The notes below the pieces were generated by a model. It worked only from the letters and a program-made list of their open reading frames with translations. It made no database searches and was not told the origin of the DNA. Below are positions 1 through 33,202 of a stretch of DNA of 33,202 nucleotides, in pieces. Location of the stretch: the NCBI GenBank assembly GCA_003168355.1, contig PMSQ01000057.1:14891-48092 (forward strand), written 5' to 3'. Position 1 is the first letter of the stretch. Each line of letters begins with the position of its first letter. The translations under genes were made by a program, and so were the position numbers. Origin of the DNA: Acidobacteriaceae bacterium. Its GTDB lineage: Bacteria > Acidobacteriota > Terriglobia > Terriglobales > Acidobacteriaceae.

Positions 1-735
1 TGCTCGCAATACGCCAAGGGACTGGCCCACCTGCTCATCTTCGGATTGCTCATCTTCGCCTCCGATCACGCCGGAAGTTGGGATGCGCTGTTCGGCGTCG
101 CCATCGCATTCTTTTACGTCTACCAGATTATCGATGCCGTACGCACGGCTCACGCTCTTCAAGCCGGCCAGCCCGCGCCAGATCCATTCGGTTTGGGACA
201 AGCCTTCAGCATGGGAGAGAAGACTGAGTCCAAGAATATTCCCGCCGTTGCGATCATCCTGATTGGACTCGGCGTGCTCTTCCTGCTGCACACCATGAAC
301 ATCTGGGAGTTCGGCCTCGACCGTTTCTGGCCGCTCATTCTGATCTGCCTGGGAGCCTGGATGTTCGCCCGGCAGTGGGGAATGATCGGAGTTCATCCCG
401 TGGGCTGCACTTGCGCAACCTGCCGCGTGCGCAAAGCTGTCGGATTGAACTGCCGCTGCGACCGCTGCCGCATGCGAAGGATCATGGGGCCGGTCATGCT
501 TCTGACGATCGGAACTTTGTTGCTGCTCCAGAGCCTCGGTGTCGCCAGCTTCGATCGCACCTGGCCAGCCATCCTGCTGGTGGTTGGCGTGGTGAAACTG
601 CTGCAGAGCAATGCCTCCGCAGCCGGTCACGTCAGTCCGCTGTCGCCAACTCAACCTGCTGTCGCGCCGCCTCTGACTCCACCGCCGTCTAATCCTGGAC
701 CCGATGCTTCTTCCGGGGAGGTGCGCAATGTCTAG
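1..735 (+). CDS. DUF5668-type membrane protein, 5' end outside window
   Basis: The frame is open from the first base, so the gene begins upstream; 244 residues are visible. The opening residues (QYAKGLAHLL) resemble the end of the small membrane module that often precedes DUF5668 (LiaI/LiaF-like) domains. Two DUF5668-like helix pairs follow, around visible residues 80-125 and 162-200, each with the WP-x-I/L-L pattern. Between them lies a basic loop with two CxCxxC motifs (Cys136/138/141 and Cys151/153/156), which could bind a metal. The C-terminus is a proline-rich tail. The stop overlaps the start of the next gene by 8 bases, so the two are probably translationally coupled. The family is linked to envelope-stress sensing in Firmicutes; the role here is inferred only. 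Confidence 0.75.
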   Translation, partial: CSQYAKGLAHLLIFGLLIFASDHAGSWDALFGVAIAFFYVYQIIDAVRTAHALQAGQPAPDPFGLGQAFSMGEKTESKNIPAVAIILIGLGVLFLLHTMNIWEFGLDRFWPLILICLGAWMFARQWGMIGVHPVGCTCATCRVRKAVGLNCRCDRCRMRRIMGPVMLLTIGTLLLLQSLGVASFDRTWPAILLVVGVVKLLQSNASAAGHVSPLSPTQPAVAPPLTPPPSNPGPDASSGEVRNV

Positions 736-2242
736 TCCTGCCTCCTATCCGGTGCAGCCCCCCGTTCCTCCACCGCTTCCACCGCGCCGTCACCGCCGTT
801 CCTTTGCCGGACCGTTCGTGCTGATCGTCCTCGGGATCGTTTTTCTCCTTGGCAATCTGCACCTGCTCTCCTGGGCGCATCTGGGTGCTTGGTTTGCTCA
901 CTACTGGCCGCTACTGTTGATCCTTTGGGGAGTTATCAAGCTGCTCGAGCACCACCAGGCCCAGCGCGAGGGATTACCCGCTCGCGGCATCGGCGCCGGA
1001 GGAGTTTTTCTGGTCATCATCATCGTCGTCTGCGGTCTCGCCGCCACCCAGGCCTCGCGCTTCAACTGGGGCGAAATCCGCGACAACATGAATATCGACG
1101 ACGGAGACCTCGATAACATTTTCGGCGAGACCTTCAACTTCGACGCTCACCTCGAACAGAACATACCGCCCGCCGCTACCGGCCTGCGCGTGAACGACGA
1201 TCACGGCGCCGTCCGGGTCAGCGTCGCTGACGACAATAAAATCACCGTCACCGTCCGCAAGCGTGTGGGAGCGGAAAACCAGGGTGACGCCGACAAATAC
1301 AACGCACAAACGAACCCGACGATCACCACAACGGGCGGTTTGTTAACGCTCGATGCCAAGACTCAAGCCTCTGGCGGCCACTCCGTACAGAGCGATCTCG
1401 ATATCTCAATCCCTCGCAAGATGACACTGCAAGTGACCTCACGCAGGGGCGATGTTTCCGTCACCGGCCGCGACGGAGAAGTAGAGATCAACAACCAGCA
1501 CGGCGAGGTTTCCGTAGAAGACGTTGCCGGAAACGTGAAACTGAGTCTCGAGAAGAGTTCTGCCAAAGTCGAGCAGATCACCGGTGATGTCCACATCAAC
1601 GGCCGCCTTAACGAAGTCTCGGTTACTGACGTCAAAGGCGGGGCTCAACTCGAAGGCGAGTTCCAGGAGAGCGTCAAGCTCGCCCGCATCAGCAAGAACG
1701 TGACCTTCAAGTCCTCCCGCACGGACATGGAGTTCTCGCGTATCGATGGCGATCTAGATCTTGATTCCGACGACCTGCACGCCGAGCAGGTCACCGGTCC
1801 CGTCCACCTGACTACACGCTCCAAGCAGATTCGTTTGGTAGATGTGTCTGGCGATCTCCGCCTGCAGAATGACAATGGCGGCATCGAAGTCTCCATGCGA
1901 TCCCTCGGAAATGTGCAGATCGACAGCCGCAACGGAGACGTCCAGCTAAGCGTGCCTGACAAGGCCGGCTTCCACATCGACGCCCGTACCCGCGATGGCG
2001 AAATCCAGTCTGACTTCCCTGGCTTGAAGATCGACAATGACGACCACCAGGCCACCGCCAGCGGCAGCGTGGGAAATGCCGCTTCTCACATCGTGATCAA
2101 CAACGAGCACGACGGCATCGAACTCCGCAAAGCCTCATCCAGCGCCGCGCCCACGGCACCCCCGGCTCCTCCGGCCGCGCCAGCAAGGCCCGCCAAAGCC
2201 CTGCCCGCCCCCAAGTCAAAAGTGGAACCAACAGAAAACTAA
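728..2242 (+). CDS. DUF4097-family envelope protein with LiaI/LiaF-like N-terminus
   Basis: The start at 728 is chosen because GGGGAGG lies 6 bases upstream; an in-frame ATG at 704 lacks this. The 504-residue protein has a proline-rich cytoplasmic start and a LiaF-like helix pair with WPLLLILWGV. A third hydrophobic segment (FLVIIIVVCGLAA) follows, then a long exported region rich in short repeated beta-strand motifs such as GDVSV, GEVSV and GDVQLSV. That pattern is typical of DUF4097 beta-helix-like repeats. The C-terminal 40 residues are Ala/Pro-rich. It overlaps the upstream DUF5668 gene, so the pair likely forms one operon acting at the cytoplasmic membrane. In other bacteria such proteins accompany anti-sigma or PspC-type stress systems; no substrate or enzymatic residues are visible. 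Confidence 0.75.
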   Translation: MSSPASYPVQPPVPPPLPPRRHRRSFAGPFVLIVLGIVFLLGNLHLLSWAHLGAWFAHYWPLLLILWGVIKLLEHHQAQREGLPARGIGAGGVFLVIIIVVCGLAATQASRFNWGEIRDNMNIDDGDLDNIFGETFNFDAHLEQNIPPAATGLRVNDDHGAVRVSVADDNKITVTVRKRVGAENQGDADKYNAQTNPTITTTGGLLTLDAKTQASGGHSVQSDLDISIPRKMTLQVTSRRGDVSVTGRDGEVEINNQHGEVSVEDVAGNVKLSLEKSSAKVEQITGDVHINGRLNEVSVTDVKGGAQLEGEFQESVKLARISKNVTFKSSRTDMEFSRIDGDLDLDSDDLHAEQVTGPVHLTTRSKQIRLVDVSGDLRLQNDNGGIEVSMRSLGNVQIDSRNGDVQLSVPDKAGFHIDARTRDGEIQSDFPGLKIDNDDHQATASGSVGNAASHIVINNEHDGIELRKASSSAAPTAPPAPPAAPARPAKALPAPKSKVEPTEN

Positions 2243-2272
2243 GACAAGCGCTTTGCGAGGAGGGATTAGTGT

Positions 2273-2313
2273 GGGGACAGCCGCCCTCGGCTGTCCTCGG
2301 GCGCAGCCCGATG
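2273..2313. repeat. GGACAGCC/GGCTGTCC palindromic repeat, copy 1
   Basis: An imperfect dyad (GGGACAGCCGCCCTCGGCTGTCC-like) is followed by a second small dyad (CGGGCGCAGCCCG). Related copies occur near 20660, 22733 and 24426, all between genes. Here it lies between two convergent genes and could also act as a transcription stop, although there is no T-run. Confidence 0.6.
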
Positions 2314-2359
2314 GTTTGGTTAGCTGGATTGAATCTTGGATCTCGTCGGCAGCGACGAA

Positions 2360-3058
2360 TCACCCTTCCAACTTACGCCGCGTCAGCTCTTCCACCCGTG
2401 CCAGCACCTCATCCTCACCCAACTCCGTCGAATCGATCACCACCGCGTCTTCCGCCGCCATCAACGGAGATGCGGCACGGGTGCGGTCGCGCCGGTCGCG
2501 TTCGCGCAGGTCCGCGGCCACGCTCGCAGCTACTTCCCCTTTAATTTTCTGCTGCTCCATGCGCCGCTGCTCGCGCACCACCGGGTCGGCGTCGAGAAAG
2601 ATTTTCAAGTCAGCATCGGGAAAGACTTTCGTTCCGATGTCCCGGCCTTCCATCACCACGCCACCGCCCACGCCCATCTCCCGCTGACGCGCCACCATCC
2701 AGGCCCGCACTTTTGGATGCACCGACACACGCGATGCTGCCTCGGTAACATCGCGCTCGCGGATGCGCGAGGAAACGTCGTGCCCGTTGAGCAGCGTGCG
2801 GTTCCCGTTCAACGTCGGCTCAAGCTGAATGCGCGATTCCTGCGCCAGCTTTACCAGCGCCGTTTCGTCATCAAACGATGCATCTTGATCGATGGCTTTC
2901 AGCGCCAGCGCCCGGTACATGGCGCCGCTCTCCAGGTTCACGTAGCCCAGCTTGCGCGCCAGCCGGGAGGCAATTGTGCTCTTGCCCGCGCCCGCCGGGC
3001 CGTCGATGGCAATGATCAGTTTGCGCCCAGAGTGGTTGTGATTCGATTGGTCGGTCAT
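2360..3058 (-). CDS. cmk: Cytidylate kinase
   Basis: Phosphorylates CMP and dCMP with ATP in the cytoplasm as part of pyrimidine nucleotide supply. The 232-residue length is usual for the family. Residues 17-26 form the P-loop (DGPAGAGKST), SGAMYRALAL follows as the CMP-binding segment, and MEGRDIGTKVFPDAD is the conserved NMP-kinase motif, with the LID-region arginines after it. The ATG at 3058 has no Shine-Dalgarno sequence. A TACAAT box ends 11 bases upstream on the minus strand, which suggests a leaderless or very short-leader mRNA. It is transcribed divergently from the di-haem oxidoreductase at 3132. Confidence 0.95.
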   Translation of the reverse strand: MTDQSNHNHSGRKLIIAIDGPAGAGKSTIASRLARKLGYVNLESGAMYRALALKAIDQDASFDDETALVKLAQESRIQLEPTLNGNRTLLNGHDVSSRIRERDVTEAASRVSVHPKVRAWMVARQREMGVGGGVVMEGRDIGTKVFPDADLKIFLDADPVVREQRRMEQQKIKGEVAASVAADLRERDRRDRTRAASPLMAAEDAVVIDSTELGEDEVLARVEELTRRKLEG

Positions 3059-3131
3059 TTCGCGAGTAGATTGTACACGTCGATCTCCCTGATTTTCCGC
3101 TTCCCGTTCCGCTTACAATAGTGTCGGCCAA
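3059..3131. promoter_or_regulatory. Divergent promoter region between cmk and the di-haem oxidoreductase
   Basis: Two TACAAT -10-like hexamers face outward: 3072-3077 (read on minus, 11 bases to or near the cmk ATG) and 3114-3119 (plus, 12 bases before the ATG at 3132). Neither start codon has a recognisable ribosome-binding site, which fits leaderless starts. The -35 elements are weak. Confidence 0.4.
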
Positions 3132-4532
3132 ATGCTTTCGACGCCACAACAATTTCGTTCCGCCCAGTCTCGTTCTGCAGAACGGTTGATTCCGTTCGCG
3201 GCATCGTTGCTGATGCTCCTGGCAGTCGTCCCATGCACGACCGCGCAGACCGCGGCGCCAAAAAACGCCCGCGACCCAGGCGTGCGCGAAGACCGCGTGG
3301 GTGCGGGCGGGGCGATCGCCGGTCTAACCGCTGCCCAACAGTCTTTTTTCTCTGCCGGTCTCATGACCTTCCGGCAACTCGCCGCGGTCACGGGCTCAAT
3401 TCCCAACACCCGAAAAGGTCTTGGGCCAACGTTCAATGCGCAATCCTGCGCCCAGTGCCACTCCCAGCCCGCGATCGGTGGAAGCAGTCCCGCGGTCAAC
3501 CCGCAAATTGGCGCAGCCATCGCCCAGGGCGCAGTCAACCAGATCCCTTCCTTTATCAGCGCCCGTGGCCCGGTGCGCGTGCCCCGCCTTCCTTACTCGG
3601 CCGACATGCTTCAGCCGGATGGCAGCGTTCATAATCTGTTCACCATCACCGGGCGCAAGGACGCCCCCGGCTGCAAGCTCGCGCAACCAAACTTCCAACA
3701 AGCGGCAGAGAGTGGAAATCTCATCTTCCGCATACCGACTCCCGTATTCGGTGGCGGCCTCATCGAATCGATCCCCGACTCCGCGCTCCTGGCCAACATG
3801 AATTCCGACGCCGCCAGGAAACGCAGCCTTGGCATCGCCGGCCATCCCAACGTCAGCGCCAACGACACCACCATCACTCGATTCGGATGGAAGGCACAAA
3901 ACAAGTCGCTGGAAATAGCTGCCGGGGAAGCCGACAACCTGGAAATCGGCGTCACCAACGAACTCTTTCCCAACGAACTCGACGGCACTCCCGGTTGCCA
4001 GTTCAACGGCACTCCCGAAGACGCCACCACCCTCAACCCAGATGGAAGCATCCTTCCCAGCGATCTGGTCCGCTTCGCAACCTTTATGCGCCTCCTCGAT
4101 CAGCCCCGCCCAGCACCAGCCACGCCCTCGACCACCCACGGCGGGCAAGTCTTCGCGCAGATCGGCTGCGCCCTGTGCCACACTCCGTCATTCACCACCA
4201 GCGAGTCCAGCGTGGCTGCGCTCAGCAATATCCAGGCAAACCTGTTTTCCGATCTTCTGCTTCACCATATGGGACCGAGCCTCGCCGACAACGTAGCCCA
4301 GGGACGCGCCCGCGGAGACGAGTTTCGTACCGCTCCGCTCTGGGGCCTGGGCCAGCGGATTTTCTTTCTTCACGATGGACGAACCACAGATTTGCTTCAG
4401 GCGATCGAAAACCATTCCAGACGCGGCGATCATCGGTACCCAGATTCAGAAGCCAACGCCGTGATCGACACCTTCAGGAAACTCTCGGGAACAGATAAGC
4501 AAGATCTGCTGAACTTCCTGAGATCGCTGTAA
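3132..4532 (+). CDS. Exported di-haem oxidoreductase (DUF1111/thiol oxidoreductase family)
   Basis: A 466-residue protein with a basic N-terminus and a hydrophobic signal segment at about residues 20-39, so probably periplasmic or surface located. Two c-type haem sites are visible, CAQCH at 106-110 and CALCH at 346-350. Near the end, WGLGQRIFFLHDGRTTDLLQAIENH (about 404-429) is the conserved C-terminal signature of the DUF1111 di-haem family, related to bacterial di-haem peroxidases. Its electron donor and substrate are unknown. It stands alone between cmk and the winged-helix gene on the other strand. If the transcript is leaderless the ATG at 3132 is the natural start; the first 18 residues look like an extended n-region, so a later start is possible. 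Confidence 0.85.
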   Translation: MLSTPQQFRSAQSRSAERLIPFAASLLMLLAVVPCTTAQTAAPKNARDPGVREDRVGAGGAIAGLTAAQQSFFSAGLMTFRQLAAVTGSIPNTRKGLGPTFNAQSCAQCHSQPAIGGSSPAVNPQIGAAIAQGAVNQIPSFISARGPVRVPRLPYSADMLQPDGSVHNLFTITGRKDAPGCKLAQPNFQQAAESGNLIFRIPTPVFGGGLIESIPDSALLANMNSDAARKRSLGIAGHPNVSANDTTITRFGWKAQNKSLEIAAGEADNLEIGVTNELFPNELDGTPGCQFNGTPEDATTLNPDGSILPSDLVRFATFMRLLDQPRPAPATPSTTHGGQVFAQIGCALCHTPSFTTSESSVAALSNIQANLFSDLLLHHMGPSLADNVAQGRARGDEFRTAPLWGLGQRIFFLHDGRTTDLLQAIENHSRRGDHRYPDSEANAVIDTFRKLSGTDKQDLLNFLRSL

Positions 4533-4551
4533 CAGCTATGAATTTTGGATC

Positions 4552-5490
4552 TCAATGCTTAGGAAGGAAGGTTCGGCGGGGCGTACGTGCCACGACAACG
4601 GGCCGTGAACGAACGCGGTTGACTGGTGCCTCAATCTGGCTCACCACCGTTTCCTTCGCCGGCGTGATCTGCAGCATCGATCTTCCACTCACGTGTACAA
4701 AGCTCAGCTCTCGCGCCGCCAGCAGCGCATTCACAGCCTCCTTCACCCGCGACCGCGCCACAAAATTTCCGAAGAAGCTTTCCAGCTCCGTCTGGTCGGC
4801 GGCAATCACGCAATCCATATATTTCGAGAGCAGCGCCGAGAGCGCCTGCTGCACCGACAATCCCACGCCCTCGCGCACCGCGTCCGGCGCCCAGCGGTAC
4901 AGCACATCCCAGAACGAGCCTTCGCCGGCCTTATAGTCCACGCGCGTGATGCGCAGCTTCGACAACAACTCCCCCAGCGCTTTATCGAGCGCGGGAAGCG
5001 AAACGCTGCCGCCCAGCGCCTCCTGCAGCTTTTGCTTGGAGATTGGCCCATCGCGCCGGATCAGCTCAAAGGCATCGCAAGCCAGCGGCGAATAAGGAGA
5101 TCGCGGCCCCTGCTTGGGCCCGAGCTTGGGATTGCGTTCGCCCACCAGCGCATAAAAATAAGGAAAGGCCGAAGCCGCGATGAGGAACGCATTGTTCTCC
5201 TCGAAGAGATTCGCCTCGTAGGCCGCCCGCTCGCGCAACAACCGCACCATGAGTTCCGTGGCCGCCAACGCCCGCGGATCGGAATACGCATGCTGCCACG
5301 TCGGAAGACGATGATCGGAACCAACAAACGCTCCAATAAACGTGGGCACCGGCATGGTCGGGCGCACCGGATACATCAGGCAGAATCCCACGTCCTCAAC
5401 AAACACGCGTGCTTCTTCGATGGTCCGGATGGGATTGCCATCCAGTCGCCACTTCTCGCGCCGCAGTTGTTGCAGATCCTGTTCGGTCAT
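4552..5490 (-). CDS. AlkZ-related winged-helix protein (putative DNA glycosylase relative)
   Basis: About 312 residues from the ATG at 5490. The reading frame can be extended to a TTG at 5508, but those codons lie inside a heptamer repeat, so the ATG is preferred. No convincing Shine-Dalgarno sequence precedes it. The middle and C-terminal parts show tandem winged-helix character, for example RRDGPISKQKLQEAL and a second segment with SRVKEAVNALLAARELSFVHV. The N-terminal WRLDGNPIRTIEEARVFVEDVGFCL resembles AlkZ/YcaQ-like proteins, which unhook interstrand crosslinks by base excision. The catalytic QxQ/QxD motif of true AlkZ was not identified, so catalysis is uncertain. It lies downstream of mutL on the same strand, which fits a DNA-repair theme without proving it. 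Confidence 0.55.
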   Translation of the reverse strand: MTEQDLQQLRREKWRLDGNPIRTIEEARVFVEDVGFCLMYPVRPTMPVPTFIGAFVGSDHRLPTWQHAYSDPRALAATELMVRLLRERAAYEANLFEENNAFLIAASAFPYFYALVGERNPKLGPKQGPRSPYSPLACDAFELIRRDGPISKQKLQEALGGSVSLPALDKALGELLSKLRITRVDYKAGEGSFWDVLYRWAPDAVREGVGLSVQQALSALLSKYMDCVIAADQTELESFFGNFVARSRVKEAVNALLAARELSFVHVSGRSMLQITPAKETVVSQIEAPVNRVRSRPVVVARTPRRTFLPKH

Positions 5491-5502
5491 AAGGAGATCA
5501 GT

Positions 5503-5600
5503 TAGCAATTGGCAATTGGTAATTAGCAGTCCGCTTTGGGCTCAACACCCGTGAGCGCATCTGCGAGCCGCTAATTGCTACCTGCCGATTGCTAATTGCT
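5503..5600. repeat. Two inverted heptanucleotide arrays (TAGCAAT type)
   Basis: From 5503 to 5530 four 7-base units follow in tandem: TAGCAAT, TGGCAAT, TGGTAAT, TAGCAGT. From about 5571 to 5600 similar units appear in opposite orientation (ATTGCTA-type). About 40 bases of unrelated sequence separate them. The array lies between mutL and the AlkZ-like gene, and its left end runs into the 5' end of the latter. Confidence 0.65.
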
Positions 5601-5609
5601 TCTTCTCGC

Positions 5610-7703
5610 TCAGATTCTCTTAAACGCCTTCTGAATATCCTTTACAGAATACCGCAGGACCACCGGCCTGCCGTGCGGGCAAGACATCGGGTGGTCCGTT
5701 TTCGCCAGTTCGGCGAGCAGCCACTCCATTTTATTTTGCTCCAGCGGCATGTTCACCTTGATTGCCGCATGGCACGCAATAGACGCGGCAATGCGCCCGC
5801 GAATCTTCTCCAGGTTGAGCGACTGCTCCTCCCGCGAGATCTGGTCGAGCAGTTCGTGGAGCATGCGCTCAACCGCCGCCGCATCCACTCCCGCCGGCGC
5901 AACTTTCACCGCGACACTCCGCGCCCCGAAAGGCTCGGCCTCGAAGCCGTTGTGCTGCAGTTCGTCCGCAATCTCCGCAAACACCGCCTGCTGCGCTGGA
6001 GACAGCTCCAGCACGATCGGCATCAGCAGCCGCTGGCTCTCCACCTTCCGCGCCGCACGCTGCTTCAGTATGCGTTCAAACAACACGCGCTCGTGCGCCA
6101 CATGCTGGTCGACAATCCATAACCCATCTTCATTCACCGCCAGAATAAACGAATTGCGAATTTGTCCCAGCGGCCGGAGCGACGAAAGCGCGGCCAGCGT
6201 CGAGTCTTCCCCGCTCGCGTTTTCCGAAACATCCAGCGCGGGTGCGCAGCCATTGTCCGGAATTGTCTCTGCTATCGCATCGACGAAGCGACTTTCGAGT
6301 CCCCGCGCGACTGGAATCGCGGCATTCGCCTCTACCGCAATCCCGCCCTCGAACTGAAAGCGCGCGGAAACCGGTGCGGCCACCGGTGCCTGCAACGCGA
6401 ACCCGGCCCCGCCCGCAGGCTCACAAAATGCGCGCCCCGGCGCTCCCGACGCTGACCCGAGGTCGGAAGGCAGCTCCCATTCTCTCGCACCCGGCGTCAG
6501 CCCCGAGCTGGCGGTAGCGTGAGCGTGAATCTGCGTGGTGAACTGCGGCGCCGGACGCGCTTTCATCAGCGCCGCACGCACCGTGTCGCGCACAAAATCG
6601 TGCATCACCGTCGATTGCCGAAAGCGCACCTCCGTCTTCGAGGGGTGCACGTTCACATCCACCTCGCCCGGCGGCAATTCCAAAAACAGCAGCACCACCG
6701 GATACACCGTCGGCGGAATAATGTTGCGATAAGCCTCCGTCAATCCGTGCTGCACCAGCCGGTCACGAATCAGCCGTCCGTTGACGAACACAAAAATCGA
6801 ATTGCGATTCAGCTTCTGGATCTCCGGCTTCGAAACAAACCCGTGAAGCCGCATCTCGCCCGGCGTGGAGCGGGCGCCCCGCCCGCTTTCGTCGTCCTCC
6901 TCCACTTCCTGCCTCCGCCACGGCGGAGGTTGCGGCAGCCCCACGCGCTCCAGCGGCTGCACCGCGGCAACCGCAATCAACTGGTCGAGCGTTTCCTTGC
7001 CGAATACCTGGTAGACGCGCTCGCTATACCCGGCCACCGGCGGCGCCACCAGCATGGCATTGGTGGCCGAATGCAATTCGAAATGCTTCTCCGGATGCGC
7101 CAGCGCGTAGTGCGTCACCAGCGACGCGATGTGCGACAGCTCGGTCGACTCCGCCTTCAAAAACTTTTTCCGCGCCGGAGTATTAAAGAACAAATCCCGC
7201 ACCGTAATCGACGTTCCCTCGGGCAACCCGGCTTCTTCGACGCGCGCCATCTTGCCGCCATTGATCTCAATCACGGTCCCCGAGGGTGCCCCACTCAAGC
7301 CGTCCTTTGACTTGGGTGGGGATTCGACCGTCCCTGAGATTGATCTATCCGATGCTCCTGCGCAAGTCTCCAGCCGCAGCCTCGACACTGACGCAATCGA
7401 GGGCAGCGCCTCCCCGCGAAATCCGAGCGTAGCCACGCTCAGCAGGTCTTCGGCATCTTTAATCTTCGAGGTCGCATGTCGCTCAAACGCCAGCATGGCA
7501 TCGTCGCGCACCATGCCGCATCCGTTGTCCGTGATCTGAATCAGCTTCTTTCCGCCCGCCTCCACGCTGATCTTGATCCGCGTCGCCCCCGCGTCCAGCG
7601 CGTTCTCCAGCAACTCCTTCACCACCGAGGCAGGCCGCTCCACCACCTCGCCGGCGGCGATCTTGTTGGCAACCTGCTCGGAAAGTACGTGAATGCGCCC
7701 CAT
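5610..7703 (-). CDS. mutL: DNA mismatch repair protein MutL (endonuclease type)
   Basis: Couples MutS mismatch recognition to strand incision. The 697 residues begin GRIHVLSEQVANKIAAGEVVERP and include ELLENALDAGA and GFRGEALPSIA, the GHKL ATPase motifs. SIFVFVNGRLIRD and VDVNVHPSKTEVRF lie in the transducer domain. A low-complexity linker rich in Pro, Ala and Gly spans roughly residues 400-500. The C-terminal domain carries DQHVAHERVLFE, a slight variant (Val for Ala) of the endonuclease metal-binding motif, together with ACHAAIK and the closing CPHGRP. It is therefore expected to nick DNA itself, as in bacteria without MutH. The ATG at 7703 gives the standard family N-terminus. Confidence 0.96.
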   Translation of the reverse strand: MGRIHVLSEQVANKIAAGEVVERPASVVKELLENALDAGATRIKISVEAGGKKLIQITDNGCGMVRDDAMLAFERHATSKIKDAEDLLSVATLGFRGEALPSIASVSRLRLETCAGASDRSISGTVESPPKSKDGLSGAPSGTVIEINGGKMARVEEAGLPEGTSITVRDLFFNTPARKKFLKAESTELSHIASLVTHYALAHPEKHFELHSATNAMLVAPPVAGYSERVYQVFGKETLDQLIAVAAVQPLERVGLPQPPPWRRQEVEEDDESGRGARSTPGEMRLHGFVSKPEIQKLNRNSIFVFVNGRLIRDRLVQHGLTEAYRNIIPPTVYPVVLLFLELPPGEVDVNVHPSKTEVRFRQSTVMHDFVRDTVRAALMKARPAPQFTTQIHAHATASSGLTPGAREWELPSDLGSASGAPGRAFCEPAGGAGFALQAPVAAPVSARFQFEGGIAVEANAAIPVARGLESRFVDAIAETIPDNGCAPALDVSENASGEDSTLAALSSLRPLGQIRNSFILAVNEDGLWIVDQHVAHERVLFERILKQRAARKVESQRLLMPIVLELSPAQQAVFAEIADELQHNGFEAEPFGARSVAVKVAPAGVDAAAVERMLHELLDQISREEQSLNLEKIRGRIAASIACHAAIKVNMPLEQNKMEWLLAELAKTDHPMSCPHGRPVVLRYSVKDIQKAFKRI

Positions 7704-7719
7704 AAAGATGTTCCCGGTT

Positions 7720-7954
7720 CTCAGCTTTCAGAGATTGTCGGGGACAGGCCCAGTTTCGCAGATGGCAGCGCGGAAGGCAAAGATGCGGAAGCACCGAAGG
7801 CTGAGCCAGGCTTCAGGCTTCGACCATCGGGCTTCAGCCAAATCGCCTTCTGCCGGTGCAGCATGGTTGCGCGGGTTGCGCCGAAGCCCGATAGCCGAAG
7901 CCCACCTGCTGGTACTATTTATTCTTGTCTCCTGAGGACCAATCGGGGCGATCA
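7720..7954. repeat. Intergenic region with heptamer-like GCCCGAA/GGCTTCA repeats
   Basis: Between mutL and the carbonic anhydrase gene the sequence holds degenerate 7-base-periodic motifs: GCTTCAG/GCTTCGA at about 7809-7845 and GAAGCCCGATAGCCGAAGCCC at about 7882-7905. These resemble the GCCCGAA arrays inside mtaB and at 30757. TACTAT at about 7913-7918 is a possible -10 box for the downstream gene. Confidence 0.4.
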
Positions 7955-8485
7955 ATGATTCGATCCTTCAAAGGCATGCGGCCTACGATCCCTGCGAGTT
8001 GTTACGTGGACGAGTCGGCGCAGATCATCGGCGACGTAGTGCTCGGGGAACACGCCTCGGTGTGGATGAATGCAGTGTTGCGCGGCGACGTGTACGCCAT
8101 CCGCATCGGCGCGCATTCGAACGTGCAGGACTGCAGTGTTTTGCACGGGATGAAGAATCAATACGGTGTGACGCTGGGCGAGTATGTCACCGTAGGGCAT
8201 TCCGTAACGTTGCACGGCTGCGTTATCGAAGATCGATGCCTGATCGGCATGGGCTCAATCATTCTGAATGGCGCGAAAATCGGTGCAGGTTCGATCATCG
8301 CGGCCGGCACGCTGATTCCCGAGCGCACGGTGGTCGAGCCCGGAGCGCTTTGGATGGGCTCGCCCGGAAAGTTCCGCCGCAAGCTGGAAACAGGCGAGGA
8401 CGAGACGATCATGCGCTACGCGCGGAATTATCTGGGATATACGGAAGAATATTTGCGGGAGCGGGGAGTAAAGCTGTCATCCTGA
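7955..8485 (+). CDS. Gamma-carbonic anhydrase family protein
   Basis: A 176-residue left-handed beta-helix protein of the hexapeptide-repeat superfamily. Tandem [LIV]-G-x4 turns run through most of the chain (IIGDVV, VWMNAVLRGD, IRIGAHSNVQDCSVLHG, VTLGEYVTVGHSVTLHG, LIGMGSIILNGAKIGAGSIIAAG). Three histidines (VLH, VGH and LHG) match the spacing of the zinc/iron ligands of gamma-carbonic anhydrases. Family members hydrate CO2 or bind related substrates, and many bacterial ones have unproven activity. The ATG at 7955 gives the conserved start; an in-frame TTG at 7925 is an alternative. It is monocistronic, and a repeat cluster follows its stop. Confidence 0.88.
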   Translation: MIRSFKGMRPTIPASCYVDESAQIIGDVVLGEHASVWMNAVLRGDVYAIRIGAHSNVQDCSVLHGMKNQYGVTLGEYVTVGHSVTLHGCVIEDRCLIGMGSIILNGAKIGAGSIIAAGTLIPERTVVEPGALWMGSPGKFRRKLETGEDETIMRYARNYLGYTEEYLRERGVKLSS

Positions 8486-8690
8486 GCGTCCCAAAGGGAC
8501 GCGTGAGAATAGCCCGGCGTTTCAACGCCGGGAGGCGGGACCGAGCCGCTTCCCGTCCCGTTAGGGACGGCTGAAATCGATGGTGAGCGATTGGGGGTAT
8601 TCAGTCGTGCCTACGGCACGAGGTTGGAACCATCGCTTACCGCCACTGAAGTGGTGGGCTAGTATCGGAGGTCCCTCCGGGACCTGACGG
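8474..8690. repeat. Cluster of five short palindromes upstream of hisS
   Basis: Between the carbonic anhydrase and hisS lie successive small hairpins: a TGTCATCCTGAGCG start with GTCCCAAAGGGAC, CCCGGCG-TTTCAA-CGCCGGG, CCCGTCCCGTTAGGGACGG, TCGTGCC-TAC-GGCACGA, CCACTGAAGTGG and GGTCCCTCCGGGACC. They read like a mosaic of several repeat families and leave only about 14 bases before the hisS start codon, so they form most of any hisS leader. Confidence 0.65.
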
Positions 8691-8704
8691 GGATTGAGAA
8701 CGAA

Positions 8705-10297
8705 ATGATCAAAGCCGTTCGAGGAACCCGAGACCTGCTGCCGCCGGAGACGGCGCTGTGGAACTTTGTCGAATCGACAGTACGCGATGTTTTCCGCGCC
8801 TACAACTTCCAGGAAATTCGCACTCCGATCTTCGAGTCGACCGAATTGTTTGCCCGGGGCGTGGGAGAAGAGACCGACATCGTCTCGAAGGAGATGTATA
8901 CATGGGAGGACGGCACGAGGGCCGCCGACTTCGCCGTTTACAAGAAATGGATGACAGCGCGGTTTCCCGGCGTGAAATCCTTCGGTGAGTTTGATCCCGA
9001 TATTGCGAGGCGAGAGACACCTGTCCCGATAGCGCATCTTCGACAAGAGCGCGCCTACATCGTCTTTGGATATCGCACCTCCGAGGAGGTGATCGAAGAG
9101 TTGGAGCGGGCTGTCCGGCTCAATGAAACCAAGGTTTTGCAATTCGACGAACTCCGACTTGTAATAGCAGATCCAGAGATGAAGGATGTTGGCCTTCAGG
9201 TTGGAGGTATGACCGTAAAAACTGAGATTGTTTCAATCGACCTACCACCGCAATCTCTCACCCTTCGCCCCGAGGCCACAGCCGGCATCGTCCGCGCCTA
9301 CATCGAACACAATCTAGAAACACGCGGTCTGAACAAGCTCTACTGCATCGGCCCGATGTTCCGGCGCGAGCGCCCGCAGAAGGGCCGTTACCGGCAGTTC
9401 TATCAAATCGATGCTGAAATCATTGGCCCGGCTTCAGCCGGCAGCGAATCTCCTGCGCGCGATGCCGAAGTGCTGGAGATGCTGGCCACGCTACTGGATC
9501 GTCTGGGCATCAAAAACTGGACCCTCGAACTTAACTCCGTCGGTTCATCGGCTGAGCGCGCAAAATTCAATGAGGCCCTACGCATCGCTCTCGATCCGGT
9601 AAAAGATCAGATGTGCGGCGACTGCCAGCGCCGCGCCGTCACTAATCCCCTGCGCGTCCTTGATTGCAAACATCCCGAAGATCAGCCCATCATTGAGAAG
9701 CTTCCACGCATCAGCCAGTTCCTCGACGAGGACAGCCGAAAACACTTCGACGCTGTCCAACAAATTCTGCGAGCTGTCGGGGTCGAGTTTCAAATAAACG
9801 ACCGCCTGGTTCGCGGCCTCGATTACTACACGCGCACGGCGTTTGAGTTCACCCACGGAGCTCTCGGCGCACAGAACGCGATCCTCGGCGGCGGCCGCTA
9901 TGACGGACTTTCCGAGGCTCTCGGTGGTCCGGCAGCTCCGGGAATCGGCTTTGCCATCGGCGAAGACCGGCTGGTGATGTCGTTACAGGAATCGGCCTTC
10001 GCCGGGGGCGCGCTGCGCCAACCGGACCTATATGTTGCGCCGCTGGGCGCCGGGATGAACGTCGAAGCCGCGCGCCTGGCGCGAGAGTTGCGACGTCACG
10101 ATCTGGTGGTGGACCTGGGAGATGACACCTTCCGGCTAAAGAAATCGTTTGAGATAGCGGCCAAGGCGGGAGCAAAATACATTCTGATCGTCGGCGAGAA
10201 CGAAGTAAAAGCCGAAGCCTTCGCGCTGAAAAATCTGATCACCGGCGAACAGATTTCCGTTCCACGCGCAGAGTTGGCCCGGAAAATTCAGGAGTAG
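8705..10297 (+). CDS. hisS: Histidyl-tRNA synthetase with a large catalytic-domain insertion
   Basis: Charges tRNA-His with histidine. Class II motif 2 is clear (GPMFRRERPQKGRYRQFYQ), as are the histidine-specific motifs LVRGLDYYTRTAFEF and GGGRYDGL and a C-terminal anticodon-binding domain (PDLYVAPLGAGMNVEAARLARELR). The protein is 530 residues against about 420-430 usual. The extra length is a single block at residues 70-183 (bases 8912-9253) between EMYTWED and SLTLRPEATAG, where relatives have a turn of about five residues. The block is in frame, has no stop and looks less GC-rich than the rest. The usual RPEGTAG reads RPEATAG here. The weak GAGAA before the ATG at 8705 gives the standard N-terminus. 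The next gene starts 2 bases after the stop. Confidence 0.95.
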   Translation: MIKAVRGTRDLLPPETALWNFVESTVRDVFRAYNFQEIRTPIFESTELFARGVGEETDIVSKEMYTWEDGTRAADFAVYKKWMTARFPGVKSFGEFDPDIARRETPVPIAHLRQERAYIVFGYRTSEEVIEELERAVRLNETKVLQFDELRLVIADPEMKDVGLQVGGMTVKTEIVSIDLPPQSLTLRPEATAGIVRAYIEHNLETRGLNKLYCIGPMFRRERPQKGRYRQFYQIDAEIIGPASAGSESPARDAEVLEMLATLLDRLGIKNWTLELNSVGSSAERAKFNEALRIALDPVKDQMCGDCQRRAVTNPLRVLDCKHPEDQPIIEKLPRISQFLDEDSRKHFDAVQQILRAVGVEFQINDRLVRGLDYYTRTAFEFTHGALGAQNAILGGGRYDGLSEALGGPAAPGIGFAIGEDRLVMSLQESAFAGGALRQPDLYVAPLGAGMNVEAARLARELRRHDLVVDLGDDTFRLKKSFEIAAKAGAKYILIVGENEVKAEAFALKNLITGEQISVPRAELARKIQE

Positions 10298-10299
10298 CT

Positions 10300-10845
10300 A
10301 TGGGTAAAACTCGCTCCATGCTCGACGATGCTGCCGTGCGATTCATCGAAGCTCAGCGTATATTTTTTGTCGCCTCGGCCCCGCTCGATCCTAACGGCCA
10401 CGTCAATCTCTCACCGAAGGGATTAGACACATTTCGCATTCTCGATCCGACTACCGTCGCCTACCTGGATTTCAACGGCAGCGGCGTCGAATCGATTGCT
10501 CACCTGAAAGAGAACGGAAGAATTGTTCTCATGTTCTGTGCCTTCCAGGGACCGCCGAACATTTTCCGTCTCTACGGTCACGGCCGCGTAGTCGAGCCGA
10601 ACGACGCGGAATTTGCCACGCTCACCGACTACTTCCCCAATCACGAGAACGCACGTTCGATCATTGTTGTCGAACTCACCCGCGTCACCGACTCTTGTGG
10701 ATACGGTGTTCCTCTTTTCAAATATGAAGGCGAGCGCGAACAGCTCCACGCCTGGGCCCGCCACCGTGGCCCGGAAGGATTGAAAGCTTACCGTGAGCAG
10801 AAGAACCGCCTCAGCGTCGATGGGCTTCCGGGAGTTTCCGGGTAA
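10300..10845 (+). CDS. Pyridoxamine 5'-phosphate oxidase family protein
   Basis: A 181-residue protein of the FMN-binding split-barrel superfamily. Conserved features are GHVNLSPKGLDTFRILDPTTVAYLDFNGSGVESIAHLKENGRIVLMF, where the SPKG and the GSG-x-ES/T-x2H patterns match the flavin-binding region, and FRLYGHGRVV. The central C-terminal part (DSCGYGVPLFKYEGERE) is typical of the subgroup annotated only as PPOX-family. It may bind FMN or F420 and reduce a small molecule; the substrate is unknown. It follows hisS by 2 bases, so it is probably co-transcribed and translationally coupled, a pairing without an obvious metabolic reason. Confidence 0.85.
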   Translation: MGKTRSMLDDAAVRFIEAQRIFFVASAPLDPNGHVNLSPKGLDTFRILDPTTVAYLDFNGSGVESIAHLKENGRIVLMFCAFQGPPNIFRLYGHGRVVEPNDAEFATLTDYFPNHENARSIIVVELTRVTDSCGYGVPLFKYEGEREQLHAWARHRGPEGLKAYREQKNRLSVDGLPGVSG

Positions 10846-10881
10846 TATTGTCTGTGGCGATTCGTTATGGAGGGATATCTC

Positions 10882-11355
10882 ATGAAGTTGGCGGGCCTGA
10901 TTTCCGCAGTTTGTTTGTGGGCTAGCGTCGTTCCTGCTATCGCGCAGGCTCCCGCGCCCGCCAAGACTCTTAGTCCGCTGGAGCAGACCCTCATCGCCAC
11001 CGAGAAAAGTCTGATCGAGGCGCAGAAGAAAGACGACAGCGCATTCTTCAAGCGAACCTTGAGCGACGATTTCTCCCTGGTTGAGGTGGATGGAAAACTG
11101 CTTCAGCCGCCGGAAGCGGCAGATGACCTGGCCGGTTCGGAGTTGCTGCAGTTGACACCCTACGATATCAAAGTGGTCGCCCTCAACGAGGCCGCCGCGG
11201 TTGTAACCTACGATGCCATTGTCCGCAAAGCGCCTGAGGAAGACCAGGGCCCTCCGCCGCGCTACCAGCACTTCAGCTCGGTCTGGGTGAAGCAGGGAGA
11301 TCAGTGGAAACTGAAATTTCATCAGGCGACAGCGGCGCATTGGGGCGACTGGTAG
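10882..11355 (+). CDS. Exported SnoaL-like/DUF4440 (NTF2-fold) protein
   Basis: The start is set at 10882 because GGAGG lies 8 bases upstream; an in-frame ATG at 10867 precedes that ribosome-binding site. The 157-residue product has a signal peptide (MKLAGLISAVCLWASVVPAIAQA) and then a short NTF2-like fold. ETLIATEKSLIEAQKKDD-type helices lead into FFKRTLSDDFSLVEVDGKL and later VVTYDAIVRK and SSVWVKQGDQWKLKFHQAT, the pattern seen in DUF4440/SnoaL-like proteins. A periplasmic location is expected. No catalytic residues can be assigned. Confidence 0.75.
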   Translation: MKLAGLISAVCLWASVVPAIAQAPAPAKTLSPLEQTLIATEKSLIEAQKKDDSAFFKRTLSDDFSLVEVDGKLLQPPEAADDLAGSELLQLTPYDIKVVALNEAAAVVTYDAIVRKAPEEDQGPPPRYQHFSSVWVKQGDQWKLKFHQATAAHWGDW

Positions 11356-11464
11356 GATCGCACGCGTTGACGCGCTGCCAGGCCGCAGCTAGAATCCGCA
11401 TGCTGGGGCGTGAGAGCGATTCATCCTTCGCTGCGCCCCGTCGAATACATCCGAGGAGACGCAC

Positions 11465-11992
11465 ATGAAAAAAGTTGGAATGATCTTGGCGGCCTGTGTC
11501 GTATTGGCGTCCGCGGCGGCGGCACAAACGCAGCCTCCGAAGCCGGCGCCGGAACTTAAGAAGCTGGACGTGTTCGTGGGTTCCTGGACACTCGACGGCA
11601 ACATGAAGCCGGGAATGATGGGCCCCGGCGGTTCGATGGCGGAAACCGAAAAGTGCGAATGGATGGACGGCGGCTATTATTTGGTCTGCCACTCCGACTA
11701 CAAGAGTTCCATGGGCAATGGCGTGGGCCTGTCCGTCATGGGATATTCCACCGACGACAAAGCCTACACCTATCGCGAGTTCAACAGCTTCGGCGAGTTC
11801 GACGACTCCCGGGGCACGATCGAGGGCGATACCTGGACATGGACCAACGAGGAGAAGATGGGAAACATGACCATGAAAGGCCGATTCACCATCAAGATGA
11901 CCTCGGCGACCTCCTACAACTTCATGTTCGATATGTCACAAGATGGAACCAAGTGGTCGAACGTAATGGACGGCAAAGCAACCAAGAAGTAG
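11465..11992 (+). CDS. Exported DUF1579 family protein
   Basis: A 175-residue protein with a signal peptide (MKKVGMILAACVVLASAAAAQ). Its body begins LKKLDVFVGSWTLDGNMKPG and contains EKCEWMDGGYYLVCHSDYKS, VMGYSTDDKAYTYREFNSFGE and TWTWTNEEKMG. The F-x-G-x-W start and the beta-rich pattern match DUF1579, a lipocalin-like uncharacterised family. The GAGGAG ribosome-binding site lies 7 bases before the ATG. It sits next to another small exported protein, but a 109-base gap suggests separate transcription. Confidence 0.8.
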   Translation: MKKVGMILAACVVLASAAAAQTQPPKPAPELKKLDVFVGSWTLDGNMKPGMMGPGGSMAETEKCEWMDGGYYLVCHSDYKSSMGNGVGLSVMGYSTDDKAYTYREFNSFGEFDDSRGTIEGDTWTWTNEEKMGNMTMKGRFTIKMTSATSYNFMFDMSQDGTKWSNVMDGKATKK

Positions 11993-12067
11993 GCCCTGTT
12001 TTAAATTGTGTTTTGAAAGGACACGTCTTCCCAGCTTTGCGGAAAACTTGATGTTGCCGTTGATTTC

Positions 12068-12134
12068 GGGTGGCGCAGCACTTCAGTGCTGCGATGACTG
12101 CCCACTTCCAATGCCGACTTTAGCCGCCGAGGTA
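12068..12134 (+). repeat. REP element, copy A
   Basis: It begins GGGTGGCGCAGCAC, has hairpin GCAGCAC-TTCA-GTGCTGC, then a spacer and the tail GGCGGCTAAAG read as CTTTAGCCGCCGAGGTA. It shares head, hairpin and tail with the copies around the RAYT gene at 14197-15121 and lies just upstream of the aspS promoter. Confidence 0.75.
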
Positions 12135-12167
12135 AGACGCGCGTCCCTACTCATCTCCGCCACCATT

Positions 12168-12173
12168 TATAAT
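12168..12173 (+). promoter_or_regulatory. Candidate aspS -10 box
   Basis: A perfect TATAAT lies 46 bases before the aspS TTG start. The expected -35 position (about 12145-12150) holds no good match. Confidence 0.35.
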
Positions 12174-12218
12174 CCCTGATTCGGCACTCTGCCGCATTTC
12201 CTTCTATAAGGACACACT

Positions 12219-14108
12219 TTGCTCGACTTTTTAGGCGATCTTCGACGCACTCATATGTGCGGCACTCTGCGCCCCGCCGACGCAGGCAAAAAAGCCGTAC
12301 TCATGGGTTGGGTCAATAAGCGGCGCGATCTGGGCAGTCTTATTTTTGTCGACCTGCGCGACCGCACCGGCGTGACCCAGGTGGTAATCAACGCCCAGCG
12401 CGACGCGGCGATTCACGAGAAAACAGAAGCTCTGCGCAACGAGTATGTCATTGCCGTAACCGGCACGGTCAAGCTGCGCGACACCAGCACCGTGAATAAA
12501 AACATTGCGACCGGCGAAGTCGAACTGGTGGCCGATGAACTGCGCATTCTTAATGAGTCGAAGCTGCCGCCTTTCCTGCCTTCCGACACGGCGCTCACCA
12601 ATGAAGAGACCCGGCTAAAGTATCGCTATATCGATCTGCGGCGCGAGGTCATGCAGTTCAACATCGAACTGCGGCACAAGGTCGCCAAGGCCATCCGCGA
12701 CTATCTTTCGGCGCAGGGATTTTTCGAGATTGAAACCCCGTTCATGACCCGCTCCACGCCCGAAGGCGCGCGCGACTATCTCGTTCCCAGCCGCGTGCAG
12801 CCCGGAACGTTCTACGCTCTGCCGCAGTCGCCGCAGCTGTTCAAGCAGATCCTGATGATCTCCGGCTTCGATAAATATTTCCAGATCGTGCGCTGTTTCC
12901 GTGACGAAGACTTGCGCGCCGACCGCCAGCCGGAATTCACCCAGATCGATTTGGAGATGTCGTATCCCCAGCCCGAACGCGTCTGGGAAGTGGTCGAAGG
13001 CTTTCTCAACGCGGCATTCCACGCCGCCGGAGTCGAGATCAAGGCGCCATTCCCCCGCATGGATTACGACGAAGCGATCCGCCTTTATGGCATCGACAAG
13101 CCCGACCTGCGCCTGCCCGCGTTCACCGATGTGCGCGAATGCTTTACGCCGGAAAATCTACAAGAGCTCGCCATCAACTCAAATTTGCCGCTGATCGCAA
13201 TCCGCACACCCAAGGTCGGTGAACTCTCGCGCAAAGAGCGCGATGACATCAAGCCCATGTTCCACCCCAAAGGTGGAGCAAAGATTTTCGAAGACTTCAA
13301 ACGTATCGCCAACAAGTTCCCCGAAGCTACCGCGGCGATTGCCAAGAAGACCGCTATGGAGGACAGCGATCTGATTGTGCTGGTTGGGGGTTCGACGCAA
13401 GCTGGTTCTACGCAGACAATTTCGGCACAAACAGGCCTGCCGGCCGCGGCACCCACGAACCGCAAAGTGACTCCGCAGGAACTCGCGATCTATGCCTCAG
13501 CCGGCCTGCTGCGTCTGTCTCTCGCCCAGAAGTATGCGGACCGCCACGGTATTTTCAACAAGACCGGCGACGACGCCAAAGATTTTCGTTTTCTCTGGGT
13601 CACGAATTTTCCCATGTTCGAGTGGGACGACGCCGACAAACGCTGGAACGCCGCGCACCATCCCTTCACCTCGCCCCACGAGGAAGACATGCCCAAGCTC
13701 GAGACCGGCGTCGAGTCTTTGAACGATCCGCAGTCACCGCTGAGTGCGGTGCGCGCGCTGGCCTATGATGTGGTGCTCAATGGCACCGAGTTGGGCTCCG
13801 GATCCATTCGTATTCACCGCCAGGATGTGCAAAGCAGAATTTTCCGCGCCCTCGGCATGACCGAAGAAGAAGCCCGCGCCCGCTTCGGATTCTTTCTCGA
13901 AGCCCTCGAGTATGGCACGCCCCCCCACGGTGGTATCGCCCTCGGCCTCGACCGCATCGTCATGATTCTCGCCGGAGCCGAAAGCCTGCGCGAAGTCATC
14001 CCCTTCCCCAAAACCGCCCGCGCCGTAGACTTGATGGTCGACGCCCCGACCCCGGTCAGCGCAGCTCAGTTGCGGGAACTCGGCATCGCAATAAAAGACA
14101 AAGGCTGA
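12219..14108 (+). CDS. aspS: Aspartyl-tRNA synthetase
   Basis: Charges tRNA-Asp. The 629-residue length fits the bacterial type with an N-terminal OB-fold anticodon domain (GWVNKRRDLGSLIFVDLRDRTG), a class II catalytic core with motif 2 (FRDEDLRADRQPEFTQIDLEMS) and motif 3 (HGGIALGLDRIVMILAG), and the inserted GAD domain between them. The RRD-L-GS sequence in the OB fold has leucine where non-discriminating enzymes usually carry histidine, so specificity for tRNA-Asp alone is inferred. The TTG at 12219 has AAGGA about 6 bases before it and gives the conserved LxxLRRTHMCGTLR start; an ATG at 12255 would trim it. A REP copy and a TATAAT box lie upstream. Confidence 0.95.
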   Translation: MLDFLGDLRRTHMCGTLRPADAGKKAVLMGWVNKRRDLGSLIFVDLRDRTGVTQVVINAQRDAAIHEKTEALRNEYVIAVTGTVKLRDTSTVNKNIATGEVELVADELRILNESKLPPFLPSDTALTNEETRLKYRYIDLRREVMQFNIELRHKVAKAIRDYLSAQGFFEIETPFMTRSTPEGARDYLVPSRVQPGTFYALPQSPQLFKQILMISGFDKYFQIVRCFRDEDLRADRQPEFTQIDLEMSYPQPERVWEVVEGFLNAAFHAAGVEIKAPFPRMDYDEAIRLYGIDKPDLRLPAFTDVRECFTPENLQELAINSNLPLIAIRTPKVGELSRKERDDIKPMFHPKGGAKIFEDFKRIANKFPEATAAIAKKTAMEDSDLIVLVGGSTQAGSTQTISAQTGLPAAAPTNRKVTPQELAIYASAGLLRLSLAQKYADRHGIFNKTGDDAKDFRFLWVTNFPMFEWDDADKRWNAAHHPFTSPHEEDMPKLETGVESLNDPQSPLSAVRALAYDVVLNGTELGSGSIRIHRQDVQSRIFRALGMTEEEARARFGFFLEALEYGTPPHGGIALGLDRIVMILAGAESLREVIPFPKTARAVDLMVDAPTPVSAAQLRELGIAIKDKG

Positions 14109-14116
14109 GTTTCGTC

Positions 14117-14210
14117 CGGAAGCTTTGGCCGCGGGTGGCCCGGAAAGCTTTGGCACGCGGGTGGCGCGGAAGCTTTGGCTTCTTGGAAGGTTTTGGCCTT
14201 TGGGTGGCGC
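14117..14210. repeat. About 25-base degenerate tandem repeat leading into a REP
   Basis: Three close units of the type GGAAGCTTTGGCCGCGGGTGGC follow the aspS stop (starting about 14118, 14142 and 14168). A fourth, more divergent unit (GGAAGGTTTTGGCCTTTGGGTGGCGC) runs directly into the head of REP copy B. Confidence 0.6.
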
Positions 14211-14339
14211 AGCGCTTTCAGCGCTGCGATTCAGGCAGCCAAGATGAACGGCTTTAGCCGCCGAGGTACCTCAGGGGCTAAAGCCCATTCCTTCCGCACA
14301 ACTTTATCGCAGGCCTAGAAGGCCTGCGCCACCCAAAGG
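14197..14339. repeat. REP elements, inverted pair B1/B2
   Basis: B1 (14197-14269) reads forward: CCTTTGGGTGGCGC head, GCAGCGC-TTTCA-GCGCTGC hairpin, GGCTTTAGCC mini-hairpin and a GAGGTAC tail. B2 (about 14265-14339) is the reverse complement arrangement ending in GCGCCACCCAAAGG. They share the palindromic centre GAGGTACCTC. B2 ends 8 bases from the 3' end of the RAYT gene and has the same orientation as that gene. Confidence 0.8.
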
Positions 14340-14347
14340 CACAAGCA

Positions 14348-14830
14348 TCACGCAGTCAGGAAGACCGGCTTCAGCCGCAGCGGGACATCATCCAACACAA
14401 AACCCGGGTGAGCTGAACTGTAGGGATACTCCTCTGGGCTCCCAGCCAGGCCACGCTTCACCGGATTCCGGCGCATGTAATACTTGAAATTGTCGTAGTC
14501 TTCAATGTCTCTCACGCGGCGATCATAGTAGCTCAGCTGCCAGATTTCTCCCGAATGTCCTACTTCCCTTTTTGCCCGGTAGGAGAACCCTCCCTTGATC
14601 AGTTGCAGCGATCTTTCCAGGCTGAGAACAGGTGAAATCAGCAGATGAAAATGGTCCGGCATCAGAACAAATTCGTGCAGAAGATAATTCTTCTTGTCCC
14701 GGTAATGGAACAGGACTTCCACGAACAGCCGCGCCATGGGTTCCTTGCAAAATAGCAGGCTCCGCTGAAAGGTGGAAGCAGTGATGAAATACACGCTATA
14801 TCCGGTGTTTCCTCTGGGAGGCGCTGCCAT
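14348..14830 (-). CDS. REP-associated tyrosine transposase (RAYT, IS200-like Y1 family)
   Basis: A 160-residue single-domain Y1 transposase. Residues 56-64 hold the HUH motif (LMPDHFHLL, His60 and His62). KGGFSYRAKREVGHSGEIWQ is a conserved RAYT segment. YYMRRNPVKRGL carries the probable nucleophile Tyr118 in the usual Y-[IM]-x2-NPV-K-x-GL setting. RAYTs cut single-stranded DNA at REP sequences and are thought to spread REPs rather than to jump as normal insertion sequences. The gene is bracketed by REP copies B2 (3' side) and C (5' side) in direct orientation. The end of copy C supplies GAGG five bases before the ATG. All key residues are present, so it may be active. Confidence 0.9.
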   Translation of the reverse strand: MAAPPRGNTGYSVYFITASTFQRSLLFCKEPMARLFVEVLFHYRDKKNYLLHEFVLMPDHFHLLISPVLSLERSLQLIKGGFSYRAKREVGHSGEIWQLSYYDRRVRDIEDYDNFKYYMRRNPVKRGLAGSPEEYPYSSAHPGFVLDDVPLRLKPVFLTA

Positions 14831-14904
14831 AAGTACCTCAGCGGCTAAAGCCGTATCTTTAACTCCACCTTACCGCAGCGCTGCAAGCGCTGCGCCACCC
14901 AAAA
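14831..14904 (-). repeat. REP element, copy C, abutting the RAYT start codon
   Basis: On the minus strand it runs CTTTTGGGTGGCGC, GCAGCGC-TTGCA-GCGCTGC, spacer, GGCTTTAGCC, GCTGAGGTACTT and then directly ATG of the RAYT gene. It is therefore the RAYT 5' leader, and its tail acts as the ribosome-binding site. Confidence 0.8.
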
Positions 14905-15374
14905 GCAAAACATCAGTGTCGCAGTTCCCGGATCGGAACAGTCTGAGTTACGAAGGCATCTTAGTAGCCACAAGGATTTCGTCGCTAATCCCAGTCCCCA
15001 AAATCGCCTTCCCCACCGACTCCTAGCCCTTAAGCTTTTGGGTTTTGGCCTTTGGGTGGTGCAGCGCTTTCAGCGCTGCGATTCAGGCACTCCCAGCAGA
15101 CCGGCTTTAGCCGCTGAGGTATGTCTCTGCGGCATCTCTCCGCGCCGTCAAGAAAACTCACATCGCCTTACCCGACTCTTTCTAAACCCCTTGCCCACCC
15201 CAGCATAACTTTTTACAAGCCTCGGACAATGTCGTGACACCCACTCTCACGCGCAAAGCTAGTCTCCAGATTGTCAGCAGGTTGCAATGCCTAAGCGGGC
15301 TAAAACATCGAAATCAATGCAAACGTTCAAAGCCGGCCCCGGGTAATTCGCAATAGCTAAATAAGGAGGACAAC
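14905..15374. other. Gene-free region between RAYT and the TIGR03118 gene
   Basis: Apart from REP copy D, no coding frame with a plausible start and composition is seen. The bases after 15122 have no recognisable promoter. They end in a strong AAGGAGG ribosome-binding site at 15363-15369 for the next gene. Confidence 0.5.
15049..15121 (+). repeat. REP element, copy D
   Basis: Forward orientation: CCTTTGGGTGGTGC head, GCAGCGC-TTTCA-GCGCTGCGATTCAGG, then GGCTTTAGCC and GCTGAGGTA. Except for the middle spacer it is nearly identical to B1. Confidence 0.8.
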
Positions 15375-16958
15375 TTGAAAAAGATAAATTTGTTATTCGG
15401 GCTGCTCATCACATTGGTAATTCCCTCCGGCTTATGGGCCCAGGGCTACTCCCAGACCAATCTGGTCTCCAATGTGGCCGGCGTAGCTACCACCACCGAC
15501 CCTAACCTTTCCAACCCCTGGGGTATCTCGTTTATTGGCGGAGACGATTTCTGGATCGCCAACAATAACACCGGCACCTCCACACTCTACAGCGCACAAG
15601 GTACCGCAGATTCCCTGATCGTGACCATCCCCGTGGCCGCTAGCAATCCCAACGGTAACTGCAGCCCCGGTTGCCCTACCGGAACCATAGCCAACGCCAA
15701 CGCCACCTACTTCGGAGGCGGGCAGTTCATTTTTGACAGCGAAGACGGACTCATCATCAGCTGGAACGGCGGTACCACAGCCACAATCGTCTTCGACAAC
15801 TCCAAGAGCGGTGCAGTCTACAAAGGTCTCGCATTGCTCGGCACGAATCTGTTGGCGGCAAACTTCAACACCGGCAAAGTCGATGTCTACGATTCCAACT
15901 TCGCCCCCACGTCATTGGCCGGTTCCTTCACCGATCCCAACTTGCCCGCAGGTTTAGCTCCTCACGGCATTCACGTCATCGGCAGCCAGGTCTATGTCGC
16001 CTATGCCATGCAGGACACTCCCAAGCACGACGCCATGCCCGGCGCCGGCGCGGGGCAGGTGGATATCTTCGACAGCAACGGCAACTTCGTGAGCGTCTTC
16101 GTCGCCGCGGGCGCCGCCAACAACCTCAACGCGCCTTGGGGCGTGGTGGCGGCTCCGGCCAGCTTCGGAACCTTCGCCAACGACATTCTCGTATCAAATT
16201 TTGGCGATGGCACCATTAGCGCCTTCGACACCACCGGAAAATTCATCGGCCAGGTTACCGACTCTTCAAGCAACGTGCTGGTGAATCCCGGCATGTGGGA
16301 TATGGTGTTCGGCGCAGGGGGCACCGGTGATCCAGGCACTCTTTATTTCACCGCTGGCAGCGGCATTCAACCCAATTTCCCGGCCGGAGGCAGCGCCACC
16401 AGCGTGTTCGCCAGCCTTATCCCTGCGGCGGCGGTCACCGCCCCGGGATTCTCTCTAAGTCTCTCGGCTCCCAGCACCACCGTCAGCTCAGGAGCTTCGG
16501 CTACTCTCACGGTCAGCGCCTCCGCGGTCGGAGGATTCAACAGTCAGATCGCGCTTACCTGCTCCGCGCCCGCCGGTCTGACGTGTTCGTTCAGTCCCGC
16601 GACGATCTCGGCTGGCGGCACTTCTTCCTCCACCCTGACCATCACCGCTGCATCGACGCCGCCGTCGGGCGGGGGCGGCTACAGCGTCCACGGCATGGCC
16701 TTGCTGCTGCCCGGTCTGGGACTTTTCGGAACGCTTTTCACAACTCGCAAACGGAAACCGCTTACCCGCAAAGGCGTTCGGTGGATGAGCCTGCTGGGCT
16801 TGCTGCTCTTCATCTCACTGTTCGCTCTGGGATGCGGCGGCAGTAGCGCCACTTCAACCAAAACACCAACACCCTCAGCTCAGCAGGTCACCGTCATGGT
16901 GACCGGCACGTCCGGCTCTCTGAGCCAATCCGCGCCCGTAAGCGTCACCGTCAACTAA
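15375..16958 (+). CDS. Exported TIGR03118 family protein
   Basis: TTG start with AAGGAGG 5 bases upstream. The 527-residue product has a signal peptide (MKKINLLFGLLITLVIPSGLWAQ). A beta-propeller-like TIGR03118 domain follows, about residues 25-355, with TDPNLSNPWGISF, GLALLGTNLLAANFNTGKVDVYD, APHGIHVIGSQVYVAYA and LNAPWGVV repeats. An Ig-like segment (SLSLSAPSTTVSSGASATLTVSA with ALTCSAPAGLTCSFSPATIS) spans about 360-430. Two hydrophobic stretches (MALLLPGLGLFGTLF and SLLGLLLFISLFALGCGG) are separated by basic residues, and a short tail with another beta motif follows. The C-terminal membrane hairpin suggests cell-envelope anchoring. The function of TIGR03118 proteins is unknown. A strong hairpin terminator follows the stop. 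Confidence 0.82.
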   Translation: MKKINLLFGLLITLVIPSGLWAQGYSQTNLVSNVAGVATTTDPNLSNPWGISFIGGDDFWIANNNTGTSTLYSAQGTADSLIVTIPVAASNPNGNCSPGCPTGTIANANATYFGGGQFIFDSEDGLIISWNGGTTATIVFDNSKSGAVYKGLALLGTNLLAANFNTGKVDVYDSNFAPTSLAGSFTDPNLPAGLAPHGIHVIGSQVYVAYAMQDTPKHDAMPGAGAGQVDIFDSNGNFVSVFVAAGAANNLNAPWGVVAAPASFGTFANDILVSNFGDGTISAFDTTGKFIGQVTDSSSNVLVNPGMWDMVFGAGGTGDPGTLYFTAGSGIQPNFPAGGSATSVFASLIPAAAVTAPGFSLSLSAPSTTVSSGASATLTVSASAVGGFNSQIALTCSAPAGLTCSFSPATISAGGTSSSTLTITAASTPPSGGGGYSVHGMALLLPGLGLFGTLFTTRKRKPLTRKGVRWMSLLGLLLFISLFALGCGGSSATSTKTPTPSAQQVTVMVTGTSGSLSQSAPVSVTVN

Positions 16959-16970
16959 GCAAACCCCGGC

Positions 16971-16994
16971 AAGGGCGCACTCCGGTGCGCCCTT
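16971..16994 (+). terminator. Hairpin terminator after the TIGR03118 gene
   Basis: A perfect 10-base-pair stem (AAGGGCGCAC / GTGCGCCCTT) with TCCG loop lies 12 bases after the stop. The T-run is short, so it may be a repeat-derived hairpin with terminator activity. Confidence 0.6.
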
Positions 16995-17060
16995 ACTCAG
17001 CCGCCTGCGGCGCAAGTACGATTCGTATCAGGACATGCCCTCGGCCGCCGAAAAACTGAG

Positions 17061-17100
17061 GAAATACGGATAGTAACTAAGAAATACGGACAGTGACGTG
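17061..17100. repeat. 20-base direct tandem repeat
   Basis: GAAATACGGATAGTAACTAA is followed at once by GAAATACGGACAGTGACGTG. Two units only, between two genes and directly before REP-like copy G. Confidence 0.6.
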
Positions 17101-17166
17101 GAAGAGCGGCGCTTCAGCGCCGCGTCAAGCTTTCACCATCAATGCGGGCTTCAGCCCCCGTGGTCG
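17098..17166 (+). repeat. REP-like element of the GTGGAAGAGCGGCGC subtype, copy G
   Basis: Head GTGGAAGAGCGGCGC, hairpin GGCGC-TTCA-GCGCC, spacer, then GGGCTTCAGCCC. It has the same head as copy F at 28338. The rest of the gap to 17407 shows no gene or clear promoter. Confidence 0.65.
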
Positions 17167-17407
17167 CACTTTTTTGTCCAGCGCTACTTTTTCCGAAGAC
17201 CGTTCAGGCATGCTGCAAACAACGCATGGGCCCTAAACTCCCGCTGCATTCCCACTCCTGCACTCGTCCCAAAAGAACCCCGCCCCGTCACCGCCGCAAC
17301 CCTCCCCCTCATGCTACAAAAGAATCTGGTTTCCCAGCTCGCTCGCTTCCGGCAGCCCGCGCGCAACTCAACTCTCCGAGCCTCATCCCAATCAAAGGTG
17401 GGACTCC

Positions 17408-20400
17408 ATGCCGCGCGCCTCGCTCCTCGTCACTACCGTTCACATCTTCGCTTTATCTTTATTTCTAACCGTGCTCGCCTTCACCCAGGACGCCGCCACC
17501 GGCGCCATTCACGGCACCGTCTTTGATCCCGCCGGAGCTCACATCGCCCAAGCCTCCATCGTCGCCGTCAACTCCGCCACCGGCGCGCGTTACTCCACCA
17601 TGTCTGACGCCGAAGGCCGCTTCTCTATCGACCTCTTGCCTCCCGGCGACTACTCGGCCCGCGCCGTCGCCCAAGGCATGTCGCCGCAAGTCACTCCCCC
17701 GCTCCACGTCGACGTCGGCGCCGCCGCCGAACTCGAATTCCATCTCACCGTCGCTGGACCTCAGGAAAGCATCACGGTTTCCAGCGGCCCTCAACTCGTC
17801 GACACAAAGACCAGTGCCGTCTCCACGTTCATCGACGAACGCGCCATCGCCGATCTTCCCCTCAACGGCCGTCGCTTCTCCGATCTCATGCTGCTATCGC
17901 CCGGCGTCACGCAAGATCCCCGTAGCCTCACCTCCGCCACCAACGGCGATCTCTCCTTCGGCGGTCTCCGCGGATTCCAGAACAGCTTCCTCGTCGATGG
18001 CGGCGACTTCAACAACGCTTTCTTTGCCCAGGCCCGCGGCCTCTATCGCGCTCCCTACCAATTCTCCAACGAAGTCGTGCAGGAGTTCCGCGTCTCCTCC
18101 AATTCCTACGGTGCTGAGCAAGGACGCGCCGGCGGCGCCGTAGTCAACGTCATCACCAAGTCCGGCTCCAATCACTGGCATGGCACCGGCCTCTATTACA
18201 TCCGCGACAGCGGCTTCGGCGGCGCCGCTACTCCCTTTATGACCTTCAAACCTCACAGCAGCCAGCAGCAAGGCGGAGCCACCCTTGGCGGTCCCCTCAA
18301 GAAAAACAAAATCTTCTTCTTCGCCGGCTTCGATCAGCACTACTTCCACGTTCCCGACGTCGTCGAATTCCTCGACGGCTCCATGCAAGTCATCCCTCAA
18401 GCCGGAACCGGGCCCTTCACTCCCGGCGACTACGAAGCCAGCGACCAGGCTCTCGTCTTCGCCGCCGCCGCTCAACTCACCTCCCTCGCCGGCTCTTATC
18501 CCGCCGCGCAAATCGGCAACGCCTCCTACGCCAAGCTCGATATCAATCTCTCCCCGCGCAATCAGCTCGCCATCCGCTTCAACTCTTCCCGCTACTGGGG
18601 ATCGAACAACGTCTTCCTCGATCCCGCCAGCCCCGTCACCTACGATTCCATTTCCGACAACGGCGAAGAAACTGTTTCCACGGAAACTGGCTCGGTCTCG
18701 CTCACCTCAAGCCTCACACCGCGTCTCATCAGCCATCTCCGCGCTCAGTTCTCCCGCGATCTGCGCCAGTCCTTCACCAACACCACCGACACGCTCATCA
18801 AGGTTACCGACATCATCGACGGCATCGGACGCTCCGACCTGCTCCCCCGCGCCACACGTGAACACCGCGCCCAACTCGCCGAAACCCTCAGTCTCGATAC
18901 CAGCCGCCATTCTTTCAAGTTCGGCGGCGATTCCCTCATCACCTGGCTCTACGATTATTTCCCCAGCCAGCAGAGCGGCGAATATGTCTTCGATCCCATC
19001 AAGGTTAATCCGTTCACTTTTGAACCCCAGGAAGCCGGACTTCCGCTCACCCCGCTCCGCGCCTACGCTCACGCAGTCCCGCACTACTATCTGCAGAATT
19101 TCGGCTCCTCCAGTTCCAATCCAAACAGCAACGATTACGCCGCCTTCGCCCAAGACACCATCCGCGTCACAGATCACTTAGCTGTCAACCTCGGCGTCCG
19201 CTGGGATCTTCAAACCTTCACCACCGCCGGACTACTCTCCAATCCTCTATTTCCGCCCTCCGGCAAAGTTCCCTTCAACCCTCACAACTTCGGCCCGCGC
19301 GCCGGACTCGCATATTCCATCGGCAAGACCCATCCCTTCGTCATCCGCGCCGGCTATGGACTTTTCTACGTGCGCATTCCCCAGATCTACAACTCCGCCA
19401 TCGCCACCGAAAACGGCATCACCGATGCTCAGCTCTTTCTCAACAACACCAACTATTACGACCATCAGCTTTTTCCCGTTTATCCCAATCCGCTGGTAAT
19501 CTGCCCGGTCACCACCACCGCTTCGTGCAACCTGCCCGCCGGATTCACCGAAGGCGTCACCAACGATGTTTCCGCCTTCGCACCCAACTTCGTCACCCCG
19601 CGCGTGCAGCAAACCAGTCTTACTCTCGAGCGTGAAGTCGCCGACCACACCACCGTCGCCGTCTCCTATCTCTACGTCCACGGAGAACATCTCATCCGCG
19701 CCCTCGATGTCAATCTCCCGCAACCCGTCGCCGTCAACTATCCCCTCTTCGATTCCACCGGCTCCATCTTCCAGGGCGGATACTACACCGTCGATTCCTT
19801 CGCTACCTGGCAGTTCACCCAATCGCTGACCTGTCCCTTCCCTCCCTGCATCAATCCTCTCGGACGCCCCATCGCCCAGCTCGGTTCCATCGACGAATTT
19901 CAAAGCGCCGCCTCCAGCGTCTACAACGGCGCAACTCTCTCCATCAACCGCCGCATGGCCCGCGGCACTTATCTCCGCCTCGCCTACACCTACGCCCACG
20001 CCATCGACGATGGCCAGGATGCCCTCGTCGCCGGCTCGCCCGCCACCGTGCAGAATTCCTACCAGCCCAACGCCGAGCGCGGCCCCAGCGTCACCGACCA
20101 GCGCAACCGCTTCGTCGGCGCATTCTCCGTCGAGCCTCGTCCCTTCCACCGCGAACATCCACTCCTCGGCCACCTCTTCAACGACTGGAAAATCTCCAGC
20201 ATCGTCACCGCTGGCAGCGGCCGCCCCGTCAACGCCACCGTCGACGGCGATCCCAACCAGGACGGCAACTACGACAACGACCGTCTCCCCGGCTACAGCC
20301 GCAACGGCTTCACCGGACCCGACTACGCCTCCACCGACCTCCGCCTGGTCCGGAAAATCCACGTCTCTCACGGCTACCGCCTGGAATTCACCGCCGATTC

Positions 20401-20608
20401 CTTCAACCTCTTCAATCGCGACAACCAGCGCGTTGAAATCACCTCCAGCGGCCTCACCGTCGAAGCCACCACCTTCACCCCATACACCGTCTACGTCAAC
20501 GGAACTCCCTACCCCGCCTACTACCAGCAACCGCAACAAAGCTTCCTGAAGCCCAACGCCGCCTTCGCCCCCCGCCAAATCCAACTGGGCCTGAAATTCA
20601 TCTTCTGA
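17408..20608 (+). CDS. Oar-like TonB-dependent receptor with carboxypeptidase-regulatory-like domain
   Basis: A 1066-residue outer-membrane protein. It has a signal peptide (residues 1-26) and then an Ig-like CarboxypepD_reg domain (ATGAIHGTVFDPAGAHIAQASIVAVNSATG, about 30-115). A plug domain contains DLPLNGRRFSDLMLLSPGV, FLVDGGDFNN and GRAGGAVVNVITKSGSNHWHG. A long beta-barrel ends in the aromatic terminus QIQLGLKFIF. This architecture is greatly expanded in Acidobacteria, where it is presumed to import polysaccharide or peptide substrates through TonB-ExbBD; the ligand here is unknown. AAAGGTGG lies 7 bases before the ATG. Third codon positions are strongly C-biased, which creates long meaningless frames on the other strand. 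It appears monocistronic. Confidence 0.92.
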   Translation: MPRASLLVTTVHIFALSLFLTVLAFTQDAATGAIHGTVFDPAGAHIAQASIVAVNSATGARYSTMSDAEGRFSIDLLPPGDYSARAVAQGMSPQVTPPLHVDVGAAAELEFHLTVAGPQESITVSSGPQLVDTKTSAVSTFIDERAIADLPLNGRRFSDLMLLSPGVTQDPRSLTSATNGDLSFGGLRGFQNSFLVDGGDFNNAFFAQARGLYRAPYQFSNEVVQEFRVSSNSYGAEQGRAGGAVVNVITKSGSNHWHGTGLYYIRDSGFGGAATPFMTFKPHSSQQQGGATLGGPLKKNKIFFFAGFDQHYFHVPDVVEFLDGSMQVIPQAGTGPFTPGDYEASDQALVFAAAAQLTSLAGSYPAAQIGNASYAKLDINLSPRNQLAIRFNSSRYWGSNNVFLDPASPVTYDSISDNGEETVSTETGSVSLTSSLTPRLISHLRAQFSRDLRQSFTNTTDTLIKVTDIIDGIGRSDLLPRATREHRAQLAETLSLDTSRHSFKFGGDSLITWLYDYFPSQQSGEYVFDPIKVNPFTFEPQEAGLPLTPLRAYAHAVPHYYLQNFGSSSSNPNSNDYAAFAQDTIRVTDHLAVNLGVRWDLQTFTTAGLLSNPLFPPSGKVPFNPHNFGPRAGLAYSIGKTHPFVIRAGYGLFYVRIPQIYNSAIATENGITDAQLFLNNTNYYDHQLFPVYPNPLVICPVTTTASCNLPAGFTEGVTNDVSAFAPNFVTPRVQQTSLTLEREVADHTTVAVSYLYVHGEHLIRALDVNLPQPVAVNYPLFDSTGSIFQGGYYTVDSFATWQFTQSLTCPFPPCINPLGRPIAQLGSIDEFQSAASSVYNGATLSINRRMARGTYLRLAYTYAHAIDDGQDALVAGSPATVQNSYQPNAERGPSVTDQRNRFVGAFSVEPRPFHREHPLLGHLFNDWKISSIVTAGSGRPVNATVDGDPNQDGNYDNDRLPGYSRNGFTGPDYASTDLRLVRKIHVSHGYRLEFTADSFNLFNRDNQRVEITSSGLTVEATTFTPYTVYVNGTPYPAYYQQPQQSFLKPNAAFAPRQIQLGLKFIF

Positions 20609-20809
20609 AGGTCTTATATCGGCCCGGGCGACTCACTGTCTAAGACTTCCGAGAACCAGGTGGGGCCACCCTCGGCTGTCCGGCGGAGCGAAGCTCCGCT
20701 GCTCCCGCCGCGTGCTCCACTCCCAATTGCACCCACAGCTCACCCACCCTACAATCTTTCGGGGCGCTAGAAGAAAGACACCGAATTACAAGACTCGCAA
20801 AATCCTCTT
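20609..20809. other. Intergenic region with GGCTGTCC-type repeat
   Basis: Contains copy 2 of the GGCTGTCC palindrome family (20660-20703: CTCGGCTGTCCGGCGGAGCGAAGCTCCGC-like). No coding signal is seen. Confidence 0.5.
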
Positions 20810-20831
20810 TGTGATGCTAAAATGTATCACA
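20810..20831 (+). promoter_or_regulatory. Operator-like dyad overlapping -10 and start of the VapBC-like operon
   Basis: TGTGAT (20810-20815) and ATCACA (20826-20831) form an inverted repeat with a 10-base spacer. A TAAAAT -10-like box (20818-20823) sits inside it. A start site 7-8 bases after the box would coincide with the ATG at 20831, implying a leaderless mRNA and autorepression by the antitoxin. Confidence 0.45.
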
Positions 20832-21073
20832 TGAAGAAAGCCTCAGTCCGCGACCTGCGCTACGGATTCAAGAAGATTGAACGTCTTCTTCACCAGGGCG
20901 AAGAGGTCCAAATTACCAAGCGCCGCCGGGTCATCGCGCGCTTGGTCCCCGAACGACCGCAAACCGCGAAGGAACTCCCCGACTTCTTGGCGCGTCTGCG
21001 CACCATATATGGCGACAAGGTTCTGGCCGTCACCGCAGCTGAACTGTTGTCTTCTGACCGGAGCCGGTATTGA
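20831..21073 (+). CDS. Antitoxin of a type II system (Phd/YefM-like)
   Basis: An 80-residue protein from the ATG at 20831; an ATG three codons earlier (20822) lies within the presumed -10/operator and is less likely. The N-terminal KKASVRDLRYGFKKIERLLHQGEEVQITKRRRVIARLVP is the Phd/YefM DNA-binding fold (start of helix, then the beta segment for the 'prevent-host-death' domain). The C-terminal tail is the presumed toxin-binding region. Its stop overlaps the toxin start by 4 bases (TTGA). It should neutralise the PIN toxin and repress the operon through the dyad at 20810-20831. Confidence 0.8.
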   Translation: MKKASVRDLRYGFKKIERLLHQGEEVQITKRRRVIARLVPERPQTAKELPDFLARLRTIYGDKVLAVTAAELLSSDRSRY

Positions 21074-21498
21074 AGGCGTACGCCGACCCCAGTTTCATTG
21101 TGTCACTGTACAGCCCGGATGCTAACTCCGCAGCCGCCGCGCACACCATGCAAGCTTCCTCAGCCGACTGTTTCCTGACGACTTTCGGGGAACTGGAAGT
21201 CATCAACGCGATGGGGTTGCGAATTTTTCGCAAAGAAGTTTCAGCGGTCCAGGCCCAATCTTCAATAATCGAGTTCGAGAAGGATCTACACCAGGGCGTC
21301 TTCCATCTGCGGGGTCTCTCGGATTCGTCCCTCGAGCGAGCAAGCCAATTGTCGCGGCAAACAACCGCCAAACTTGGCACTCGCACTGCGGACTTATTGC
21401 ACGTAGCGGCGGCGCTGGAACTGGACGCAGATTACCTCTACACCTTCGACCAGCACCAGAGGAAGCTTGCTCAAGCCCTTCGCCTCAAGCTGAATTAG
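21070..21498 (+). CDS. PIN-domain toxin (VapC-like ribonuclease)
   Basis: A 142-residue PIN domain. Acidic active-site candidates are Asp6 (KAYADPSF), Glu43 (GELEVINA), Asp108 (TADLLHVAAAL) and Asp127 (YTFDQHQRKLA), the usual PIN order. Such toxins cut specific tRNAs, rRNA or mRNAs when the antitoxin is degraded. Translation starts at TTG, overlapping the antitoxin stop by 4 bases, so it depends on coupling. All four acidic residues are present, so it should be active. VapC with a Phd-type antitoxin is a common combination. Confidence 0.85.
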   Translation: MKAYADPSFIVSLYSPDANSAAAAHTMQASSADCFLTTFGELEVINAMGLRIFRKEVSAVQAQSSIIEFEKDLHQGVFHLRGLSDSSLERASQLSRQTTAKLGTRTADLLHVAAALELDADYLYTFDQHQRKLAQALRLKLN

Positions 21499-21568
21499 CT
21501 TGTCCACCCCGGTCAAGCGCCTTCGTGATCGACATTCCCCCCGCGCAACTTTTTTCACCCATCCCCAC

Positions 21569-21645
21569 TTGACTTCCCCCTCCAATCCTTGCAATAACTA
21601 TCCGGTCCTAGTAACTTAATACCCGGTCCTACCGGACGGGTTTGG
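21569..21645 (+). promoter_or_regulatory. rpsU leader: weak promoter and hairpin
   Basis: TTGACT at 21569-21574 could be a -35 element with a poor -10 about 17-20 bases on. A bulged hairpin (CCCG-G-TCC / GGA-CGGG, loop TACC) at about 21622-21640 sits just before the GGGGGTG that serves as ribosome-binding site of rpsU. It may control S21 synthesis; this is inference. Confidence 0.35.
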
Positions 21646-21657
21646 GGGTGTGTCTGT

Positions 21658-21855
21658 TTGGCGGAAATTCGACTGCAGGAGGGTGAATCCCTTGAGAACG
21701 CGTTGCGCCGCTTCAAGCGCAAAGTGCAACAGGAAGACATTATCAAGGAGGTCAAGCGCCACTCCTTTTACTTGAAGCCCGGTGAAAAGAAACGCGTCAA
21801 GGCCGCTCTCGCTCGCAAGCGCGCTCGCAAGAAGGTTCGCAAGGAGCAGGATTGA
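21658..21855 (+). CDS. rpsU: 30S ribosomal protein S21
   Basis: A 65-residue basic protein. EIRLQEGESLENALRRFKRKVQQEDIIKEVKRHSFYLKPGEKKRVKAALARKRARK is the S21 signature. S21 sits near the 3' end of 16S rRNA on the 30S platform and helps initiation. It starts at TTG with GGGGGTG upstream. The stop region (AAGGAGCAGGATTGA) is repeated almost exactly 45 bases further on, and a strong hairpin follows at 21923. Confidence 0.95.
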   Translation: MAEIRLQEGESLENALRRFKRKVQQEDIIKEVKRHSFYLKPGEKKRVKAALARKRARKKVRKEQD

Positions 21856-21922
21856 ACAAGCCAGGGTTTGAGCAAGTAAGACTGGAAGAAGTAAGACCGA
21901 AGGAGCAGGACTGAAGCAGTAA

Positions 21923-21949
21923 AGGGTCGTCCCTTCCCGGGGCGGCCCT
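21923..21949 (+). terminator. Hairpin terminator after rpsU
   Basis: An 11-base-pair stem (AGGGTCGTCCC / GGGGCGGCCCT, two G-U pairs) with a 5-base loop. The following CTCTGTT is only weakly T-rich. Confidence 0.55.
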
Positions 21950-22314
21950 GCTCTGTTGGCCCCCACCATATAGAGCTGCATTAGGGATCATTCAATACTC
22001 ATCATTCAATCGGCATGTAAGCCAGATAGTTTGTATCCACGTTCCGTTCCAGGTGCGTGGCGGGCCGAGTCCAGGGGCAGTTTTGAGGGGGATGTACACA
22101 TCCTGTGTTTGCTCTGCGCCACCGCCTTCCCTGCGAGTGGCAGGCGCAGCCATAGGCACAAGGGAGTAGCGGTTTGTCATCCTGGTCTGCGCCCTTTGGG
22201 CAGCGAAGGATTTGGGCGGGCCGCGCGAAGCGTCGCGTTTTTGGCGACGCAATAATCGCGCGTATGGCTCGTTTCCTTGCCAAACTGCCGTTCCCCAAAA
22301 GGGAGCCATCCTCA
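21950..22314. other. Gene-free region upstream of the zinc-ribbon gene
   Basis: No convincing gene. It includes a variant of the TGTCATCCTG...GCGAAGGAT repeat (22174-22212) with an internal TGCGCCC-TTT-GGGCAG-like hairpin, and a second hairpin GCGTCGC-GTTTTTG-GCGACGC at about 22227-22247. Confidence 0.45.
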
Positions 22315-22629
22315 ATGGAATTTCAGGATAAGGTACTGATCTGTATCGACTGCGGCGCCGACTTCGTTTTTACCGCCGGGGAGCAACTGTTTTTCTTCGA
22401 CAAACAGTTTAAAAATCAGCCCAAGCGCTGTAAAACCTGCAAGTCTAAACGTGTAGCCGTTCTAACCACCCCTACTCCACGCGACTCCCACCACTACGCT
22501 CGCGTCGAAACTCGTGCCACTTGCTCCCAGTGTGGCAAGGAGACCACTGTCCCCTTCCGCCCAACCCAAGGCCGTCCCATCTTCTGCCGCGAATGCTTCA
22601 TGCAGAAGAAGACCGCCGCCACCGCCTGA
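22315..22629 (+). CDS. Double zinc-ribbon protein (zf-trcl plus CxxC-x17-CxxC)
   Basis: A 104-residue cytoplasmic protein. Residues 1-45 (DKVLICIDCGADFVFTAGEQ, then FKNQPKRCKTCKSKR) form a zinc ribbon of the 'probable zinc-binding' zf-trcl type with CxxC pairs. The C-terminal part has C-SQ-C-x17-C-RE-C. The function is unknown; such proteins may bind nucleic acid or assist transcription or translation. The ATG at 22315 has AGGGAG about 10 bases upstream and gives the conserved start. An in-frame ATG at 22264 would add 17 residues of unlikely composition. Confidence 0.8.
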   Translation: MEFQDKVLICIDCGADFVFTAGEQLFFFDKQFKNQPKRCKTCKSKRVAVLTTPTPRDSHHYARVETRATCSQCGKETTVPFRPTQGRPIFCRECFMQKKTAATA

Positions 22630-22732
22630 GGACGTCGCGGGCTCCGGGGTTGCTGAAGGCACAGTAGTCTTCAGCAGTAGCGGTGGTCTGTCCCTTTCAG
22701 CGCCAGAACCAATTCGCGACCTGCCTCAATGT

Positions 22733-22783
22733 GAGGACGGCGCCCTTGGCTGTCCGCCGGGCGTCAGCCCGGCCACTGCCGCT
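22733..22783. repeat. GGCTGTCC palindromic repeat, copy 3
   Basis: GAGGACGGCGCCCTTGGCTGTCC followed by the dyad GCCGGGCGTCAGCCCGGC, between the zinc-ribbon gene and mtaB. Same family as 2273, 20660 and 24426. Confidence 0.55.
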
Positions 22784-22828
22784 CTCATATCCGCCAATTA
22801 CCCGCGCACTTGCGCTACCATTGACTCC

Positions 22829-24427
22829 GTGCCTACCTTCCACGTCGAAAATTTCGGATGCCGCGCCACCCAGGCCGATGGTGCCGCTCTCGAACGTCAG
22901 TTCGAGACTCGCGGCCTCGCCCGGGCCTCCGCCGCGCAAGCCGACCTCGTGATTCTGAACACCTGCACGGTCACCAATTCCGCCGATCAGGATGCCCGCG
23001 CCGCCATCCGCCGCGTGCAGCGCCAGAATCCCCTGGCAAAAATCGTCGTCACCGGCTGCTATGCCCAGCGCGCTCCCCAGGAAATCGCCGCCCTCCCCGG
23101 CGTCAACGCCGTGATCGGCAATTCCCACAAACACCAACTCGCCGACATCGCCTTGCCCATTTTTTCGGATTTGGGGTGGCGCAGCGCTTCCAGCGCTGCG
23201 ATAGATCCCGTCAATTTAATCGCGGCTTCAGCCGCTGAGGTCGGCAGCCGGGGAAATCATCAAGGCTTCCTCCCTCTCTCCACTCTTACTGAGAACCGGG
23301 AACTGAGAACTGAGAACTGGATTTTTATCTCCGACATCTTCGCCCACACCGAACTGCTCGCCGCCCCCGTCTTCGAAGCCGTTGGCGAGCTTACGCAAAA
23401 TGCCCGCACCCGCCCCAACCTCAAAGTGCAGGACGGCTGCGACAACCGCTGCTCCTTCTGCGTAATCCCCAGCGTCCGTGGCCACAGCCGGTCGTTACCT
23501 TTTCCGCAAATCGTTCGCGAAGTGAACACCCTGGTAGCCGCAGGCTACCGCGAAGTCGTGATCAGCGGCATCAACCTCGGCCGCTGGGGCCGCGATCTAG
23601 CTGCAGACTCCGGGCTTTGGGCTTCGGGCACAATCCAAGAGGCCAGTCGGCTCGAACCAACGCTCGGAAACCTAAGTCCTACGGCCGAAATCCGAAATCC
23701 GAGGCCCGCGCCGGCCGTCCCAATGCCCGAAGCCCGAAGCCCGAAGCCCAATTTCGAATCCCTCATCCGTTCCATCCTCGCCGAAACCCAGCTCGAAAAA
23801 CTCCGCATTTCCAGCGTCGAGCCCATGGATTGGAGCGACGACCTCATCGCCCTCATCGCGGCGTCCCCTCGCATCGCCAAACACGCGCACGTGCCTCTGC
23901 AATCCGGCAGTGACGCCGTGTTGCGCCGCATGCATCGCAAATATCGTCCCTGGCACTATCGTGAGAAGATCGAAAAGATTCGCGCCGCCATGCCCACCGC
24001 CGCCATCGGCGCCGATGTCATGGCCGGATTCCCCGGCGAGACCAACACCGAATTCGAAGCCACCCGCCGCCTCATCGAAGATTTACCCTTTACCTACCTG
24101 CACGTCTTCACTTACTCTGCGCGCCCCGGCACCCCCGCCGCCGCCATGCCGAATCAAGTCCCGGTACAAATCGCCCGCGAGCGCAACCGCATCCTGCGCG
24201 ACCTCGCCGCCGAAAAAAAACTCGCCTTTATGCAATCGCTCATCGGCAAGCCGGTCGAAGCCATCACGCTTAACGTGGCTCATAGCAAGTCCACCGGAGA
24301 GTTTACCGAAGCCCTCACCGACAACTATCAAAAATTATTTCTGAAGGGACACCACGCCCCCAACTGCTGGCTCGCCGCGCGGATCGAAGACCTGGACGAC
24401 GGAGCGCTAGTAGGTCTGCTTACGTAG
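22829..24427 (+). CDS. mtaB: MtaB-like tRNA (t6A37) methylthiotransferase with repeat-derived insertions
   Basis: A radical-SAM methylthiotransferase that adds a methylthio group to N6-threonylcarbamoyl-A37 of tRNA. The GTG at 22829 gives the standard VPTFHVENFGC start. The N-terminal cluster cysteines are Cys11, Cys46 and Cys77, and the radical-SAM CDNRCSFC gives Cys204, Cys208 and Cys211. VISGINLGRWGRDL, HVPLQSGSD and GADVMAGFPGET follow, with a TRAM-like tail. At 532 residues it is about 100 longer than usual. Residues about 114-164 derive from an in-frame REP and a GAGAACT heptamer array. Residues about 259-309 derive from GGGCTTY, CCGAAAT and GCCCGAA heptamer arrays. Both extra segments fall in loops, so the enzyme may still work. 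Confidence 0.85.
   Translation: MPTFHVENFGCRATQADGAALERQFETRGLARASAAQADLVILNTCTVTNSADQDARAAIRRVQRQNPLAKIVVTGCYAQRAPQEIAALPGVNAVIGNSHKHQLADIALPIFSDLGWRSASSAAIDPVNLIAASAAEVGSRGNHQGFLPLSTLTENRELRTENWIFISDIFAHTELLAAPVFEAVGELTQNARTRPNLKVQDGCDNRCSFCVIPSVRGHSRSLPFPQIVREVNTLVAAGYREVVISGINLGRWGRDLAADSGLWASGTIQEASRLEPTLGNLSPTAEIRNPRPAPAVPMPEARSPKPNFESLIRSILAETQLEKLRISSVEPMDWSDDLIALIAASPRIAKHAHVPLQSGSDAVLRRMHRKYRPWHYREKIEKIRAAMPTAAIGADVMAGFPGETNTEFEATRRLIEDLPFTYLHVFTYSARPGTPAAAMPNQVPVQIARERNRILRDLAAEKKLAFMQSLIGKPVEAITLNVAHSKSTGEFTEALTDNYQKLFLKGHHAPNCWLAARIEDLDDGALVGLLT
23173..23241 (+). repeat. REP element inside mtaB, copy E
   Basis: GGGGTGGCGCAGCGC head, GCAGCGC-TTCCA-GCGCTGC hairpin, spacer, then GCGGCTTCAGCCGCTGAGGT. 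It is 69 bases, exactly 23 codons, and has no stop in the reading frame. Confidence 0.8.
23288..23320 (+). repeat. Heptamer array GAGAACT inside mtaB
   Basis: ACTGAGA, ACCGGGA, ACTGAGA, ACTGAGA, ACTGG: nearly five 7-base units, encoding TENRELRTENW. Confidence 0.75.
23612..23752 (+). repeat. Three heptamer arrays inside mtaB loop 2
   Basis: 23612-23632 holds GGGCTTT, GGGCTTC, GGGCACA. 23685-23705 holds CCGAAAT twice and CCGAGGC. 23725-23752 holds GCCCGAA three times and GCCCAAT. The reading frame stays open through all of them. Confidence 0.75.
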
Positions 24428-24463
24428 GGACAGCCGCCTCGGCTGTCCAGCCAAGCGAAGCGC
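24426..24463. repeat. GGCTGTCC palindromic repeat, copy 4
   Basis: GGGACAGCC-GCCT-CGGCTGTCC then AGCCAAGCGAAGCG, immediately after the mtaB stop. It may double as a terminator. Confidence 0.55.
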
Positions 24464-24527
24464 GGTGTGGTCCGGTATTGCCGGTGCACCTCCGACCTTG
24501 ACTACTCCTGCGGCGACATCCACACCA

Positions 24528-24689
24528 TCAGATCTGTTCCGGCTCCTCCGGGTCCGGCTCGCGCACCGGCGCTTCCGGATTCTCCGGAGGGCTCGGCGGT
24601 TCCTTGATGGGCGCCGGATAAGGTTCCGCAGGCGTCCGGAGATGGTAGCGGACAGGCAACGCCGTTTCCAATTGTGTCTCGACTGGCAC
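24528..24689 (-). CDS. Candidate small Pro/Glu-rich protein
   Basis: A 53-codon frame on the minus strand (GTG start, TGA stop) encodes a product rich in proline and acidic residues, ending REPDPEEPEQI. Third positions are varied while the repeated Pro-Glu pattern is kept, and the tail resembles small proline-rich proteins I recall from soil bacteria. There is no Shine-Dalgarno sequence and the start is uncertain. Other minus-strand frames overlap the same region, so this is a tentative call. Confidence 0.3.
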   Translation of the reverse strand: MPVETQLETALPVRYHLRTPAEPYPAPIKEPPSPPENPEAPVREPDPEEPEQI

Positions 24690-25005
24690 GGAATTCTGAT
24701 GCCAAAATCACCAGCGAAGCACTGAGACACCAAGAAAAATTGTTTCCTGCCGAGCGCTTTTGAACAGCTATACCAATCTGCGAGCTGTAGCATCTCAAAT
24801 GCGCAACCAAGTAGCCCGTCATGGGCCGGAGGACTTGGATTGTCTGGATTGCATCATCCGGGTTCGACTATCGAAGACGAACAGTGTCAGAGGATCGGCG
24901 GAGGGTATAAGGCAGTGAAGTTCAGATTTTTACTGTTTCTCTGAATGGAGCCAACATTCTATCTACGCCGACCCTGGGTTCGAACCCCGGGAAACCTGGA
25001 GGACC
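24690..25005. other. Gene-free region upstream of the hypothetical gene at 25006
   Basis: No gene recognised. The segment CTGGGTTCGAACCCCGG (about 24974-24990) looks like a tRNA T-arm, but no matching acceptor or D/anticodon arms occur upstream. GGAGG at 24998-25002 precedes the next coding frame. Confidence 0.45.
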
Positions 25006-25425
25006 GTGAGCGAAAAGACCGTGAGCGATTCGGCTGAGAAAGCTGCGCCGAAGTTCGACTGGATCACCGGGCGTTCCTCCTGCTCTCTGCCAAACGTGTT
25101 CAAGACACTCCGATTGCAAGTGGAAGAGGACGTTAAGACTCGCAACGCCCTGCGCCCCGATAATTCCCCGTATGAGTTTTCCGTGGCGGAGAGTAACGAC
25201 GGCTTTGCCGTCCTTCTGAAAGCCAAGGATGTTCAAAGATCAGTCGTATTCAGCCTCGCCGAGCACGCAATTTCAGTGCGGGACGGCCTAGGCAGTTCCA
25301 TGTTTGACGTGACGCTCACCTTCGATGACGAAGGCAAGTGCAGGCTGAATGTAAATGCCGAAGAGCGCGACTTCTGGCAGGTCCGCCGCATGGCCCTGGA
25401 AGAACTAATGTTTCGCGGCCTTTAA
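25006..25425 (+). CDS. Hypothetical protein
   Basis: A 139-residue protein, not recognised. It has no signal peptide or membrane segment. The centre alternates short beta strands (SPYEFSVAESNDGFAVLLKA, VVFSLAEHAISVRD, FDVTLTFDDEGKCRLNVN), followed by a C-terminal helix (ERDFWQVRRMALEELMFRGL). This suggests a compact alpha/beta domain. The GTG at 25006 has GGAGG only 3 bases upstream; a second GTG at 25021 is possible because GACCGTGAGCGA is duplicated there. It is convergent with the transporter gene. Confidence 0.6.
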   Translation: MSEKTVSDSAEKAAPKFDWITGRSSCSLPNVFKTLRLQVEEDVKTRNALRPDNSPYEFSVAESNDGFAVLLKAKDVQRSVVFSLAEHAISVRDGLGSSMFDVTLTFDDEGKCRLNVNAEERDFWQVRRMALEELMFRGL

Positions 25426-25439
25426 GCTGCACTGTCATC

Positions 25440-25475
25440 TGCACTGTCATCCTAAGCGAGGCCGAAGGGGGATCC
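25440..25475. repeat. TGTCATCCTGAGCG family repeat
   Basis: TGTCATCCTAAGCGAGGCCGAAGG-type copy. Related copies are at about 8475, 22175, 26469, 27987 and 28053. It lies between convergent genes. Confidence 0.5.
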
Positions 25476-25498
25476 ATGCCCCTGCGATGCATTCCCCT

Positions 25499-26356
25499 CT
25501 ACTGTTCCTTCCCACCCACCACCTGCGCATGCCCAAGCGCCGCCACCAGAGACATTCCCCCGATCACATTGCCCAGCAAGGTCGGCAGAAAGAATTGCGT
25601 CACATACGTTCCCCACGAGATGGATTTTGTAACCACCAGGAAGAACATCGTCGTCGATCCTGCAATGATGTGGTTAAATCCGCTGATTCCCACCAGGTAG
25701 GTCAAGATGATAATAATGCTCACCCGCGCCGACTCCGCGCCCGGAAGCAGCCACACCATCAAAGCGATCAGCCAGCCCGCGAAAACCGCGCGCATCAGCA
25801 CCGTCCCAAAACCCGCCCCTAGGTGCGCCACGCCAATCTCCGTCAAACTTTGTTGCACCTGCGCGTCGAAAATCCCGGCCTTCCCCAGGCAGAAAGCGAA
25901 CAGGAATGTTCCCACCAGGTTCCCGCTCAATACCACGCCCCACAAACGTAGCATCCTCACCAATGTGGAGAAATCCTTCCTCACCAGCAGAGGCAGCACC
26001 ACGGTCAAAGTATTCTCCGTAAAGAGCTGCTGCCGTCCCAGGATCACGATGAGGAATCCCACACAGTATCCCGCGCTCGCAATCAATGGCCGCCACGGCT
26101 GGTCGGGCAGGTGCGCCCTCAGCAGACCTTCCGCAATAAACGAAAAGCCCATCGAAAGTCCCGCCGCCAACGCCGACCACGCCAGCGCCGTGGCCGGCCG
26201 GTGCAGTTCCTCTTCCCCTTCGCGTCGAATAGTCTCGTAAACTACATTCGCCCCAATCGCCAGGCGTTCCTCGACCTGCTTCTGCTCCGTCCGAGTCGAG
26301 ATGGTTCCCGCCCCGGAAGGCACATCAGCCTTTGCCGGCTTCTTGTTCATCTTCAT
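25499..26356 (-). CDS. Formate/nitrite transporter family protein (YfdC-like)
   Basis: About 285 residues. After a hydrophilic N-terminus of some 55 residues, six membrane segments are visible: ALAWSALAAGLSMGFSFIAEG, PLIASAGYCVGFLIVILG, LRLWGVVLSGNLVGTFLFAF, AVFAGWLIALMVWLLPG, ARVSIIIILTYLVGISGFNHIIAGS and FFLPTLLGNVIGGMSLVAAL. The GFNHIIAGS segment holds the central histidine of the FNT fold, and the pattern matches the YfdC branch, whose substrate is unsettled. Family channels pass formate, nitrite or related monovalent anions as pentamers in the inner membrane. The ATG at 26356 is chosen because GGAAAGGGAACG precedes it; an in-frame TTG at 26377 lies before that site. Confidence 0.85.
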   Translation of the reverse strand: MKMNKKPAKADVPSGAGTISTRTEQKQVEERLAIGANVVYETIRREGEEELHRPATALAWSALAAGLSMGFSFIAEGLLRAHLPDQPWRPLIASAGYCVGFLIVILGRQQLFTENTLTVVLPLLVRKDFSTLVRMLRLWGVVLSGNLVGTFLFAFCLGKAGIFDAQVQQSLTEIGVAHLGAGFGTVLMRAVFAGWLIALMVWLLPGAESARVSIIIILTYLVGISGFNHIIAGSTTMFFLVVTKSISWGTYVTQFFLPTLLGNVIGGMSLVAALGHAQVVGGKEQ

Positions 26357-26754
26357 CGTTCCCTTTCCAGAAGCCAAGCAACCAGCGTCTGAAGACTGAC
26401 CTACATCATACCCGCCGCCGACAAAGCCCCCGCAGCCGCGCCACCGGCATTCTGTACTCCCTCCTTGCTGTCATCCTGAGCGAAGCCGGGGTGTACCGTG
26501 CCCATCCTCGCGTGATTGGAATCATCATGTTGCAACGAAAATCGCAAATAATCTTAGAGCTGCAACAAATTGCGGGCAAAATCTTGAGATCAAAGAAGTT
26601 TGATAATTCTGTGCTTAAGAAATCAGGATGGTACTGTGCCCCCGTGGCTATGATCGGCGAGCAGGGCTGTGGGTGGCAAGGTCAGATGTGACGAGCTAAC
26701 GCGACACGTGCGCCGAGCGAAGCCGAAGCGAATGCAAAGGCTTGGCTACGCGGA
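26357..26754. other. Gene-free region between the transporter and mazF
   Basis: Contains a TGTCATCCTGAGCGAAGCC repeat (26469-26490) and a notably AT-richer stretch (26520-26640). That stretch holds a 54-codon frame from ATG 26527 with no recognisable family and no clear ribosome-binding site. It may be a decayed remnant. Confidence 0.4.
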
Positions 26755-27108
26755 TCAGCGAATTCCCAGGAGAACGCCCAGGTAGGCACGCACCTTAGCC
26801 AAGAGCGCAGCATCAGCCTTGGAGTGAAACGCCGCCTTGCACGCCGCCCAATCCATGCTTCTGATGTGGTCCACAAGCACCGCGCCCTCGACTTTATCGA
26901 TGCTCGCGGGCAATGCAAACGGATAGGGCTTGCGCCGGCTGGTGAGCGGACACACGATCGCCAGCCCGCTCGCCCGGTTATAGCTCCGCTCGGTCACCAC
27001 CAACGCGGGACGCCGTTTGGCTTGCTTCCGCCCCATCTGCGGATCGAAATCGAGCCACACGATATCGCCCGCCTGGGGCAAATAGGGTGACGCCTGCCGC
27101 GTCACCAC
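26755..27108 (-). CDS. mazF: MazF/PemK-type endoribonuclease toxin
   Basis: A 117-residue toxin that cleaves mRNA at short motifs. The family pattern is complete: PQAGDIVWLDFDPQMGRKQAKRRPALVV, YNRASGLAIVCPLTSRRKPYPFAL, GAVLVDHIRSMDW. The arginine after GRKQAK-R-RP and the PLTS threonine are the expected active-site positions. Translation begins at GTG inside the last codons of mazE (7-base overlap), so it needs coupling to the antitoxin gene. No key residue is missing. Confidence 0.93.
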   Translation of the reverse strand: MVTRQASPYLPQAGDIVWLDFDPQMGRKQAKRRPALVVTERSYNRASGLAIVCPLTSRRKPYPFALPASIDKVEGAVLVDHIRSMDWAACKAAFHSKADAALLAKVRAYLGVLLGIR

Positions 27109-27350
27109 TCCACGCTCTCTTTTCCACGCTCCGCCCCGATCGGCGTTTCGTCATAGCGATTCTCCGGGGTGATCTGCGCCACCAGCTCTTTCAGCGTAGG
27201 GATTCGCTGCTTCCGGCGCACGCTGATCTCTCCTGCCGCCGCTTCAATAACGATGGGGTCGCCCTCCCGCACCCCCGCCTCTTCCGCCACCGGCTTCGGA
27301 ATTCGCACTGCCAGGCTGTTCCCCCACTTCACAATTTGCGCTGTCGGCAT
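27102..27350 (-). CDS. mazE: AbrB/MazE-type antitoxin
   Basis: An 82-residue antitoxin. The N-terminal AQIVKWGNSLAVRIPKPVAEEAGVREGDPIVIEAAAGEISVRR is the AbrB/MazE swapped-hairpin DNA-binding domain. The C-terminal acidic tail (KELVAQITPENRYDETPIG) is the part that wraps MazF. AAAGAGAT before the ATG serves as ribosome-binding site. The operon likely represses itself through the TATAC-rich segment upstream. Confidence 0.9.
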   Translation of the reverse strand: MPTAQIVKWGNSLAVRIPKPVAEEAGVREGDPIVIEAAAGEISVRRKQRIPTLKELVAQITPENRYDETPIGAERGKESVEW

Positions 27351-27370
27351 GTGGATCTCTTTCGCTGAGT

Positions 27371-27415
27371 ACTACACAGTATATACCGAAGTATATCCCA
27401 TGTATACACCGCCAT
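27371..27415 (-). promoter_or_regulatory. mazEF promoter/operator with TATAC repeats
   Basis: On the minus strand three TATAC-containing units (GTATACA, ATATACT, GTATATACT) follow at roughly 12-base spacing. The last provides a TATACT -10 about 29 bases before the mazE start, and TTGATA upstream is a possible -35. This is an AT-rich island in GC-rich DNA, as expected for a MazE binding site. Confidence 0.45.
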
Positions 27416-27477
27416 ATCAACCCCAGTCTGTCCTCCCCGGAGCAGTCCGAAGCTTGACCCCGGCAACCAGCGCAAAT

Positions 27478-27954
27478 TCACACAGCTGGAAAATTCTCCG
27501 CGCAAGCCTCAATCCGCGCCACCAAGCCCGGCTTCTCTCCGCGCAGCAAATGCCAAGCCTCCTTGTACCCGTAATATTTCGACCTCTCCAGCCTCGGATA
27601 CAGCCCGACGCTCCACATCCCCCGCACTTTTTTCTCCGGAAGGATGAACCATACATCCTCCGGAATCACATAAGCAGCCACAAAATCAAACGAGTTCTTC
27701 TTATACGGCCCTTTGCTGTCTTTCAGCGTGCACGAATATCCTTCCGCCCCTTCCTTAAATGTCGTGGACTTCACCTGCACCCGCACAATCCGCTCACCCT
27801 GATCCACCGTAAAGTCGTACCCCGACGACTCGCCCCAAGGCCGCCCCAAATGCATCCCCAACCGCATCGCCCGCACCGCAAACACCAACTCCACCCACTC
27901 CCCGCGCTTCTTGCAATTCTTGATGTACGTCCCCGAATTTTGTTTTTTCCCCAT
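27478..27954 (-). CDS. PD-(D/E)XK nuclease family protein (intron-associated type)
   Basis: A 158-residue protein. CKKRGEWVELVFAVRAMRLG gives Glu22, SGYDF gives Asp47, and VRVQVKST gives the Gln60-x-Lys62 pair: together the E...D-x12-QxK arrangement of a PD-(D/E)XK nuclease core. The C-terminal half (FDFVAAYVIPEDVWFILP and HLLRGEKPGL) matches the PDDEXK_5 group, described as group-I-intron-associated endonucleases but found widely as stand-alone genes. No intron is visible nearby. AAGGGATC lies just before the ATG. It is upstream of mazEF on the same strand, with the mazE promoter between them. Confidence 0.8.
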   Translation of the reverse strand: MGKKQNSGTYIKNCKKRGEWVELVFAVRAMRLGMHLGRPWGESSGYDFTVDQGERIVRVQVKSTTFKEGAEGYSCTLKDSKGPYKKNSFDFVAAYVIPEDVWFILPEKKVRGMWSVGLYPRLERSKYYGYKEAWHLLRGEKPGLVARIEACAENFPAV

Positions 27955-27986
27955 ATGATCCCTTCACTACGCGTCTAAAACAGGCC

Positions 27987-28098
27987 TGTCATCCTGTGGC
28001 GCGCTTTTTGCGCCGAAGGACCCCTGCACTCCCAGCCTTTCCCCCACAAACTCTTGTCATCCTGAGCGGAGCGAAGGACCTCTGGACTCCCAGCCCCC
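27987..28098. repeat. Two direct copies of the TGTCATCCTG/GAAGGACC unit
   Basis: Each copy reads TGTCATCCTG, a small hairpin region, GCGAAGGACC and then CTGxACTCCCAGCC (27987-28037 and 28053-28098). The downstream non-palindromic 14 bases are also shared, so the whole unit was duplicated. Confidence 0.65.
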
Positions 28099-28152
28099 AC
28101 AGCTGCCGCATCAGGGAATTCTCCCTGAGACCCATTCCCGTATCGCGCCCCA

Positions 28153-28179
28153 ACAAAAAACGCGGCCTCCAAGGCCGCG
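28153..28179 (-). terminator. Rho-independent terminator, minus strand
   Basis: Stem CGCGGCCT / AGGCCGCG with a 3-base loop, followed on the minus strand by TTTTTTGTTG. It would end minus-strand transcription coming from the small gene at 28433-28768. Confidence 0.65.
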
Positions 28180-28432
28180 CAATTCTCGGAACCTACTCCA
28201 CTTTCCCATGCGATTGAAAGGACGTAAAGTCTACGAAAGTGGACAGGCAACGCCCGTGTGGAGCGGACACTCCTGTCCGCTGCCTTTGACGTTGATCTTA
28301 ATTTCCCAAGACCCGCGCGACAGGCCCTCGCAATCCCGTGGAAGAGCGGCGCTTTCAGCGCCGCGTAAAGCAGAAGATCGGGAAGGGCACGAGTTCACTC
28401 GTGCCAATCAGCGTCAGTTAGGGAACGCGGCT
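28180..28432. other. Intergenic region with hairpins and REP-like copy F
   Basis: AGCGGACA-CTCC-TGTCCGCT (about 28260-28281) is another isolated hairpin. Copy F (28338-28448) occupies the rest. No gene is seen on the plus strand. Confidence 0.45.
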
Positions 28433-28448
28433 TCAGCCGCTGAGGTAC
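28338..28448 (+). repeat. REP-like element of the GTGGAAGAGCGGCGC subtype, copy F
   Basis: Head GTGGAAGAGCGGCGC, hairpin GGCGC-TTTCA-GCGCC, a second hairpin GGCACGA-GTTCAC-TCGTGCC, then GCGGCTTCAGCCGC and a TGAGGTACC tail. Its right half returns in inverted orientation at 30037-30104 (copy I), on the other side of the candidate defence module. Its tail contains the stop of the minus-strand gene at 28433. Confidence 0.75.
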
Positions 28449-28768
28449 CCCGCCATGCGGAGGTCGCCGAAAAATCCCGAGCGGGGCGCCACCGTGGAAT
28501 CCCACCCTTCGCAAAGAGCGCGAAGGATGGGGCCACCTGTCCGATTTTGACTTGCGACCAGTTCCGAGCGTGGTGTTTGGCTGGCCGCGTAAATTGGAAG
28601 TGGCCCCGCGCCAAAGCGACGCAGAACATACTCTAAGACGTTCCTCACTTCATCTTCCTTTAGCGGTTTTAGCGCGGAAACGATCGCGAAGATAGCAGTA
28701 ACCTCCCGATCGTCCTTGCCTGGCTCTCTGGGAGTGATCGTCAAGGTTGACGCTTCAGATTCGGTCAT
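28433..28768 (-). CDS. Small protein resembling the N-terminal half of a fused regulator
   Basis: 111 residues from ATG 28768. The N-terminal half (TAIFAIVSALKPLKEDEVRNVLEYVLRRFG) resembles the short helical start found in proteins whose C-terminal half looks like the product encoded at 28805. The C-terminal half (from about residue 60) is unlike it and appears to be translated repeat sequence, ending in LSG-stop inside REP copy F. It may be the broken-off first half of an inverted or rearranged gene, or a short independent partner. A minus-strand terminator lies downstream. No ribosome-binding site is obvious. Confidence 0.5.
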   Translation of the reverse strand: MTESEASTLTITPREPGKDDREVTAIFAIVSALKPLKEDEVRNVLEYVLRRFGAGPLPIYAASQTPRSELVASQNRTGGPILRALCEGWDSTVAPRSGFFGDLRMAGYLSG

Positions 28769-28804
28769 ATTGCCTCACATAACAGTCTCGAATATGCATC
28801 TTCT

Positions 28805-29200
28805 TTGCCCCAGATTGCCGCGCCGATACATTCTGGGTCGGGGGCTGTCAAAGACGTTCGTAGTCTCCGTGAGGAGAAGGCCCCGAAGAGCGCCAACGAG
28901 ATGGCGGCCCTTGTCGCCTACTACGTTTCGGAGTTGGCACCCGCTGCCGAGCGCAAGCCTGAGATCAATAAGACCGATGTCGAGCGATATTTCAAGACCG
29001 CTGGATTTAAGCTAACTGCCAACGCTGGGCAAACGCTCGTCAACGCGAAGAACTCAGGATACCTAGATGCGGGCTCTGACGCTGGGTACTACAAACTTAA
29101 CCCAGTCGGATACAACCTCGTTGTTCACCGGCTAGGCTCAGCGGACGGCGGGAAGCGCTCCATTCGGTCTGCCAGAAAGACGGCGCGTAAGAAACGGTAG
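28805..29200 (+). CDS. Small basic-tailed protein, presumed partner of the nuclease
   Basis: About 131 residues. KAPKSANEMAALVAYYVSELAPAAERKPEINKTDVERYFKTAGFKLTANAGQTLVNAKNSGYLDAGSDAGYYKLNPVGYNLVVHRL has the shape of a winged-helix-like module seen at the C-terminal end of a family of small proteins encoded next to nucleases or phage-defence genes. The last 20 residues are very basic (RSARKTARKKR). A TTG at 28805 is the only early in-frame start, without a ribosome-binding site, so the natural N-terminus may be missing (see 28433). It lies 8 bases before the nuclease gene, so the two are probably co-transcribed. Confidence 0.6.
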   Translation: MPQIAAPIHSGSGAVKDVRSLREEKAPKSANEMAALVAYYVSELAPAAERKPEINKTDVERYFKTAGFKLTANAGQTLVNAKNSGYLDAGSDAGYYKLNPVGYNLVVHRLGSADGGKRSIRSARKTARKKR

Positions 29201-29208
29201 CACCCCCT

Positions 29209-30036
29209 GTGGGCCACATGAGTACATCGCATCCAGCGATCGACGCGTGGACTAGGTGGTGGGAACAACTCAGCCGCCTAAAGGCTCACCTTCGTCGAGT
29301 AAGGGTCACGAACGTGGACTCTTCTCTACGGGAGGAAGCGAAGGCTGCAGTCCAGTTTTATTTCCGCGAGGTCCGCCCTTCGCTTGAACAATTGCCACTT
29401 CAAGCGGACTATGTTCAGTACATCGATCGCATTGTACAGCGGCTTTTGGAACTGAGCTCAAGCACCAACCGCAAGTCGACATATCTGCATACCATTCAAG
29501 AATTATTTGACTTTCGCAGCTACGCGGAGACAGGGATCGAGATCAAAGCCGCTAGCCGAGGGCTTGGAGTAACCCTAACCACCGCAACGGAGGCAGCGAT
29601 ACTGAAGACACTTGGTCAGATACTTCCAGCTTCCGCACTCTCTTACAAACAGGTCCTTCAAGATCTATCTGACAGCGGGCGTACGTCATTCCGTGGAACC
29701 GCAGCCGAGTTGCGAGAGGTGCTTCGGGAACTTCTTGATCATCTAGCGCCGGACGAAGAGGTTCTTAAAACCGTGAAGCTTGAGAAAGACCAAAAGCGGC
29801 CTTCCATGAAGCAGAAAACGATGTTCATTCTTAAGGCGCGAGGGGTCGGCGAAACTGGTCGCAGACCTGCTGAGAACGCAGCTGCCGCGATTGAAGAAAG
29901 CGTTGGGTCGCTTGCCCGCTCAGTGTACGATCAAGGGTCCCTCGTGACACACGTCTCCGGCACACGTCGACAGGTTCTTACGTTCAAAGGGTATGCGGAC
30001 GCGGTACTAGGGGACCTTCTGGAGATCCATAAATAG
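29209..30036 (+). CDS. Predicted pPIWI-associating nuclease (candidate defence gene)
   Basis: A 275-residue protein. The N-terminal 150 residues are mostly helical. The C-terminal part has SYKQVLQDLSDSGRTSFRGTAAELREVLRELLDHLAPDEEV, then PSMKQKTMFILKARGVGE, SVGSLARSVYDQGSLVTHVSGTRRQVLTFKGYADAVLGDLLEI. These match my recollection of the 'predicted pPIWI-associating nuclease' family, originally noted beside prokaryotic Piwi-like genes but also found with small partner genes alone. No Piwi/Argonaute gene is present here. GTG 29209 or ATG 29218 can start it. Codon usage is less C-ending than in neighbouring housekeeping genes, which suggests acquisition by transfer. Confidence 0.6.
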   Translation: MGHMSTSHPAIDAWTRWWEQLSRLKAHLRRVRVTNVDSSLREEAKAAVQFYFREVRPSLEQLPLQADYVQYIDRIVQRLLELSSSTNRKSTYLHTIQELFDFRSYAETGIEIKAASRGLGVTLTTATEAAILKTLGQILPASALSYKQVLQDLSDSGRTSFRGTAAELREVLRELLDHLAPDEEVLKTVKLEKDQKRPSMKQKTMFILKARGVGETGRRPAENAAAAIEESVGSLARSVYDQGSLVTHVSGTRRQVLTFKGYADAVLGDLLEIHK

Positions 30037-30104
30037 CCTCAGAGGCTGAAGCCGCCGGAACGACGGTGCTTCTGGCGGCACGACTGGAAGTCGTGCCCTT
30101 CCCG
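30037..30104 (-). repeat. REP-like copy I, inverted partner of copy F
   Basis: It begins at the base after the nuclease stop codon with CCTCAGAGGCTGAAGCCGC and contains GGCACGA-CTGGAAG-TCGTGCC, then CTTCCCG. This is the reverse complement pattern of the right half of copy F. Confidence 0.7.
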
Positions 30105-30114
30105 ATTCATCGCT

Positions 30115-30148
30115 GCAAAAGCAAAACGGGGCCGCGCAAGCCGCCCCG
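30115..30148 (-). terminator. Terminator-like hairpin, minus orientation
   Basis: CGGGGCCGC-GCAA-GCCGCCCCG stem (one mismatch) followed on the minus strand by TTTTGCTTTTGC. No minus-strand gene lies upstream of it, so it may be a stray member of the terminator family seen at 30714 and 32311. Confidence 0.4.
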
Positions 30149-30170
30149 CCTAAAGTCAAAAAGCACCATT

Positions 30171-30204
30171 TTGACATCAACCCCTACTTTGCTAGACTTC
30201 ACCC
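30171..30204 (+). promoter_or_regulatory. parDE promoter, leaderless geometry
   Basis: Consensus -35 TTGACA (30171-30176), 16-base spacer and -10 TAGACT (30193-30198). A start site 7 bases after the -10 falls on the A of the ATG at 30205, and no Shine-Dalgarno sequence is present. Confidence 0.6.
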
Positions 30205-30429
30205 ATGGAAGTCCATTTCACTCCGGAACAGGAAGCGCAGCTTTCGGAAATCGCCCGCCACACCGGCACCGACGCCGAACGAATAGTAAAAGAAGCGGCC
30301 CTGCGCCTGCTGCAAGAGGACGAGCACTTTCGCGCCTCGGTGCGAAAAGGTCTGGAGCAGGCGAACCGCGGCCAATTCGTAGAGGAGCGGGAAATGGAAG
30401 CACGAATCGACCGCATGCTTGAACCTTAA
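30205..30429 (+). CDS. ParD-like antitoxin
   Basis: A 74-residue protein: EVHFTPEQEAQLSEIARHTGTDAERIVKEAALRLLQEDEHF is a ribbon-helix-helix-like DNA-binding region, followed by an acidic toxin-binding tail. The stop overlaps the toxin start by one base (TAATG). It should bind ParE and repress the promoter at 30171. Confidence 0.85.
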   Translation: MEVHFTPEQEAQLSEIARHTGTDAERIVKEAALRLLQEDEHFRASVRKGLEQANRGQFVEEREMEARIDRMLEP

Positions 30430-30704
30430 TGCGTATCCGCTGGACTTCCGCCGCAGCAGACGATCTACAACACATCTTCGACTACCTCAGAGAAACCAAC
30501 CCCAGTCTGGCGCGTTCCACAATCATTGAGATTCGGGAGGGAATTCGCTCTCTAAAGAATTTTCCGCATCGAGGAAGGCCGGGACGTGAACCGGGTACTC
30601 GCGAATTACTTCACGGCCGGCTGCCTCATATTGTGGCTTATCGAGTAAGAGAAGATGCGGTTGAAGTGCTGCGCATCTGGCATCCTGCGCAAAACCGCTC
30701 GTAG
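30429..30704 (+). CDS. ParE/RelE-superfamily toxin
   Basis: A 91-residue toxin: IRWTSAAADDLQHIFDYLRETNPSLARSTIIEIREGIRSLKNFPHRGRPGREPGTRELLHGRLPHIVAYRVREDAVEVLRIWHPAQ. The N-terminal W-T-x-A-A-DL helix, the central FPHRGRPG and the terminal YRV...VLRIWH are standard for ParE, which poisons DNA gyrase. All motifs are intact. It is coupled to the antitoxin by a one-base overlap. Confidence 0.9.
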   Translation: MRIRWTSAAADDLQHIFDYLRETNPSLARSTIIEIREGIRSLKNFPHRGRPGREPGTRELLHGRLPHIVAYRVREDAVEVLRIWHPAQNRS

Positions 30705-30713
30705 TGAAAAAGC

Positions 30714-30750
30714 AAACGGAGCGGCTAGCGCCGCCCCGTTTATTAATTTT
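30714..30750. terminator. Bidirectional terminator between parE and ahcY
   Basis: AAACGG-A-GCGGC / GCCGC-C-CCGTTT stem with TAGC loop. T-rich flanks on the plus side and an A-run on the other make it work for both convergent genes. Confidence 0.8.
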
Positions 30751-30756
30751 CGAATT

Positions 30757-30775
30757 GCCGAAGCCCGAAGCCCCC
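30757..30775. repeat. Short GCCCGAA heptamer array
   Basis: GCCGAA, GCCCGAA, GCCCCCC between the terminator and the 3' end of ahcY. It is the same heptamer as in mtaB at 23725. Confidence 0.55.
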
Positions 30776-32050
30776 CTACGTCCCCTCGCTCCACCCCGCC
30801 AAATACTCTTCCTGCTCCGGGCTCAGCCGATCGATCTTAATCCCCATCGACTCCAGCTTCAGCTTGGCCACGCGCTTGTCCAGGTCTTCCGGAACCTTGT
30901 AGACCTTCTTCTCCAGCGTCTTGAAATTCTTCACCATGTATTCCACCGAAAGCGCCTGGTCGGCAAAGCTCATATCCATCACCGACGCGGGATGCCCCTC
31001 CGCCGCCGCCAGATTAATCAGCCGTCCCTCGCCCAGCAGATTGATCTTGCGCCCGTCTTTCAACGAGTATTCATCCACGAAAGTCCGCGTCGTCCGCTTC
31101 GATGACGACATTTTCTCCAGCGCCGTAATATCGATCTCCACGTTGAAGTGCCCGGAGTTCGAAATGATCGCTCCGTCTTTCATCAAATCGAAATGTTCCT
31201 TGGTCAACACGCTCTTGTTGCCCGTGACCGTGCAGAACACATCGCCGAGCTTGGCCGCCTCCGCCATCGACATCACGCGGAAGCCGTCCATCACCGCTTC
31301 CAGCGCCTTGGTCGGATCCACTTCCGTAATGATCACTTCCGCACCGTTGCCGCGCGCCCGGCTGGCCAGCCCGCGGCCGCACCAGCCGTAGCCGGCAACC
31401 ACAAACTTCGACCCAGCCAGCAAAAAGTTCGTCGCCCGGACGATGCCGTCAATCGTCGACTGTCCGGTGCCGTAACGATTGTCGAAAAGATGCTTGGTGT
31501 CGGCGTCGTTCACCGCCACGATGGGAAACTTGAGCACGCCTTCCTTCGCCATCGCCCGCAGCCGGATCACGCCCGTCGTCGTCTCTTCCGTTCCGCCAAT
31601 CACGCCTTCCAGAGCGTCCGTGCGCTTGGTGTGGAGAATGGTCACGAGGTCCGCGCCATCGTCCATCGTGATGTGCGGCTTGTGATCGATCGCTGCCAGG
31701 ATGTGGTTGTAATACGTATCGTTATCTTCACCCTTGATGGCGAAGACCGAAATGCCCTGATCGCGCACCAGGCTCGCCGAAACGTCATCCTGCGTGGAGA
31801 GTGGATTCGAGGCGCACAACACCACGTCCGCTCCGCCGTCGCGCAGGCAGATCGCCAGGTTCGCCGTTTCCGCCGTCACGTGCAGGCAGGCCGATATCCG
31901 CATCCCCTTCAGCGGCTGGTTCTTGATGAACTCTTTGCGGATAATCTGCAGCACCTTCATGGACTGGTTCGCCCACTCGATGCGCTTCTTGCCCAGTTCG
32001 GCCAGTTCCAGGCTCTTCACGTCGGAATTGATCTGCGCTGCTGTTGACAT
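30776..32050 (-). CDS. ahcY: Adenosylhomocysteinase
   Basis: Splits S-adenosylhomocysteine into adenosine and homocysteine, restoring methylation capacity. At 424 residues it has the shorter form, lacking the roughly 40-residue insertion and the Lys-Pro-x-x-Tyr-Arg-Tyr tail of many bacterial and eukaryotic enzymes and ending [11 protein letters not shown] as in archaeal/Thermotoga-like versions. [24 protein letters not shown] and [15 protein letters not shown] are substrate-site motifs. [13 protein letters not shown] is the NAD-binding glycine loop. AGGAGG lies 3 bases before the ATG. metK lies upstream on the same strand, so SAM making and SAH removal sit together, probably transcribed separately given the metK terminator. 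Confidence 0.96.
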
Positions 32051-32347
32051 ACGCCTCCTGTGGCGCCTTCATGCTAGGAAAGTTGTATTGGTTCAGTTCG
32101 GTTGATTAACAGAGACTTAGAAGACTAAGTTTCGCCGCTCGCTACCCTGTAAGAATACACGAATCCGGACCAACCTCAGTATCCCCGAATACTCTTTTCA
32201 TGATATTCGAATACTCTTTAGGGAATAAGCCTTTGGACTAACGTCAGGGCTGACCTTCAGCAGGCTGCACCAAGAAGTAGGCACCCTTCACTGTCCCCGC
32301 TGCCATCCCCAAAAACAAACGGAGCAGCTGATGCCGCCCCCACGGGC
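32051..32347. other. Region between metK and ahcY
   Basis: No gene. It contains a hairpin with 9 pairs, including one G-U (GAGACTTAG / CTAAGTTTC, AAGA loop, about 32112-32133), and two direct copies of CGAATACTCTTT (about 32187-32222). I compared the sequence by eye with the SAM-I and SAH riboswitch cores and saw no match. Confidence 0.5.
32311..32340 (-). terminator. metK terminator
   Basis: On minus: GGGGCGGC-ATCA-GCTGCTCC (two G-U pairs) followed by GTTTGTTTTTGG, starting 7 bases after the metK stop. It is related in sequence to the parE/ahcY terminator. Confidence 0.7.
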
Positions 32348-33202
32348 TTACTTCCGCACGCCGTGCGCCACCGGCTCACGCACACCCGCGTCGCTAGCCA
32401 GCTTCGACGCCTTGTCAGTTAATTCCCAGGTGAAGTCGGGATCGTTGCGTCCGAAGTGACCGTAAGCTGCGGTCTTCTTGTAAATCGGCCGCCGCAAATC
32501 CAGAGACTCGATGATCCCCCGCGGCGTCAGCTTGAAGTGCGCCCGAATCAGGTCCGGAATAATCGCTGGATCCATTTTCTCCGTGCCAAAAGTATCCACC
32601 CGCACGCTTACCGGCTCGGCCACGCCAATGGCATACGCCAGTTGCACTTCGCAACGGTCTGCCAGCTTTGCTGCGACAATGTTTTTCGCAATGTGTCGCG
32701 CCATGTAAGCCGCCGAGCGATCCACCTTGGTCGGATCCTTGCCGCTGAATGCTCCTCCACCGTGACGCCCCATCCCGCCGTACGTGTCCACAATAATTTT
32801 GCGTCCGGTCAGCCCCGTATCTCCCATGGGCCCGCCAATCACAAACCGTCCCGTCGGATTGATGTGGTACTTGGTGTCTTCGTCGAGCAGGTGGGCCGGA
32901 AGCACCGCCTGAATTACGTGCTTCAAAATCCCCGCCCGCAACTCCTCATTGCTCACGGTCTCCGCATGCTGCGTGGAAATCACCACCGCATCCACCCGCA
33001 GCACTTTGCCCTTTGCATCGTATTCAACTGTGACCTGGGATTTTCCATCCGGACGGAGGAAAGGAAGAGTTCCATTCTTACGCATCTGCGAGAGCCGCAT
33101 CGTCAGCTTGTGCGCCAACGAGATCGGCGTCGGCATCAAATCCTCATTCTCCCCACAAGCATATCCAAACATCATTCCCTGGTCGCCGGCGCCGCCGGTA
33201 TC
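32348..33202 (-). CDS. metK: S-adenosylmethionine synthase, N-terminus outside window
   Basis: Makes S-adenosylmethionine from methionine and ATP. The visible 284 residues begin [27 protein letters not shown], inside the family's first signature, and continue past [67 protein letters not shown], the second signature with the GGGAFSGKD phosphate loop. The last 100 residues carry the C-terminal domain and YGHFGR. The gene continues beyond the window edge by roughly 110 codons, judging from usual family length. No missing key residue is seen. Confidence 0.96.

Follow-up and report, generated by a model that had tools for sequence, protein, structure and literature searches.

An in-frame REP in the tRNA methylthiotransferase gene mtaB of an acidobacterium, and related palindromes in other genes of its genus

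How does a dispersed palindromic repeat come to be part of the reading frame of a conserved enzyme, and is it there as a passenger or as a working part? The question is raised by the mtaB gene in a 33,202-nucleotide stretch of acidobacterial DNA, analysed here as a whole and called the window. The gene (22829..24427, plus strand) has a GTG start and an intact open reading frame (ORF) for a protein of 532 aa. This protein belongs to the MtaB family of tRNA (t6A37) methylthiotransferases, with 383.2 bits against the NCBIfam MtaB equivalog TIGR01579 (cut-off 357.05), and contains the UPF0004 and Radical_SAM domains of Pfam. Six cysteines, C11, C46, C77, C204, C208 and C211, are invariant in 29 aligned MtaBs of the genus including that of the window. 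An AlphaFold2 model made from 50 aligned sequences has a mean pLDDT of 76, and the predicted fold resembles the B. subtilis MtaB model 9a6d (TM 0.72) and MiaB 7mjz (TM 0.69).

A REP pair consisting of two hairpins lies in the mtaB frame at 23168..23242 (plus strand), corresponding to about residues 114-138, DLGWRSASSAAIDPVNLIAASAAEV. It begins with the GATTTGGGGTGG foot region, followed by the stem CGCAGCGCT, a TCC loop and the stem AGCGCTGCG (23180-23200); after a spacer comes a second palindrome around CGGCTTCAGCCG, which ends near GAGGT (23221-23242). According to the available text of PMC6006769, the tetranucleotide GT[AG]G at the foot of a short palindrome defines a REP. Indeed, hairpin A (23176..23200, plus strand) carries GTGG immediately 5′ of its 9-bp stem, which closes a 3-nt loop. 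Its partner palindrome, hairpin B (23221..23242, plus strand), is recognised by repeat family D5 and by RNA folding, and has no GT[AG]G-type foot in its sequence. As RNA, the pair is predicted to form two 9-bp hairpins with a z-score of -2.70, and 5 of 200 shuffled sequences are at least as stable. A preceding sequence-only reading had described the insert as 69 bases, exactly 23 codons without a stop, which add a peptide between the N-terminal cluster domain and the radical-SAM cysteines. The domain and cysteine positions confirm this location, and the frame is open across the element with the predicted translation GWRSASSAAIDPVNLIAASAAEV; the element is, however, slightly longer, and because 23173 is a third codon base, the 69-nt stretch, 23 codons in length, is not codon-aligned.

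The element is not unique to mtaB. A 25-nt pattern of the hairpin is matched 24 times across the 5.3 Mb of the window genome (up to three mismatches), and its reversed control not once, so that the REP in mtaB is not a chance palindrome. A 28-nt pattern is present in 40 of 45 genomes of the genus (up to two mismatches; control 0). As is expected of a REP, the dispersed copies are mostly located outside genes, with 24 of the 254 testable matches in the survey described below being in frame. Furthermore, the window contains an ORF for a RAYT-like Y1 transposase (14348..14830, minus strand; PF01797, 31.8 bits, cut-off 23), which is flanked by REPs found by repeat search: one pair adjoins it at 14199..14269 (plus strand), an inverted pair lies on its other side at 14833..14907 (minus strand), and a further pair is found at 15041..15121 (plus strand). 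That the mtaB insert is the same REP as the one around the RAYT gene, as had been proposed, is supported by these pairs. The ORF is matched in 36 of the 45 genomes (E 1e-10 or better), and in all of the 12 best RAYT matches, which come from 12 genomes, hairpin A is no more than 300 nt away from the ORF (up to four mismatches). Judging from this arrangement, the RAYT would be the mover of the REP. Two genomes, G033 with 17 REP matches and G027 with 13, have no match to the window RAYT at E 1e-10, and the REP-rich G004 and G016 have weak best matches only (8.6e-13 and 1.0e-14). A 25-nt tandem array, whose unit resembles the left half of the REP, adjoins the RAYT gene at 14116-14179.

The history of the mtaB copy was followed in 81 extracted MtaBs, i.e., that of the window genome and the best 80 of 289 loci; 79 of them form the rows of a tree, since the blocks of L116 and L134 could not be cut. 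The REP is found in the first loop of 10 of the 81, with strand, frame and loop identical throughout. All ten carriers fall within one clade of 30 rows (support 100/91), and the REP is found neither in 20 of these 30 rows nor in the other 49; among the 51 MtaBs outside the clade, there is a weak match to hairpin B in two only. Well-supported branches of the tree force at least five gains or losses of the REP. An old protein domain that just resembles a REP, for which its occurrence in ten species in one common frame could be cited, is ruled out by the absence from 20 clade rows and from the 49 rows beyond; moreover, its DNA matches a dispersed repeat. The sequence-only reading had named such a domain, common to all relatives, and a frameshifted or pseudogene state of mtaB as what would speak against it. 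The latter is also ruled out, by the open ORF and the kept cysteines. Nearly all records are MAGs, but the same feature appears in ten separate genomes, and an assembly artefact or a decaying pseudogene is therefore extremely improbable.

The MtaBs of the genus vary in length at two loops. The linker which holds the REP has 99 residues in the window MtaB versus 72-78 in five REP-free members of its subclade (L086, L088, L090, L094 and L149), while another REP-free member, L089, has 89 residues with other sequence inside. In the whole clade, the linker is 89-141 residues in the ten carriers and 66-79 in 15 of 19 measurable non-carriers (20 in total); in the remaining four (L089, L099, L105 and L148) it is 88-106 residues, filled by other sequence. 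In the AlphaFold2 model, pLDDT is below 50 at residues 119-160, a segment spanning most of the REP-coded stretch, and at 257-291 and 298-302, which lie in the second loop. Such values are also found at 169-188 and at 203-220, the latter containing the conserved radical-SAM cysteines, so that the model does not mark the insert as specially disordered; its low confidence there agrees with a flexible loop and is no proof of one. In L045, which is the same gene as L106, several units of about 24 nt (QRDASV-like) stand directly before the REP in the first loop, perhaps an expansion of the left half of the REP.

Repeats of another kind, not noted in the sequence-only reading, are found in frame in the same gene. 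A heptamer array, ACTGAGA in 4.6 copies, lies in frame in the same linker as the REP (23288..23319, plus strand), and the second variable loop, which ranges from 31 to 97 aa in genus relatives, contains three arrays with the units CGGGCTT, CCGAAAT and GCCCGAA (23611..23749, plus strand). The units vary among species. Of the 30 mtaB genes in the clade, 21 have arrays of period 7 (7, 14 or 21), located at the two loops; such arrays also occur in 10 of 30 pheT genes and in 2 of 30 mutY genes, where the REP itself accounts for both, and the 30 tilS and 30 rlmN genes have none. Thus, the mtaB loops collect more than one class of repeats. No report of heptanucleotide tandem repeats in Acidobacteria or of palindromic elements in Sulfotelmatobacter was found in the open-licence literature.

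In-frame REPs are wider than first noted and are found in several, mostly RNA-related, genes of related bacteria. Within the window genome itself, 3 of the 24 matches are in frame inside conserved genes: besides mtaB, a search of the kind suggested by the sequence-only reading found two more, in tilS and rlmN. A survey of the window genome and other genomes of the genus, with several places left out, gave at least 260 loci with at least 268 distinct REP matches, of which 14 of 268 are too near an end and 254 are testable. Among the matches listed, 24 of the 254 lie in frame and are bordered by coding sequence on either side. Twenty-two of them are in identified genes, named by Pfam or, in the case of the other tilS and mtaB copies, by orthology: tilS (eight), mtaB (four, in three genes), Lhr-type helicase, penicillin acylase and Fe-S oxidoreductase (two each), and rlmN, pheT, mutY and a polyketide-synthase-like gene (one each). 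The other two (L433 and L479) passed the strict filter and lie in ORFs without a Pfam family. One of the eight tilS copies (L304) is in an ORF interrupted by other stops. As with the RPEs of Rickettsia, these are in-frame insertions in conserved genes, judged by the open frames and the flanking Pfam domains in mtaB, tilS, rlmN, pheT, Lhr and others. The hairpin is read in four strand-frame combinations, with the predicted peptides GWRSASSAAI, xRSAxSAAPPK, IAALxALRHPK and SQRWKRCATQ; hence, it would be a DNA element that spreads, not a peptide.

Several matches were set aside. L287 (SIMPL) was dropped with a REP that precedes the likely start, L230 and L259 (mutY) and L236 (GtrA) failed a stricter in-frame filter, and seven matches with coding flanks and without a common open frame are probably intergenic. 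REPs at ORF ends in the window genome (L010, L011, L013, L014 and L015) were not scored as insertions, because they may lie outside the actual start or stop of the gene.

The host genes were further scanned for hairpins A and B and for a palindrome C, itself a dispersed repeat (49 matches in the genome of the window, none for the control), in the 30 best-matching loci each of tilS, rlmN, pheT and mutY and in the 30 clade mtaB genes. One or more of these palindromes are present in an open frame in 15 tilS, 11 rlmN, 10 mtaB, 14 pheT and 6 mutY genes out of 30 each, and in none of 201 reversed sequences. Among the pheT matches, that of L374 falls on residue 9 of an ORF taken from stop to stop. 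Hairpin A alone is found in 8, 3, 10, 1 and 5 genes, respectively; in rlmN, it is mostly worn down next to a kept hairpin B. As background, an internal copy is found in 1 of 262 neighbouring ORFs of at least 200 codons, but the host genes were chosen because REPs had already been seen in them, so that the counts describe recurrence and are no test of preference. In pheT, the REP of G033 occupies a site without a palindrome in 19 of 21 readable loci, e.g., ADAERFSSASVLELENP (9 of 30 are unreadable). In L346, palindromes B and C are in frame at this site, at about residues 459-480 of pheT. The Lhr-type helicase has in-frame REPs at two different sites, in L229 (G001) and L082 (G006).

How old are the copies in mtaB? 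The arm spacing is 20 in 9 measurable of the 11 mtaB copies and in 42 of 118 measurable among 157 genome copies, two of which come from mtaB. The spacers of two mtaB subclades share a likeness of 0.36 versus 0.31 for random genome spacers (permutation p 0.039), which is weak for L087 and L093, and some copies, in L093 and L097, are visibly decayed. At the DNA level, the copies are nevertheless more alike than a neutral old passenger would predict: in nine carriers (L098 with two copies being excluded), identical residues have identical codons in 186 of 221 cases inside the REP versus 7305 of 12782 elsewhere (84% vs 57%), a value matched elsewhere in 7 of 441 windows of nine codons. Young copies, homogenisation and constraint would each account for this, and the figures make no choice between them.

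The following course appears to explain these data best, with a probability of about 0.68 for the account as a whole. A REP pair, whose spread is probably due to the RAYT-type Y1 transposase, would have entered the linker loop of MtaB between the two cluster domains once, in an ancestor of the genus (probably Ca. Sulfotelmatobacter). It would have landed in a stop-free frame and in a loop tolerant of extra residues, and for these reasons may have been kept as a translated passenger; later, it would have been lost or worn down in most lineages. Parallel events, in different reading frames, probably took place in tilS, rlmN, pheT, mutY and a few other genes. The mtaB REP is thus most likely a tolerated passenger, presumably neutral, in a permissive loop. 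At least five changes on the tree make several gains possible, and together with the modest spacer evidence (p 0.039) they lead us not to claim a strict single origin.

Repeated independent insertion, with the loop as a landing site for REPs and other repeats in separate species, is the main, if less probable, alternative. The scattered distribution in mtaB, with its five or more changes, and the high DNA identity among the copies speak for it, and separate arrivals are also suggested by G001, whose pheT has other palindromes at the REP site of G033, by the two sites in the Lhr-type helicases of G001 and G006, and by rlmN of L205, where hairpin A is in a different frame from that in L195 and L196; yet mtaB shows a single strand, frame and arm spacing, and spacers alike in part of the carriers. 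Could the REP instead be kept by selection, as a DNA site to which a protein binds or as an mRNA hairpin that adjusts how strongly RNA-modification enzymes are translated? Such a function is unlikely. The synonymous likeness, folding better than that of 195 of 200 shuffles and the recurrence in tilS, rlmN, mtaB, pheT and mutY against the single neighbouring ORF point toward it, but the element is missing from mtaB of 20 of the 30 clade members, is decayed in L093 and L097, and the genes compared were picked after REPs had been seen in them. Equally doubtful is the broader idea that, in this genus, a specific set of enzymes for RNA modification and translation has acquired REP-family palindromes as permanent portions of the coding sequence, maintained for their DNA or RNA, e.g., as intragenic hairpins tuning the translation of tRNA-modifying enzymes. 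If this were true, the insertions of REPs or RPEs published for TruA, TruB and tRNA synthetase genes in other bacteria would be signs of one shared host preference. The tolerated passenger with later losses remains the preferred reading.

The sequence-only reading, partly supported overall, had held that a RAYT-driven REP serving as a protein-coding insert in Acidobacteria would be unusual. That a RAYT-linked REP which codes for protein would be unusual in itself is not borne out: according to the available text of PMC3733652, intragenic REPs occur in several species, hosted by genes for DNA repair, for tRNA synthetases and for tRNA pseudouridine synthases among others, and lie at about the same site in recB of two Xanthomonas, and frame-keeping REP insertions within tnpAREP genes of subclass 2.4 are described in that of PMC6006769. 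The kind is therefore known. Like the GTAG/CGTC REPs of the former source, the present ones are within conserved ORFs; as far as its available part goes, the difference is in the phylum (Acidobacteriota), in the hosts (mtaB, tilS, rlmN, pheT and mutY) and in that copies occur in a third to half of the orthologues sampled for four genes and can be compared with relatives free of REPs. The tnpAREP insertions likewise keep the frame, but the host there is the transposase gene itself. The RPEs of Rickettsia are likewise palindromes that form part of the reading frame of housekeeping genes (PMC2229807, PMC10969869), tRNA pseudouridine synthase B being one host of RPE-1 (PMC2229807, PMC10969869, PMC3733652). 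Going by the available parts of these sources, the likeness is one of behaviour only. RPEs are longer, 105-150 bp, and those parts do not mention a link to a RAYT, unlike the case of the acidobacterial REP, in which four strand-frame combinations are used. The novelty lies in the phylum, in the host genes and in the series of orthologues, for which the open-licence literature yielded no earlier report.

This series provides natural sets of orthologues in which a given loop either has or lacks an in-frame REP, for several genes in about 30 genomes each. It lets one ask by which route REPs come to lie in genes, which unit is mobile and how long coding copies last, and it bears on whether genes for RNA modification are preferred as hosts or simply tolerate REPs. 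Caution is also called for, since some of the variation in loop length in MtaB, TilS, RlmN, PheT and MutY of these bacteria stems from repeated DNA. Elsewhere in the window, an Acido-Lenti-1 RNA is matched at 8487-8532 (minus strand; Rfam, 46 bits), and related TGTCATCCTGAGCG repeats are found at 8475, 26469 and 28055.
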